In this document: piece after piece, positions 1-45,532 of the stretch
How the letters are laid out: every line of letters starts with the position of its first letter
How positions within the stretch are numbered: position 1 is the stretch's first letter
Assembly (NCBI GenBank): GCA_016185545.1
Contig: JACPNJ010000001.1
Span: 86,565-132,096 of the forward strand
DNA length: 45,532 bases
Reading direction: 5' to 3'
Source: Candidatus Yanofskyibacteriota bacterium
Lineage (GTDB): Bacteria > Patescibacteriota > Minisyncoccia > 2-02-FULL-40-12 > IGHO2-01-FULL-4-A
Translations under genes and position numbers: made by a program
Notes under the pieces: generated by a model
The model's input: the letters and a program-made list of their open reading frames with translations, nothing else
Databases searched by the model: none
What the model was told of the DNA's origin: nothing

Positions 1-4
1 GGTT

Positions 5-33
5 TTTAATTAAGCAGATTTTATTGCTATAAT
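5..33 (+). promoter_or_regulatory. Promoter of the first gene, nearly leaderless
   Basis: TTTAAT at 5-10 and TATAAT at 28-33 are separated by 17 bases. The ATG at 44 lies 10 bases after the -10 box, so the transcript should have almost no leader. There is no Shine-Dalgarno motif, consistent with this. Confidence 0.6.
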
Positions 34-43
34 TAAAGCGACT

Positions 44-625
44 ATGGCCAATCAAATTATTACCCAAATCTTGTCTTATCTGCTGGACTTTTCTGATTTT
101 GCGCAAAAAATTACCGGCAATGTTAATATATCCGGTTTGCGCTACGACTGGCTGATAATTTTCTTTTTTGTTTTTGTAATTTTGCTGGTGGCAATGAGTT
201 TGGGCAGGTCGCGTATGCTTTTGGCGTTGCTAAGTTTGTATATAGCTGTTTTTCTGGAACCGCATTTCGTGTATTTTGATAAATTACGCGAGGCAGTAAA
301 AAATATGCCCGACTATTGGCTGCGCATCGGTTTATTTTTCTTAATTTACGGGTTCGTTTCGGTAATTTTAAACCGGTCTGTTCTCAAACATCGTCTGACC
401 CTTGCCGAGTCTTCAATCGCCGTTGTCGTATTAATTGCGGCGGTGGAAATGGGATTTTTAGCGACCATCCTGTTGTCATATTTTCCGCCGGAACTCCTTG
501 AGCGAGTTCCGCCAAAACTAATTCCGTATTTTGCAACAAAAACCGCCCAATTCTGGTGGGCGGTGGTTCCTATATTCATGCTGGTTTTTTCTAAAAAGAA
601 ACCGGAGATCAAGCGGGAAGTTTAG
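44..625 (+). CDS. Hypothetical four-helix membrane protein
   Basis: I do not recognise a named family. The 193-residue product has hydrophobic segments at roughly residues 35-55, 58-75, 92-112 and 122-145, with a fifth, weaker one at 165-180, and a basic C-terminus (KKKPEIKREV). This suggests an inner-membrane protein with a cytoplasmic tail. It has its own promoter immediately upstream. It converges on the minus-strand gene ending at 628, with only 2 bases between the stop codons. Function is unknown. Confidence 0.75.
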   Translation: MANQIITQILSYLLDFSDFAQKITGNVNISGLRYDWLIIFFFVFVILLVAMSLGRSRMLLALLSLYIAVFLEPHFVYFDKLREAVKNMPDYWLRIGLFFLIYGFVSVILNRSVLKHRLTLAESSIAVVVLIAAVEMGFLATILLSYFPPELLERVPPKLIPYFATKTAQFWWAVVPIFMLVFSKKKPEIKREV

Positions 626-627
626 GT

Positions 628-1011
628 TCAGACTGAAATTTCATCCGACTCGTTTATTATATTGAGAACGATATTCTCAAGCGATGCCAGTTGTGCTTTT
701 GGCAAAACTTCTCTTAAAATATCATCCGAATATCGGCATATGGGCAGCCACTCTTTCCATTTCTGATCTGACATAAATGGATCATCCGCGGACTCAATAA
801 TTTTCTCAAATAGATCAAAATGCACTTGCGTCGCCCATTTTTCTCTTTCCCGCTGACTAAAAGTATTTTTAAGGAAAAATATTTTCTTAATTCTGTAGTA
901 AATGCGGCTATACCTCGGAGCTATTATTACAGCTAAGAAGATTATCAAAAAAATAAGCTGTTCGCGGGATATATCACCCAGTTTCATACCCAGTATTTCA
1001 CCTAAAGTCAT
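628..1011 (-). CDS. Hypothetical single-pass membrane protein coupled to efp
   Basis: The 127-residue protein has one hydrophobic helix at about residues 19-34 (LIFLIIFLAVIIAP), then a basic stretch and a soluble acidic, Trp-containing region. I do not recognise a family. Its ATG overlaps the efp TGA stop in an ATGA arrangement, so the two are probably translationally coupled and in one operon. An N-out, C-in topology is likely from the basic residues after the helix. Function is unknown. Confidence 0.7.
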   Translation of the reverse strand: MTLGEILGMKLGDISREQLIFLIIFLAVIIAPRYSRIYYRIKKIFFLKNTFSQREREKWATQVHFDLFEKIIESADDPFMSDQKWKEWLPICRYSDDILREVLPKAQLASLENIVLNIINESDEISV

Positions 1012-1583
1012 TTTCCCTTCCCCATTCTTTCAACGTACTCGCCAGTTTCTGTATTCAATCTTACCACATCGCCCTCACCGACGAAAAGCGGTACATTTAC
1101 GGTGGCGCCGGTTTCTAATATAACTTGTTTAACCCCGCCCTGGGCGGTATCACCGCGTATGGCTGGCGGGGCTTCAATTACTTTGAAGTCCATTTTAATC
1201 GGAAGCGCGATATTTATAATCTGGCCATTAAAAAGTATCGCGTCAAGAATCGTATTGTTTTTTAAATACTTATAACTCTCTTCGATAATTGATTTATCCA
1301 ATTTAAACCTTTTTGATGGGTCATTAACTTCCGAAAACCAATACTCGTCTCGGTGATTATATAAGAATTTGACGTTTTTCTTTTCTATATTGGCCTCTTC
1401 AAAAATATCGGACTGAGCGAAATTACGCTCAAGCATTTTGCCGTTGATAAGATTACGCATGCGCGTCTGCACTACCGGACGCCGTTGTTGCATCTTAAGA
1501 TGATGCGTCTCAAGCACCTCATACGGCTGACTCTCAAAAATAAAAAAAACCTTTGGTTTTAGTTCGTTTACGCCTAAAGACAT
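1008..1583 (-). CDS. efp: Elongation factor P with atypical tip loop
   Basis: EF-P binds between the P and E sites of stalled ribosomes and stimulates peptide bond formation at polyproline motifs. The 191-residue length, the three-domain layout and the C-terminal TGEYVERMGKGK are typical. The domain I loop that normally reads PGKG, with the modified lysine at its tip, is here MQQRRP (residues 31-36) after HHLK. The usual modified lysine is therefore replaced by Gln33, flanked by Arg34 and Arg35. Neither an EpmA/EpmB-type lysylation nor deoxyhypusine-like chemistry fits. The gene precedes and is coupled to a small membrane protein gene. Confidence 0.95.
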   Translation of the reverse strand: MSLGVNELKPKVFFIFESQPYEVLETHHLKMQQRRPVVQTRMRNLINGKMLERNFAQSDIFEEANIEKKNVKFLYNHRDEYWFSEVNDPSKRFKLDKSIIEESYKYLKNNTILDAILFNGQIINIALPIKMDFKVIEAPPAIRGDTAQGGVKQVILETGATVNVPLFVGEGDVVRLNTETGEYVERMGKGK

Positions 1584-1612
1584 GATTGGGCTACTGTAAT
1601 AATCTAACGTAA

Positions 1613-2374
1613 TTATCTTCTGAAAGCAAGCGTGATCAGAAATACTATCGTGCTTGCCAGAACTACAATCGGGCCGGGCGGAAGGCCAAATCTGACAGCA
1701 AAAAGAACGCCGCCGACTAGACTTGCCAATCCTATAACCGCGCTTGTTCGGGCATAGCCGTTCATGTTGGAAGCGATATTTTTAGAAGCAATAGCCGGTA
1801 TGATAACCAAAGCGCCCATAAGCAGGGTTCCTACGCTTTTAATGCCAAGAGCTACAATTAAAGCGACTAAAATCATGAAAATAAAATTATCGCGGGCAAT
1901 TTTAATATTGGAGGTCTTGGCTAAGTCCTTGGATATTGTCCCCAATATAAATCCTTTTGAAATTGACCTCATTATAAAAATTACGGCCAGGGAAAGCATC
2001 ACAGCCAACAAAGCGTCAATTCCGGATATAGTTGAAATGTCTCCGAAAAGCGCTTCAAGTAATTCTTCCTCCGGTGTGATAAGCAAACCAACCGCGAGAG
2101 AGAAAGTAAAAAAAAGGCCGACTACTGACTCTGTTGGCAATTCCGTTTTGTGTTCTATTAGCCAGATGCCGATTATGCCGGCGAACAAAGTGGCAAAAGC
2201 TCCGACAAACGGGTTGATATTAAAAAGCAAAGCCAGCGCAACTCCGGGCAGGGCGACATGAGACAGGGCATCACCGACCAAGGCCATGCGCTTGAGGACC
2301 ATAAAAGAACCCAGATAGCCTGAAGCTAGGCCGATAAAAATAGCGGAAATTATTTGGAGATAGTTGATGTCCAT
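1613..2374 (-). CDS. znuB: Zn/Mn-type ABC transporter permease (ABC-3 family)
   Basis: The 253-residue polytopic membrane protein has the ABC-3 family pattern: an N-terminal GLASGYLGSFMVLKRMALVGDALSHVALPG segment with the conserved GDALSH, and about eight hydrophobic segments. Proteins of the ZnuB/TroC/MntB type form the channel for zinc or manganese import. The start is 17 bases after the stop of the ATPase gene, so they form one operon. No periplasmic binding protein gene is present in the window, so the metal and even the direction of use cannot be read here; the symbol is provisional. Confidence 0.88.
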   Translation of the reverse strand: MDINYLQIISAIFIGLASGYLGSFMVLKRMALVGDALSHVALPGVALALLFNINPFVGAFATLFAGIIGIWLIEHKTELPTESVVGLFFTFSLAVGLLITPEEELLEALFGDISTISGIDALLAVMLSLAVIFIMRSISKGFILGTISKDLAKTSNIKIARDNFIFMILVALIVALGIKSVGTLLMGALVIIPAIASKNIASNMNGYARTSAVIGLASLVGGVLFAVRFGLPPGPIVVLASTIVFLITLAFRR

Positions 2375-2391
2375 AGTTGGCTGTCAGCTTG

Positions 2392-3108
2392 TCAGTGTTT
2401 ATGGTGATAAAACTTCACTTCTCCTCCATAAAGCGATGATAACTCTTCAGGATTGAGTACAGTATGCGGTTCTCCGAAACAAACTTGCTGTCGGTTAAGG
2501 CAGATGACAGTCTTGGCGTACTTGTAGACGATATTCAAGTCATGAGATATTAAAACGATCGTCAGTTTTATTTTTTCCTGAAGCTCGTGGAGAAGATTAT
2601 AAATCGTTTCTTCTCCGCCAATATCTATGCCGGTGGTTGGCTCGTCAAAAAGCAGAACGTCGGGATTATCAACTAAAGACCAAGCGACAAGGATTCTCTG
2701 AAATTCACCGCCGGATAATAACCCCATCCGGCGATTGAGTATATGGTGCTCAAGATGATGTTCGTGTTCGGGGCCGATATCGATACCTACGGAAGCCAGG
2801 GCTTGCAGTATCTTTTCTTTTGATGTTGCTTTAAGACCAAGAAATTCCTTGACGGTTAACGGTAATCCCCGGTCAATGGCGAGTTTTTGTGGCACATAGC
2901 TTATTTTGAGTCTAGGTTGCCAGTCTATCCTTCCCGAATAGGGGATAAGCCCAAGTAAAGCTCTGAATAAAACGCTCTTGCCGGAACCATTGGGGCCGAT
3001 AACGGCCAAGACATCGCCCCTTCCCACGCTAAAATTAATGTTTTCCAACACCTTTTGTCCGTTAAACTCAACGGATAAGTTTTCGACTTCCAGAATATTT
3101 TCTGCCAT
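2392..3108 (-). CDS. znuC: Metal ABC transporter ATP-binding protein
   Basis: This is an ABC ATPase with Walker A GPNGSGKS, Q-loop, signature LLSGGEF, Walker B VLLFDEPTTGID and the switch His in LISHDLN. The C-terminus ends FYHHKH, as often seen in metal-transport ATPases. I chose the ATG at 3108 (MAENILEVENLSVEF) over the in-frame ATG at 3141, because family members begin here and because a TATTAT -10 box (3116-3121) lies only 7 bases upstream, suggesting a leaderless transcript. The partner is the permease immediately downstream. Confidence 0.9.
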   Translation of the reverse strand: MAENILEVENLSVEFNGQKVLENINFSVGRGDVLAVIGPNGSGKSVLFRALLGLIPYSGRIDWQPRLKISYVPQKLAIDRGLPLTVKEFLGLKATSKEKILQALASVGIDIGPEHEHHLEHHILNRRMGLLSGGEFQRILVAWSLVDNPDVLLFDEPTTGIDIGGEETIYNLLHELQEKIKLTIVLISHDLNIVYKYAKTVICLNRQQVCFGEPHTVLNPEELSSLYGGEVKFYHHKH

Positions 3109-3148
3109 TAATCCAATAATAGCATTTTTTATCAAAAACAAAAACCGT

Positions 3149-3679
3149 CTAAGCGGTTTTAATTTTAAAAGTCAGATTTAAAATTTTCCATAGCAAAATT
3201 ATGATGGCCAACACGGCAAAAGAGATATCAAATCCCAAAAAATATGAGTTTTCATCAGATATTAAACCGAATGTGACATTAGAAACCGGCCAAAAATGTT
3301 CATGAGCGAAGTTCTGGTGTGTAAAAAAGTCAATCAGAGCATGAGGAAAAAGCGATCCGGCAAGTAAAATTTTAATTTTTTCGCATTTTTTAAAAAAATA
3401 TCCGCCCCGGTAAGCCAGCAGGTATAGAATCGCCAATACAATAAATGAATGCATGGCTATAGTGGGATATTTAACAAAACTTCTAAAAAAAATATTTTGG
3501 AAAATATCCCAGAATTTCCAGTATCCGAACTGATAAATAAAGAGAATTGCAGCATAAATCAGCATGGGCAAATCAGGAATTACAGAGCCCCAAACCCAAA
3601 ATTTTATCATTTCTGGTCGACTCTGGAATAATCGGCGTCCAATTAGCCAAGCAATCAAGCCGTGAGATGGCGTCAGCAC
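3149..3679 (-). CDS. DUF457/YdjM-like membrane protein, GTG start
   Basis: The protein has about four hydrophobic segments and conserved polar motifs TPSHGLIAWL, GSVIPDLP, a His in AMHSF and FPHALIDFFTH. These resemble the metal-dependent-hydrolase-like membrane family DUF457/YdjM; the biochemical role of that family is uncertain. I place the start at GTG 3679 because a strong AAAGGAGG lies 4 bases upstream and family members begin near TPSHG; the longer ATG start at 3724 would overlap fmt by 23 bases. The gene follows fmt at 22 bases. Confidence 0.7.
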   Translation of the reverse strand: MLTPSHGLIAWLIGRRLFQSRPEMIKFWVWGSVIPDLPMLIYAAILFIYQFGYWKFWDIFQNIFFRSFVKYPTIAMHSFIVLAILYLLAYRGGYFFKKCEKIKILLAGSLFPHALIDFFTHQNFAHEHFWPVSNVTFGLISDENSYFLGFDISFAVLAIIILLWKILNLTFKIKTA

Positions 3680-3701
3680 ATAACCTCCTTTTAAGGAACT
3701 G

Positions 3702-4640
3702 TTACTTAAAATATCTTCGGGCAAAGTCTTGACCGGACACCGGTCTTTTACCCTCGAGTTGAACTGTTTTAAGTATTATATATCCATTTTTTAGTTGCAA
3801 GGCCGGGAAATTATTTATCATCGAAAGTTTTCCATGGTTTTCATCTGTCAGGCGGGTTTCTAAATTACTTGGCAGTTGGGCTTCCAGGATTTTTAGGCGT
3901 GATTTTTTTTTATCCTGGTAGATCCAATAATATGTTCCCGGTTCCGGATTAAGGGCGCGGATTTTGCTAGAAGCCGTTTCTACTGTATCATCAGATTTAA
4001 TCTCGCCGTCTTCGGTATTAAATTTATGCGTATAGGTTGCTCTTGTATGATCTTGGGGCCGCGGCTTAATTTTACCCGCTAAATAATCCGGTAAAGTTTT
4101 AATCAATAGCTCTGCCCCAAATTTGGCTAATTGATCGTGTATTTCTTGATATGCGTTGCCAATTGCTAATTGCCAATTGCCAGTCGCGACTATATCGCCG
4201 TGGTCCATATCTTCATCCACCTTCATAATTGTAACCCCTGTTTCTGTATCGCCGTTGAGTATCGCCGTTTGAATAGGGGAAGGGCCGCGATATTTGGGCA
4301 AAAGCGACGGATGAATGTTGAGCGTGCCATACTCGGGCAAGTTAAAAATTTCAGGCGGGATGAGTTTGCCATAAGCGGCAACGATTCCAAGATCAGGTTT
4401 CAGGGTCCAGGTTTCAGGATTCAGGTTTTTTAATTTTTTCGGTTGTAAAACTGGCAGGCCGAGTTTTTGTGCGGCGACTTTGATTGGTGGAGGTGTGAGG
4501 ATTTGTTTGCGCCCGACCGGCTTATCCGGCGCGGTAACCACAGCCACAATATCATAGCCTTCATTTTTGAGGGCCTCCAGTGCTGGCAACGCAAAATCAC
4601 TAGTCCCGAAGAAGATAATTTTGACAATTGACTTTGACAT
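3702..4640 (-). CDS. fmt: Methionyl-tRNA formyltransferase
   Basis: Fmt transfers a formyl group from 10-formyl-tetrahydrofolate to initiator Met-tRNA. The 312-residue protein carries the family core NIHPSLLPKYRGPSPIQ and GVTIMKVDEDMDHGDIV, and a C-terminal tRNA-binding domain. Directly after MDHGDIVATG there is an odd GNWQLAIGN stretch encoded by a short tandem repeat at 4156-4182, an in-frame insertion in a surface position. The gene lies close to def (66 bases), which removes the formyl group after translation. Confidence 0.96.
   Translation of the reverse strand: MSKSIVKIIFFGTSDFALPALEALKNEGYDIVAVVTAPDKPVGRKQILTPPPIKVAAQKLGLPVLQPKKLKNLNPETWTLKPDLGIVAAYGKLIPPEIFNLPEYGTLNIHPSLLPKYRGPSPIQTAILNGDTETGVTIMKVDEDMDHGDIVATGNWQLAIGNAYQEIHDQLAKFGAELLIKTLPDYLAGKIKPRPQDHTRATYTHKFNTEDGEIKSDDTVETASSKIRALNPEPGTYYWIYQDKKKSRLKILEAQLPSNLETRLTDENHGKLSMINNFPALQLKNGYIILKTVQLEGKRPVSGQDFARRYFK
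4156..4182. repeat. Short tandem repeat inside fmt
   Basis: Units based on TTGCCAA and TTGCTAA repeat within the coding sequence and encode NWQLAIGN on the minus strand. This is one of the heptamer-type tracts found throughout the window. Confidence 0.7.
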
Positions 4641-4706
4641 AGTAAGTTTATTTTTTTAATCTAAAAATTACAAACCACACCAAGCGAAACCCCCTAATTT
4701 TTAAAA

Positions 4707-5150
4707 TTAAACCCGGTCCTTAATTAAAATCCCTTGCAAATGGTCATATTCATGCTGTAAAACCCGCGCGAGAAATCCGCGGGCTTTTATTTTAATTTTT
4801 TTGCCGTTTTCATCCAGAGCTTTTATTTTAATTTTTTTGGCGCGTTTAACCTGACGCCAGTAGTCTGGAATACTTAAACACCCTTCTTCCATTTCGTTTT
4901 GATCTTTTGAAAATTCCGTAATCTCCGGATTAATGTAAGCATCAGCCACCCCGTTTTCTTCTGCAAGTTTTTTATCAATCACAAAAATCTGCAAATCCCG
5001 TCCGACTTGGTTAGCCGCCAGTCCTACGCCATGAGCTTCAACCACTTTTTCACGCATAGCTGAAATCAGTGCTTTAATTTCCGGTGTTATCTTTTCTACG
5101 CTTTTTAATTTTTTCCGGAGTATTTTTTCCGGCTCTTTTATGATTTCCAT
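4707..5150 (-). CDS. def: Peptide deformylase
   Basis: Peptide deformylase removes the N-formyl group from nascent proteins using a bound metal. All three motifs are present: GVGLAANQVG, EGCLSIP and HEYDH. The start at ATG 5150 gives the standard MEIIKEPEKILRKK N-terminus. An upstream in-frame ATG at 5186 would add 12 residues encoded by the palindrome at 5162-5199 and is less likely. The protein is about 147 residues, slightly short, with a lysine-rich region before the HEYDH helix. Confidence 0.95.
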   Translation of the reverse strand: MEIIKEPEKILRKKLKSVEKITPEIKALISAMREKVVEAHGVGLAANQVGRDLQIFVIDKKLAEENGVADAYINPEITEFSKDQNEMEEGCLSIPDYWRQVKRAKKIKIKALDENGKKIKIKARGFLARVLQHEYDHLQGILIKDRV

Positions 5151-5457
5151 TTTTGGGTTTGCCTCTCGCCACTTTTGGTTTGCCAAAAGTGGCGAGAGGT
5201 TTGTATGCCGATAGGTATAAAAATAACTTGCCCGGCGTTTTTATTTCTTTTGCCTGTTTTAATTCGGCGAATATCCTATATGTTCGTGGTAGGCCTATAT
5301 TTTTTATTATCCCCAGATACATCCCGAATTTTTTTGGTTCGCCACAAAATTCCGAAATCTCTTTAGCCAGAGCGTGCCTCTCACTATGAATGCCTTTGGC
5401 TGGTTGTTTTACAAAATATTCTATTTTTTTCAAACCGTTCCCCAGTCCCGTAGCCAT
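5074..5457 (-). CDS. Small hypothetical protein with palindrome-derived C-terminus
   Basis: The first 85 residues look like a genuine compact protein (HALAKEISEFCGEPKKFGMYLGIIK, then TYRIFAELKQA and PGKLFLYLSA). It resembles small uncharacterised proteins I associate with Parcubacteria genomes, but I cannot name a domain. The reading frame then runs through the 17-bp palindrome at 5162-5199 and 77 bases into def. This tail (PLATFGKPKVARGKPKNGNHK and beyond) is lysine-rich and probably non-native. An insertion that removed the original stop is the simplest explanation. Confidence 0.55.
   Translation of the reverse strand: MATGLGNGLKKIEYFVKQPAKGIHSERHALAKEISEFCGEPKKFGMYLGIIKNIGLPRTYRIFAELKQAKEIKTPGKLFLYLSAYKPLATFGKPKVARGKPKNGNHKRAGKNTPEKIKKRRKDNTGN
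5162..5199. repeat. Perfect 17-bp inverted repeat
   Basis: Two perfectly complementary 17-base arms (5162-5178 and 5183-5199) surround the loop TTTG. It lies at the def upstream edge and is read through by the preceding gene. There is no following T-run on the minus strand, so it looks more like an inserted palindrome than a classical terminator. Confidence 0.8.
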
Positions 5458-5495
5458 ATCCCAAGAGTACTATTTTTTGACTCCAAATTCCAGTC

Positions 5496-5530
5496 GGACA
5501 TCGCAAGTCTTGTTAAGACTTGCGATGTCC
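5496..5530. repeat. Perfect 16-bp inverted repeat, TGCGATGTC family
   Basis: Arms at 5496-5511 and 5515-5530 are perfectly complementary, with a 3-base loop. The core GGACATCGCAAGT recurs with one change at 21808-21840 inside a glycosyltransferase gene, so it is a dispersed element. It sits in the divergent gap upstream of gltX. Confidence 0.8.
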
Positions 5531-5548
5531 AAAATATTAAAATTTTGT

Positions 5549-5554
5549 TATGAT
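5549..5554 (+). promoter_or_regulatory. -10 box of gltX, leaderless
   Basis: TATGAT ends 6 bases before the gltX ATG at 5561. No Shine-Dalgarno motif is present, so the mRNA probably starts at or next to the start codon. The -35 region is weak. Confidence 0.45.
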
Positions 5555-5560
5555 TAAACC

Positions 5561-6985
5561 ATGACCAAGGTGAAAAAAGAGATAATTAGAGTCCGTATAG
5601 CACCTAGTCCGACCGGATATTTGCATATCGGTACTGCTCGCACCGCGCTTTTTAATTGGCTTTTCGCACGGCACAAAAGCGAGGGCAAATTTATCTTGCG
5701 CATAGAAGATACCGACATTGAGCGTTCGGAAAAAAAATTTGAGGACGATATTATCGCGCAGCTTGAATGGCTGGGCCTGAAATGGGATGAGTTCTATAAA
5801 CAAAGCGACCGCACAAAAATTTATTCCAAATATATTCAGAAATTACTAGATGATGGGAAAGCATTCTGGTGTTATCACAGCGAGGAAGAACTAGAAAAGG
5901 AAAGGCAGGAACAAATGTCTGGCAAGGGCGTGCCGACGCATTGGTGTAGCCATAAACCTCAAACCTCAAACCTCAAACCTCAAAATTTAGGTAAGGGAAT
6001 AATAAGACTTGTGGCTGATGAGAAATCAACTCGGAAAATTAAGTTTAACGATATAATTCGCGGGGAGATAGAATTTGAGGAACGTTTGCTGGGCGATATC
6101 AGTATCGCCAAAGCTGTTGATACGCCGCTTTATCATTTTGCGGTAGTGATAGACGATTACGAAATGGATATAACCCATGTGATTCGCGGCGAAGACCACA
6201 TTGCCAATACTCCCAAACAAATTCTTTTGCAGGAAGCTTTCGGATTTGAACAGCCGCAGTACGCGCATTTACCTTTGATATTGGGAACAGATCGGTCTAA
6301 ATTATCCAAACGCCACGCGGCCACTTCAGTCGCGGAATACCGAAAGTTGGGTTATTTGCCGGATGCTCTGGTCAATTTTCTTTTTCTTTTAGGATGGACA
6401 CCTGAAAAATCAAATCATGAAATTTTGACAAAAAACGAAGTTATTGAGCAGTTTAGCTTAGAAAAAGTTCATAAGTCGGGGGCGGTTTTTGATATTAAAA
6501 AATTAAACTGGATTAACTCCCAATATATTAAAATGGAAAATGACGGAGGACTAGCCAAGCTGGTTCAGCCGTTTATTGAAAAGCACTACGGACCTTGTGA
6601 TGAAGAGCTGATTATAAAAATTGTTCCGCTTTTACGCGAACGCCTGGAATATCTGGACCAAGTCAAGGAGTTTCATTTTTTCTTTAAGGAACCGGAATAC
6701 GAAAAGGAATTATTGAAATGGAAATCGAGAAGTAACGAGGAAATCAAAAATTCGTTTAAAGAGATACAAAAAATAGTAGAAGGAATTGGCGTAGAAGATA
6801 AAAATAAATTGCGTCAGGAGCTGGATATGCTGGGCAAGCGTTTTGAAGATAGGGGATTGGCATATTGGCCATTCCGCGTTGCTTTAACCGGAGAAAAAGC
6901 CTCCCCAGACCCCGTGGATATTGCGTATATTCTAGGAAAAGAGAAAACGCTAAAAAGAATTCAAAAAGCAGTAAATAAAATTTAA
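5561..6985 (+). CDS. gltX: Glutamyl-tRNA synthetase
   Basis: GltX charges tRNA-Glu (and in organisms without GlnRS also tRNA-Gln). The class I signatures are clear: APSPTGYLHIGTARTALFNW near residues 14-33, and the KMSKS-type DRSKLSKRH near residue 245. The length of 474 residues is normal. At residues about 132-143 an insert KPQTSNLKPQ is encoded by four exact AAACCTC heptamers (5954-5981), in a loop between catalytic-domain elements. Transcription appears leaderless. The M23 peptidase region follows. Confidence 0.97.
   Translation: MTKVKKEIIRVRIAPSPTGYLHIGTARTALFNWLFARHKSEGKFILRIEDTDIERSEKKFEDDIIAQLEWLGLKWDEFYKQSDRTKIYSKYIQKLLDDGKAFWCYHSEEELEKERQEQMSGKGVPTHWCSHKPQTSNLKPQNLGKGIIRLVADEKSTRKIKFNDIIRGEIEFEERLLGDISIAKAVDTPLYHFAVVIDDYEMDITHVIRGEDHIANTPKQILLQEAFGFEQPQYAHLPLILGTDRSKLSKRHAATSVAEYRKLGYLPDALVNFLFLLGWTPEKSNHEILTKNEVIEQFSLEKVHKSGAVFDIKKLNWINSQYIKMENDGGLAKLVQPFIEKHYGPCDEELIIKIVPLLRERLEYLDQVKEFHFFFKEPEYEKELLKWKSRSNEEIKNSFKEIQKIVEGIGVEDKNKLRQELDMLGKRFEDRGLAYWPFRVALTGEKASPDPVDIAYILGKEKTLKRIQKAVNKI
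5954..5981. repeat. Heptamer tandem repeat (AAACCTC) x4 in gltX
   Basis: Four exact copies of AAACCTC lie in frame in gltX. 28 bases is not a multiple of three, so gain or loss of one unit would shift the frame of an essential gene. Confidence 0.9.
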
Positions 6986-6991
6986 AAATCA

Positions 6992-7069
6992 ATGAAGACT
7001 GTCCCTCTTTTAAAATATACTTTTTTACTTTTTACTTTTTACTTTTTACTTTTAGCGTGCATGCGCTAG
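6992..7069 (+). other. Signal peptide reading frame, out of frame with the M23 peptidase
   Basis: The ATG at 6992 opens a 25-codon frame beginning MKTVPLLKYTFLLF, with a positive N-terminus and a long hydrophobic core, ending at TAG 7067-7069. It lies where a signal peptide for the downstream peptidase is expected. Its frame is one base off. Adding one 7-bp TTTTTAC unit (or one base) would join it to the peptidase and create a plausible cleavage site, SVHA followed by LDD. Confidence 0.6.
7020..7055. repeat. TTTTTAC heptamer tract at the signal peptide/peptidase junction
   Basis: A C, a 6-T unit and then three TTTTTAC units lie exactly over the hydrophobic core of the signal-peptide frame. 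The tract is a classical slipped-strand site, and its unit of 7 changes the frame by one. Confidence 0.8.
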
Positions 7070-8235
7070 ACGATACCAGCGAAAAAATTCTTAACTTGCG
7101 CAAACAGATAGAGGAACTGACCAAGCAGGCGGAACAATTCAAAGGTACTATAGCCGAAAAACAAAAACAGGCGGACACTCTAAAACGGCAAATTGATATT
7201 TTAAATAGTCAAATTTTACAGCTTCAAATCAAGATAACCATTACCGATCGCCAGATTTCATCCGCCAAGCTCGAAATTATTGATTTAGAAGGTCAGATAT
7301 TTGATGCTGGCGAAAACATCAATAAGCAAAAACAGGCGGTGGGGGAATTGCTCTCATTTCTCTATGAACGCGATAAATTAAGCTTGTTGGCGGTACTGCT
7401 TAAAAGCTCGCGGTTATCGGATTTTACCAACCAAACGCGCCAAGCCGAAGACCTGAACAATAAACTTATAGAATTGCTGGCGGAACTAAAAACACAAAAA
7501 GAGGCATTGGAACAAGACAAGCAAAGATTGGACTTAAAAAAATCAGAACTGGAAATACTAAACAGTAAACAAGTTAGCCAAAAAGTCGCGTTAAGCGGCA
7601 ATAAAGCAAGTAAAGATACTCTATTGGTGCAGACGCGTGGCCAAGAAGCTAAATATCAGCAACTATTAAGCGGAGTGGAAAAGAAAAAAGCCGAATTTTT
7701 CGCTGAACTGCAAAAACTTGAGGCCGAAGCAGTAAAAACCGGCGCCTTCATCGTCCATGTCACGGCCACTTCTGTTCCTCCCCGCGGAAGTAAGATATTC
7801 AAATGGCCGTATGATGATTATTACCTTACTCAGAGTTTCGGCATGACCGCATACGCGCGGCGCGGTGCCTACGGCGGCGCGCCGCACAATGGAGTAGATC
7901 TTGTGGCCGGCTATGGTACGCCCATCAGGCCCGTTGCTAGCGGTGCGATACTAGCAAGCGGGTTTAACAATGGTTTTGGCAATTGGGTGGCGGTAAGGCA
8001 TGAGGGCAATCTCGTGACCGTCTATGCCCACATGCGTTTATCATCCGGCCTTGCCAATGGTACACCGGTAACCGCCGATTCAATAATTGGCTATGAGGGT
8101 TCAACCGGCAACGCCACTGGTTCGCACCTCCACCTCTCTCTGTACCGCGATTTCTTCACTTACATCAATAACAAAAACGGCCAGCTCTATTTCAACTATT
8201 TTGATGGTTCTCTTAACCCCCTTGACTATTTATAG
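7057..8235 (+). CDS. M23 peptidase with long N-terminal coiled coil (EnvC/PcsB-like)
   Basis: Residues about 5-240 are heptad-rich coiled coil (repeated EEL, KQK, LDLKKSEL patterns). They are followed by an M23 metallopeptidase domain with the zinc ligands H and D in HNGVDL (near 277), the HLH of SHLHLS (near 358) and the extra His of VYAHM. Such proteins cleave peptidoglycan cross-links or activate amidases at the division site. The only in-frame start is GTG 7057, which gives no signal peptide. A fitting signal peptide exists just upstream in another frame. Either expression is phase-variable or the repeat length is mis-sequenced. Confidence 0.88.
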   Translation: MHALDDTSEKILNLRKQIEELTKQAEQFKGTIAEKQKQADTLKRQIDILNSQILQLQIKITITDRQISSAKLEIIDLEGQIFDAGENINKQKQAVGELLSFLYERDKLSLLAVLLKSSRLSDFTNQTRQAEDLNNKLIELLAELKTQKEALEQDKQRLDLKKSELEILNSKQVSQKVALSGNKASKDTLLVQTRGQEAKYQQLLSGVEKKKAEFFAELQKLEAEAVKTGAFIVHVTATSVPPRGSKIFKWPYDDYYLTQSFGMTAYARRGAYGGAPHNGVDLVAGYGTPIRPVASGAILASGFNNGFGNWVAVRHEGNLVTVYAHMRLSSGLANGTPVTADSIIGYEGSTGNATGSHLHLSLYRDFFTYINNKNGQLYFNYFDGSLNPLDYL

Positions 8236-8399
8236 TATTAGTTGTAGGATAATTATGATAGATTCACCCCTGAAGTGAAATTTTTAAGATAACCTGATAA
8301 ATTAAGCTTTTTTACAACTTTACACAAATTACCTGGCAGAAATGCTGGTTTTATTATTTTACATCTACTTAGTGGTTGAGCCACTAAGTAGAACGTGCT
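8236..8399. other. Gap between M23 peptidase and RAYT genes
   Basis: 164 bases of AT-rich sequence. The only structure I can support is the 12-bp palindrome at its right end (8364-8392). No clear promoter. Confidence 0.5.
8364..8392. repeat. REP-like palindrome, left end of the RAYT gene
   Basis: The 23-base core 8367-8389 has 9-bp arms ACTTAGTGG/CCACTAAGT around the loop TTGAG, extended to 12 bp by flanking TCT/AGA. The right arm ends 7 bases before the RAYT ATG. It is the type member of the family described for this window. Confidence 0.9.
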
Positions 8400-9071
8400 A
8401 TGAATAAACTGATGAGGGATATTAAATTTATAAACGGCGAGTTTTATCATATTTTCAATAGAGGAAATAATAAACGGCTCATATTTACAAGCCAATTTGA
8501 TCTTTGCAGATTTTTACAAAGCATGGACGAATTTAATGTTAGAGGCCCGATCGGGAGTATTTATGCCCAGTCTTTTAAAAAAGATTCACTTAATAGCTCA
8601 ACTACTAAGTCGCAGCGGCTAGTAGATTTTGTATGTTATTGTCTGAACCCCAATCATTATCATCTTTTAATCAAACAACTAGTTAATGATGGGATAAGGG
8701 AATTTATGCATAAACTCGGTGCTGGCTATACGCGATACTTTAATGAAAGATATAAATTAAGCGGCAGTTTATTTCAGGGGAGATTTAAAGCTATTCACAT
8801 AGATTCAAACGATTACCTTTTGCATCTGAGCGTTTATATCAATCTAAATAATAAAGTTCACAAACTTAGTAGCTCAGCTACTAAGTTATCAAGTTCTAGT
8901 TGGAATGAGTATATAAGGCCGTTTAAAAGTAATGATTTTTGTAAAAAAGATATCATTCTATCTCAATTCCAAAGTATTTCTAGTTACAAGGAATTTGCGT
9001 GCGATGCTCTAAAAACGATAAGAGACAGAAAAGATATGGAAAAGTCGTTAGAACTTTTACTTAGTAGCTGA
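8400..9071 (+). CDS. REP-associated tyrosine transposase (Y1/HUH, TnpA-REP)
   Basis: The N-terminal GEFYHIFNRGNN, the HUH pair in NPNHYHLLI (His86, His88), the nucleophile region GAGYTRYFN (Tyr110) and LFQGRFKAI are the signature of the RAYT branch of Y1 transposases. These nick and rejoin single-stranded DNA at palindromic REP sequences. The 223-residue protein carries two extra segments, LNSSTTK (about 64-70) and LSSSATK (about 156-162), each encoded by an in-frame copy of the flanking palindrome. Its stop TGA lies in the loop of the right-hand palindrome. It appears intact. Confidence 0.93.
   Translation: MNKLMRDIKFINGEFYHIFNRGNNKRLIFTSQFDLCRFLQSMDEFNVRGPIGSIYAQSFKKDSLNSSTTKSQRLVDFVCYCLNPNHYHLLIKQLVNDGIREFMHKLGAGYTRYFNERYKLSGSLFQGRFKAIHIDSNDYLLHLSVYINLNNKVHKLSSSATKLSSSSWNEYIRPFKSNDFCKKDIILSQFQSISSYKEFACDALKTIRDRKDMEKSLELLLSS
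8588..8610. repeat. REP-like palindrome copy inside the RAYT gene (1)
   Basis: Arms ACTTAATAG/CTACTAAGT with loop CTCAA (opposite orientation to the left-end copy), with one arm mismatch. In frame, encoding LNSSTTK. Confidence 0.8.
8864..8886. repeat. REP-like palindrome copy inside the RAYT gene (2)
   Basis: Perfect arms ACTTAGTAG/CTACTAAGT, loop CTCAG. In frame, encoding LSSSATK, in the same reading phase as copy 1. Confidence 0.88.
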
Positions 9072-9081
9072 GCTACTAAGT
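9059..9081. repeat. REP-like palindrome, right end of the RAYT gene
   Basis: Arms ACTTAGTAG/CTACTAAGT with loop CTGAG. The transposase stop codon TGA (9069-9071) is in the loop. Confidence 0.9.
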
Positions 9082-9104
9082 GAGTAAGTGAGTGTTAGGT
9101 GAAG

Positions 9105-9133
9105 TTTAATGTTTGTGATGATTTTGATACAAT
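9105..9133 (+). promoter_or_regulatory. Promoter of the NDH-2-like gene, leaderless
   Basis: TTTAAT at 9105-9110, 17-base spacer, TACAAT at 9128-9133. The ATG at 9140 follows 6 bases later, so transcription probably starts at the start codon. Confidence 0.6.
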
Positions 9134-9139
9134 AAGTAT

Positions 9140-10396
9140 ATGACTAAAATACTAATTCTTGGAGGGGGATTTGGTGGGGTAAGAGCGGCTTTGGATTTGG
9201 AGAAAAAACTTGGAGATAGGGGAGACGTAGAAATTACGCTGGTTGACAAAAATGACTCCCAGACGTTTTTTCCGTCTCTTTACGAGGTGGCTTCAATCTA
9301 TGGCATTGATCATCAGCATCCGTTTCACACCAAGCTTCGCGGTACCGTCAGTATTCCTTTTAGCGATATTTTTAAAAACAAAAAAATAAATCTTATACAA
9401 GCTGAGATTAACCATCTAGACATTCAGAATAAGCACGTTGTTACCAGTAACGGCGCAACTCTTGATTTTGATTATTTAGTGCTAGCTCTTGGTTCTGTTG
9501 TTTCAACATTCGGCGTACCAGGCGCTGATGAATATGCTTTTAAGTTTAAAACCATTGAAGACGGTTTAATGTTGAATGACAAAATTGAGGAACTCTACAT
9601 TGAAGCCAGCGAGAAAAAAAGGCCATTGCCGATTAATATACTGATTGGCGGCGCAGGATTCAACGGTGTTGAATTAGCCGCAGAACTTTCTAATTGTACG
9701 GTGCATATAGCTTGCAGCCACAAGATTACCCAGCAAAATTGTAGTGCCATTGCATTAGTTGAAGCTGGACCGGCAATATTGCCGATGATTTCAGGGAAAG
9801 AAAGAGACTTGATTCAAAAAAGATTGGAAAAACTTGGCATAAATTTATTGGTGAACTCTCCTATACAGGAAATTGGCCCCGATTTTATAAAATTAAAGAA
9901 TGGTAATTATTTAAAGGGAGATTTGATAATTTGGTCGGGGGGCGTAAAGGCATTGGATATTTTTAGAACCGTTGACAGTTTGGAGCTCGACGATCGCGGC
10001 AGGATATTTGTAAATGAATTTTTGCAAACTAAAAACTATCCCAATATTTTTGCGGTAGGAGATAACATTGTTTTTATTGACCCTAAAACTCAAAAACCGA
10101 TTCCTCAGATGGCATTCCTTGCCATAGAGCAGGGGAGAGTGACGGCGGAAAATATTGCCAGAATAATTAATGGCAGTTCCGAATTAAAAAAACATAAGCC
10201 GGCTTATGATGTCTGGATTATACCAGTTGGCGGCAAAAATGCTGTGGTACATTTGGGAAAATTTACTTTCTCGGGTTTTTTCGGCTATCTTTTGCGCGAA
10301 TTTGTGGATTTGAGATATTTTTTAACGATTTTGCCGTTTTTTAAAGCATTGAAAATATTTTTTAGGGGAGTAACAGTGTTTAGTAAGAATGATTAG
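9140..10396 (+). CDS. ndh: NADH dehydrogenase type II-like FAD oxidoreductase
   Basis: The two-Rossmann-fold flavoprotein begins ILILGGGFGGVRAALDL (FAD-binding), has a second nucleotide-binding motif NILIGGAGFNGVELAAEL near residues 168-187, and the C-terminal FAD motif NIFAVGDN followed by PQMAFLAIEQG. Length 418 fits NDH-2, which transfers electrons from NADH to quinone without proton pumping. A hydrophobic, basic C-terminus (FFKALKIFFRGV) could anchor it to the membrane. No other respiratory genes are in the window, so the electron acceptor is unknown. It stands alone with its own promoter. Confidence 0.88.
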   Translation: MTKILILGGGFGGVRAALDLEKKLGDRGDVEITLVDKNDSQTFFPSLYEVASIYGIDHQHPFHTKLRGTVSIPFSDIFKNKKINLIQAEINHLDIQNKHVVTSNGATLDFDYLVLALGSVVSTFGVPGADEYAFKFKTIEDGLMLNDKIEELYIEASEKKRPLPINILIGGAGFNGVELAAELSNCTVHIACSHKITQQNCSAIALVEAGPAILPMISGKERDLIQKRLEKLGINLLVNSPIQEIGPDFIKLKNGNYLKGDLIIWSGGVKALDIFRTVDSLELDDRGRIFVNEFLQTKNYPNIFAVGDNIVFIDPKTQKPIPQMAFLAIEQGRVTAENIARIINGSSELKKHKPAYDVWIIPVGGKNAVVHLGKFTFSGFFGYLLREFVDLRYFLTILPFFKALKIFFRGVTVFSKND

Positions 10397-10458
10397 GGGG
10401 TTGTGCTTTGTTTCACAAAACACCAGCCGAACTTCTCTACCTGGTGTTGATAACTTTT

Positions 10459-10487
10459 TTGACTCATTATTACTAATATTGTATAAT
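10459..10487 (+). promoter_or_regulatory. Near-consensus sigma-70 promoter
   Basis: TTGACT at 10459-10464, 17-base spacer, TATAAT at 10482-10487. This is the best-matching promoter in the window. It drives the small exported protein gene at 10514, with a GGAGG site at 10501-10505. Confidence 0.8.
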
Positions 10488-10513
10488 ATAATAAAAGAGG
10501 GGAGGTGCCATTT

Positions 10514-10879
10514 TTGAAAAAAGATTTTATTCAAATAATATTTTTAATTGTCGTGATTTGGATGGCGACATTAATACCAGGCCGTTCTTTTGCGTATTCT
10601 ACCACCGGTGGCAATACACCCCTGCCGTTGCCTTCAATTATTGATCCCGTTGATATTTTAAAAAATAATTTATTGAAAAATGCCATTCCAAATGTTGGAA
10701 ACTTTAGCATTGGCACAACAATTCCCAATCTCAATCTTTTGAATACCAAGAATCTGTCCAGTGGTGATTTAGCCAGCGTTCTCAAAGCCGTAGCCGTCCT
10801 TGCCATCAACCTTTTCCTAATAGTTATACAAACAGTTGCTGGGATATTGAAGGCATTATTGCCGTTTTTAAGCGGTTAG
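10514..10879 (+). CDS. Small exported membrane-associated protein, TTG start
   Basis: I choose TTG 10514 because GGAGG (10501-10505) is 8 bases upstream; a GTG at 10505 overlaps the ribosome site. The product begins MKKDFIQIIFLIVVIW and has a good signal peptide with likely cleavage after RSFA. A proline- and Asn-rich middle and a hydrophobic C-terminal helix (residues about 92-115) follow. It resembles no named family. A strong promoter suggests an abundant envelope protein. Confidence 0.72.
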   Translation: MKKDFIQIIFLIVVIWMATLIPGRSFAYSTTGGNTPLPLPSIIDPVDILKNNLLKNAIPNVGNFSIGTTIPNLNLLNTKNLSSGDLASVLKAVAVLAINLFLIVIQTVAGILKALLPFLSG

Positions 10880-10896
10880 TTCGGCTAAATTTAACT

Positions 10897-10930
10897 AACA
10901 TTGTGCGATTTTTTTATGTTGCACAATGTT
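10897..10930. repeat. 10-bp inverted repeat with following hairpin
   Basis: Arms AACATTGTGC (10897-10906) and GCACAATGTT (10921-10930) pair perfectly around a 14-base T-rich loop. Immediately after it TACCTTTT and AAAAGGTA form a second, looser inverted repeat. It follows the small exported protein gene and could act in termination. Confidence 0.6.
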
Positions 10931-10991
10931 GGTACCTTTTACGAACCTTGTAAAGTCGCAAAAGGTATATTGTGCGGCGTGGTATAAACAA

Positions 10992-11018
10992 CAAAACCGG
11001 CATCCCCTGCCGGTTTTG
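10992..11018 (+). terminator. Hairpin terminator
   Basis: CAAAACCGGC and GCCGGTTTTG pair perfectly (10 bp) around ATCCCCT, followed by TTGTCTTT. It lies between the exported protein gene and the nuclease gene. Confidence 0.65.
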
Positions 11019-11037
11019 TTGTCTTTGTAGAAAATGA

Positions 11038-11043
11038 TACAAT
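11038..11043 (+). promoter_or_regulatory. -10 box of the nuclease gene, leaderless
   Basis: TACAAT ends 7 bases before the ATG at 11051, with no Shine-Dalgarno motif, matching the leaderless pattern of several genes here. Confidence 0.45.
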
Positions 11044-11050
11044 TGCATTT

Positions 11051-11812
11051 ATGTTTTACTCTAACGTAGAAAACTTTAAATCTGCCACTGGTTACGAAAT
11101 TGATGGAATTTGGTATCCCCGTGTTACCTCTATTGTTTCTATTAAGGCTAAACCGGCGCTTTATAAATTTTACGCCGATCAAGCCAATTTTGCAGGGGCC
11201 GAAGCGATTAAAAATAAATCCGCCGAGGAGGGTACGATTTTGCATGAAACCGTAGAAGCGATTCTCAAAAATGAGCAACCGGCTATCCCCGACTCTGTGG
11301 CGCCGGCGGTTACGGCGTTTTTGGATTTTAAAAAACAAAATGAAATTATCCCCCACCAAATTGAAACACGGGTTGTCAGTAAAAAACATCACTATGCCGG
11401 CACGATGGATTGCCTTGCTGAATTAAACGGCCAACTTGGCGTGCTTGATATCAAGACTTCTTACGCAATTTACCGTGACTACGGTATACAGACCTCGGCT
11501 TATGTTGAGGCCTTGCGCGAGAATCCTTCCATGCCGCCGCTTAAACGTTGGATTTTGCGTCTGGATCAGTCACGCCACTGTATTCGTGGTTGTGGTTCTA
11601 AGATGCGGGAGAAGGGCGGTAATATCAAAATACGTCCGGCAAAGGGCGTAGCGGCTTCCAAGTGTCCACACGTTTGGGGCGAACTTATCGGCGAGGTTGA
11701 ATTACGCGAACTTCCGGATATTGAAAAAGACACCAAAGCGTTTTTGGCTTGTAAAGATCTATGGATTTGGGAAAACGAGTACTGGCTTAAACAAATTTTC
11801 CGTTCAAAATAA
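11051..11812 (+). CDS. PD-(D/E)XK nuclease (RecB-like family)
   Basis: The RecB-type nuclease motifs are present: GTILHETVE (His65), YAGTMD (Asp120), VLDIKTS (Asp133, Lys135) and QTSAY (Gln147, Tyr151). These define a metal-dependent PD-(D/E)XK nuclease of the kind used in DNA repair or recombination. Between residues 176 and 208 there is an unusual insert rich in Cys, His, Arg and Lys (Cys177, Cys181, Cys205, then PHVWG) that could bind metal or DNA, though it lacks the four-Cys pattern of Cas4/AddB iron-sulfur clusters. No helicase partner is adjacent. Confidence 0.82.
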   Translation: MFYSNVENFKSATGYEIDGIWYPRVTSIVSIKAKPALYKFYADQANFAGAEAIKNKSAEEGTILHETVEAILKNEQPAIPDSVAPAVTAFLDFKKQNEIIPHQIETRVVSKKHHYAGTMDCLAELNGQLGVLDIKTSYAIYRDYGIQTSAYVEALRENPSMPPLKRWILRLDQSRHCIRGCGSKMREKGGNIKIRPAKGVAASKCPHVWGELIGEVELRELPDIEKDTKAFLACKDLWIWENEYWLKQIFRSK

Positions 11813-11833
11813 TAACGGCCTAATGGCCGTTAT
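11812..11833. terminator. Bidirectional hairpin between convergent genes
   Basis: A perfect 9-bp stem ATAACGGCC/GGCCGTTAT with loop TAAT lies between the nuclease stop and the stop of the minus-strand gene. No long T-run. Confidence 0.6.
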
Positions 11834-12228
11834 ATGTCATCAACTCTTACTATTTTTTTGTCTTGTTTGGAATCCCTGATAATCTCTGCGGCCAGTTTTA
11901 ATATTTGTTGCTTCAGTTCATCTCCCAATTTATCCTCGGCGATTACCCTCAACTCGCTTGATAAATCCACCTGATTTTTTTCTACTATACAAGCCAGCGC
12001 ATCACTAACATAATTACCAATAAAGCCGTCGTTTTCAAAAACAACCGTCAATCTTTTACAACCCCCCAAATGGCAAATCTGTTCAGGCCTGTCTTGGAAT
12101 CTGCCGTTCGGAAATCCATAGGGACACCTATCGCTGTCTACCCAACAGGTATCAGCGGCAGGTTCTGGCGGCGGTTCATGCTCGATAACAATACTTTTTA
12201 ATCGTTCTAAGATTTCATTTTGATCCAT
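11830..12228 (-). CDS. Hypothetical Cys-rich soluble protein
   Basis: A 132-residue protein with no transmembrane segment. Residues about 28-58 contain CWVDSDRCPYGF and ICHLGGCKRL, four cysteines and a His that could coordinate a metal. The C-terminal half is helical and charged. The start is supported by AAGGGGAG 7 bases upstream of ATG 12228. I do not recognise the family. Confidence 0.68.
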   Translation of the reverse strand: MDQNEILERLKSIVIEHEPPPEPAADTCWVDSDRCPYGFPNGRFQDRPEQICHLGGCKRLTVVFENDGFIGNYVSDALACIVEKNQVDLSSELRVIAEDKLGDELKQQILKLAAEIIRDSKQDKKIVRVDDI

Positions 12229-12271
12229 CTCGTTTCTCCCCTTTTAGTTCAAGGAGCTGAAAATAATCCTA

Positions 12272-12667
12272 CTACCTAGTACAATTTCCCGCAAGAGTAT
12301 AGCCGGCCGATATTGCTGCAGCTTCGGTGGAAAAAGTGAGCTTGTTTTTATCGGCGATTTTGGACACGCTTGGACACCACGGGAAGTGGTAGATTTTGCT
12401 GGTACTGTTTTTGGAGGCAACGACAGGCGAGTTAGGGTTTAGGGCAGAGGGTTTAGTGTTTAGCGGATTATTTTTTTGTTTTTGACTAGATCCCAAATCC
12501 TGTAATTTATTCTCTGGTTCGGTAATCGTAATCGGTGTTTTCTTTTGTTGGTATGCCGAGATTTTTCCTAAATTAAAAGCCGTAATTGAAATAAGGACGA
12601 TGGCAATGGCCAAGATGATATCAGATTGATATTGCTTGACAAATTTATATAATTTTGATAAACTCAT
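12272..12667 (-). CDS. Membrane-anchored protein with Ada-like metal-binding (sunset) domain
   Basis: A single N-terminal helix (residues about 17-36, DIILAIAIVLISITAFNLG) is followed by a low-complexity linker and a C-terminal domain KIYHFPWCPSVSKI to AGYTLAGNC. The last part matches the small Ada-type zinc-binding module often found at the end of Parcubacterial surface proteins, with Cys in FPWC and GNC. The linker (NPLNTKPSALNPNS) is encoded by GGGTTTA-like heptamer repeats near 12427-12460. The domain likely faces outside; the ligand is unknown. Confidence 0.75.
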   Translation of the reverse strand: MSLSKLYKFVKQYQSDIILAIAIVLISITAFNLGKISAYQQKKTPITITEPENKLQDLGSSQKQKNNPLNTKPSALNPNSPVVASKNSTSKIYHFPWCPSVSKIADKNKLTFSTEAAAISAGYTLAGNCTR

Positions 12668-12693
12668 ATTAGCAGATTTAAAAAAGAGGTATT

Positions 12694-12906
12694 ATGCTCT
12701 GCGTAAAATGTCTGAAACAAAGATCAATTTCCCTTATTTTACTTATTATTCTGGGGACTATTGGTTTTATTAGATTTAATGAAGAAAATTTTAGTTTTTC
12801 CGGTACCAATTTAGTTCATCTTTTTTTTCTTTTAGCCATCCTGGGCAATTTGATATTAGACTTATATTTTATTTTTAGATGTAAAAATTCTGATCACGGG
12901 CGTTAA
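12694..12906 (+). CDS. Small two-helix membrane protein
   Basis: 70 residues, starting MLCVKCLKQ with a CxxC pair, then hydrophobic helices at about 13-28 and 40-62, and a basic tail. AGAGG lies 5 bases upstream of the ATG. It is divergent from the Ada-like gene and followed at once by a terminator. No family recognised. Confidence 0.6.
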   Translation: MLCVKCLKQRSISLILLIILGTIGFIRFNEENFSFSGTNLVHLFFLLAILGNLILDLYFIFRCKNSDHGR

Positions 12907-12917
12907 GCCCGTTTTTT
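12896..12917 (+). terminator. Rho-independent terminator
   Basis: ACGGGC/GCCCGT stem with loop GTTAA, followed by a 6-T run. The stem overlaps the end of the preceding gene. Confidence 0.85.
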
Positions 12918-13129
12918 ATTACTTTAACTGCCCTGCTCAAATTCTGCAAAGTAATTTATAAGCAATGCCCTCTCCCATGAAACCGCTATTCGCGGCCGGG
13001 CATTGCAAAAAATAAGCCCAACTGCTATATTTTATCCAGGTAGTTTTGCTAATTTTCAGCAAAATTTGAGCGGGGTGTTCATTTTGTTACCCAATCGCTT
13101 CATCGCTACACTCCTCGTTCTTGGACAAA
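12918..13129. other. Structured gap upstream of rpmA
   Basis: Contains a 9-bp inverted repeat GCAATGCCC (12962-12970)/GGGCATTGC (12998-13006), a 7-bp hairpin TTTTGCT/AGCAAAA (13044-13064), and at 13081-13129 an element with ends TTTGTTACCCAATCGC and CTTGGACAAA. The same ends recur, inverted, at 28219-28268. In E. coli-type rpmA operons rplU precedes; no rplU is visible here. Confidence 0.6.
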
Positions 13130-13402
13130 ATGGCGCATACAAAGGCTAAATCAACAACAAAATTAGGTAGGGATTCGGAATCCAAGCGCTTGGGCGTCAA
13201 GCTTTTTGACGGCCAAGTTGCTCTTCCCGGTAACATTATTATCCGCCAGCGCGGCAGTAAATTCTGGCCCGGCACCGGTGTCCGCATCGGCAGTGACGAT
13301 ACTATTTACGCAGTTACCAAGGGTAAAGTCAAGTTTAGCACCCGCAAGAAACTCAATTACGACGGCAACCGCAGGATAATCAAGGTGGTCAGTATAATAT
13401 AA
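13130..13402 (+). CDS. rpmA: Ribosomal protein L27
   Basis: L27 lies at the peptidyl-transferase centre of the 50S subunit. The start at ATG 13130 yields [20 protein letters not shown], the usual N-terminus, with no cleavable Firmicutes-type extension; a TTG at 13121 belongs to the dispersed repeat. The core [22 protein letters not shown] and [17 protein letters not shown] is standard. It stands apart from its usual partner L21 and ends in a shared bidirectional terminator with rplI. Confidence 0.97.
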
Positions 13403-13436
13403 ATAAAATACCCGCTGACAAGCGGGTATTTTATTT
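13401..13436. terminator. Shared bidirectional terminator of rpmA and rplI
   Basis: A perfect 16-bp stem (13401-13416 with 13421-13436) with loop GACA has A-rich and T-rich outer ends, so it can terminate from both sides. Its right end overlaps the rplI stop. Confidence 0.88.
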
Positions 13437-13874
13437 AGAGCTGATTAGAATATTTATTTTTGTTTTTACTTCCGGATGCAATTCCAATTCTACTTCATGC
13501 TCCCCTGCCGTTTTAAGATGTTGCGGCAGATTAATATTTTCTTCTTTAAGGTTAACCCCCTGCTCTTTGAGGGCCGTGGCGATTTTCTTTTCATTGATTG
13601 AACCATAAAGGTGCCCCTCTTCATTGGTATCCTCTTTAATTTCTATGGTCATCCCCTCCAGTTTTTTTACCAATTCTAACGCCGTTTCTTTGCTTGTTTC
13701 ATATTGTTTCTCGCGTTTTGACCTCAATACTTCCGCTTGTTTCTCGGCATTGGCTGTTGCCGGTCTCGCTAAATTCTTAGCAAACAAAAAATTACGGGCA
13801 TATCCGTCCGCGACATTTTTAATATCCCCTATCCGGGCAACACCTTTGATGTTTTGTAGAAAAATAACACGCAT
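13431..13874 (-). CDS. rplI: Ribosomal protein L9
   Basis: L9 binds 23S rRNA and extends from the L1 side of the ribosome. The start at ATG 13874 gives [21 protein letters not shown], the canonical N-domain, followed by [17 protein letters not shown], a long central helix and the C-domain. A longer ATG start at 13928 would add residues encoded by AT-rich tandem repeats and is unlikely. L9 is missing from some CPR lineages, so its presence is a useful taxonomic marker. Confidence 0.96.
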
Positions 13875-13879
13875 AACTC

Positions 13880-13990
13880 GAAAATTCAAATTTTCAAATT
13901 CAAATTTTAAATGAAATCCAAAGTTCAAAGTCCAAAACTGTTTTGAAATTTAAATTTTGAGCTTCAATTAAAATTTAAAATTTGAGTTTT
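13880..13990. repeat. AT-rich degenerate tandem repeat upstream of rplI
   Basis: Repeated variants of AAATTCAAATTTT and TCAAAGT fill the gap between ctpA and rplI. Low complexity; no promoter can be singled out. Confidence 0.6.
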
Positions 13991-13994
13991 GAAT

Positions 13995-15197
13995 TTATCT
14001 AAGATTGCTTATTAATTCTTTTGCCTTATCCAATTGCGGGTCTTTGTCAGCATTTATATCCTCTTCCGTTCGTTTGACCTCAATATCCGGTTTAATGCCG
14101 TTTTCGTTTATGGAAACGCCGCTAGGCGTGAACCACTTGGCGATTGTAACCTTCAGCGAGGCCTTTTTGGGGAGTTCCAGTATTTCCTGGACCGAGCCTT
14201 TACCAAAACTAGTTTCACCGACAATCAATATGCCGCGATTGTCCTTTAAGGCGCCGGCTAAGATCTCTGATGCTGAAGCCGAGCCCTTATTTATTAAGAC
14301 AATAACCGGGTAATTTTTTAACTGGCCATTTTGTTGGGTGCGGAATTGATTCTCTTGGCCGTCGCCAAATCTCTCAAAAGTAACGATTTTGTTAGTATCT
14401 AAGAAATAGCCGGCAATATTAACCGCGGAATCAAGCAATCCGCCTGGATTGTTACGTAAATCAAGAATTATCTTTTTGGCTTTTGAATTAGCGATCTCTT
14501 GAGCGGTTTTTTTAAATTCCGTGTCGACATTTTGATTAAAGGTAAAAATCTCAAGATAAGCAATATCCTCATCCAATAATTTCCATTCCACGGCAGGGAT
14601 TTTTATAACGTCTCTAGTAATCACCACTTCTTTGGTTTTTTCCAAACCATCGCGGGTAATTATTAATGTTACTTTGGTTCCACGGGGACCGCGTATCAAA
14701 CTAACCGCCTCATCTAACTTTACGCCCTCCGTGGATTTTTCGTTGATTTTTAAGATTTTATCTCCGGCAAGAAGTCCTGCACGTGCCGCCGGAGTATCTT
14801 TAATTGGCGCAATAACTGTTAAGATATTTTTGCGAAGACCTATTTCAATCCCAATACCACTGAACGCTCCCTTAATCTGTTGTTGAAATTCTTCGCTTTC
14901 TTTGGGTTTCAGGAAAACCGTATAGGGATCTCCTGCTGTTCTAACCATTCCATCAATTGCACCGTAAATTAGGTCTTGAGTGTCCAGTTTGTCTTTGTCT
15001 ACGTAGCGGTTATGCAGCATTTCCCAGACTTCCCAAAAAAGAGAAAAATCTACTCCTTTTTGCTGGCCAAGATTTTGATTTAATACCGGCACGTTGCCGA
15101 CCGGTTCTGGCATCCACTGGTTTTTAAAATAAAAACCGCCGATGAAACCAATGGCGACGGCAAACACTATTACAATTGGAACAAATCTTTTTTGCAT
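13995..15197 (-). CDS. ctpA: S41 family carboxy-terminal processing peptidase
   Basis: A signal anchor (residues about 6-24, FVPIVIVFAVAIGFIGGFYF) is followed by a PDZ domain (IGIEIGLRKNILTVIAPI to LIRGPRGTKVTLII) and an S41 protease domain. The catalytic Ser is in NKGSASASEIL and the Lys in ETSFGKGSVQ. Enzymes of this type trim C-termini of exported proteins in the envelope. The length of 400 residues is usual. It is directly downstream of the polysaccharide genes on the same strand (10-base gap to the GT2 gene). Confidence 0.95.
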   Translation of the reverse strand: MQKRFVPIVIVFAVAIGFIGGFYFKNQWMPEPVGNVPVLNQNLGQQKGVDFSLFWEVWEMLHNRYVDKDKLDTQDLIYGAIDGMVRTAGDPYTVFLKPKESEEFQQQIKGAFSGIGIEIGLRKNILTVIAPIKDTPAARAGLLAGDKILKINEKSTEGVKLDEAVSLIRGPRGTKVTLIITRDGLEKTKEVVITRDVIKIPAVEWKLLDEDIAYLEIFTFNQNVDTEFKKTAQEIANSKAKKIILDLRNNPGGLLDSAVNIAGYFLDTNKIVTFERFGDGQENQFRTQQNGQLKNYPVIVLINKGSASASEILAGALKDNRGILIVGETSFGKGSVQEILELPKKASLKVTIAKWFTPSGVSINENGIKPDIEVKRTEEDINADKDPQLDKAKELISNLR

Positions 15198-15207
15198 GGA
15201 ATTATTT

Positions 15208-16062
15208 TTATTTGACCGATTGGATTTTTTGTAAGTTTCGGTACTTCCAAAAAAACTTTATGGCGCTGGCTATATGCCAGCGCGTTTTGCGGTTAAAGAT
15301 TACGTCCAGTAATCCCAGACCGGAACGTGACTCACGCTGATGGTAATGATACATTACGGCTTCTGGATAGTAAACGACCTTATAGTCATTATGCCAGAAA
15401 CGGCGAGCCCAATCAACGTCCTCAAAATACATAAAAAATCTCTCATCCATTGTGCCAATTTTATTGAGCGCTTCCCGGCTTACCATAATTGCCGAACCCA
15501 TCAGCCAATCCGGGGTTTGGATTTTTTGGGGGTCGGCATCAACCATTAAAAAATTATCCAGTTCTCTTTTAAACCACCCAAAACGGCCCAAAAAACTCCT
15601 GCGCGCAAGCATTGTAGCCAGTTTGTAATAACTAAAAAATGTCCTTTGATGCGTGCCGTTGAAATTCAGTACTTGCGGTCCCAGTATGCCAATATCAGGA
15701 TGTTTTTCCATAAAATTGATCATCTTTTGAATTGATTTGTCGGTAACAATCACATCAGGATTTAAAATCAGAATAAACTTACCACTAGAATTTTTAATTC
15801 CCATATTAACTCCCCGTGCATAGCCGAGGTTTTCTTTGAATGGCAGATATTTTATTTCCGGATATTGTTCGCGTATTAAATCTCTTGCTTGCCGCGAAAT
15901 GGTTGAATCCACCACGATAATCTCGGGTTTACTTAGAGGCTCAACCTCTAAGTGGTTTCGAGGTTGAACCTCTAAATCTTTAGTCTTTTTAAGCGATTTC
16001 AAACAGAGCTTCAAAAGTTCCGGTGTCTGATGGTGTACTATGACTATTGAAAATTCAGGCAT
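15208..16062 (-). CDS. Family 2 glycosyltransferase with REP-derived insert
   Basis: A GT2 enzyme (GT-A fold) with FSIVIVHHQTPELLKLCLKSL, EIIVVDST, the NLGYARGVNMGI motif and LILNPDV, as in rhamnosyltransferase-like proteins. Acidic FEDVDWARRF and C-terminal helix follow. After KSLKKTK there is an insert DLEVQPRNHLEVEPLSK (about residues 32-48), encoded by one full and one partial copy of the 23-bp palindrome (15931-15977). The insert is where family members go directly from the first helix to beta-2. It likely adds sugars to a cell-surface glycan. Confidence 0.92.
   Translation of the reverse strand: MPEFSIVIVHHQTPELLKLCLKSLKKTKDLEVQPRNHLEVEPLSKPEIIVVDSTISRQARDLIREQYPEIKYLPFKENLGYARGVNMGIKNSSGKFILILNPDVIVTDKSIQKMINFMEKHPDIGILGPQVLNFNGTHQRTFFSYYKLATMLARRSFLGRFGWFKRELDNFLMVDADPQKIQTPDWLMGSAIMVSREALNKIGTMDERFFMYFEDVDWARRFWHNDYKVVYYPEAVMYHYHQRESRSGLGLLDVIFNRKTRWHIASAIKFFWKYRNLQKIQSVK
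15931..15977. repeat. REP-like palindrome pair inside a GT2 gene
   Basis: A full 23-base copy at 15931-15953 (arms ACTTAGAGG/CCTCTAAGT, loop CTCAA) is followed after a few bases by a partial copy in opposite orientation (AGG-TTGAA-CCTCTAAAT, to 15977). In frame on the minus strand. Arm bases differ from the RAYT-end copies in a compensated way (T to A with A to T). Confidence 0.85.
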
Positions 16063-16064
16063 AG

Positions 16065-17141
16065 TTAGTCGGTTAATATGTTTTTAAACAAATTTTTAAT
16101 TTCCTGGAAATTTGCCTCTTTCGGCAGTAATATGTATTCCCCTTTTTCAGTTTTAGTTTCATAAACCAAATTGTCAATTGAAATCACATAATTTTTAATT
16201 TTTGTTTTAGAGCCAAAAGTATTTACCAGCGAAAGCAGGTCGCCGATATCCCAAATTTGAAAATCGGTGCGGATATCATTTTTTAGGTCTGAAAGCAGAG
16301 ATGTGACCTTAATCGGATTGGATAAAAATCCCAGAGACAGCGCCATGTTTTTTATGGCTGCAATCATCTCCTGCTGTCTGCGTGCCCTGTCAAAATCACT
16401 GGAAGAATATCGTGAACGCGCATAGTAAAGAGCTGTTTCTCCATCAAGATGATTGTTTCCTGCCGGCAGTGAGAACACGTAACCCCATTGGTTTTTTTCT
16501 TCAAATGGTTTGGCGAGATTAATGTCTATACCGCCCAAGTTATTTACTATTTCCCTAAAGGCGTCAAAATCAAAAACCATAGCATTATCAATATAAACGC
16601 CGGTGATTCTGGAAATTGTCTGCTTGGCTAAAGTCAGTCCGCCGCCGTTTTCTAATCCCCTTTCGTATACTTCATTTATTTTACCTTTCAGTTTAATTTT
16701 TTTGCCATTGGAAGCATCTGCCGCCATATCTATGTAGATATCGCGCGGTATGGAAATAATGGCTGCTTTTTGGGTAATTTTATCAATACTTGCCACTATT
16801 ATCGTGTCGGTAAGCAATCCCCCCTCTTCCTCAATCGCGGTTCCGTCTTCGCCTCTTATGCCTAGTATAAGAATATCCAAACGATCAGGTTCGGGACTTG
16901 GCATGGGATTGGGATCAATCGTCGGTTTGGGTTCACCGCTGCCGATATTAAAAATACCGGCTATTTCCTTCCACCACGAACCATTCTCTACCGAGATGGT
17001 GTTATATGTTATCCCAAATTGATAAGCGTAATAGCCAATTATTATTGCCAGCAATATAAATACATAAAAAACTGGCCTCTTATACCAAGGCCGCTTATAG
17101 TTGATAGTTGATAGTTGGTGGTTAGTAGTTAGTGGATCCAT
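16065..17141 (-). CDS. LytR-CpsA-Psr (LCP) family phosphotransferase
   Basis: LCP enzymes transfer undecaprenyl-linked glycans onto peptidoglycan or other acceptors. One N-terminal helix (VFYVFILLAIIIGYYAYQF) precedes the LCP domain with LDILILGIRG, the catalytic-site arginines in SIPRDIYIDM and YYARSRYSSSDFDRARRQQEM. I start at ATG 17141, since the ATG at 17207 would overlap the upstream glycosyltransferase by 79 bases. The cytoplasmic N-terminus TTNHQLSTINY is encoded by a heptamer-type repeat (17100-17135). Confidence 0.92.
   Translation of the reverse strand: MDPLTTNHQLSTINYKRPWYKRPVFYVFILLAIIIGYYAYQFGITYNTISVENGSWWKEIAGIFNIGSGEPKPTIDPNPMPSPEPDRLDILILGIRGEDGTAIEEEGGLLTDTIIVASIDKITQKAAIISIPRDIYIDMAADASNGKKIKLKGKINEVYERGLENGGGLTLAKQTISRITGVYIDNAMVFDFDAFREIVNNLGGIDINLAKPFEEKNQWGYVFSLPAGNNHLDGETALYYARSRYSSSDFDRARRQQEMIAAIKNMALSLGFLSNPIKVTSLLSDLKNDIRTDFQIWDIGDLLSLVNTFGSKTKIKNYVISIDNLVYETKTEKGEYILLPKEANFQEIKNLFKNILTD
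17100..17135. repeat. Heptamer tandem repeat in the LCP gene start
   Basis: Degenerate GTTGATA, GTTGGTG and GTTAGTA units near the 5' end of the LCP gene encode LTTNHQLSTINY. Confidence 0.7.
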
Positions 17142-18235
17142 TGGTGAAATTCTCTTGGTAATATCTTCGTTTTTTGCATAATTTCTTTTCTTCTTTTTAA
17201 CATACATGGCAGTAGTTTGGCAACATTAAAAATTTCTAAAAACATGGATGGCTCAAAAAACAAGAAATATGTCCATAGCCGCAGTTGTCGCCATAAAATA
17301 TATGGCAGGTCACGCAGCAGGTTGGTCGCAAAATCATTTTTGATAATCGTCAGTGTGGTATTCCGCCAGTCCAAGCGGCGTTTGAACATTGGTACGGTCT
17401 TGCGTATTTTGATGAATTCATACCAACCACCGGCAAGCGCTTTGGTTGTCTTGCGATCGTGCCAAGCAATAACACTAGGCGTGTAAACCTGTTTCCAGCC
17501 GAACAGTTTCATCCGCCATGCAAGATCAAGGTCATCTCCATACCAGAAATAATCATGGTCTATAATTTTATTGTTTTGTGATTCCAATCGGCAATCTTCC
17601 AACGCTTGTCTGCGGAAAACCGGCACTGCGCCCTCCACTGCAAAAATTTGCTTATAGCAAATTTTTGCAGTGTCCTGCGAAGCCCTGGCGTAGCAGGAAA
17701 CATTTTGGTCATATTTTCCGTGGTCGGTTTCTCCATGGCCGATATTTATCAAACGTCGGGAGCGGAAGATTTGGAAACCAAGAGTATCAATTATTGTAAT
17801 TGGTAATTGGTAATTGATAACTGGTAGTCGCATCAGATCGTATTTATACACCTTGGCTTGTAGAGCACCGATGCGTGAGTCGCGTTCCATTGCTTCAATG
17901 GCGTTTTTAATGAAGTCAGGATGCAAAATTACATCAACGGACAGTGCCACAACATACTTACCGTGGCCATGTTTGAGCAGTTCTTCCTGGCCGGGCCACG
18001 TTCCCAAATTTTCGCTTTGTTCAAAAAGCGAAAATTTAGGCAACTGTCCACTGTCCACTGTCCACTGTCCACTTTTTATAATTTCTTTAGTTTTGTCAGT
18101 TGAGTTATTATCCAAAATATTAATTTCAATCAGCTCGTGTGGATATGACTGTGCCAAAACCGCATCCAAACACTGGCGGATATATTTTTCACCGTTATAG
18201 ACGACCAAGTTAATTGTGACTATCTGGGTTGACAT
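17129..18235 (-). CDS. Family 2 glycosyltransferase carrying several repeat inserts
   Basis: A GT2 protein with VTINLVVYNGEKYIRQCLDAVLAQSY, EINILDNNSTDKT and YFWYGDDLDLAWRMKLFGWKQ, and a basic C-terminal half without clear membrane helices. At least four repeat-derived segments interrupt it: SGQWTVDSGQ (CTGTCCA x4), KFSLFEQSENLG (13-bp palindrome), NYQLPIT (GGTAATT repeats), and CYARASQDTAKICYKQIFAVEG (two adjacent palindromes, 17638-17698). All stay in frame, so the protein may be functional with surface loops. It overlaps the LCP gene by 13 bases. Confidence 0.9.
   Translation of the reverse strand: MSTQIVTINLVVYNGEKYIRQCLDAVLAQSYPHELIEINILDNNSTDKTKEIIKSGQWTVDSGQLPKFSLFEQSENLGTWPGQEELLKHGHGKYVVALSVDVILHPDFIKNAIEAMERDSRIGALQAKVYKYDLMRLPVINYQLPITIIDTLGFQIFRSRRLINIGHGETDHGKYDQNVSCYARASQDTAKICYKQIFAVEGAVPVFRRQALEDCRLESQNNKIIDHDYFWYGDDLDLAWRMKLFGWKQVYTPSVIAWHDRKTTKALAGGWYEFIKIRKTVPMFKRRLDWRNTTLTIIKNDFATNLLRDLPYILWRQLRLWTYFLFFEPSMFLEIFNVAKLLPCMLKRRKEIMQKTKILPREFHQWIH
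17638..17698. repeat. Two adjacent palindromes inside a GT2 gene
   Basis: First, CTGCAAAAATTTGC (17638-17651) pairs perfectly with 17657-17670 around TTATA. Second, TCCTGC (17673-17678) pairs with GCAGGA (17693-17698) around the 14-base spacer GAAGCCCTGGCGTA. The second is a member of the element also found in alaS at 39367-39392. Confidence 0.88.
17796..17826. repeat. Heptamer tandem repeat (GGTAATT-type) in a GT2 gene
   Basis: About four units of TAATTGG/GATAACTGG, encoding VINYQLPIT on the minus strand. Confidence 0.75.
18006..18037. repeat. Perfect 13-bp palindrome in a GT2 gene
   Basis: AAATTTTCGCTTT (18006-18018) pairs with 18025-18037 around GTTCAA. It encodes KFSLFEQSENLG, in frame. 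Confidence 0.8.
18044..18071. repeat. Heptamer tandem repeat (CTGTCCA) x4
   Basis: Four exact units encode SGQWTVDSGQ on the minus strand inside the GT2 gene, next to the 13-bp palindrome. Confidence 0.92.
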
Positions 18236-18291
18236 AAATAATTTTAGTTATATAATTAAAATGTAGTTCTTTAATTAAAACCGGAGTAGAT

Positions 18292-18426
18292 ATGCCTCTT
18301 GAAGCAAGGGTTGAAGTTGTAGAAGGTCTTTTAAAAAAGTGGTCAAAATTATTCTTTTTGAAAGTAATTTTTACTCGGCCGCACGGCCGTTTTCTTTTTG
18401 TGCCAAAACTAAAGCGATGGTTGTAA
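18292..18426 (+). CDS. Possible 44-residue small protein
   Basis: GGAG lies 6 bases upstream of ATG 18292, and the product (MPLEARVEVVEGLLKKWSKL then a basic C-terminus) would be an amphipathic small protein. It overlaps the 3' end of the convergent O-antigen ligase gene by 56 bases, which lowers the likelihood. No homologue recognised. Confidence 0.22.
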   Translation: MPLEARVEVVEGLLKKWSKLFFLKVIFTRPHGRFLFVPKLKRWL

Positions 18427-19927
18427 CAAAAAGTAAAAATGCCCTTTCATCAAAAATAGCGACGTCTGTTAAAGAATAAACCAGAACCCACGGGAGGAAA
18501 ATGAGAAGAGAGCCGAAGTAAATAGTAATCGGTAACTGGTAACTGGTAACTGGTTTCAAAAAATTGTTGTACAATTTTTTGAGTAGAAGCCAGAGGAACC
18601 AGAGGGCTAGAATAAGTGCCGGGATGCCCATTTCAGCGGCAATATTAAGATAAAGATTGTGAGCCGATGAGCCGGCTTTAACACGAGCAAGATCCTCCCT
18701 TACTACGACCGGAAAATTGCCTATCCCAACACCCAATAGCGGGTGTTTTATTATTGAACGAAGTGAGTCTTTCCATATCTCAATCCGGCGAGCATTGGAT
18801 GTTTCGCTTATATCTATAACCGATCTGGCTCGCTTGGCAAGCATGCCTGTTGAGTTCTTTTCTGCCATAAACTGATCCGAGGCAATAATATAATATGCTA
18901 CGCCGAATAACAAAAAGAAAATCGCCAAATAAGATGATATATATCCAAATTCAATATATGGTCTTCGCAAGGCTACATGCGTTTTGCGAAGACGAAAAAT
19001 TAAAAATATAGCCAAAATAGCGGACATGACGCCGGCGACCCAAATACCGCGTGTACCGGTGAGTATAAGAGCAAGAAAGATGATCGGCGTAAAAATTACA
19101 AGCATGGAAGCGCGTGTTTTAAGCATAGTTTTGAAGCCGATGCCCTTTCCAACAACTTTTTTCAGCGCAATTGCCATGACTGCCGGCAAACCCAGAAGCA
19201 GGAATATGGGAAAAGAATGTGAATCCGGGAAAATTGAAAACATACGTAATGAAAGTTGGTCGCCGAAATAAGCAAACCAAGTGTTGGCTTTGATAGCCGT
19301 TTCCGCCCAAACATTGCCGTACATGTTGCGCTCCACTACCCCGCCCCAAAAATCAACAAAGCGGAAAATGTCCATAAAATAAGTCATGGCAAGCTGGACC
19401 ATACCCAATAGCACGACTATAATTGTGGGAATCGCGATATTTTTAATTAGGCGACGACTGAAATCCTGATTTTTCCGCACTAAATCATAAATTACAATGC
19501 CGATTAGTGAAAGGTTTATAAAATAAATAATTCTTTTGGCGGATAAGATATAGTTTTGTGCCTGAGTGGCCGATAAAATGGCGAGCAGTAAAAGCCCAGC
19601 CAGCAAAAGGCATACTGTACGACATCGCATGTCGTACATGTACGACATGCGATGTCGTACATGCGATAATGCCCATTTTATAAAAATTAAACCCGATAGA
19701 ATGCGCCACATGTTAAGGGAATCAAAACCGGCAGTTATCGGAATGGCAATGAAAAATGGAATTGAACGTACAAAAAAAGTTGTGGAATCCTCAAGCGAAA
19801 CCAGCAAAACCTGAACTGTCAGGGCGATTGTCCAAAAAGGCACAACCGCCCGCGGCAAAATACCGGTTATAACCAAGCCGATAACAAGTAAATGAATTAC
19901 AAAAATAATATTTAAAAATTTCGACAT
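18371..19927 (-). CDS. O-antigen ligase/polymerase-like membrane protein
   Basis: A polytopic protein with about 11-12 hydrophobic helices and the Wzy_C/WaaL-type large outer loop ending RIEIWKDSLRSIIKHPLLGVGIGNFP and SSAHNLYLNIAAEMG. This H(N)xYL pattern is typical of ligases that join undecaprenyl-linked glycan to an acceptor. I choose ATG 19927 (16-base overlap with the upstream gene); ATG 19960 is an alternative. A 44-base perfect palindrome near residues 100-115 encodes VRHRMSYMYDMRCRT between two helices. A GGTAACT heptamer tract (18524-18555) encodes VTSYQLPIT near the C-terminus. Confidence 0.9.
   Translation of the reverse strand: MSKFLNIIFVIHLLVIGLVITGILPRAVVPFWTIALTVQVLLVSLEDSTTFFVRSIPFFIAIPITAGFDSLNMWRILSGLIFIKWALSHVRHRMSYMYDMRCRTVCLLLAGLLLLAILSATQAQNYILSAKRIIYFINLSLIGIVIYDLVRKNQDFSRRLIKNIAIPTIIVVLLGMVQLAMTYFMDIFRFVDFWGGVVERNMYGNVWAETAIKANTWFAYFGDQLSLRMFSIFPDSHSFPIFLLLGLPAVMAIALKKVVGKGIGFKTMLKTRASMLVIFTPIIFLALILTGTRGIWVAGVMSAILAIFLIFRLRKTHVALRRPYIEFGYISSYLAIFFLLFGVAYYIIASDQFMAEKNSTGMLAKRARSVIDISETSNARRIEIWKDSLRSIIKHPLLGVGIGNFPVVVREDLARVKAGSSAHNLYLNIAAEMGIPALILALWFLWLLLKKLYNNFLKPVTSYQLPITIYFGSLLIFLPWVLVYSLTDVAIFDERAFLLFVTTIALVLAQKENGRAAE
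18524..18555. repeat. Heptamer tandem repeat (GGTAACT) in the ligase gene
   Basis: Three near-exact units plus flanking variants, encoding PVTSYQLPIT on the minus strand. Confidence 0.8.
19617..19660. repeat. Perfect 44-base palindrome in the ligase gene
   Basis: Positions 19617-19660 are a perfect self-complementary sequence with no unpaired loop. It has internal sub-palindromes, since ACGACATGCGATGTCGT is itself nearly self-complementary. It encodes a hydrophilic, Arg/Met-rich loop. The GACATCGCA/TGCGATGTC core resembles the palindromes at 5496 and 21808. Confidence 0.92.
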
Positions 19928-21018
19928 ATTCTCAAAAATCTTTCCATATGTTCTTTCCAAGTATATTTTTTCAAAATATCTTCACGGCTGTTTTTTATTT
20001 CTTGGCATTTTTGTTCGTTATTGAGGCCAATTCTTATTGCATCGGCTATTAATTTTAGATTATCGGGATTTTGTACAAAGAATGCATTGTCACCAAAAAT
20101 TTCTCGAGTTACTTTTTGATCGGCGACAATCGCCGGAACCCCGTAGCTTAACGCTTCAAGAGGCGGCAAGCCGAAGGCCTCCTTGGATGAGACATATACC
20201 AACAGTTTGGCATGGGCGTAAAGCTGGACCAGTTCGTCTTCGCTGGCGTATTCCTTATAAATTATCCTTTCTTTTCCGATACGATTATTTATTTCTTGAG
20301 CAAGCGTTTTTATAATTGGCGGATTATATTTGTCTTTACCGACAGTTATTAATTTTAAATCCGCAAATTGACCGGCAATCAGTTCAAATGCCAACATAGT
20401 TTCCCGCAGATGTCTTCTCGGAAACGCTTGCCCTACATACAAGACATAGTCACCTGAAATCTGTAATATGTAATCTGTAATCTGTTTGGGTTTATCAACC
20501 CCCAACTGGTTGACCATGATTCGGTTATGGTCAATTTGAAATAGTCGCGCTACTTCTCGCTTAGAGGTTTCAGAAATTGTCATTATCCGAGTCGCATGCT
20601 TAGCGGCCCAGTTGGCGAATATTTTATAGGCCAGTTTATATCGCCAAGGTAGGGTTCCTGAATTTATTTCGTAATAAATATCTTCCGTCAGCATGACTAA
20701 TGATTTACCCCGGAATAAAATTGGCAGCATATAGTTTGGGAAAAACATCATATCCAATCTTTCAAACCAGAGTTTAATCGGCAGAAATAAGTAGTAATAT
20801 AAACTAAATGACGAAATCCCAACTGCTTTTTTTACAAAAATCGGATTATTTAAAAACGGCAAATCTGGAACACACAACTTGAAATAAAGAAAAAATCTGA
20901 ACTCGTCGGCGAGTTCAGGTCTGTTGGTTATTTCTTCAAGAAGTTTTTTTATGATTCTACCGATACCCCAAGATTCTGGTCCCTCGATAGATTCGCATTC
21001 AATACCGATTCTAATCAA
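19912..21018 (-). CDS. Family 4 glycosyltransferase
   Basis: A GT-B glycosyltransferase of family GT4: GIECESIEGPESWGIGRI at the start, YVLYVGQAFPRRHLRETMLAF in the middle, and the nucleotide-sugar-binding EAFGLPPLEALSYGVPAIVAD motif near the C-terminus. The length of 368 residues is usual. A heptamer tract (TAATCTG units near 20457-20486) encodes KQITDYILQISG between the two Rossmann domains. It overlaps the downstream ligase gene by 16 bases, consistent with one polysaccharide operon. Confidence 0.92.
   Translation of the reverse strand: MIRIGIECESIEGPESWGIGRIIKKLLEEITNRPELADEFRFFLYFKLCVPDLPFLNNPIFVKKAVGISSFSLYYYLFLPIKLWFERLDMMFFPNYMLPILFRGKSLVMLTEDIYYEINSGTLPWRYKLAYKIFANWAAKHATRIMTISETSKREVARLFQIDHNRIMVNQLGVDKPKQITDYILQISGDYVLYVGQAFPRRHLRETMLAFELIAGQFADLKLITVGKDKYNPPIIKTLAQEINNRIGKERIIYKEYASEDELVQLYAHAKLLVYVSSKEAFGLPPLEALSYGVPAIVADQKVTREIFGDNAFFVQNPDNLKLIADAIRIGLNNEQKCQEIKNSREDILKKYTWKEHMERFLRICRNF
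20457..20486. repeat. Heptamer-type repeat in a GT4 gene
   Basis: Units TAATCTG, TAATATG, TAATCTG, TAATCTG, encoding QITDYILQIS. Confidence 0.75.
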
Positions 21019-21086
21019 TAGTATCTAGTACTTAGTATTTAGTATCTAGTATTGAATACAAAATATGAGATACAAAATACCGATTA
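21019..21086. repeat. Heptamer tract in the gap between glycosyltransferase genes
   Basis: TAGTATC, TAGTACT and TAGTATT units, then ATGAGATACAAAATAC repeats. Nothing else seen in this 68-base gap. Confidence 0.65.
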
Positions 21087-21992
21087 CTAATTTATTTGAC
21101 CAAATTTTCCTCTATAAAAATCCCCTACCCCGGCCAGAATTGCCTTTGAAATTTCTCGTTTAGTTGGAATCAGCGTAATCTTGATAATCTGTTTTATTAT
21201 AATAAAAATTGACCAAAACGGCAAGGCAAGTTTGGCCCAAAATGGCCCATTTTTATAATTGAAAAGATGAGCGTTACGGTAGTGGTAGCGGAGCAATAAT
21301 GGTGCGCCCAGTGAGAATGTTGATGATGACGGTTTGTGGTGGACGAATGCTTCTGGCGCGATTTTTAATTTGTAGCCGGCTTTTTGACCACGAAGGCAAT
21401 AATCAGCATCTTCAAAATAGAGGAAAAAGCGTTCATCCAGTAAACCGATTTTTTCAACAACTTTTCTTTTAATTAGCATTGCTGCCCCCGACGCGTAACA
21501 CTTAGTGGTTGAGCCACTAAGTGGACTTAGTGGCTCAACCACTAAGTGGGAAAGTTCTGGTTTTAACCATTTAATTTGGCCGCCGTAAATTATTTGACCA
21601 TTTTCATTTATCGCTGGACCGAGAATGCCAATTTGCGGATCAGATTTTGCGGTTTCTATCAGTTTTGTCAGTACGTTTTTTTCAATTGTGGTATCTGGGT
21701 TTAGTATGAAGACATAATCAGCCCCGCGTTCTAATGCATGCTTGATACCGGCATTGTTGCCGCCGGAATAGCCGAGATTGGAATCAAGGGCAATAATTTT
21801 AATTTTGGGACATTGCAAGTTCAGTGGACTTGCGATGTCCTTTAATACTTCAATATGTTTGGCATCGGATCCATTATCTACTACAATTACCTCATGGTTC
21901 TGATAGTCAAGTTCTTTAACAGAATTAAGGCACCGCATGGTGTCTTGGGAATTATTGTATTGGAGGATGATGATGAAAACCTTTGGAATCAT
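21087..21992 (-). CDS. Family 2 glycosyltransferase with two palindromic inserts
   Basis: A GT2 enzyme with VFIIILQYNNSQDTMRCLNSV, HEVIVVDNGSDAK, DSNLGYSGGNNAGIKHAL and FILNPDTTIEKNV, the typical nucleotide-sugar-binding order, then YFEDADYCLRGQKAGY. Two inserts stand out: SPLNLQCPKIK (palindrome 21808-21840) between beta-2 and the NLGYSGG motif, and LSHLVVEPLSPLSGSTTK (two REP-like palindromes, 21500-21547) before GAAMLIKR. Both preserve the frame. A C-terminal hydrophobic helix (ALPFWSIFIIIKQIIKI) may bind the membrane. Confidence 0.92.
   Translation of the reverse strand: MIPKVFIIILQYNNSQDTMRCLNSVKELDYQNHEVIVVDNGSDAKHIEVLKDIASPLNLQCPKIKIIALDSNLGYSGGNNAGIKHALERGADYVFILNPDTTIEKNVLTKLIETAKSDPQIGILGPAINENGQIIYGGQIKWLKPELSHLVVEPLSPLSGSTTKCYASGAAMLIKRKVVEKIGLLDERFFLYFEDADYCLRGQKAGYKLKIAPEAFVHHKPSSSTFSLGAPLLLRYHYRNAHLFNYKNGPFWAKLALPFWSIFIIIKQIIKITLIPTKREISKAILAGVGDFYRGKFGQIN
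21500..21547. repeat. Head-to-head pair of REP-like palindromes in a GT2 gene
   Basis: 21500-21522 is identical in its 23 bases to the RAYT left-end copy (loop TTGAG). 21525-21547 is the same sequence inverted, except for one loop base (loop CTCAA), with GG between. The pair resembles BIME organisation in enterobacteria. In frame. Confidence 0.93.
21808..21840. repeat. TGCGATGTC-family palindrome in a GT2 gene
   Basis: GGACATTGCAAGT (21808-21820) and ACTTGCGATGTCC (21828-21840) pair with one wobble. Near-identical to the 5496-5530 palindrome. In frame. Confidence 0.82.
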
Positions 21993-22119
21993 TAGTATTA
22001 TTGACGCAGTTTTGGTTAAAAACGGACTTAATGAAGAAGCTTTCCTTATTTTGATTGCTATTTTGTTTTTTGGGGCCTTATCTTTTTTATTTCTGTTTTT
22101 ATTGGCAAATAAAATTTAG
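21973..22119 (+). CDS. Possible small membrane protein
   Basis: GGAGG at 21962-21966 is 6 bases upstream of ATG 21973. The product is 48 residues with a strongly hydrophobic C-terminal helix (AFLILIAILFFGALSFLFLF). It overlaps the starts and ends of minus-strand genes on both sides by about 20 bases. Could be a real small protein or chance. Confidence 0.33.
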   Translation: MKTFGIISIIDAVLVKNGLNEEAFLILIAILFFGALSFLFLFLLANKI

Positions 22120-23220
22120 AATTTCTTGATTAAATCTTTCTTCTGAAAACCGCTCTGCGGTTTTTTTTATAACTTCTGCATTGTAATTTGTTAAATTTTG
22201 TTTTAGACGGCGCACTCCATCAGCCAATACTTTTTCTGTCGGGTCGTCAAAGAAATCGCCGTTGACGCCTTCCTGTATATATTCTAACGCGCCGCCGCGC
22301 CTGAGCGCCAATACCGGTTTGCCGTAGCTCATGGCTTCAATCGGGGTAATGCCAAAATCTTCTTCTTGGGGCATAATAAATGCTATACAGTTTTGATAAT
22401 AATTGGGCAGTTCTTTGTCGGAAACAAACCCAAACATTTTAATATTTTTGAGATTTGAGATTTGAGATTTGAGATTTTTATATTCGGGTCCATCCCCTAT
22501 TATAACGAGGGGCCATTCAAGCTTGTTGAATGCCTTAATAGCGATATCTATATTTTTATGTTTATACAAACGGCTGACAATCAAGAAGTAATCGGTAATC
22601 GGTAATCGGTAATCGGTAATTTGATGTCGTAGACCGACAGGTGGATATATGACCAGAGAATCACACTGGTAGTATTTTTGTATGCGTTGGCGGACATTTT
22701 CGGAAATTGCGATAAACTGGTCAACTCTGGTGGAGGCAAGGCGGTCCCAGATGCGCAGCAGGTGTTGAATTGAAGAGACCCATATTTGTGGCGCAATATG
22801 TCCCTCTTTTTTATATTCCGCATGCCAATCCCATAATTGTCTTGTCGGACTGTAACAATAGCAAATATGCCTTGTTCGCGGTTTAACTACCAAGCCCTTA
22901 GCAAAGGCGACAGACGAGGAAATTACCAAGTCAAAACCGCTTAAATCTATGGATTCAATGGCGATAGGTAAAAGCGGAATTAGCAATTTATGGCCACGGA
23001 AGACACGGTAAAATTTTTGAGTAAAAGTTGGCCTTATTTCTGCTTGTGGCAAAAACCAATCCGTAAATTTTTTATTGAAAAAAAGTGTGTATATCGGCGC
23101 TCTTGGAAATATCCCGTGCAATACTTTGAGTGTTTTCTCTGCTCCACCCATTCCCAAAAGCCAATCATGTACCAGCGCAATTTTTAAATTTTGTAGATTT
23201 TTTGACACTTTTCTGAGCAT
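22099..23220 (-). CDS. Family 4 glycosyltransferase (mannosyltransferase-like)
   Basis: A GT4 enzyme beginning KIALVHDWLLGMGGAEKTLKVL, with YCYSPTRQLWDW and the donor-binding EDFGITPIEAMSYGKPVLALRRGG. The N-terminal signature is common in CPR and other mannosyltransferase-like proteins; the actual sugar cannot be read. Two heptamer tracts are embedded: GGTAATC x4 (QITDYRLPITDY, 22587-22622) and GAGATTT x4 (NLKSQISNLKN, 22450-22477), both between the two domains. It is the first gene of the minus-strand polysaccharide cluster. Confidence 0.93.
   Translation of the reverse strand: MLRKVSKNLQNLKIALVHDWLLGMGGAEKTLKVLHGIFPRAPIYTLFFNKKFTDWFLPQAEIRPTFTQKFYRVFRGHKLLIPLLPIAIESIDLSGFDLVISSSVAFAKGLVVKPRTRHICYCYSPTRQLWDWHAEYKKEGHIAPQIWVSSIQHLLRIWDRLASTRVDQFIAISENVRQRIQKYYQCDSLVIYPPVGLRHQITDYRLPITDYFLIVSRLYKHKNIDIAIKAFNKLEWPLVIIGDGPEYKNLKSQISNLKNIKMFGFVSDKELPNYYQNCIAFIMPQEEDFGITPIEAMSYGKPVLALRRGGALEYIQEGVNGDFFDDPTEKVLADGVRRLKQNLTNYNAEVIKKTAERFSEERFNQEILNFICQ
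22450..22477. repeat. Heptamer tandem repeat (GAGATTT) x4
   Basis: Four exact units, encoding LKSQISNLK on the minus strand in the GT4 gene. Confidence 0.92.
22587..22622. repeat. Heptamer tandem repeat (GGTAATC) x4-5
   Basis: Exact tandem units in the same GT4 gene, encoding ITDYRLPITDY. Confidence 0.9.
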
Positions 23221-23268
23221 TGCTTATCATTAAGTCAGCGGTTCTTTATAACATATAAGGGAAAAGAA

Positions 23269-23694
23269 ATGCCGAATTGGTTGCCACTAGCCGGATTGGT
23301 AGTGATATTTTTTGCCATTGCCCCGATTTTTTCCAATAAAGCGATACAAATACATGGCCCGATTATTAATTTTTTGATTTTGAATATAATTTTTGGGATT
23401 TTTGGCTTAATCTGGTTTTTATTTTCCGGACGGCAAGATATTGATCTTGTTAGCAGTAAGTCTTTGGGATTGACAACAATTGCTGGTATAATTTCTTTTT
23501 TTGGAGTGGCATTTTTGTATTCTGCCTATAAACTGGCACCTAAAGATTTATCTTTTATCACAATTACAACCAGTTTTTCTGTGGTGGTTTTGGCGATTAT
23601 CAATAATTTTCTTGGTAATAAACTTGCCCTTCACCATTGGATAGGGGCGATTATTGCGTTTATAGGCATAGCTCTTGTGAATTATAAAAAATAA
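23269..23694 (+). CDS. EamA/DMT-family half transporter
   Basis: 141 residues with about five hydrophobic helices, ending IGAIIAFIGIALVNYKK, the typical end of an EamA repeat; LSFITITTSFSVVVLAI precedes. Most EamA proteins have two such repeats, so this single-repeat form probably acts as a dimer, like small multidrug or undecaprenyl-sugar transporters. AAGGG lies 7 bases upstream of the start. It converges on mreB and shares its terminator. Substrate unknown. Confidence 0.85.
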   Translation: MPNWLPLAGLVVIFFAIAPIFSNKAIQIHGPIINFLILNIIFGIFGLIWFLFSGRQDIDLVSSKSLGLTTIAGIISFFGVAFLYSAYKLAPKDLSFITITTSFSVVVLAIINNFLGNKLALHHWIGAIIAFIGIALVNYKK

Positions 23695-23696
23695 TT

Positions 23697-23719
23697 AAAG
23701 CGCGCAAGCGCTTTTTATC
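23697..23719. terminator. Shared bidirectional terminator
   Basis: AAAGCGC/GCGCTTT stem with a GCAA tetraloop (GNRA type), T-run on the plus side and A-rich sequence on the other. It lies between the EamA gene and mreB. Confidence 0.85.
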
Positions 23720-24722
23720 TTTTCGCCATTATATTCTTTTTGTAAACCTCCAAATTATCCAGCACAGTCCCCGTTCCTTTGGCCACGCAAAGCAACGGGT
23801 CATCAGCTATGCATGCCGGAACCCCGGTAATTCTTGTAATCAGTATATCTATATTTTTCAGCAATGCTCCGCCGCCGGATATTACAATTCCGCGATCAAT
23901 AATATCGGAACAAAGTTCTGGCGGTGTTTCCTGCAGGACATTTTTTACTGTCTGTACTATTTCTCGCAATTGTTCCTGTATGGCGTCTGTAATTTCGTTT
24001 GAAGTCAGTTCTATCGTTTTTGGATAGCCGCTGGTCAGGTCACGTCCGCGCACATTTATTTTTTCTTCATTTACTTGTTTGACGGCATTGCCAATCGCGA
24101 TTTTTATCAGTTCCGCAGTGCGTTCCCCGATGGCCAGTCCGTGTTTTTTCTTGACGTGTTCGACTATTGCCAGATCTATTTTGTTGCCTCCGACTCTGGC
24201 CGACGACCAGGTAACAATGCCGCCCAAACTGATAACCGCGATATCAGAAGTACCACCGCCGATGTTAAGAATTAAATTACCGACTGGACTATTTATGGGA
24301 ATCTTTGCGCCAATTGCCGCTAAAACAGGTTCCTTTACCAAGTAGGTCACCTTAGCCCCGGCATTTATAATAGCCTCAATTACCGCGCGGCGTTCAGTAG
24401 AAGTAATGCCGGCGGGTACCGAAACCAAAATTTCCGGTTTAAAAAATCCAAAGCGCCCAACCGCTTTATTTATAAAATATTTCAGCATTGCTTCCGTAAC
24501 CCTATAGTCAGCGATTACCCCATCTTTAAGCGGGCGAGATACAATAATACTGTCAGGTGCTCGGCCGATCATCTCTTTGGCATAATTCCCCACTGCGATT
24601 ATTTTATTGTCCAACACCGATATGGCGACAACAGACGGCTCATTAATTACCAGTCCTTTATTTGGCACAAAAACCAAGGTGTTAGTTGTTCCCAAATCAA
24701 TGCCGATTTTTTTTATGAACAT
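23715..24722 (-). CDS. mreB: Rod-shape-determining actin MreB
   Basis: MreB forms membrane-bound filaments that direct lateral wall synthesis. The actin-fold motifs are clear: IGIDLGTTNTLVFVPNKG (phosphate 1), LNIGGGTSDIAVISLGG (phosphate 2) and GIVISGGGALLKNID (adenosine). The N-terminal FIKK could be an amphipathic membrane contact. The length of 335 residues is normal. The usual mreC/mreD partners do not follow. Its presence implies a rod-shaped or elongated cell with peptidoglycan. Confidence 0.96.
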   Translation of the reverse strand: MFIKKIGIDLGTTNTLVFVPNKGLVINEPSVVAISVLDNKIIAVGNYAKEMIGRAPDSIIVSRPLKDGVIADYRVTEAMLKYFINKAVGRFGFFKPEILVSVPAGITSTERRAVIEAIINAGAKVTYLVKEPVLAAIGAKIPINSPVGNLILNIGGGTSDIAVISLGGIVTWSSARVGGNKIDLAIVEHVKKKHGLAIGERTAELIKIAIGNAVKQVNEEKINVRGRDLTSGYPKTIELTSNEITDAIQEQLREIVQTVKNVLQETPPELCSDIIDRGIVISGGGALLKNIDILITRITGVPACIADDPLLCVAKGTGTVLDNLEVYKKNIMAKR

Positions 24723-24801
24723 AGGATTTACACGCTAAATTATTTTTCGTGTTAGGAGATTTTCTATGCTACCATACAGATTTTAACTAGTCAGAGCAAT
24801 A

Positions 24802-24830
24802 TTTACAGATTGAATAAGATTAAGTATAAT
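24802..24830 (+). promoter_or_regulatory. Promoter of the PEGA-like gene
   Basis: TTTACA at 24802-24807, 17-base spacer, TATAAT at 24825-24830. The implied leader of about 90 bases can form a long imperfect stem (TCCCG-T-GAGA near 24849-24863 with its complement near 24899-24913). Confidence 0.72.
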
Positions 24831-24925
24831 AGTATACAATAGGCCTACGAATCCCGTTAGAGACATAGCGGATGCTTATTTTAAAAAGTGGCGGTTAAAA
24901 TATCTCAGCGGGAATAAATAACGGA

Positions 24926-25821
24926 ATGAAGAAAAAAACTCGGCGAATTATTTTTTATTTATCGGTATTGATTTTTTTTATCCTAAGCTTGTTATTGGTT
25001 CTTTTCGCGTTCGGTTATAGGTATGATTTTGTGCAGAATAAATTTTTCAGCACAGGGTCCCTGGAATTAAAAGCCAATATAGCGGCGGAAGTTTATATAA
25101 ATGACGAATTGGCGGGTAGTACCTCATTTTTGAGTGACTCTTTTTCTAAGGGATGGCTTTTACCCCGCACGTATAATGTAAGACTTCAAAACGAAAAATA
25201 CCAACCTTGGCATAAGTTGGTTAAAGTTGAAGCAGGCTTTTTATCAAGTTTTCCGAGGGTGATGTTATTGCCGCAGGATTTTGAAAGCGAGATTATGGCT
25301 TCCAGTTCCGTCAGCGTTATAACAATAAGACGATTTGAATCGGAAAATAATCTGGCTATAATCGGCAACAAAAAAAACTGGAGGCGGTAAATTTAAAAAA
25401 CGGCGAAATAAAACCAGTAAAAACGTCATCGCCAACCCCATTACCGTCAGCGTCCAGTGCGGAAAATGGGGTTACCTTCATTCTTTCTCCCGATGGCAAT
25501 AAAAATGCTTGGTTTAATGAGCGCGAGCTCTGGGTTAAATGGGTCAAAGATTCCAGCTATCAACCGTATAAGTTGGCCGGAGATATCGGGTTAGTTACCA
25601 GATTCTCACAAAAAATAGAGGACGTGCAGTGGTATAAAGATTCGGAGCATCTCATAGTCAATGTCGGCGGGATATTAAAATTTATAGAAATAGATGACCG
25701 TGGCGGAATCAACATCTTTGATATTGCCGCCATAACCGGCCCGTTTTATTACGACCGCGACCAAGACGCGATATTCAAGTTTGAAGGGAATAAATTAGTT
25801 AGGATTAGTCTTTCAAAATAA
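24926..25821 (+). CDS. PEGA-like membrane-anchored protein, interrupted by a -1 frameshift
   Basis: Residues about 8-30 form a signal anchor; a PEGA-like beta domain follows (LKANIAAEVYINDELAGSTS, LPRTYNVRLQ). The first frame stops at 25390. The -1 frame continues without a stop from LEAVNLKNGEIKPVKT to IRISLSK at 25821. The joint product of about 298 residues makes a coherent envelope protein. The shift point is an A8 run at 25370-25377 containing A-AAA-AAC in the exact phase of a -1 slippery heptamer. It may be programmed, a pseudogene, or a one-base sequencing error. Confidence 0.72.
25372..25378 (+). promoter_or_regulatory. Candidate -1 ribosomal frameshift site
   Basis: The heptamer A AAA AAC lies in the zero frame as X XXY YYZ (codons AAA at 25373 and AAC at 25376). 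I see no strong downstream hairpin or upstream Shine-Dalgarno-like stimulator. Confidence 0.45.
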
Positions 25822-25863
25822 CCGCTCGCAATTTTTGAGAGCAGATAAAAGTATTATCTTTTA

Positions 25864-26024
25864 GCCCAATGTGGGGTCGAAACAATTTTGACTCGCAGGC
25901 TAGCAAAATTGTTTCTCCTGGAAACCAAGCGGTTTCCAACTTCCTCCTCGGGAAAACACCCAGTTTTCCCGACCCCTTTCTCCCCCACAATGGGCCAACG
26001 GATTACCGTTTAGCCCATTGTGGG
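25864..26024 (-). other. Nested multi-hairpin element at the 3' end of rpsI
   Basis: A 13-base arm at 25864-25876 pairs (12 of 13) with 25983-25995. The same middle arm pairs perfectly with 26012-26024, which is the last coding part of rpsI. The outer stem encloses three perfect hairpins: 12 bp (25879-25890/25904-25915), 7 bp with AAGC loop (25920-25937) and 10 bp (25948-25957/25963-25972). As the rpsI 3' end it offers two mutually exclusive folds. Confidence 0.75.
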
Positions 26025-26590
26025 GCTTTTCTGGCTTTTTTGAGGCCGTACTTGCGGCGTTCTTTTTCACGCGAGTCGCGGGTTAGATAACCCGACTTGC
26101 GAAGTTTTTTAGAGAAGTTTTGGTCAAACAAAACTAGGGCACGACTCAAACCTAACTTTATCGCATCCGCTTGTCCGCTTATGCCGCCGCCGAAAACTTT
26201 TGCTGTTGCCTTGAATCTGTTGAGGGACTTTAATTTTTTAAGCGGTGTCTCAACAGTATTTTGCAATTCTAAAGTTCTAAAATATTCGTTATACGGCTTG
26301 TCATTCACTACAATCAATGCTTTGTCTTCAGAAACCTGCGTATCCGTTGATTTTTTAGTATAGACACGCACCCTGGCAATAGCTCTTTTTCTGCGGCCAA
26401 TTGATTCGTAATATTTTTCTGTAACCGGCCGAATTGTTTGCAATTCTATTGATTTTTCCTTTATTTCTGTTATTTTTTTCGGTTCGGCTGATATTTTTTT
26501 ATCTAATTTAATTTTTGCCGTCTTTTCTTTGACAGGTTTAATGAGTTTGGCAGATTTTATTGTTTTTGTTGTTTGTTTTTTAGTTACCAT
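26003..26590 (-). CDS. rpsI: Ribosomal protein S9 with long N-terminal extension
   Basis: S9 (uS9) contacts P-site tRNA through its C-terminal tail. The last 130 residues are standard: YYESIGRRKRAIARVRVY, FGGGISGQADAIKLGLSRAL, SGYLTRDSREKERRKYGLKK and the terminal PQWAKR. The first 60 residues are an added Lys/Ile/Thr-rich stretch (KLIKPVKEKTAKIKLDKK) not found in E. coli S9. rplM precedes it, the usual pairing. The stop codon is inside a hairpin formed with the 3' element. Confidence 0.96.
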   Translation of the reverse strand: MVTKKQTTKTIKSAKLIKPVKEKTAKIKLDKKISAEPKKITEIKEKSIELQTIRPVTEKYYESIGRRKRAIARVRVYTKKSTDTQVSEDKALIVVNDKPYNEYFRTLELQNTVETPLKKLKSLNRFKATAKVFGGGISGQADAIKLGLSRALVLFDQNFSKKLRKSGYLTRDSREKERRKYGLKKARKAPQWAKR

Positions 26591-26682
26591 TCAAGTTGGC
26601 TTGGTAAGGTCATAGTGTCTTTTGGGATTTCTGTGCTTAGCAAAAAGCAAAGCGAGCTAATTTTTGAAGTTCCCGCAAGACA

Positions 26683-27024
26683 TTATGACAGAAATTCAAG
26701 ATTTTTCATTATTTTACTCCTTAACCTATTTGGCGCCAGCATTCTGTATACCGCAAGCCATAATACGCGCCTAGGGTTTTGCTCAAACAGGTTTTTTAAT
26801 TTTTTAGATTTCATCCCGCCGGGATAGCCGGAGTAGTGATAATATATTTTCTGTTCAACTTTTTTGCCGGTAAATTTAATTTGGCCTATATTGCTTATGA
26901 TGACTTTTTCTTGCGGCATTAAGTTGGGTTTGTAGTTAGGATTAATTTTGCCGCGCAAAATAACAGCAATTTTGCTTGCCAAACGTCCCAAGGGTTGATT
27001 TGTCGCATCAATATTGTGGGTCAA
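26683..27024 (-). CDS. rplM: Ribosomal protein L13, short form, TTG start
   Basis: L13 is an early-assembly 50S protein. IDATNQPLGRLASKIAVILRG, KVEQKIYYHYSGYPGG and AVYRMLAPNRLRSKIMKNL match the family. At 113 residues it lacks about 10 N-terminal and 20 C-terminal residues of the E. coli protein. The start appears to be TTG 27024; no in-frame ATG or GTG lies between it and an upstream stop. The start directly abuts an ATAACCT heptamer tract. Confidence 0.95.
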   Translation of the reverse strand: MTHNIDATNQPLGRLASKIAVILRGKINPNYKPNLMPQEKVIISNIGQIKFTGKKVEQKIYYHYSGYPGGMKSKKLKNLFEQNPRRVLWLAVYRMLAPNRLRSKIMKNLEFLS

Positions 27025-27058
27025 GGTTATAGGTTATAGGTTATAGGTTATAGGTTTA
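27024..27058. repeat. Heptamer tandem repeat (AGGTTAT) x4 before rplM
   Basis: Four exact units and a variant fill the rplQ-rplM gap. On the coding strand the unit is ATAACCT, which repeatedly supplies TATAAC, a -10-like hexamer. Confidence 0.92.
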
Positions 27059-27092
27059 AAATTTATAACACCTAAAACCTATCATCTAACAC

Positions 27093-27443
27093 CTAGTCAA
27101 CGAACTCTATTATCGCCATCCTGGCTCCATCGCTTAGTCTAGATGGTAAATTTATAATTCTGGTATAACCACCGTGACGGTTTGCAAACCTTTCAGCCAA
27201 TTCGGTGGTTAATTTTTTAGTGTATTTAATTCCCAGTTGCGAAGCTAATAGACGGGTGGTGGCAAGATTTTTAGTTTTTCCTTTTGTAATAAGTTTTTCT
27301 ACGCTGGTCCTTAGGCTTTTCGCTTTGGCCAAGGTGGTAATAATTTTATCTTTTTCAATTAAAGCCAGCGCAAGATCACTCAAGAGAGCTTTGCGTTGTT
27401 TGGTTTCCCGTCCAAATTTTCTATACTTACTTCCGTGTCGCAT
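27093..27443 (-). CDS. rplQ: Ribosomal protein L17
   Basis: L17 sits near the exit of the 50S tunnel. MRHGSKYRKFGRETKQRKALL is the canonical start, and YTRIINLPSRLSDGARMAIIEFVD the C-terminus. The length of 116 residues is standard. It follows rpoA by 30 bases, as in most bacteria. Confidence 0.97.
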   Translation of the reverse strand: MRHGSKYRKFGRETKQRKALLSDLALALIEKDKIITTLAKAKSLRTSVEKLITKGKTKNLATTRLLASQLGIKYTKKLTTELAERFANRHGGYTRIINLPSRLSDGARMAIIEFVD

Positions 27444-27473
27444 GTAGAAAAAGAATTAAGAAATAAGATTGGA

Positions 27474-28214
27474 TTATTCCTTTTTCTTTTTGTCTTTTTT
27501 ATTTTTTTTCTCTGCTCTTATTTCTTCTTTTGGTATTGCAATATTGTTGATTATCATAAAGTGGTCAATTAATATCTGTGAAGATTTTTTAAGTGCTTCT
27601 TCCGGGCTCATACTGCCATCTGTTTCAATGTCCAGCAAAACCTTGTTGTAATCGGTTCTTTGTCCGACTCGTATATTTTCAACCGTGAAATTTACGTTTT
27701 TGATCGGGGTAAAAATGCCGTCAATAGCAATTTTACCGACATTTAGTTTTTCTTTCTGTCTTTGTTCGGCTGGCACATAACCAATGCCTCTTTCAATGGT
27801 TATTTCCATTTCAAGTTCAGTTTTCTTGTCGTTTATGGTTGCGATATGCTGATCTTTATTGATAATTTCGACATCGGATGTAATTTTAATATCTCCGGCG
27901 GTAGCTGCCTTTTCGCCTTTTACATTTAATATTAACGTGATCGCTTCATCCTTAAACATTTTAAATCTGATTTTTTTTAGGTTTAAGATGATCTCAATTA
28001 CATCCTCCAACACGCCGGGAATAGCGGAAAATTCATGATCAACGCCTTTTATTTTGACAAAAGTAACCGCCGCGCCCTCAAGCGATGAAATTAAAACTCG
28101 CCGCAAAGTATTGCCGATGGTCGTGCCATAACCGGGATAAAGCGGCCCTATTTCAAAAACTGTGTGGTTTTCTTCTTTGGAAACGACGTTGGGTTCTGTG
28201 GGTAGTTGGATCAT
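27474..28214 (-). CDS. rpoA: RNA polymerase alpha subunit lacking the C-terminal domain
   Basis: The N-terminal domain is complete: FEIGPLYPGYGTTIGNTLRRVLISSLEGAAVT (dimerisation), then DIETDGSMSPEEALKKSSQILIDHF. At residue about 235 it ends in a short Lys/Glu tail (KKNKKDKKKKE), so the 75-residue alpha-CTD that binds UP elements and activators is missing. 246 residues against the usual 310-330. Assembly of the polymerase needs only the NTD. The gene is in its normal place between rpsD and rplQ. Confidence 0.97.
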   Translation of the reverse strand: MIQLPTEPNVVSKEENHTVFEIGPLYPGYGTTIGNTLRRVLISSLEGAAVTFVKIKGVDHEFSAIPGVLEDVIEIILNLKKIRFKMFKDEAITLILNVKGEKAATAGDIKITSDVEIINKDQHIATINDKKTELEMEITIERGIGYVPAEQRQKEKLNVGKIAIDGIFTPIKNVNFTVENIRVGQRTDYNKVLLDIETDGSMSPEEALKKSSQILIDHFMIINNIAIPKEEIRAEKKNKKDKKKKE

Positions 28215-28369
28215 GCAAATTTGTCCAAGAGGACAAGCGTAATCGCGAAGTGCGATTGGGTAACAAATTTAGCACCCCGCCCTCTAAGCTATTAAAGTGC
28301 ATAGAGGGCGGGGTAAATAACTGTTACCATGCTCGGCTGCGCTTCGCTTGCCTGCGCGTGAACATTTAT
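28215..28369. other. Structured gap between rpsD and rpoA
   Basis: Positions 28219-28268 carry the dispersed element with ends TTTGTCCAAGAGG and GATTGGGTAACAAA (also before rpmA, inverted). A perfect 13-bp hairpin follows (28274-28286 with 28302-28314, arms ACCCCGCCCTCTA and complement). An unusually long gap for this operon. Confidence 0.7.
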
Positions 28370-29005
28370 TTAACGTGAGTAAAATTCAATTAACGAACGG
28401 ATGTCTTTACTCTCAAGACCGCTTTCCTGAATAGTGGGTGTGCCGCTGATTTTAGCGATCATTGTGTCTTTATCCAATTCAATCCATTTTGGAGATTCAT
28501 ATTTTTTAATCCATTGCGGCATCAAAACAGAAAAATATTTTGTTTTTCGGCTGCCATCCCTGATTTTTATCATATCCCCGATTTTGATCTCGCAAGACGG
28601 AATTGAATTTTTTTTGCCATTTACCAAAATGTGACCATGGCTGACTAGCTGGCGGGCCTGGTCGCGCGATTGCGCGAATCCTGCACGGAATACGACATTA
28701 TCTAATCTTCTTTCCAACTTCTTAACCAGAATATCTCCCGTCTCATGTTTTGATTTAACGGCATCTTTTACCCAATTCTTGAATTGTTTTTCCATTAAAC
28801 GGTAGGTATTTCTAATTTTTTGTTTAGCTTGAAGCTGTAAGCCGTATTCCGACAGGCGGCCTTTGAATGTTTTTCCGTGCATGCCCGGCGGATACATCCT
28901 TTTTACGGTGGCTGATTTAGGCGAATATGAACGCTCGCCTTTTAGGAAAAGCTTCGTACCCAATCTTCTTTCTATTTTTTCTTTTGGACCAGTATAGCGA
29001 GCCAA
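28370..29005 (-). CDS. rpsD: Ribosomal protein S4, TTG start
   Basis: S4 nucleates 30S assembly. The N-terminal ARYTGPKEKIERRLGTKLFLKGER, LSEYGLQLQAKQKIRNTYRL and the S4 RNA-binding fold RLDNVVFRAGFAQSRDQARQLVSHGHILVNGK are standard. 211 residues. The N-terminus lacks the zinc-binding cysteines, so it is a C-minus form. The start is TTG 29005, just downstream of an ATAACCT tract. Confidence 0.97.
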   Translation of the reverse strand: MARYTGPKEKIERRLGTKLFLKGERSYSPKSATVKRMYPPGMHGKTFKGRLSEYGLQLQAKQKIRNTYRLMEKQFKNWVKDAVKSKHETGDILVKKLERRLDNVVFRAGFAQSRDQARQLVSHGHILVNGKKNSIPSCEIKIGDMIKIRDGSRKTKYFSVLMPQWIKKYESPKWIELDKDTMIAKISGTPTIQESGLESKDIRSLIEFYSR

Positions 29006-29009
29006 ATTT

Positions 29010-29044
29010 AGGTTATAGGTTATAGGTTATAGGTTATAGGTTAT
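29010..29044. repeat. Heptamer tandem repeat (AGGTTAT) x5 before rpsD
   Basis: Five exact units; the same heptamer as before rplM, 2 kb away. Confidence 0.93.
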
Positions 29045-29080
29045 TTCTAACACCTAACACCTAAAAACTATCACCTAGTT

Positions 29081-29524
29081 TTATACTCTGCGGGGTTTTG
29101 CCGGTCTGACTCCGTTGTGCGGCATTGGCGTGGCATCTATGATTGAGGTGATATTGATGCCGGTGCTGGCTATGCCGCGTATCGCGGCTTCACGTCCCGG
29201 ACCTATGCCCCTTATTGAAACTTTTACTTCTTGCAAACCAAACCTTTTAGCTTTTTCCGCGGCATCTTTACCGACAAGGGTTGCGGCATAAGGCGTTGAT
29301 TTTCTTGCTCCCTTGAAACCAAGTATTCCGGCAGAGGAATGGGCAAACACGTCTCCACCGGAGTCAGTTATTGAAACTATAGTATTGTTGTAAGAAGAAG
29401 AAATATTAACCGCCCCCTTGAAAAATTGTTTTTTTTGCGGTTTTTTGGCAACTCTAATTTCGCCTGCTGTTTTTCCAGTGTCTGATGCTATTTCCGAACT
29501 TGTGATTAGACGTTTCTTTCCCAT
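29081..29524 (-). CDS. rpsK: Ribosomal protein S11
   Basis: S11 lines the 30S platform. GAVNISSSYNNTIVSITDSGG, AGILGFKGARKSTPYAA, VKVSIRGIGPGREAAIRG and the C-terminal PMPHNGVRPAKPRRV are conserved. 147 residues, with a slightly long basic N-terminus (about 20 extra residues). One base separates it from rpsM. Confidence 0.97.
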   Translation of the reverse strand: MGKKRLITSSEIASDTGKTAGEIRVAKKPQKKQFFKGAVNISSSYNNTIVSITDSGGDVFAHSSAGILGFKGARKSTPYAATLVGKDAAEKAKRFGLQEVKVSIRGIGPGREAAIRGIASTGINITSIIDATPMPHNGVRPAKPRRV

Positions 29525-29525
29525 A

Positions 29526-29912
29526 TTATGTCTTTTCTGATGACGATTTTCTACCCGAACCCATTGTTTTCCTTACGTTACCTCGCGTAGTTCGCGAATT
29601 TGTCTTGGTTCGACCGTGAATCGGCAGTCGTCTCGCATGGCGCGTTCCGCGCCATGCGCCAACCTCTTTCAATCTTTTTACATTTTCCGAAACCTCGCGT
29701 CTCAAATCCCCCTCAACCTTGTAGTTGCGGTCAACTATGTTTTGTATCCGGTTAATTTCTTCCGTTGTCAATTCTTTAGTCCTTTTATCTTTAGAAACAT
29801 TCGCGGATTTTAAAATTACCCTGCTATTGCTAGGCCCGATACCATAGATATAGCTAAGCGAATATTCTATTTTTTTATTGTCGGGAATGTTTATACCGGA
29901 TATTCTGGCCAA
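29526..29912 (-). CDS. rpsM: Ribosomal protein S13, TTG start
   Basis: S13 forms the 30S head bridge. ARISGINIPDNKKIEYSLSYIYGIG at the start, VEGDLRREVSENVKRL in the middle, and RGTRHARRLPIHGRTKTNSRTTRG at the end are canonical. The start is TTG 29912; the nearby ATG is out of frame. Confidence 0.96.
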   Translation of the reverse strand: MARISGINIPDNKKIEYSLSYIYGIGPSNSRVILKSANVSKDKRTKELTTEEINRIQNIVDRNYKVEGDLRREVSENVKRLKEVGAWRGTRHARRLPIHGRTKTNSRTTRGNVRKTMGSGRKSSSEKT

Positions 29913-29919
29913 ACATTTA

Positions 29920-29985
29920 GATTACAGGTTACAAGACTCAGGTTGCAGAAAAATCTGACACCTGACACCTGATACCTGATACCTG
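29920..29985. repeat. Degenerate heptamer tract between rpmJ and rpsM
   Basis: AGGTTAC, AGGTTGC and CACCTGA/TACCTGA units in both orientations fill the gap, including two CACCTGA and two TACCTGA copies in a row. Confidence 0.75.
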
Positions 29986-29988
29986 GTT

Positions 29989-30102
29989 TTACCCTTGTCT
30001 TTGCTTATGTTTGGGGTTACTGCAAATGCAATACAACTTGCCTTTGCGGCGCACAAGTTTACATTTATTGCAGATTTTTTTTACAGAAACTCTGACCTTC
30101 AC
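29989..30102 (-). CDS. rpmJ: Ribosomal protein L36, GTG start
   Basis: A 37-residue protein read from GTG 30102 to TAA 29989: [20 protein letters not shown] at the start and [12 protein letters not shown] at the end. The zinc ligands C-x2-C, C and H are all present (C+ form). It has the normal place between infA and rpsM. Small enough to be missed by a length filter. Confidence 0.95.
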
Positions 30103-30108
30103 TAAACT

Positions 30109-30175
30109 AGTTTTTAGTTTTTAGTTTTTAGTTTTTAGTAAATTTACTAGCAACTAGAAACTAGCAACTAGAAAC
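30109..30175. repeat. AGTTTTT x4 heptamer and 14-bp tandem repeat before rpmJ
   Basis: Four exact AGTTTTT units (30109-30136), then two copies of a 14-base CTAGCAACTAGAAA unit (30148-30175), between infA and rpmJ. Confidence 0.88.
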
Positions 30176-30182
30176 TCTTTTT

Positions 30183-30392
30183 CTATCTCCTAAAGATTAT
30201 CCTGCCCTTCGTCCCATCCGGACTCAATTCCAGTGTTACCTTATCGCCGACTATCACTTTTATATAATTAATTCTCATTTTGCCGGCTAAATACGCCAAA
30301 ACCTCTCGTCCATCATTGAGTTTAACCTTGAATTTCGTATCTGGTAAAGCATCTATTACCACGCCATCTTCTTTTAATTTTTGATCACTCAA
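30183..30392 (-). CDS. infA: Translation initiation factor IF-1, TTG start
   Basis: IF-1 occupies the 30S A site during initiation. The S1-like OB fold is complete: GVVIDALPDTKFKVKLNDGR, AGKMRINYIKVIVGDKVTLE and KGRIIFRR. 69 residues. The start appears to be TTG 30392 with AAGG just upstream; no ATG is in frame. It is the first gene of the ribosomal operon on this strand. Confidence 0.95.
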   Translation of the reverse strand: MSDQKLKEDGVVIDALPDTKFKVKLNDGREVLAYLAGKMRINYIKVIVGDKVTLELSPDGTKGRIIFRR

Positions 30393-30509
30393 ACCTTGAA
30401 AAATATTGGAAAATAAAGAAAAAACCAGATTTCACTTGGAAATCAGGCTAATCTTAACCTTATTCCATTGTATTCAAGTCTAGCAAAACCACTTTTGCGT
30501 GTCAAGCGC

Positions 30510-32279
30510 TTAGTTTTTTTCCACGCTTATTTTTATCTTTGTCTGGTCTTTGGGAATGCTTTTAACCCAGAACGGCGAAAGAGAGACACGGGCGGATTCA
30601 ACCTCCTTCATATTTTTAAGATAATTGCGTATTGCATTTTCTTTCATTCCCCGTATGTCTTTAAGTACTTTTTCTTGGTCTATCCTAACAGCCGCTCGGC
30701 CGGTAACGCTAATCTCAAAAACCAAGTTTTGTCCGTCAGCGCCTGTTTGAGGATTAAGGTAATTAACAGCTAAATCCTTTTCCAATAATTCTAAATCGCC
30801 TTTTTTGGAAACGTAATTACTTATTAATTCCAAGATGTCAGTTTCACGGAAAGCCAAAGTATCAGCCGTGCCTTCAATAGTTATTTTTAGTGTTTGGGCC
30901 GCTTCACCGGTTTTGACATTAGTTGCGGGCAAGTCAATTTTTATCGTAATGGAATCCAAAATCTTCAATTCTCCTGCTTGATCTTTCAACGACCGAAGGA
31001 TTTTTTCTTTAAGTTTATCGCTAAGCTCTTCTTGCGCTTTGGCAAAATCTTCTTCGGTTACTACTTGAGATGGACCGATGATCCCGCCGCTCATCGGTGC
31101 CATTGATTTAGCGTAAAACTGATCATATTTAGGTGAACCCTCAAATCCGGGTATGGTAAAAGTGGTCAGACCGATATTATATTCTGTTCCTGCTTTATCG
31201 GCATAGATGATAGAACTGGCCGAGCCCTCTTTTATTGTATCGCCGACTTTACTGGCTGCAGGTACAATTATGCTTTGCGGAATTCTGAAAATCAGGCCCT
31301 CCGGTGATTTAAACCTCGTTGTTGCCACCAAACGCTGTTCAGTAAAACTTTTATTATAAATTGTTATTTGGCCGCTTGATTTTTGAATCACGTTTTTCTG
31401 ACCGGTTGCCGGAAATTCGCCTGACACTTTGTCTTTGTAAACAAAGTGTTGGCCGGGAATGATATTAAGGTCGTAGTCAGCGGCCATTGTTACGCTTGAA
31501 ACCATAACTTTTAATTGGAAATCCAGCGATTGTTTTTGAGGTTTGATTATAACCTGTGCGTTACCGAGTGTTGCATAAAGAATCAGCATCAGTACGATAA
31601 TCGCGCCGCCAATGAAAAATAAAGGCGTTTTTTTGAATATTTTTGAAGATTTGATTTTTTTGAAATTTGCGGCGGCCATGAATTTTTTCCCGTTTTCTTG
31701 GTCTCTTGAAGCCCAAACCTGCGTAATATCGTTTCCAACATTGCGTGATTCCGATATCTCTTTTTTTATCTCTACTTCAAATGGCCGCGCTTTTTCTTCC
31801 CTTACCTTTATTGGCCGCTCAATTTCTGATCCTGGTCTTATTATATCTTTAATAATCCGACTGCGTGTTTCGGCTTTGAAAGCGGCAAGCTCAACATCGG
31901 TTTGTGACGGTCCAAACTGATGCCGGGCTAATTGAACTTCGGATATTTCTTCCGGTTCTGGTTTTTCGAGTTTGTTTAACTCCGTATCGGATGGTTCTGA
32001 AACTCGGCTGTATTTTCTCGGTTCCGGCGTTTGCAGAAGCTCTATGTCGTATTGCGCCGCGTATTCAGCTATAACCGGATCGGCGGTCATTACGCTTATT
32101 CTGCAGCCGTTGCTGTCGGCTTCCTGTTTTATTGCTTCAAAATATTGTCCTTGTTTGGTGAAACGCGAACCCTTGGGAAAAATAAAAATTACCTCCTCAG
32201 CCTCGGCGTTTTTGAACAAATCAAAAACCTCATCAAAATCATCGTTTTTGAGAACATAGATTATCTTTGTTGAACCCAC
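30510..32279 (-). CDS. Large membrane-anchored envelope protein, unknown family
   Basis: 589 residues. Residues 1-80 form a small alpha/beta domain (IIYVLKNDDFDEVFDLF, VIFIFPKGSRF) that looks nucleotide-binding-like but lacks a P-loop. A charged disordered linker follows (80-200), then one transmembrane helix (about 222-242, TPLFFIGGAIIVLMLILYA), then a large beta-rich outer part (VIIKPQKQSLDFQLKVMV, IYNKSFTEQRLVATTRF), reminiscent of baseplate J-like or adhesion domains in CPR proteins. The start is GTG 32279 with TATAAT only 6 bases upstream, so it is leaderless. Confidence 0.75.
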   Translation of the reverse strand: MGSTKIIYVLKNDDFDEVFDLFKNAEAEEVIFIFPKGSRFTKQGQYFEAIKQEADSNGCRISVMTADPVIAEYAAQYDIELLQTPEPRKYSRVSEPSDTELNKLEKPEPEEISEVQLARHQFGPSQTDVELAAFKAETRSRIIKDIIRPGSEIERPIKVREEKARPFEVEIKKEISESRNVGNDITQVWASRDQENGKKFMAAANFKKIKSSKIFKKTPLFFIGGAIIVLMLILYATLGNAQVIIKPQKQSLDFQLKVMVSSVTMAADYDLNIIPGQHFVYKDKVSGEFPATGQKNVIQKSSGQITIYNKSFTEQRLVATTRFKSPEGLIFRIPQSIIVPAASKVGDTIKEGSASSIIYADKAGTEYNIGLTTFTIPGFEGSPKYDQFYAKSMAPMSGGIIGPSQVVTEEDFAKAQEELSDKLKEKILRSLKDQAGELKILDSITIKIDLPATNVKTGEAAQTLKITIEGTADTLAFRETDILELISNYVSKKGDLELLEKDLAVNYLNPQTGADGQNLVFEISVTGRAAVRIDQEKVLKDIRGMKENAIRNYLKNMKEVESARVSLSPFWVKSIPKDQTKIKISVEKN

Positions 32280-32285
32280 GATTTT

Positions 32286-32291
32286 ATTATA
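32286..32291 (-). promoter_or_regulatory. -10 box of the large envelope protein gene, leaderless
   Basis: TATAAT on the minus strand ends 6 bases before the GTG start at 32279. No Shine-Dalgarno motif. Confidence 0.5.
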
Positions 32292-32329
32292 GCATTTTTA
32301 ATATCCACAAACTATGTTTGCATAAAATA

Positions 32330-32350
32330 AAACCGCGTATTTCGCGGTTT
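32330..32350 (-). terminator. Terminator of the 32.3-34.9 kb operon
   Basis: AAACCGCG/CGCGGTTT 8-bp stem with loop TATTT overlapping the last stop codon, followed on the minus strand by TATTTTATG. Confidence 0.75.
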
Positions 32351-32942
32351 AGGCTTGTTCAATAAGTTTTTGTTGGGTTTCCAGGTCGGTGATGTTTTTA
32401 CGTAAACATTTGATTATTTTGAAGAAACGTTTGAATGTTAATATCTTATCTCCCAGGGAAATTCTCTTAAGAAGTTTTAGCCTAAGAGAAGAAAGAAAAT
32501 AGAAAAAGATAACACCTATCAAAACACTTCCTCCGAAAATTTGAATAATAATAATGTTGTCGACGTCTTCTTGATATGTTAGCTTATCCCCAGTAAGGAG
32601 AAGCCAAAGAGAAAAAAACATAATTACTCCACAACTGACCGAGTGAAGACTCAGTGCCGCTCTTCTCAAGATTAAGGACTTGAGGGCTATTTTGGATACT
32701 TTTAATCTGGTATTTTTATCTAATAGAATGTCCTCAACTCTGTGGCTGCGTATGCTAAATTTACGAATCAGGAAGCAGGTTAATATATGCTTCGTATCTA
32801 TCTCTGTTTTTGCTAATTCACTTTCTCTTATTTCTTTTTTTCGTTGCGACTCTTGTTCCAGTTTTATTTTTTTTGCTTCTTGTGCACCTTGTATCGCCAA
32901 GGTCAGCGGGTCTTGCGCTATCAAGCTTGTTTGATTCTCCAT
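32349..32942 (-). CDS. Unknown membrane protein of the SD-rich cluster
   Basis: 197 residues. The N-terminus MENQTSLIAQDPLTLAIQG resembles that of the 73-residue gene just upstream (MEQEGLIRQDVFTIVVQEA), so the two share a paralogous head. A charged helix (residues 22-50) and two transmembrane helices follow (about 98-117 and 128-150). AAGGAGG lies 6 bases upstream of the ATG. It is the last gene of the operon. No domain recognised. Confidence 0.72.
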   Translation of the reverse strand: MENQTSLIAQDPLTLAIQGAQEAKKIKLEQESQRKKEIRESELAKTEIDTKHILTCFLIRKFSIRSHRVEDILLDKNTRLKVSKIALKSLILRRAALSLHSVSCGVIMFFSLWLLLTGDKLTYQEDVDNIIIIQIFGGSVLIGVIFFYFLSSLRLKLLKRISLGDKILTFKRFFKIIKCLRKNITDLETQQKLIEQA

Positions 32943-32975
32943 GTTTGCCTCCTTAAATCATGCCTAAATTAGATT

Positions 32976-33197
32976 TTAGTTGGTTGCTTCTAGCTCGGCA
33001 ATTCTTTCTTCTTGTCGTTTTACAACATTAGAAAAGACCTTTTTAAAATTAGATGGATTATGTTTCGGTCCCATCAAATCTCGTACCTGATGCCATTTGT
33101 CATAACTGTCAAAAAAATATTCTTTCCTCTTTTCTTGCTCTGCTTCTTGTACGACAATAGTAAATACATCCTGCCTTATCAGCCCTTCTTGTTCCAT
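32976..33197 (-). CDS. Small soluble protein, paralogous head to the next gene
   Basis: 73 residues, MEQEGLIRQDVFTIVVQEAE at the start, then a charged helical region ending RQEERIAELEATN (coiled-coil-like). AAAGGGGGG lies 4 bases upstream of the ATG. It carries the same head as the 32349-32942 protein without the membrane part, which suggests a soluble partner or a duplicated targeting signal. Confidence 0.68.
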   Translation of the reverse strand: MEQEGLIRQDVFTIVVQEAEQEKRKEYFFDSYDKWHQVRDLMGPKHNPSNFKKVFSNVVKRQEERIAELEATN

Positions 33198-33211
33198 GTT
33201 GCCCCCCTTTT

Positions 33212-33940
33212 CTACGGAATATTTAGCGAGTCAATTATATTCTGGAATTTTTCCAGATTGAAAAGCTCGGCTTTTTCGGTTTTGACTTCACTTGTTTCCA
33301 GTTGGCCGTTTTTAGCTAGCAACAGCCACTCCCTACTGAATATAATCATCAGGCCGTCTATGACCTTGCTTGGACGTCTGAAGTCAAAATAATTTTGCAG
33401 TTCCTGGTGGCTCAAATCAGCCGATTCTACTCCGACCAGCTGTTTAAGTCCCAGCCAGCCATCGGCGGTTTTCAAAATGTGATTTAATTTTATATCCATT
33501 TTAACCGTTTTGAGTTTAAAGTTGGAACCGCAACAGCGGACGCTTGTTTCCTGAACCAGAAGTTCCCAATGTGCAAAGGAGCGCAACACTGTTGCCAACA
33601 CCGCGTCCTGCAGTTTGAAGATCTCTATGTAATTCTGCAAATCGGCAACTAGCGTGGGGTGCGATGGAAAACCAGTCGTTTCGTCCCAGGCAAGCGGACA
33701 ATATATCAAGCTGTCGTTTAAGTGACCGAGCAGTTGGCGCTGGGCTTCAAGCGTGATACTCAAAACCTTAAGAAATCCGAAATTTTTACCTATCAGCGTT
33801 GAATTTCCGAGGGCAATTTTGCCATGAATTAAATCAATCAATTCGCGCAGTCGCTGCATGCCGGATTCATAGCCAATCATTTTAAGCGGTTGGGGCGTTG
33901 TGCCGACATTTACCGTTGGTTCCAGGGTTTTAGTCTTCAT
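33212..33940 (-). CDS. Unknown soluble helical protein
   Basis: 242 residues with no transmembrane segment. Mostly helical with conserved-looking aromatic and Cys residues (SVRCCGSNF near 133-141). AGGAG is 8 bases upstream of ATG 33940. The ATG overlaps the stop of the preceding membrane gene (ATGA), so their synthesis is coupled. No family recognised. Confidence 0.7.
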   Translation of the reverse strand: MKTKTLEPTVNVGTTPQPLKMIGYESGMQRLRELIDLIHGKIALGNSTLIGKNFGFLKVLSITLEAQRQLLGHLNDSLIYCPLAWDETTGFPSHPTLVADLQNYIEIFKLQDAVLATVLRSFAHWELLVQETSVRCCGSNFKLKTVKMDIKLNHILKTADGWLGLKQLVGVESADLSHQELQNYFDFRRPSKVIDGLMIIFSREWLLLAKNGQLETSEVKTEKAELFNLEKFQNIIDSLNIP

Positions 33941-34857
33941 TTCGCAATCTCCTGTTTTATTCTGGATATCTCGGTTTCGGCTTGGGATATGGTTTCAGCC
34001 GCCAGCGTTGCCACATAGTCACCTTTTATCAGTTGTGGGCCGTCGGTATATACCGGTACGCCCAGAGGAATTGTAGACAAGCACCGCCACAGTATTTCCA
34101 GAGATTCCGACAAGTTTTTTTCACCCGCATTTAGTTTTTCTTCAAGTTGGCACAGGTTGGATTTCTTTGACGTAAGCATTTCTTTTTCTTTGCCCAAAGA
34201 TTCAATAATAGGATTTATTTTGGCCGCGGTATCGGCGTTTTTCCTAACGATAACTTGCCAGCTTTCCAAACTTCCGTTGATAACGCGCAGGCGGTCTTCC
34301 AACGTTATTTGGTTGACGACTATTTTGTTTTTTTCCGATTTCAGATGTGCATCTTTAAATTCTTCTATCTGGCTGATGCTTGTCTTAATATCACGATTAT
34401 TTCCCGGAGCAAGCAGTTTTATTTGCCGAGACCCGCTTTGCAGAAGTGAATATGATTTTTCAGGTAAATTTATTGTAAATTCGGTTGCCGCAATAATGCC
34501 CTGGATGGCGGTAAGAACAATAGCTTCAAATAATCCAAACACGTAAGCAATTGATGATAATGGCCACAATAAAGTTAAGGTTTTGCCGTATATCTTATCT
34601 CCTTCTCTCTCACCGTTTCTAAAATCAAGACAGGGATAATCATAATAACCTGCCTTTCTGTTATTTCTCCAGTCGTCGGAATGCACCCTAAAGGGAAAGA
34701 ATATCGTTCTTGTGATTTTCCGTGAGAGATTCAATTTGTTAGTTGGCGTATCGTCGCTGAATAATTTATTTGATATTTTTGCTAAAGTGTATCCCACAAA
34801 AGGATAAGCCAGGATGTACGGCCAATTAGCCATCAAAAACCCAATGATAGAAGTCAT
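33937..34857 (-). CDS. Unknown membrane protein with C-terminal coiled coil
   Basis: I start at ATG 34857 (AGGAG 6 bases upstream); an ATG at 34923 is less likely. Two or three hydrophobic segments (residues 1-20, about 95-120) precede a long coiled-coil region (EERLRVINGSLESWQ-type pattern to EKLNAGEKNLSESLEIL) and a C-terminal helix. First gene of the four-gene unit that ends at 32349. No named domain found. Confidence 0.7.
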   Translation of the reverse strand: MTSIIGFLMANWPYILAYPFVGYTLAKISNKLFSDDTPTNKLNLSRKITRTIFFPFRVHSDDWRNNRKAGYYDYPCLDFRNGEREGDKIYGKTLTLLWPLSSIAYVFGLFEAIVLTAIQGIIAATEFTINLPEKSYSLLQSGSRQIKLLAPGNNRDIKTSISQIEEFKDAHLKSEKNKIVVNQITLEDRLRVINGSLESWQVIVRKNADTAAKINPIIESLGKEKEMLTSKKSNLCQLEEKLNAGEKNLSESLEILWRCLSTIPLGVPVYTDGPQLIKGDYVATLAAETISQAETEISRIKQEIAK

Positions 34858-34964
34858 TTTTTCTCCTAAATTTTCAAGGACCAAGATTGTGGTTAGAATA
34901 GCATAATTAACATATTGCGTCAACTTTTAGGGGAGGGTCGTTCAAGAACAATTTGCAAAATTAA

Positions 34965-34983
34965 AAGCGCCAGGATGGCGCTT
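34965..34983 (-). terminator. Terminator after the 35.0-37.6 kb unit
   Basis: AAGCGCC/GGCGCTT 7-bp stem, loop of 5, followed on the minus strand by TTTTAATTTTG. It separates two transcription units of the cluster. Confidence 0.8.
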
Positions 34984-35005
34984 GAAAATGTTTGAAATGC
35001 TGTAT

Positions 35006-36049
35006 CTAACTTTTTACTTGCGAGGCTTCTACATCAATAACTGGTTCAGTCGGCTTTGGCGGAGCGAGCTCTTTGGTAACGATTTTGGCCTGGACTTGAG
35101 CAAATAATTTTTGATCGCTCTTTTTTACTTTTTCTAAACCATCTCCCAATTGTTTAGTTCCCCTTTTTAAAAGTTCCTGCATATCGGTTCCGGTAATCAA
35201 GTACTTGGGCATAATTGCAACGGCTTCAAGCCCCGACTCCATTGCTTGAATTGACTGCTCAATGGTAACCATTAAAACGTCTCTGGCTATAAACACGGAT
35301 TCATTTGTGCCGGTTACTACTTCGGCGGCCTCTTTCATAACAATCGCCGCATTTTTGAACTTAACGAAACCAGCCAGTTGAATCACTGCTTTTTGGAAAG
35401 TCTGGAGTTCTGAATTTCCAAACCTGGCAAGTAGGCACATATTTTTTTCGCCGGTCTGGATCATGGTCCTTAAGATATCCAACAGATTTATCCGCCGGAT
35501 TTCTTTTTCTCCATCAGAAAGATAACGGTCAAACTCCGCGCTTAGCAAACCGCTTACTTCTTCGTCTGTTTGGAAGCCAGCCAATTGGGTTATATGTTCC
35601 TGCAATCTTTTGGCATCCCAATTTTCTTCTTCGGCTTGCTGAAGATTAGCGCGCAATTGAATCAATGTCCCGTTTAGTTCCTCCATAGCTTTGCGGGTTT
35701 TTTTAATAACAGCTTGTACGTCATTGGTATATCCGCGTACCAGTTGTTCGGTAGCATGAATATAGTTAAGCTCTTCCGGCGGTAAATTACGGGTAACAAA
35801 TCCAGGCAGTTTATCCAGAATCATATTTGGCATAACCGTGTAAAACAGTTTACTAAGAAAGTTGTGTCCACTTTTTGAAGGCAGATTAAAGGTTTTGTTT
35901 ACCAATTTCTCAATTCTTTGGAGAGTTTCTCGGCTTCGCCGCATCTTTGTGGCAATCACCTTCAGCTCATTGTCAGTTGTTGACGGAAATTTTACCGGAA
36001 CCGGTAACGATCTGTTACTTTCTGACATCGCAAAAACTGATTTTGTCAT
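35006..36049 (-). CDS. Coiled-coil protein, possibly TelA-like
   Basis: 347 residues, no transmembrane segment, nearly all helical, with long amphipathic helices (ELNGTLIQLRANLQQAEEEN, AVAIMPKYLITGTDMQELLK). The length and all-helical layout with a late Asn/Thr-rich turn (VVTGTNESVF) recall the TelA/toxic-anion-resistance family, but no diagnostic motif is certain. AAAGGAGG is 6 bases upstream of ATG 36049. The acidic disordered C-terminus (PTEPVIDVEASQ) could bind a partner. Confidence 0.65.
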   Translation of the reverse strand: MTKSVFAMSESNRSLPVPVKFPSTTDNELKVIATKMRRSRETLQRIEKLVNKTFNLPSKSGHNFLSKLFYTVMPNMILDKLPGFVTRNLPPEELNYIHATEQLVRGYTNDVQAVIKKTRKAMEELNGTLIQLRANLQQAEEENWDAKRLQEHITQLAGFQTDEEVSGLLSAEFDRYLSDGEKEIRRINLLDILRTMIQTGEKNMCLLARFGNSELQTFQKAVIQLAGFVKFKNAAIVMKEAAEVVTGTNESVFIARDVLMVTIEQSIQAMESGLEAVAIMPKYLITGTDMQELLKRGTKQLGDGLEKVKKSDQKLFAQVQAKIVTKELAPPKPTEPVIDVEASQVKS

Positions 36050-36082
36050 GGTTTCCTCCTTTACCTCTATGTTTTCTTGGTT

Positions 36083-36541
36083 TTATTTGGTTTTATAATG
36101 TCCGCGTATAATTTTTGCTATTTTTACTAAATTGAAGCTATTTCCCATCTGGGATCTAATCTTACGTATAGAATTAGTAAGAAAAATTGTATTTGGAATA
36201 TTATGAAGGATAAGCCAAACGATATAATCCAGTATTTTCGTGTAAACAGATGCTTTTTTAGCCCGTTCATAAACAAGTAGGAATAAAGCTTCAAATTCTT
36301 GATCAGAAAGTTCTTGAATTTGTGGACCATTAATTTCAAAATATTGCCAAGTTAACTGTCCAAAGCTCTCTGTTACTCTTCTTATAAGTTTTTTCAAATT
36401 CTGCTGTTGCTTTGCTGTTAAGTTATTACGTCTCATCTCACTAATTTTAATAAGCAATTGTTCTATGGTCTTATTTTCAATTAACTGCCCGTTGGTTGCA
36501 GTTGGGTTCTGGTCTTGCGCCATTGCAATTTCGTTGGTCAC
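36083..36541 (-). CDS. Unknown membrane protein, paralogue of the 37.0-37.6 kb gene
   Basis: 152 residues, from GTG 36541 (GGGAGGT 4 bases upstream). A Gln/Asn-rich head, a helical region NNLTAKQQQNLKKLIRRVTESF, then one or two hydrophobic helices (ILDYIVWLILHNIPNTIFL) and a basic tail. Spacing of NL-x-A, L-x-x-L, RR, F, A-x-L-x-L-x-x-R and the late membrane helix matches the 37044-37625 protein. No family recognised. Confidence 0.68.
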   Translation of the reverse strand: MTNEIAMAQDQNPTATNGQLIENKTIEQLLIKISEMRRNNLTAKQQQNLKKLIRRVTESFGQLTWQYFEINGPQIQELSDQEFEALFLLVYERAKKASVYTKILDYIVWLILHNIPNTIFLTNSIRKIRSQMGNSFNLVKIAKIIRGHYKTK

Positions 36542-36543
36542 GA

Positions 36544-36765
36544 CTACCTCCCTAAATACTTTTTACCAGCAAAATAGGCCAATCCAATGATTGTTACGGG
36601 CCAGAAAAGCCAAGAAGCAATCGTCCAAGCAAAGCCAAGCAGTCCGAATGTGATTTTCAATGCCACATATCCGCCGGCGATCAATGCTCCGGTTTTAACC
36701 AAACCCGTCCACCGGTTTCGCGGAAATGAGACAGCCCAAGTTTCTCTTTTCGCCAGATTATTCAT
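36544..36765 (-). CDS. Small Trp-rich membrane protein
   Basis: 73 residues with hydrophobic helices at about 24-45 and 46-64 (FAWTIASWLFWPVTIIGLAYFAG), Arg/Trp-rich head and a basic tail. AAGGAGGAG is 6 bases upstream of the ATG; the gene overlaps the previous one by 8 bases. Probably an inner-membrane partner of its neighbours. Confidence 0.68.
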   Translation of the reverse strand: MNNLAKRETWAVSFPRNRWTGLVKTGALIAGGYVALKITFGLLGFAWTIASWLFWPVTIIGLAYFAGKKYLGR

Positions 36766-37033
36766 GGTTGTCTCCTCCTTGGTTTTTGTTTTTACCCTTT
36801 ACCACTATGTTATCAATGGCTTGCATTAGCGTAGCTGTTGCCTGTTCTTCGGTTAGTCCCATGCTTGTCAGCCGGTCGTACCTGGCCAGAAGTTGTTCTT
36901 CAAAAGTTAATGACTCAAGTTTGGCTTGGATCGCTCGCCCCATTGCCATAGCTCCAACCGCTGTTTTGATAAACGGTTCGGCTTTTTTCAATAATTCTTC
37001 CAGATCAATTCTAGGTGTGTTTTTTTGTTCCAT
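36758..37033 (-). CDS. Small helical protein with UBA/EF-hand-like C-terminus
   Basis: I start at ATG 37033, with CTAAGGAGG 5 bases upstream; ATG 37075 lies inside the upstream repeat. The product is 91 residues: an acidic helix, an Ala/Met-rich hydrophobic segment (TAVGAMAMGRAIQAK) and LARYDRLTSMGLTEEQATATL, which looks like a small UBA-type three-helix domain. I cannot name it further. Confidence 0.65.
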   Translation of the reverse strand: MEQKNTPRIDLEELLKKAEPFIKTAVGAMAMGRAIQAKLESLTFEEQLLARYDRLTSMGLTEEQATATLMQAIDNIVVKGKNKNQGGDNHE

Positions 37034-37043
37034 GGTTTCCTCC

Positions 37044-37625
37044 TTAGAAGTAGTAACCAAAGAAGTAACAACCAAAGAAGTACAGGCAGCCGTTACAATT
37101 ATACTTTTTTTTCATTTCTTCTCCTCGTTGTTTCTCAATTATGAAATTGCCATCTGCGTCGCGCTCCATGATGTCTTCTAGCAAGTCATGTGGGAAATGT
37201 TCTCCCAAGCCGCCTCGTAGTCCAAGGTTTCTAAAATTATCTATGTACCTTCTCGATTTCAAAGCAAAAAGTATTACCCACCCAAACACTGGGATAAGGT
37301 AAAATACCAAAATAAGGTAGCGGCTATTTTTTCCTTTAACCCGTTTTAATATAAGTTTGGCTAAATCCAGACGTTTATCTTTTGGGAATCCCTGGACTTT
37401 CTTAAAGTCAAAACCAAAAAACTTGAATGAAAGAATAAGGTAAGTTTTTAGAAATCTCTTTTGAAGCAATCGTAATTCCTCCAATCTTCTGGCGGCTAGA
37501 TTCTTTTCTGCCAGTCCGTTTATCTCAAACAGAAGTTTTTCTTTCGCACTATTCTCAATAAATTTATCCTCGGCCATTACCGTGGGAAGATTTGAGGGTT
37601 GTCGGGTCGCAATTTCGATATTCAT
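37044..37625 (-). CDS. Unknown membrane protein, first gene of the cluster
   Basis: I start at ATG 37625, with GGAGG 7 bases upstream; ATG 37667 is alternative. About 193 residues: Pro/Thr head, charged helices with NLAARRLEELRLLQKRFL, one membrane helix (YLILVFYLIPVFGWVILFAL) and an acidic loop. It ends in an odd Cys/Tyr/Phe-rich peptide (YNCNGCLYFFGCYFFGYYF) encoded partly by repeats of CCAAAGAAGTA. An internal ATG with its own GGAG could start a separate mini-peptide of 23 residues. Confidence 0.66.
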   Translation of the reverse strand: MNIEIATRQPSNLPTVMAEDKFIENSAKEKLLFEINGLAEKNLAARRLEELRLLQKRFLKTYLILSFKFFGFDFKKVQGFPKDKRLDLAKLILKRVKGKNSRYLILVFYLIPVFGWVILFALKSRRYIDNFRNLGLRGGLGEHFPHDLLEDIMERDADGNFIIEKQRGEEMKKKYNCNGCLYFFGCYFFGYYF

Positions 37626-37667
37626 TCCAGTACCTCCAAAAAATACTTTATTTTGCCTAATTTTCAA

Positions 37668-37872
37668 GGTTCTCCAACTCGCGGTTCTAGTTTATCAAAG
37701 ATGTTAATTTCTGTCAATAGTTGACCCCGAACGAGATAGTAATAATAATACATAAGTAAGACTCGCAGTTACCACCCCAGCTTTATTAAATAATATTTTT
37801 GATTTACAAACCCGCTAGGGCTATCTCGTGCGGGGTTGACGGGTTAAACCAAAAAGAATAACAATTAAAGAA
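37668..37872. other. Divergent intergenic region with imperfect inverted repeat
   Basis: GTTGACCCCGAACGAGATAG (37720-37739) and CTATCTCGTGCGGGGTTGAC (37821-37840) are complementary at 17 of 20 positions across 81 bases. The right arm also contains the shorter palindrome CCCGC...GCGGG (37811-37834). Presumably the promoters of the minus-strand cluster and the plus-strand coiled-coil gene are here. Confidence 0.65.
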
Positions 37873-38186
37873 ATGTCTAAACTAAAAAAACAAAAATCAA
37901 ATAAAATTTCGGAAATAGCTCGGTTGGGAGCTTTAATGGAACATGTGGATGAAAAAGTGACCTTGGTAGCTGAGGGCGTGAGTGGTTTGAACACAAGGAT
38001 GGATAGGGTTGAAAGAACCCTCGATCAACACACGGAGATGATTGGTAATCTGGCGGTAAATTTGGAAATAGTAAAGTCTGATGTAGAATTTATGAAAATT
38101 CCCTAAAAAGAAAAGTTGATGTTGAGGAGTTTGAAGCGTTGGAAAAAAGAGTCATTTTCTTGGAATCAAAACTGCTTAATCACTAA
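37873..38186 (+). pseudogene. Small coiled-coil protein gene with a frameshift
   Basis: MSKLKKQKSNKISEIARLG begins a coiled-coil protein with GLNTRMDRVERTLDQHTEM. The first frame stops at 38106. The -1 frame continues KNSLKRKVDVEEFEALEKRV to a stop at 38186, which completes the heptad pattern typical of these small proteins. The shift is at the A4 run near 38095; one missing A would explain it. Degraded gene or sequencing error. Confidence 0.6.
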
Positions 38187-38189
38187 AAA

Positions 38190-39980
38190 TCATTCCACTA
38201 TCGCTCTAATTCTGCGGGTGCCCGCGGAAATAGATTCTTCTTTTACGATTTTGAAATTGCCGATTACGCCCGTGTTAGTTACATGCGGACCGCCGCAGAG
38301 TTCACGGCTGAAGGGCGCGTCATTCGGACCAACGGTATAAACTTTTACAATTGGCGGATATTTTAGTTTGAAAAAGGCCAGAGCGCCTTTTTTAATTGCT
38401 TCTTCGTAGGGCATTTCTTGCATGGTAACCGGCAAATTTTGTGTGATGGTTTCATTGACCAGTTCTTCAACTTTTTTAATTTCTTCGGTTGTCATTTTAC
38501 GCGGAAATGTGAAATCAAATCTTAATCTCTCGGCCGTTATGTCCGAGCCGGCCTGATGCACCTCCTCGCCTAATATTTTGCGTAATGAGGCGTGTAAAAG
38601 ATGAGTTGCGGTATGCAGGCGCGTAACTCTAGCAAGTTCCTCCTCATTGCCCGCTTTTAATTCACCGGTATCCAATATCAATCCATGCCCGCCGAATTTT
38701 TTTTCCGCTCCGTGGGCAGAAATTGCCAGATGTTCTTTTCGGGCATTTTCAAAATTTTTTTCAAAATCCTGTTCTGCGGGCACTTCTAGTTCTATTGCCA
38801 GTTCTTTTATTTGTTCAATTGGCAATCCCCAACTTTGGTAAAAATCAAATGCTTCTTTGCCTGAAAGCGGCTTTTTGCCGCGCTGTTTAAATCCCTTACG
38901 CGCTCCTACCAGTGTTTTTTCAAATTTATTTTTTTCTTTTTCTATCACTTCCAAAATTTCTTTTTGTTTTTCGGTTAATTCCGGATAGGTCATGTCATAA
39001 ATATCATGGGCTATAACGTGCGCTACTCTTTGATAAATATCATTCGGCAGTTTAAGTAAAGTGACATAACGGATTGCCCGACGAAGAAGCCGGCGTAATA
39101 CGTATCCCTGTGTTACGTTTGACGGCAAAACCCCATCAGCAATCAAGAAAATTGCAGCCCGCAAGTGATCGGCGATTATTCGTTCCGCATATGTGTTTTT
39201 TTCTAAATCATAAAGATTCTTGCCTCTTATTTCTTCAATAATCGGCACAAATAAATCAGTTTCAAAAACGCTGGACTTTTTTTGCAAAATCATTGTCAGC
39301 CGCTCTAGGCCCATGCCGGTATCTATCCCCCTTTTAGCCAGTGGTAAAAAATGTTTTCTTCCCTCGTCCGACGAAGCCTTGGCGTAGTCGGAATCACAAA
39401 AATACTCATTGAAAACAATGTTCCATACTTCCAGGCCATCAATATAAATTTCCGTTGTTGGACCGCAGGGCCCGCGATTTCCGGTTGGCCCCCAAAAATT
39501 ATCACCCCTTTCACCGAAAATTATTTTTTCATCTGTAATGCCAAGCGAACGCCAAATTTCAAGAGATTCCAAATCAGCTGGCACTTGCTCATCTCCCTTA
39601 AATACCGATATTTTAATTCTATCAATCGGCACGCCCAACTCTTTGATTATGAAATCGTATCCATATTGAATTGCCTCTTTTTTCCAATAATTGCCAAATG
39701 AGAAATTACCGAGCATTTCAAAGAATGTAAGATGCGATTCGTCCCCTACCTCGTCAATGTCCGACGTGCGCATTGATTTTTGGATCGAAACGGCATTGAG
39801 CGAACCAAAATCTTTTATCGGGTCGGCTTCCCCGGTGTAATATGGCTTGAATTGCTGCATGCCTGCCGTCGTAAAAAGCACCGACGGATCATTCGGTAAA
39901 AACGAGCTTGAGGGCACAATCTTATGTCCCCTCTCTTCGAAAAATTTTAAAAATTTTTCGCGGATTTCAAGATGAGTCAT
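38190..39980 (-). CDS. alaS: Alanyl-tRNA synthetase, short form
   Basis: AlaRS charges and proofreads tRNA-Ala. The class II core (VPSSSFLPNDPSVLFTTAGM, DNFWGPTGNRGPCGPTTEIY), the editing-domain HTATHLLHASLR and CGGPHVTNTG zinc/editing site are all present. It ends with SAGTRRIRAIVE, so the coiled-coil linker and C-Ala domain of the 870-residue bacterial form are absent (596 residues). An insert SDYAKASSDEG (about residues 200-210) is encoded by a palindromic element (39367-39392). No other editing factor is nearby. Confidence 0.96.
   Translation of the reverse strand: MTHLEIREKFLKFFEERGHKIVPSSSFLPNDPSVLFTTAGMQQFKPYYTGEADPIKDFGSLNAVSIQKSMRTSDIDEVGDESHLTFFEMLGNFSFGNYWKKEAIQYGYDFIIKELGVPIDRIKISVFKGDEQVPADLESLEIWRSLGITDEKIIFGERGDNFWGPTGNRGPCGPTTEIYIDGLEVWNIVFNEYFCDSDYAKASSDEGRKHFLPLAKRGIDTGMGLERLTMILQKKSSVFETDLFVPIIEEIRGKNLYDLEKNTYAERIIADHLRAAIFLIADGVLPSNVTQGYVLRRLLRRAIRYVTLLKLPNDIYQRVAHVIAHDIYDMTYPELTEKQKEILEVIEKEKNKFEKTLVGARKGFKQRGKKPLSGKEAFDFYQSWGLPIEQIKELAIELEVPAEQDFEKNFENARKEHLAISAHGAEKKFGGHGLILDTGELKAGNEEELARVTRLHTATHLLHASLRKILGEEVHQAGSDITAERLRFDFTFPRKMTTEEIKKVEELVNETITQNLPVTMQEMPYEEAIKKGALAFFKLKYPPIVKVYTVGPNDAPFSRELCGGPHVTNTGVIGNFKIVKEESISAGTRRIRAIVE
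39367..39392. repeat. In-frame palindromic element in alaS
   Basis: TCCGAC and GTCGGA pair around the 14-base spacer GAAGCCTTGGCGTA. The spacer is nearly identical to that of the element at 17673-17698, while the arms differ with compensating changes. In frame; encodes SDYAKASSDEG with flanks. Confidence 0.88.
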
Positions 39981-40006
39981 AACGATTTAATATTACAATA
40001 AAAACA

Positions 40007-40023
40007 CGCGCCATTAAAGCGCG
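40007..40023 (-). terminator. Terminator of tRNA-His
   Basis: CGCGC/GCGCG stem with a 7-base loop, followed on the minus strand by TGTTTTTATT, 30 bases after the tRNA. Confidence 0.75.
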
Positions 40024-40054
40024 AGATTTTATTAATTACCTTGCGTACATTTTT

Positions 40055-40129
40055 TGGGGGGATCTAGGGGATTCGAACCCCTGACCCTTCTGCCACAGAG
40101 AAGTGTGTTGCCATTACACCAAGATCCCC
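40055..40129 (-). tRNA. tRNA-His (GTG anticodon)
   Basis: Complete cloverleaf of 75 bases read on the minus strand. Acceptor GGGATCT/AGATCCC, D-stem GTGT/ACAC, anticodon stem CTTCT/AGAAG with loop CTGTGGC (anticodon GTG), T-arm AGGGG-TTCGAAT-CCCCT. The extra G-1 opposite C73, the identity mark of tRNA-His, is encoded, and CCA is encoded at the 3' end. No variable-arm anomaly. Confidence 0.97.
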
Positions 40130-40196
40130 ATGAATTTTTTATGTTCGACTTTCCTATTTTATTGTTCATCCTATCCTCGTCTATATATGGCATATA

Positions 40197-40219
40197 GCCG
40201 CCGAGCGAAGCGAGGCGGC
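40197..40219. repeat. GCCGCC/GGCGGC palindrome
   Basis: 6-bp arms around GAGCGAAGCGA, similar in layout to the alaS element. Single copy here. Confidence 0.65.
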
Positions 40220-40351
40220 GAGCTCTGACTTGCAATTTCCTTTCTGGTCCCCTTGCATGGTCTCGGATTTACCATATATAAGCAGTATAAGGGTTTCTTG
40301 GACTATTTTCCAGAGGTCGTATTCAACCCTCTCGGTCGGGGCTAGTATTTC

Positions 40352-40615
40352 AAAAATGTTACAAATGTTACACTTTTTTGGAGTTTTGAGTATATGTAAC
40401 ATTTTTAGAAATGAGACAATTTGAGACACAAAACGGGGGGTGTCGGAGACATCCTAGTGCCTCATTTTGAAAATAGAACTATCAAAATATTTGGGCTTTT
40501 TAACAAAATGGTACAAATGGTACACAACAAGGGCATAATTCTGTGTACCATTTTTAGTATTCCAAAACTGTAAATAAGACAAAAGAAACACAGCTGAAGT
40601 GCGCCCCATTTTGAA
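40352..40615. repeat. Array of four related hairpins, probably a duplicated pair
   Basis: Each unit has two direct copies of an arm, then a spacer, then the inverted arm: unit 1 ATGTTACA twice (40352-40372) with TGTAACATTTTT (40395-40406); unit 2 ATGAGACA/TTTGAGACA (near 40408-40430) with GTGCCTCATTTTG (near 40460); unit 3 ATGGTACA twice (40505-40526) with TGTGTACCATTTTT (40542-40555); unit 4 degenerate, ending GTGCGCCCCATTTTGAA (to 40615). Units 1 and 3 end CATTTTTAG, units 2 and 4 end CATTTTGAA. Arms 1 and 3 differ with compensation. Confidence 0.7.
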
Positions 40616-40617
40616 TC

Positions 40618-40653
40618 TTGACAGGTTGAATTATTCTATGTTAACCTATATTT
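40618..40653 (+). promoter_or_regulatory. Shared-type promoter of the J-domain/VWA operon
   Basis: TTGACA (40618-40623), 17 bases, then TTAACCTATATTTAA (40641-40655). The same TTGACA-N17-YTAACCTATATTT arrangement occurs at 42333-42368 before the third gene of this module. The exact -10 (TAACCT or TATATT) is unclear. Confidence 0.65.
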
Positions 40654-40709
40654 AACGCTTGGTAATGCCTGGGCAATAGTTACTTTTACAAAAAGGAGGT
40701 ATATTCATT

Positions 40710-41444
40710 ATGGGCTATAACTATCTATTAGTCGGCTCAAATCACCTCGCATGGATTGTTCTTGTTTTTGCTTGTTTTTTAACGTGGATAATTATTAGAA
40801 AAAGGCGATCAAAAGGAGAACCTTATTACCCTCCCCATAGACTGCCACATCGGCCGCATAGTCCAACAGTTAAAACTACAACTGAGTCTTCTTTTACAGA
40901 ACACCCGGAGCTAAAAGAAGTTTCCCCAAAACCGCCAGAACCTCCGGAATCTAAAGAAATTCCCAAAAACACTTATGAATTAAAAGAAGAAGAGAAAAAA
41001 ATTATCCAAGATATTTACAACGAAATAAGGGTACTGAGCGGTCTGCTTATTCCAAAATGTGATAGTAATACTTTTGAGATTGTAATTACATTGCGTAAGC
41101 AAGGGAAGGAAACCATAAACTTATATCTAGATGGTAGAGCCACGTTTTTAGATACTAAGGCCAACATTATGGAAATAATTGATGAGTTACTGGTAGTGGA
41201 GGATGTTTTAAGAGCAATAGATAGAAGGGTTTCTTTTTACGATTTTCTAGGCCTCCAACCGAATAAAAATCTGAATGGGGAAGTAAAAACCGCTTATAGA
41301 GGCATTGTTAAAAAAATTCATCCCGACACCCATCCGGGCGACAAATATTTTGAATTTTTAACACAAAAAGTTATAACTGCTTACGCGACTTTATCAAAAC
41401 CGCATCTAAAAGAAATCTACGACAAAGAATTAGGATTGAAATAA
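40710..41444 (+). CDS. Membrane-anchored J-domain protein
   Basis: 244 residues. One N-terminal helix (about 10-28, LAWIVLVFACFLTWIIIRKRR), a Pro/His/Glu-rich linker (30-90), a middle domain (about 95-165) and a C-terminal J domain: FYDFLGLQPNKNLNGEVKTAYRG, the HPD of KKIHPDTHPGD, and a closing helix. J domains stimulate Hsp70. A J domain at the cytoplasmic C-terminus of a membrane anchor suggests local recruitment of DnaK. The GGAGG at 40695 is 10 bases upstream of the ATG. The next gene starts 16 bases after its stop. Confidence 0.85.
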   Translation: MGYNYLLVGSNHLAWIVLVFACFLTWIIIRKRRSKGEPYYPPHRLPHRPHSPTVKTTTESSFTEHPELKEVSPKPPEPPESKEIPKNTYELKEEEKKIIQDIYNEIRVLSGLLIPKCDSNTFEIVITLRKQGKETINLYLDGRATFLDTKANIMEIIDELLVVEDVLRAIDRRVSFYDFLGLQPNKNLNGEVKTAYRGIVKKIHPDTHPGDKYFEFLTQKVITAYATLSKPHLKEIYDKELGLK

Positions 41445-41460
41445 CAAAAAGGAGGCAAAA

Positions 41461-42273
41461 ATGTCTGAAGCGCTGGCAAAGTTCACTGACGGTAATGGAA
41501 AATCACTGACCCGATTGACTCAAGAAGAAAAAAACAAACTTTCTTCGGTTAGAAATAGGCTTAGTTTAAGAGATAGACAAATTAATCAGATCAAGGGTCC
41601 TCATCTAGGGCTTATATTTGATGCCACTGAATCAATGGGAACATATTGGGAAAATACACAAAAGAACATTAGAAAACTTCACCGAAGACTTCAAGAACTT
41701 ATTCCAGGATTACTCATTTCATTTATCGCTTATAGGGATTATGACGATGGAAATTTAATTATTGAAACACTAAAGAAAGGTGAGAGCTTGCAACAGATTG
41801 AAGCCTTTCTTAGTAGAATACGATGCATAGGAGGCGGGGATCCACCCGAGGCCGTAGAGGTGGCCCTAAAAACAGCTTTGGACACCGACATTAATTTTGG
41901 TATTTTGTTGGGCGATTCCGAACCTCATGGGTTTGTAGATTCATTCGGTATACCAGGTTTTTATTATCATAGAGACCTCCATCCCCAACCACTAGAAAAC
42001 TTCAGAAAAGTTGCAGAACAATTAAACAAAAAAGGAGTCCCGATTTATACAGTAGCTACACACAACGGTGAAATACTCGCGAGTGCTTTTAAAGAAATCG
42101 CTCAAATCACCCAGGGCAAGTTCTTCTTGATGGAAAGAATTGATGATCTTATTGATATTTTTTCCACGATAGTCGCCAAAAAAGTGAGCAGGGTAAGCGC
42201 TTTGAAATCTATACTGGAAAAAGAACAAGGCGGTAGACTCACAGATAATCAGATGAAATTATTAACCAGTTAA
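41461..42273 (+). CDS. VWA-domain protein (alpha-kinase-associated VWA type)
   Basis: 270 residues, no signal peptide. Residues 46-240 form a von Willebrand A domain with the metal site DATES (Asp54-Ser58), RDYDDG, GGGDPPEAV and LLGDSEPHG, a pattern close to the VWA domain found next to Dictyostelium-type alpha kinases. A short helical tail follows. No kinase domain is present. GGAGG 7 bases upstream of the ATG. Co-transcribed with the J-domain gene; a cytoplasmic MIDAS-type interaction module is likely. Confidence 0.87.
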   Translation: MSEALAKFTDGNGKSLTRLTQEEKNKLSSVRNRLSLRDRQINQIKGPHLGLIFDATESMGTYWENTQKNIRKLHRRLQELIPGLLISFIAYRDYDDGNLIIETLKKGESLQQIEAFLSRIRCIGGGDPPEAVEVALKTALDTDINFGILLGDSEPHGFVDSFGIPGFYYHRDLHPQPLENFRKVAEQLNKKGVPIYTVATHNGEILASAFKEIAQITQGKFFLMERIDDLIDIFSTIVAKKVSRVSALKSILEKEQGGRLTDNQMKLLTS

Positions 42274-42290
42274 AAAGCAATACATTATTG

Positions 42291-42314
42291 GCCAGATATT
42301 AATCTGGCTTTTTA
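42291..42314 (+). terminator. Rho-independent terminator after the VWA gene
   Basis: GCCAGAT/ATCTGGC stem, loop ATTA, then a 5-T run. Confidence 0.85.
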
Positions 42315-42332
42315 ATTTAGTTTGTCGAAAGC

Positions 42333-42368
42333 TTGACAAACTACAATGTCTCGTGCTAACCTATATTT
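42333..42368 (+). promoter_or_regulatory. Second copy of the module promoter
   Basis: TTGACA (42333-42338), 17 bases, CTAACCTATATTT (42356-42368). Matches the promoter at 40618 in boxes and spacing while the spacers differ. A short inverted repeat (CGGG...CCCG) follows in the leader. Confidence 0.65.
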
Positions 42369-42437
42369 GATGTCGGGAAACGCCAAAAGTCCCGGCAAGC
42401 CGATCTTTAAAAAAATGAGATAAATAAGGAGGATTTT

Positions 42438-43226
42438 ATGACCACATATGAGCTTATATTCAGTTTAATCTTTAGCCCGATAGGCATGGTACTGTTAGTC
42501 GGTATTCCTTTTTTAATTTATATGAAAAGAAGAAATCAATGCCAACTTCAACCTCAAGAATATATGAATAATGCCCTTGAACTGGTATTAAGTATGCAAG
42601 CACTAGAATCTCCAGAATCTGTAGACGAAACTCGCAAAATAGTATTGGATGCATTGAGCAAGAACAAAACATCAAAATCTCCGGGATCCTTAAATGACGC
42701 CCTTAGAATAGTGCTAAATTCATTACATCAAATGAAGGATGAGAGTTCATCGGGTGCCATAGCTGTAGCGGACGACTTATTAATTAAAAGTGATGGTGGT
42801 TTTAAAAGGGAAAGCGCACCCACAACTGTTGAGTTTCCAAAGAATGTACGGGAAGAACAAATCAAAAAAGAATACAAATCTGCCTTCAAAAAAATCAGGG
42901 ATGCCATAGTATCTTTTTACCCCAACTCCGAGCCAGTTTTTACAAGAGAATGGGTATCTGGCGATGGGGAACTTGGCAGTGGCAGTTTTTCCAGATACCA
43001 CTGGAGGATTTATGGAAAAAATGATGGATTTTTTTCATTTTTATCCCCTAATAAACTTTTAGTGGATGCAAATGAAGATGCTAATTATATTTGGGCATCT
43101 GTTTCGGAAATACTCAGACCAATAGAGCCGAATCTTTTAAAGGAATTAAACGTATTAAGCCAAGCCATAAAATCAGCAAGGCCTGGATGTAATATTTATT
43201 TTATAGATAGGCCGCGTAGTGAATAA
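42438..43226 (+). CDS. Unknown membrane-anchored protein with three short repeats
   Basis: 262 residues. One N-terminal helix (about 8-28, FSLIFSPIGMVLLVGIPFLIY). Residues 35-110 contain three related segments of about 22 residues (NNALELVLSM, DETRKIVLDAL, LNDALRIVLNSL). The C-terminal 120 residues form a mixed domain with FTREWVSGDGELGSGSFSRYHW. AAGGAGG is 6 bases upstream of the ATG. No family recognised. It has its own copy of the module promoter and terminator. Confidence 0.75.
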   Translation: MTTYELIFSLIFSPIGMVLLVGIPFLIYMKRRNQCQLQPQEYMNNALELVLSMQALESPESVDETRKIVLDALSKNKTSKSPGSLNDALRIVLNSLHQMKDESSSGAIAVADDLLIKSDGGFKRESAPTTVEFPKNVREEQIKKEYKSAFKKIRDAIVSFYPNSEPVFTREWVSGDGELGSGSFSRYHWRIYGKNDGFFSFLSPNKLLVDANEDANYIWASVSEILRPIEPNLLKELNVLSQAIKSARPGCNIYFIDRPRSE

Positions 43227-43236
43227 ACTCAAAAAT

Positions 43237-43257
43237 ACCACCAGCAATGGTGGTTTT
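43237..43257 (+). terminator. Terminator after the module's third gene
   Basis: ACCACC/GGTGGT stem, loop AGCAAT, then TTTT. Confidence 0.8.
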
Positions 43258-43313
43258 AAGTTATCAACTACCCCTCCTGGACTCCCTTGCGGGTTGGCGT
43301 CATCTATTGATGT

Positions 43314-43589
43314 ATGACTAACCAAACGCAAGCGCCAGTTGGGGCCATGGTCAAAGAAATACAAGCCCCAGTAAAGGTTACTTACTGTCTCTACGCTCGG
43401 AAGTCGACCGAATCCGAGGAACAGCAAGTTATTTCTATTGATAGCCAGGTTAAGGAGATGCTAGCCATAGCAGAACGAGACCATCTTAAAGTTGTAGAAA
43501 TCAAGAAGGAATCACATTCTGCCAAGAAAGCCGGCCAGCTGCCCAAAAACCACAGACCCAGATCGCCTGGGTTGTGGAGTGGACCGTAG
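43314..43589 (+). pseudogene. Truncated serine recombinase (N-terminal fragment)
   Basis: Residues 20-75 match the catalytic start of large serine recombinases: KVTYCLYARKSTESEEQQV (Tyr, Arg and Ser of YARKST), IDSQVKEML and a VVEIKKESHSAKKAGQ helix. It then ends abruptly in LPKNHRPRSPGLWSGP with no resolvase core, recombinase or zinc-ribbon domain. At the same point base composition changes. In the -1 frame the sequence carries on as a hydrophobic segment (IAWVVEWTVVALALECVG) to TAG 43661-43663, apparently the end of another gene. Confidence 0.8.
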
Positions 43590-43719
43590 TTGCCCTCGCA
43601 TTAGAATGCGTTGGTAAACTCTGGCAGAGTTTACTTAAACCTACAAGTCAGCCGTCTGCGTAGCAGTTTCAAAAATCCCTCCTCTCCTTTATCAGGAGAA
43701 GAGGGTGAGCGTCAGAGGC
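43590..43719. other. Junction region after the recombinase fragment
   Basis: Contains the end of the hydrophobic -1 frame, a perfect hairpin AAACTCT-GGC-AGAGTTT (43616-43632) and a longer imperfect stem (CCTCCTCTCCT with AGGAGAAGAGG, near 43678-43704). Confidence 0.5.
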
Positions 43720-44352
43720 TCAGGTGTTGGATATCTGTCGATGTCCAATCCATGATTTGATGGCTTGGCATCGACTCTCATCAGTCTGGGCCTGGTCGAG
43801 TATCAGGAGTAGCAATTCATAACGATACTGCTGCTCTTTGTTTATTTTGGCGATTGTTCTCTCGGATAGTATCCACTGACGGCCAGTCTCAGCCTTGCGA
43901 CGCTTCAAATAATCTTCCACCCAAGGCGGTGCCCAAGATGCACGCCTCGACCATTCCTCCATTAGTTCAGGATTGAATGAGCTTCGCTCCAAACGGGATA
44001 GAGCCTCGTAGGTGTTGGTTTTCATCTCAAGCTCAGCCAACCTCCGAAGCAACGCCCAGAGCCTATGATCTACTTTGCCGGACCTGCTGTGCTTTTGGTG
44101 AAGCACCAGCGTGACGGCTACGAAAGCTTCGTTCAGTCTGCCCAGATGGGCCAGCCGCGCAAGCATCTCTTGCAGATAGTTCTCGTCGGGAACTATGACG
44201 TCAATGTCCGCAAGGTGTCTACTAGAGAAAATCAGCTTTGTCTTTGCCACACCTTCTGCCAAATGCAAAAGGTTAACATAAATTGAGCGAATATCCAGAT
44301 TCCAGCGAAAGAAATTAGCACCGTTACCTATAAGCTGGGGAATACATAACAT
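43720..44352 (-). CDS. Unknown soluble protein with structured leader
   Basis: I start at ATG 44352 (GGAGG 5 bases upstream) over GTG 44364. 210 residues, helical, with many Arg/Leu pairs (RLAHLGRLNEAFVAVTLVL, LWALLRRLAELEMK) like tetratricopeptide-type or four-helix repeats; the C-terminus has QWILSERTIAKINKEQQYR. GC content is clearly higher than in the rest of the window. I recognise no family. A 100-base structured element sits immediately upstream of the ribosome site. Confidence 0.62.
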   Translation of the reverse strand: MLCIPQLIGNGANFFRWNLDIRSIYVNLLHLAEGVAKTKLIFSSRHLADIDVIVPDENYLQEMLARLAHLGRLNEAFVAVTLVLHQKHSRSGKVDHRLWALLRRLAELEMKTNTYEALSRLERSSFNPELMEEWSRRASWAPPWVEDYLKRRKAETGRQWILSERTIAKINKEQQYRYELLLLILDQAQTDESRCQAIKSWIGHRQISNT

Positions 44353-44360
44353 AACCACCT

Positions 44361-44460
44361 CCACCGTTCATCTGCTCTCCACCTGCAACTTGAGAACACG
44401 TAAGCGAAAAGGTTGGATTTCTTGTGTGTTCTCACGCAGTCGGAGAGTAGAGAACGGTGG
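44361..44460 (-). promoter_or_regulatory. Three-stem structured leader of the 43720-44352 gene
   Basis: CCACCGTTC (44361-44369)/GAACGGTGG (44452-44460), CTCTCC (44375-44380)/GGAGAG (44442-44447) and TGAGAACAC (44391-44399)/GTGTTCTCA (44426-44434) are nested perfect stems. The base of the outer stem abuts the gene's GGAGG site. Confidence 0.72.
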
Positions 44461-44820
44461 AAGGCCACTAGCTCCGCGGAGGATAAGAACTTGCATAAGG
44501 CTAGCATTATGAACAAGTTATGTAAATTGTTGCATACATAGGGACTTATTTAAGCCAAGAAAAAGCCAGCATTTGCTGGCTTTGAAAAATCACTGAATCT
44601 GCACCAAGATTTCATTCGCTTGTTCTTCGTCCCCAATGCACACCGGCAAGTAATCGCACCCGGCTCCGGCGCGTGGGCTGCGTGAAGGGCTCCGCGGGCT
44701 GAAGGTGCGCCCGCACGGCGCTGGTGCGTCCTTCACCAACGAAAAAACCAGGGTAGCTAAAACTACCCTGGCCTCTCGCTTCAAACGCGAGAGGGTAACA
44801 CCCGCAAAGGAGCAACTGTC
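44461..44820. other. Intergenic region with terminator and hairpins
   Basis: Contains CTCCGCGGAG (44472-44481), a bidirectional hairpin AAAGCCAGC-ATTT-GCTGGCTTT (44562-44583), GTGAAGG/CCTTCAC (44682/44730) and a 9-bp CCAGGGTAG/CTACCCTGG stem (44749-44773) before the next gene. Several short open frames overlap here in both directions; none is convincing. Confidence 0.6.
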
Positions 44821-45507
44821 ATGCGAGTATCACCCGACGCGTTCCCAACATCTCGGTTGGGGCACACTCTCTTTAGGGCAGCGGCAAAAATTCCGTCAAG
44901 GTTGGGCCGACTGCTGATTCTGTTCAGCAACGTCCGTGCCATTCGTGCAATTCATTCCAATAAGAGTGAACCTTCGAAATCTGCCCATGGCGCGGTCACT
45001 AAAGATCTGCCACCATCCTGGGAGAAGTGGCTCGGCCATGATTCCCCTGAATTGCCATGGCCCTGGGACATGGAAGGGGATGCTCAATCTCTCCTTGAAA
45101 TTCAACTAGCTGAACAACAGGCTGAAACTGTATGTAATACTAACAAACAGCATAGCATCTGTCAAAACACGGTACTTTGCTCACTGCTTCAGCAGCTCAA
45201 GACAAAGCTCCTGCCTATCCTAATCCTGTTGCTGTTCGGTCTTAGCGGACTGAGCGCCCAAGATACTGCCCAGACGACTCCCCCCCAATGGTCTGACCCA
45301 AAAATTCCCACTCCCTTTGCCCAAGTTCTGGAGGAACGTGGGCAACTTGATTCTGTCGATTACGCTTTTGACCGCATTGCCTACTACCCCTGGCAAGGAT
45401 TTGCTTGGCATCCACCACTTATTGCCCCCCCAAAAAAACCCAAAACAGTTTTGACAACGGATGTGATTCTCGCTGATAATATTCGTGAAACAATGGTGGC
45501 AAATTAA
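44821..45507 (+). CDS. Unknown protein with internal hydrophobic segment
   Basis: 228 residues from ATG 44821 (AAAGGAG 8 bases upstream). A basic, Arg/Ser-rich N-terminal part (1-75), a Gln-rich helix (100-120), one hydrophobic segment (about 130-146, LLPILILLLFGLSGLSAQ) that resembles a signal peptide with a cleavable AQ end, and a Pro-rich C-terminus. This could be a fusion or a membrane protein with a long cytoplasmic head. No family recognised. High GC. Confidence 0.6.
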   Translation: MRVSPDAFPTSRLGHTLFRAAAKIPSRLGRLLILFSNVRAIRAIHSNKSEPSKSAHGAVTKDLPPSWEKWLGHDSPELPWPWDMEGDAQSLLEIQLAEQQAETVCNTNKQHSICQNTVLCSLLQQLKTKLLPILILLLFGLSGLSAQDTAQTTPPQWSDPKIPTPFAQVLEERGQLDSVDYAFDRIAYYPWQGFAWHPPLIAPPKKPKTVLTTDVILADNIRETMVAN

Positions 45508-45522
45508 CCAAGGAGAAAAGAC

Positions 45523-45532
45523 ATGGGATGGG
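45523..45532 (+). CDS. Start of a further gene, cut by the window end
   Basis: ATG 45523 with AAGGAG 8 bases upstream and only three codons (MGW) in the window. Too short to identify. Confidence 0.5.

Follow-up and report, generated by a model that had tools for sequence, protein, structure and literature searches.

How does a transposase gene come to carry, in frame and twice over, the palindrome that also flanks it, and what do such copies do there? The question is raised by a RAYT gene in a stretch of 45,532 nucleotides (hereafter the window) from Candidatus Yanofskyibacteriota bacterium (assembly GCA_016185545.1, contig JACPNJ010000001.1, positions 86,565 to 132,096). An earlier note on this DNA had described four copies of a 23-base palindrome, located before the ATG, at the stop codon and twice inside the gene, and had read them as an unusual, self-targeting but non-disruptive element. 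All four copies were found at these places (Table 1), and the interpretation as a whole was partly supported by the analysis reported here.

The transposase gene and its four palindromes

The gene product scores 30.3 bits against PF01797 (Y1_Tnp; cut-off 23) and carries an HUH motif of the form NHYH (aa 85-88). Its AF2 model, built from seven sequences (mean pLDDT 83, pTM 0.81), has as top match among solved structures 4er8_A, the E. coli TnpA_REP with bound REP hairpin (Z 15.2, rmsd 2.8, 150 aa). Domain, motif and predicted fold together confirm the assignment of the gene as a RAYT (TnpA_REP), accompanied, as the earlier note had it, by palindromes of cognate type. In the same model, pLDDT falls below 50 over at least three residues only at aa 1-6, 60-69 and 157-160, which correspond to the N-terminus and to both palindrome-encoded stretches (aa 64-70 and 156-162). 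With 23 bits against a cut-off of 80 for the NCBIfam equivalog REP_Tyr_transpos (NF047646), the protein is a divergent relative and not an equivalog; no relative was returned by phmmer against the PDB or by a search of viral contigs. The gene sits between an M23 peptidase gene and an NDH2-like gene. In genome G003 this interval (L186) holds a RAYT of a different palindrome type, and in G001 (L188) other small genes without a RAYT. L027 of G003 has this position in common with the window RAYT but was rejected as its orthologue, the two not being sisters on the protein tree.

Table 1. Positions in the window of the RAYT gene, its palindromes and two further in-frame palindromes
Feature	Position	Strand	Remark
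5' flanking palindrome (AGTGG type)	8364..8392		23-mer core 8367-8389
RAYT (TnpA_REP-like HUH Y1 transposase), 223 aa	8400..9071	+	PF01797; fold match 4er8
In-gene palindrome, site I, encodes LNSSTTK (aa 64-70)	8588..8610		low-confidence loop aa 60-69
In-gene palindrome, site II, encodes LSSSATK (aa 156-162)	8864..8886		low-confidence segment aa 157-160
3' palindrome with stop codon TGA (9069-9071) in its loop	9059..9081		sequence
Related palindrome (AGAGG type) and partial second copy, in frame in family-2 glycosyltransferase (15208-16062, -)	15931..15953	-	
Inverted doublet (AGTGG type), in frame in family-2 glycosyltransferase (21087-21992, -)	21500..21547	-	

The 5' copy extends to a 29-bp palindrome with 12-bp arms and ends 7 nt before the ATG. 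The two internal copies share one reading phase and encode the peptides that the earlier note had given for them. Its description of the unit was accurate in part: the loops of the four copies are TTGAG, CTCAA, CTCAG and CTGAG, of which the first two agree with the TTGAG/CTCAA loop described, and the 9-bp arms hold in general but contain one mismatched pair in the site I copy. On both sides, the gene is thus flanked by copies of a palindrome that is dispersed in the genome. Seventeen copies were found genome-wide at up to three mismatches, compared to none for a reversed control pattern, which argues against chance; the outcome named beforehand as fatal to the earlier reading, a 23-mer found only once elsewhere, did not occur. 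A broader pattern retrieved 23 copies in the window genome and 70 in ten genomes (reversed control 0 in each). Any palindrome with arms of at least 9 and a loop of at most 5 arose in 28 of 1000 synonymous-codon shuffles of the window gene, a test that takes no account of the match between in-gene and flanking copies.

A classification of these palindromes as GTAG REPs, defined by an unpaired GTAG or GTGG at the foot of the hairpin, was ruled out, as GTRG was present within 0-2 nt of, or at the start of, a flanking palindrome in just four of 99 genes. GTRG does lie inside the arms of the window type and is absent from those of sister types, such as the ones of L019 and L027. At the ends of ACTTRG...CYAAGT units (window and related loci, e.g. 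L010, L013, L041 and L043), a pyrimidine occupies position -2 in 121 of 138 cases (background 0.52), mostly at both ends (52 of 57 single copies). This pyrimidine just outside the 23-mer perhaps belongs to the recognised unit or marks a cleavage site.

Matched palindromes at two loops of related transposases

The window genome (853 kb, 8 contigs) contains four Y1_Tnp genes. The paralogue L019 has its own palindrome type (ACTTAGAGG) at the stop codon and at the two corresponding in-gene places, with the same spacing of 276 nt; in L021 site I is missing and site II is degenerate; and the fourth gene, L020, has an unrelated palindrome with a matching copy near site I. Palindromes like the L020 type were also observed elsewhere in the window: one at 5496-5530, upstream of a glutamyl-tRNA synthetase-like gene at 5561, and a doublet at 19616-19661 inside an O-antigen ligase gene.

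Relatives at E <= 1e-15 are present in 107 of 379 genomes of the phylum, the nearest named loci belonging to Nomurabacteria and Paceibacterota, which together with the small genome points to a Patescibacteria (CPR) host. Eighty-four loci were examined, roughly in order of E-value (left out were e.g. G037, G072 C71, G118, G119 C21, G161 C30, G165 C43, G168 C2 and G176 C32); L039, without a usable ORF, was dropped, and the remaining 83 genes represent the best matches to the window protein and not a random sample. A flanking palindrome with arms of at least 8 was found for 66 of the 83. In half of these (33/66) an in-gene copy matches the gene's own flanking core at 80% identity or more, compared to 9 of 7635 non-self pairings, in which genes were paired with dissimilar cores of other genes; in 23 of the 66 the identity is 100%. 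At a threshold of 75% there are 43 copies in 33 genes, with 28 at window aa 57-70, 12 at 158-161 and three elsewhere, so that 40 of 43 lie at sites I and II although the palindrome itself varies between genes. At site II of L034 a copy is evident, but as the flanking copies are imperfect the gene was counted among those without. In the ACTT family, the own flank was the best match for nine of 13 in-gene copies examined and tied for the other four, in which two genes have one type in common.

For a second set of 40 genes the thresholds and placement windows were fixed beforehand. Self copies were present in 8 of 34 genes (23.5%, under the preset bar of 25%), against 2 of 2032 non-self pairings, and eight of nine copies fell inside the preset windows, the one of L133 lying one residue outside. 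On a tree of 122 proteins (40 with a self copy, 59 with flanking palindromes only and 23 without a flanking palindrome; the Bacteroidales gene L040, one of the 83, was excluded), the self label has to change no fewer than 16 times, and well-supported branches enforce 13 of these changes. In-frame copies inside the transposase gene, as described in the earlier note, are real, and they recur in relatives.

Whether the copies were inserted into the transposase is less clear from the alignments. Palindrome-free homologues have different peptides at the two sites, so that the other outcome named beforehand as refuting, identical peptides without the palindrome, was not seen; their loops are of similar length: the medians with and without palindrome are 30 and 28 aa at site I and 19 and 19 aa at site II (Mann-Whitney p = 0.047 and 0.064, respectively). 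As the length ranges overlap, clean insertion into the RAYT gene itself was rejected as a conclusion from these alignments.

In-frame palindromes in other genes and how they may be explained

Outside the RAYTs, 41 palindrome sites from eight genomes were examined, of which 34 are contained in an ORF and seven are not. Three of these ORFs are short (71-78 aa) and two longer ones lack a Pfam match, which leaves 29 of the 41 sites in frame in genes supported by Pfam or aligned orthologues (among them L237, with a Pfam match just below the cut-off). The host genes encode arginyl-, glycyl- and cysteinyl-tRNA synthetases (ArgRS, GlyRS, CysRS) and another class II synthetase, UvrA, UvrC, DNA polymerase I, MurD, Fmt, ComEC, a D-Ala-D-Ala carboxypeptidase and glycosyltransferases. 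With the same palindromes in frame in so many unrelated genes, "self-targeting" was too strong a term. Reading frames B and C are used by 13 and 22 of the 35 coding copies and frame A by none; frame A is stop-free in only eight. At 1501-1523 of L250, a copy was observed at the junction of two same-strand ORFs, overlapping the end of the first one, as at the stop codon of the window RAYT.

Gain of a unit is clearest for GlyRS of the window genome (G000), which has a clean 16-codon insertion of palindrome units that all seven aligned orthologues lack, including two with 89-90% identity; this is the clean in-frame gain relative to orthologues that is looked for in elements like the Rickettsia palindromic elements (RPEs). 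ArgRS carries an inverted doublet at one slot in G000 and G003, of different types; G002, G001 and four others have none there. The G003 ArgRS (L191) has, at aa 489, a further palindromic insert that belongs to a third type. In CysRS, three species of the genus have three palindrome types in one seven-codon slot and in identical phase, and most outgroups have a loop of about equal length.

Taken together, these data make it likely that the locus consists of a RAYT and cognate REP-like palindromes that act as short in-frame coding elements. By analogy with E. coli TnpA_REP, the RAYT would recognise the hairpin in single-stranded DNA and spread copies of it, and mobilisation of the palindromes by the RAYT is what we infer. 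Intragenic copies would persist only after landing in flexible loops in an open frame, while gene conversion or repeated replacement, perhaps by the enzyme itself, may keep those at the RAYT locus matched to the copies on its flanks; template-switch repair of palindromes is a further candidate for this matching. The internal RAYT copies would then be mostly tolerated passengers, not a dedicated device.

It could be argued, on the contrary, that the internal palindromes are functional control sites, bound in the gene or its mRNA by the RAYT or another factor, which limit expression or activity and are kept for that reason. The recurrence of the same two loops, with copies matching their own flanking palindrome across many diverged genes, and the position of the 5' copy so close to the ATG would fit such a role. 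We nevertheless consider it improbable: the same units occur in genes as unrelated as GlyRS and DNA polymerase I, where control by a RAYT is not expected, copies have decayed or been lost in L021 (both sites) and at site I of L027 and the window gene, and an in-gene copy is missing from 59 of the 99 genes that have flanking palindromes, an absence that, together with the decay, speaks against an indispensable function. Selection at the peptide level, by which Gly/Ser-rich linkers would have given rise to look-alike palindromes without any mobile unit, is barely credible. The encoded peptides are indeed small and hydrophilic, but they vary with the palindrome type while the symmetry of the DNA is kept, coding copies equal the non-coding flanking ones (completely so in the 23 genes mentioned above), and the gain of whole units in GlyRS refutes this explanation for that gene.

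A separate matter, compatible with the reading of the locus as a RAYT with coding palindromes, is how sister species came to have different types in the same slot. It is conceivable, if somewhat doubtful, that a few permissive or preferred slots received their insertions independently, instead of an old copy being converted: the slots are loops and few in number, the GlyRS copy is found in G000 only, and the preference for a pyrimidine next to the unit may point to a target. On the other hand, the CysRS phase is identical in three species, and at each doublet slot G000 and G003 keep one spacing (23 nt for ArgRS, 25 nt for the glycosyltransferase) while the type differs, which speaks more for an old element whose sequence has changed than for independent insertions. 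A rather unlikely extension is that existing palindromes are replaced on the spot by ones of the current type, through the RAYT itself or through recombination that it directs. If true, a change of recognition type would run through coding slots and rewrite short peptides of the transposase and of essential enzymes, a genome-wide conversion of protein segments in which site, phase and doublet spacing are preserved. The link between types and present RAYTs is incomplete, given that no RAYT of the same type was seen in the genome for AGGAG in G000 and AGAGG in G003.

Comparison with known REP and palindromic element systems

In-frame REPs in RAYT genes are already known from Quentin et al. 2018 (PMC6006769), which rules out that they were unreported and makes the word "unusual" in the earlier note too strong: in its subclass 2.4, REPs are inserted within tnpA_REP genes with the frame intact, generally between HuH and Tyr. 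As in that subclass, the REPs considered here flank the gene and sit inside it in frame, in variable peripheral loops. In contrast to it, sites I and II are located before the HUH strand and after the Tyr helix or next conserved helix region, the HUH signature of the window RAYT is NHYH instead of NH[IFV]H, and the GT[AG]G foot of subclass 2.4 has a counterpart in only the few genes with GTRG counted above. The window RAYT therefore shares the in-frame REPs of subclass 2.4 and neither their placement nor the signature. In the class to which a Bacteroidales genome belongs, 30 relatives were examined, and a self copy was found in 9 of 19 genes with flanking palindromes (one of the nine, L154, being the query gene itself), with a less clean non-self control (10/379). 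All nine copies lie between the HUH motif and the following helix, which is the place described for subclass 2.4 in PMC6006769. Large in-gene palindromes without a flanking palindrome by the same test were also observed in this class (L166, L169, L183 and others), with L166 and L169 having them also further towards the C-terminus. The E. coli K-12 rayT gene contains none of the REPs that flank it: for four REP stretches, the best identity was 0.47-0.59.

Intragenic REPs are likewise known. According to Di Nocera et al. 2013 (PMC3733652), GTAG and CGTC REPs occur within genes in several species, and their targets include genes for DNA repair and for tRNA synthetases. The resemblance extends to the occurrence of single or dimeric REPs in frame in genes such as uvrA and those of DNA polymerase I and tRNA synthetase, to different REPs at about one site, as in recB of two Xanthomonas, and to the proposal of loops as harmless sites. 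Those families differ in belonging to other lineages and in being defined by GTAG or CGTC tags, the GTRG foot being rare here. In E. coli and Pseudomonas, the REP/RAYT systems (REPtron, REPIN; PMC8266576, PMC2817692) also have REP-flanked RAYTs and inverted doublets, and E. coli TnpA_REP handles its hairpin in single-stranded DNA (PMC8266576); their REPs are known as mostly extragenic, whereas those described here are also found in frame in genes.

By the literature searched, from which supplementary files and most subscription papers were absent, the new elements are the Patescibacteria lineage, the placement in two other loops, the lack of a GTRG foot and the matched switching of palindrome type; no account of such copies in Patescibacteria or at these two loops, or of a matched change of type, was found there. 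In-frame REPs, in RAYT genes and elsewhere, are hereby extended to very small genomes with scarce coding space, and orthologous positions in essential genes offer sites at which the co-evolution of transposase and palindrome can be read. Similar to the RPEs (PMC10969869, PMC2229807, PMC3733652), these palindromes are found in frame within conserved protein-coding genes of a small genome. Most RPEs measure about 100-150 bp, compared to the 23-bp units accompanied here by a RAYT that is flanked by the same unit. RPE-like coding palindromes are thereby placed beside a plausible transposase, unlike the CGTC-tagged repeats RPE-4 and RPE-6, for which PMC3733652 found no associated transposase gene.

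Follow-up and report, generated by a model that had tools for sequence, protein, structure and literature searches.

REPs and REPINs that occur with a RAYT gene, together termed REPtrons, are short palindromes, often arranged as inverted pairs, that flank the RAYT gene (PMC3733652, PMC3116915, PMC8266576). Classical REPs are mostly intergenic and carry a GTAG-type tag; RAYTs accompany the GTAG families of REPs, whereas CGTC-type families, including some Rickettsia palindromic elements (RPEs), have no associated transposase (PMC3733652). REPs inside genes have also been described, with the most in Opitutus terrae and Rickettsia conorii, and the recB genes of Xanthomonas contain different REPs at approximately the same site (PMC3733652). 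RPEs are the classic case of in-frame palindromes in genes, and are found in unrelated, often essential genes, housekeeping genes among them (PMC10969869, PMC3733652). At orthologous RAYTs the cognate REP class can change, an event called orthoswitch, with old and new classes coexisting and the old copies proposed to stay and decay (PMC3686654). Finally, perfect inverted repeats are kept within translated genes of nematomorph mitochondria, where the arms encode conserved protein sequence (PMC6649704).

Here we analysed a stretch of 45,532 nucleotides (the window; contig C5, positions 86565-132096, of genome G000) from a Candidatus Yanofskyibacteriota bacterium. The genome measures 853 kb in 8 contigs, with a completeness score of 100%, and small genomes are found throughout the order. 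As in REPtrons, short palindromes, often in inverted pairs, flank a RAYT gene whose product has the same fold and putatively the same catalytic residues, and some copies lie within genes, as in Opitutus terrae. Unlike in classical REPtrons, copies of the main family (family 1) are untagged and mainly coding, and in-frame copies also lie within the RAYT gene. The elements share their placement with RPEs, whose sequences form a different set, and are likened to them on that ground without being filed among them; in contrast to CGTC-type repeats, each family has a cognate RAYT. The likeness to orthoswitch lies in orthologous RAYTs with different flanking classes, but here dispersed coding sites hold different, mostly perfect variants between species, and unlike the nematomorph repeats the inserts are dispersed and linked to a transposase.

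A RAYT gene tagged by its own palindromes

In addition to the Pfam domain listed in Table 1, the RAYT-like ORF of the window matched the NCBIfam family REP_Tyr_transpos at a sub-threshold score. Residues H86, H88 and Y146 are invariant among 37 relatives, and from its position Y146 is the putative catalytic tyrosine; relatives occur in records labelled Nomurabacteria and Paceibacterota, which together with the small genomes of the order suggests a Patescibacteria-type organism. Searching the PDB by sequence with a profile of the RAYT gave no match, whereas a fold search with the AlphaFold model (mean pLDDT 87.6) returned as its best PDB match 4er8, the structure of a RAYT in complex with a REP hairpin. 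The ORF is thus a divergent RAYT with a Y1/HUH transposase fold.

Three close copies and one distant copy of the RAYT are present in G000, and the close copies are marked upstream, internally and at the stop codon by a palindrome variant of their own. When 40 RAYT loci were scored with one stem mismatch allowed, palindromes flanked both sides at 29, and an internal in-frame palindrome with the same core as the flanking copies was found at 19. These internal copies recur at two protein positions (window RAYT numbering): residues ~61-70, a low-confidence loop directly before the HUH strand in the predicted model, and residues ~155-163, a loop following the YINLN motif. Stems vary widely among RAYTs, yet internal and flanking copies of one RAYT usually agree. 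The cognate palindrome both flanks the RAYT and is dispersed through the genome, as is characteristic of RAYT/TnpA-REP systems. A Bacteroidales RAYT (L043, 1330-1956) also contains an in-frame internal palindrome with the core of its flanking copies, at another protein position.

Table 1. RAYT, glycosyltransferase and Wzy genes and their palindromes, in window positions.
Feature	Position	Strand	Details
Family-1 palindrome upstream of RAYT	8367..8389	.	Extended arms 8364-8392
RAYT-like HUH tyrosine transposase, family-1 cognate	8400..9071	+	223 aa; Pfam Y1_Tnp, E 4.9e-7
Imperfect family-1 palindrome, in frame in RAYT, internal site 1	8588..8610	.	Peptide SLNSSTTK
Family-1 palindrome, in frame in RAYT, internal site 2	8864..8886	.	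Peptide KLSSSATKL
Family-1 palindrome spanning RAYT stop codon	9059..9081	.	
GT2a, glycosyltransferase family 2, in-frame insert	15208..16062	-	Pfam Glycos_transf_2; 13 residues longer than in G003
Full family-1 palindrome in GT2a	15931..15953	.	Peptide LEVEPLS
Degenerate family-1 palindrome in GT2a	15955..15977	.	Core GAGGTTGAACCTC at 15960-15972
Wzy/O-antigen ligase type protein with family-2 palindromes	18371..19960	-	Pfam Wzy_C
Family-2 palindrome, in frame in Wzy ORF	19616..19638	.	TGTACGACATCGCATGTCGTACA
Family-2 palindrome, inverse copy in Wzy ORF	19639..19661	.	Directly abuts the preceding copy
GT2b, glycosyltransferase family 2, in-frame insert	21087..21992	-	Pfam Glycos_transf_2
Family-1 palindrome in GT2b	21500..21522	.	
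Family-1 palindrome in GT2b, inverse orientation	21525..21547	.	2 bp from the preceding copy

Palindromes in the glycosyltransferase and Wzy genes

A sequence-only reading of the window had reported copies of the RAYT palindrome in two GT2 genes, some 7 and 12 kb away, including one head-to-head pair, and held that they add peptides without breaking the frame. This description proved accurate: GT2a contains a full copy with a degenerate partner, GT2b contains a perfect inverted pair, the palindromes translate in frame as DLEVQPRNHLEVEPLS and LSHLVVEPLSPLSGSTTK, and the distances agree when measured from the cognate copies at 8367, 8588, 8864 and 9059. At a maximum of three mismatches, eight family-1 matches were observed in the window compared to 0.00 expected. 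Single-stranded DNA fold z-scores were -10.1 for the GT2b pair (21.5 kb) and -6.3 for the GT2a pair (15.9 kb), and in the predicted GT2b model the insert forms a low-confidence loop, the least confident region of the model. The pair in the Wzy-type ORF, which is placed between GT2a and GT2b, is unrelated to family 1. The proposed resemblance to RPEs is borne out by in-frame insertion in unrelated protein genes. A transposase candidate, which that reading took as the distinguishing feature, is indeed present as the cognate RAYT; its occurrence beside coding palindromes is not new in itself, because intragenic REPs are known from RAYT-bearing genomes, Opitutus terrae and others (PMC3733652).

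Other repeats were observed in the window. Short tandem repeat runs (17793-17827, 18044-18075, 18515-18560, 22585-22619, 27027-27058 and 29013-29044), several of them built from a 7-bp unit (GTAACTG, GTCCACT or TTATAGG, for example), lie within glycosyltransferase and Wzy ORFs and also between ribosomal genes. Strong palindromes of different sequence at 17636-17672, 18006-18037, 18556-18582 and 20897-20918, within GT2, Wzy and GT4 ORFs, may represent further families of the same kind. An intergenic palindrome at 5496-5530, GGACATCGCAAGTC...GACTTGCGATGTCC, shares its core with family 2.

Family-1 copies dispersed in the genome

In the whole G000 genome the family-1 pattern was found at 30 places with at most three mismatches, compared to none for the reversed pattern; given these counts, those in the window and the fold z-scores, a chance origin is ruled out. 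Genome counts derive from pattern searches and selected stretches, and G000 holds at least the palindrome families described here. Besides the copies at RAYT loci there are 16 dispersed sites, 12 of which lie inside genes with the frame kept (FemAB, an S11 peptidase resembling DacA, GlyRS, ArgRS, ComEC, CysRS, UvrC, MurC, ProRS, HolB, GT2a and GT2b); one further site ends the NusA ORF, and the rest are intergenic or lie at the edge of a gene. Family 1 is therefore not mostly intergenic. Since ~85% of the window is coding, this placement means that family-1 palindromes, in contrast to classical REPs, show no clear avoidance of coding sequence, and the in-frame placement reflects survivorship, because frame-breaking insertions in essential genes would go unseen.

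Each element adds roughly 8 to 18 amino acids. Inverted pairs of the REPIN type are present in GT2a, GT2b, ArgRS, MurC and Wzy, alongside single copies in DacA, CysRS and ComEC. A GTAG, GTGG or CGTC ending was found in one of 78 family-1 flanks, and assignment of family 1 to the GTAG or CGTC REP superfamilies by tag was rejected; no target motif was detected in the flanks of the insertion sites. The link to surface glycans suggested by the sequence-only reading was not upheld, as the same elements are found in tRNA synthetases, MurC, HolB, YqeY, TGT, MnmA, PlsY and other proteins, and a glycan-specific role was rejected with most targets being housekeeping genes. One G000 protein, FemAB (L246, 947-1975), combines family 1 near residue 27 with family 2 near residues 168-184.

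Empty and filled sites in relatives

For comparison of sites, homologues were drawn from seven genomes of the family, brought in by one concatenated query. The FemAB gene of a congener is 39 nt shorter, the length of the element itself, and ArgRS of G002 is 18 codons shorter, with an element of 54 nt including the outer arms; the differences are 16 codons for GlyRS and 13 codons for GT2a versus G003. Of the two GT2 insertions, that of GT2a has empty sites in relatives, the segment being absent from G003, G001 and G005; the GT2b site is a variable-length loop. Neither segment was retained in GT2 homologues without a palindrome: for GT2b the congener G003 alone gave a close match, which is itself a palindrome pair, the others having unrelated loops. 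In G002 the GT2a site is occupied by a palindrome-free segment, unrelated but comparable in length, indicating that this loop too tolerates other sequence. Because of such length variation, the insertion boundary in CysRS, GT2b, MurC and UvrC cannot be fixed, and the UvrC copy is doubtful as an insertion, showing no length gain versus relatives. Several congeners have palindromes at the DacA and CysRS sites. No family-1 copies were found in G004, G005 and G007, all of which lack a close RAYT, while in G006, where no RAYT was detected, two family-1-like copies are present.

Second and third palindrome families

Family 2 was found at 23 places in G000, and its reversed pattern nowhere. The fourth RAYT of the genome (C1:261647) is cognate to this family, with copies upstream, inside (~residues 49-56) and downstream. 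Family 3, unrelated to family 1, is a 39-bp palindrome of 13 codons (CCTGTGGATAANCGACTT-CGC-AAGTCGNTTATCCACAGG) found in a different family within the order (G019, G021, G022 and G023). Its in-frame hosts comprise TGT, a cysteine desulfurase-like protein, MnmA (two sites), PlsY, AlaRS, and Wzy-like membrane proteins and a GT2-like protein, the last two named by eye from sequence. By the rule used, 22 of 49 family-3 copies are clearly inside ORFs, and palindrome-free homologues of family-3 sites are present in G013, G017 and G020. Each of the three families flanks its own RAYT.

Probable dispersal by the cognate RAYT

The palindromes are probably REP/REPIN-like hairpins that are dispersed by their cognate RAYT and land mostly in coding DNA of this lineage. 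This is supported by the cognate families, the fold match to 4er8, the dispersed copies within genes in families 1 and 3, the empty sites of matching length, the REPIN-like pairs, and the absence of family 1 from the three genomes without a close RAYT. Points against it are the missing GTAG tag of family 1, the G006 copies without a detected RAYT, the lack of a target motif and the variable-length loops at CysRS, GT2b, MurC and UvrC, where boundaries are uncertain. The association, the fold and, by analogy, TnpA-REP biochemistry (PMC8266576) suggest that the RAYT would recognise the hairpin when the DNA is single-stranded, cleave it, and join the hairpin or a copy of it to another place; intragenic copies would survive in tolerant loops, provided that neither total length nor reading phase closes the frame. 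Most of the added protein segments are presumably neutral.

Variation at orthologous sites

Palindromes at orthologous sites differ mostly by paired stem changes, while the flanking DNA is only ~55-85% identical. For family 3, each altered stem pair at sites A to D is altered on both sides (150-nt flanks mostly 55-85% identical), and site E shows two one-sided changes. The DacA palindromes of G003 and G000 differ by three paired changes, the CysRS site holds three variants across three congeners, and in the ArgRS pair one stem letter is altered in both copies. Over all pairwise comparisons of family 1, which are non-independent and include the mirrored one-sided changes of GT2b, 17 of 29 altered stem pairs were changed on both sides. 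At stem position 7 of family 1, each of the four Watson-Crick pairs occurs among 24 distinct copies, and the pair is never broken.

Three routes may account for variant exchange at a fixed site: replacement driven by the RAYT, template switching in the host, or recurrent insertion into loops that tolerate it. Our tentative proposal, for which the odds appear somewhat short of even, is that a new RAYT/palindrome variant converts the copies in essential genes and in the RAYT gene in place, so that protein segments evolve in concert under the transposase; resident copies would thereby be replaced by the variant of the active RAYT.

Alternatively, the insertions could be ancient, and replication by the host, through template switching and quasi-palindrome correction, could be the sole source of their perfection and paired changes, the RAYT no longer acting. 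In GT2b of G003 a one-sided change in one copy is mirrored in the other and the 48-nt hairpin stays perfect, which favours hairpin-templated correction, and loop orientation flips between orthologues, as hairpin-templated copying would yield. However, the stem letter is shared within genomes (C-G in all six G019 copies, A-T in most G023 copies) and RAYT-internal copies match the flanking ones. Local correction would not by itself bring separate copies into agreement, and the shared letter favours a shared source, which makes host replication as the sole cause unlikely; both processes may act together. The imperfect DacA palindrome of G001 (8 of 10 pairs), a genome without a close RAYT, fits decay without RAYT and also counts against this explanation, as a single case.

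Slightly less likely again is that each orthologous site gained its variant by a separate insertion into a tolerant or preferred loop, rather than by alteration of one ancestral insertion. TPR-containing membrane proteins of G000 (L241, 1481-1552) and G021 (L151, 1501-1531), homologous to each other, contain family 2 and family 3, respectively, in approximately the same loop, after an SGRGDP motif, and many sites are variable-length loops, both consistent with repeated insertion. Yet phase and arrangement are the same at DacA, the ArgRS pair, TGT, the cysteine desulfurase-like gene and MnmA, which is more simply explained by a shared ancestral insertion, and no target motif was found in the flanks. 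Retention for a host function, as expression-controlling RNA hairpins or useful peptides, is very improbable, for although the hairpins are strong, recurrent RAYT-internal copies could serve autoregulation, and several congeners have filled DacA and CysRS sites, the copies sit in the middle of genes for unrelated proteins, use more than one reading phase, encode different peptides and are missing from many orthologues.

Discussion

Intragenic REPs in RAYT-bearing genomes and RPEs were known already. What is new is the mainly coding placement, the tagging of RAYT genes in frame by their own hairpins at recurrent sites and, as the different, mostly perfect variants at orthologous coding sites suggest, variant replacement in place. 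In the open-licence literature, which makes this weak evidence, the combination of coding placement, self-tagged RAYTs and orthologous perfect variants was not found described, and nothing relevant was found on the phenomenon in Patescibacteria/CPR.

Protein-coding palindromes such as those of Rickettsia had no identified enzyme, whereas here three unrelated families each have a cognate RAYT, so that the mover becomes directly testable. The orthologous sites allow palindrome turnover to be traced base by base, in gene-dense, tiny genomes that carry selfish hairpins within essential proteins.
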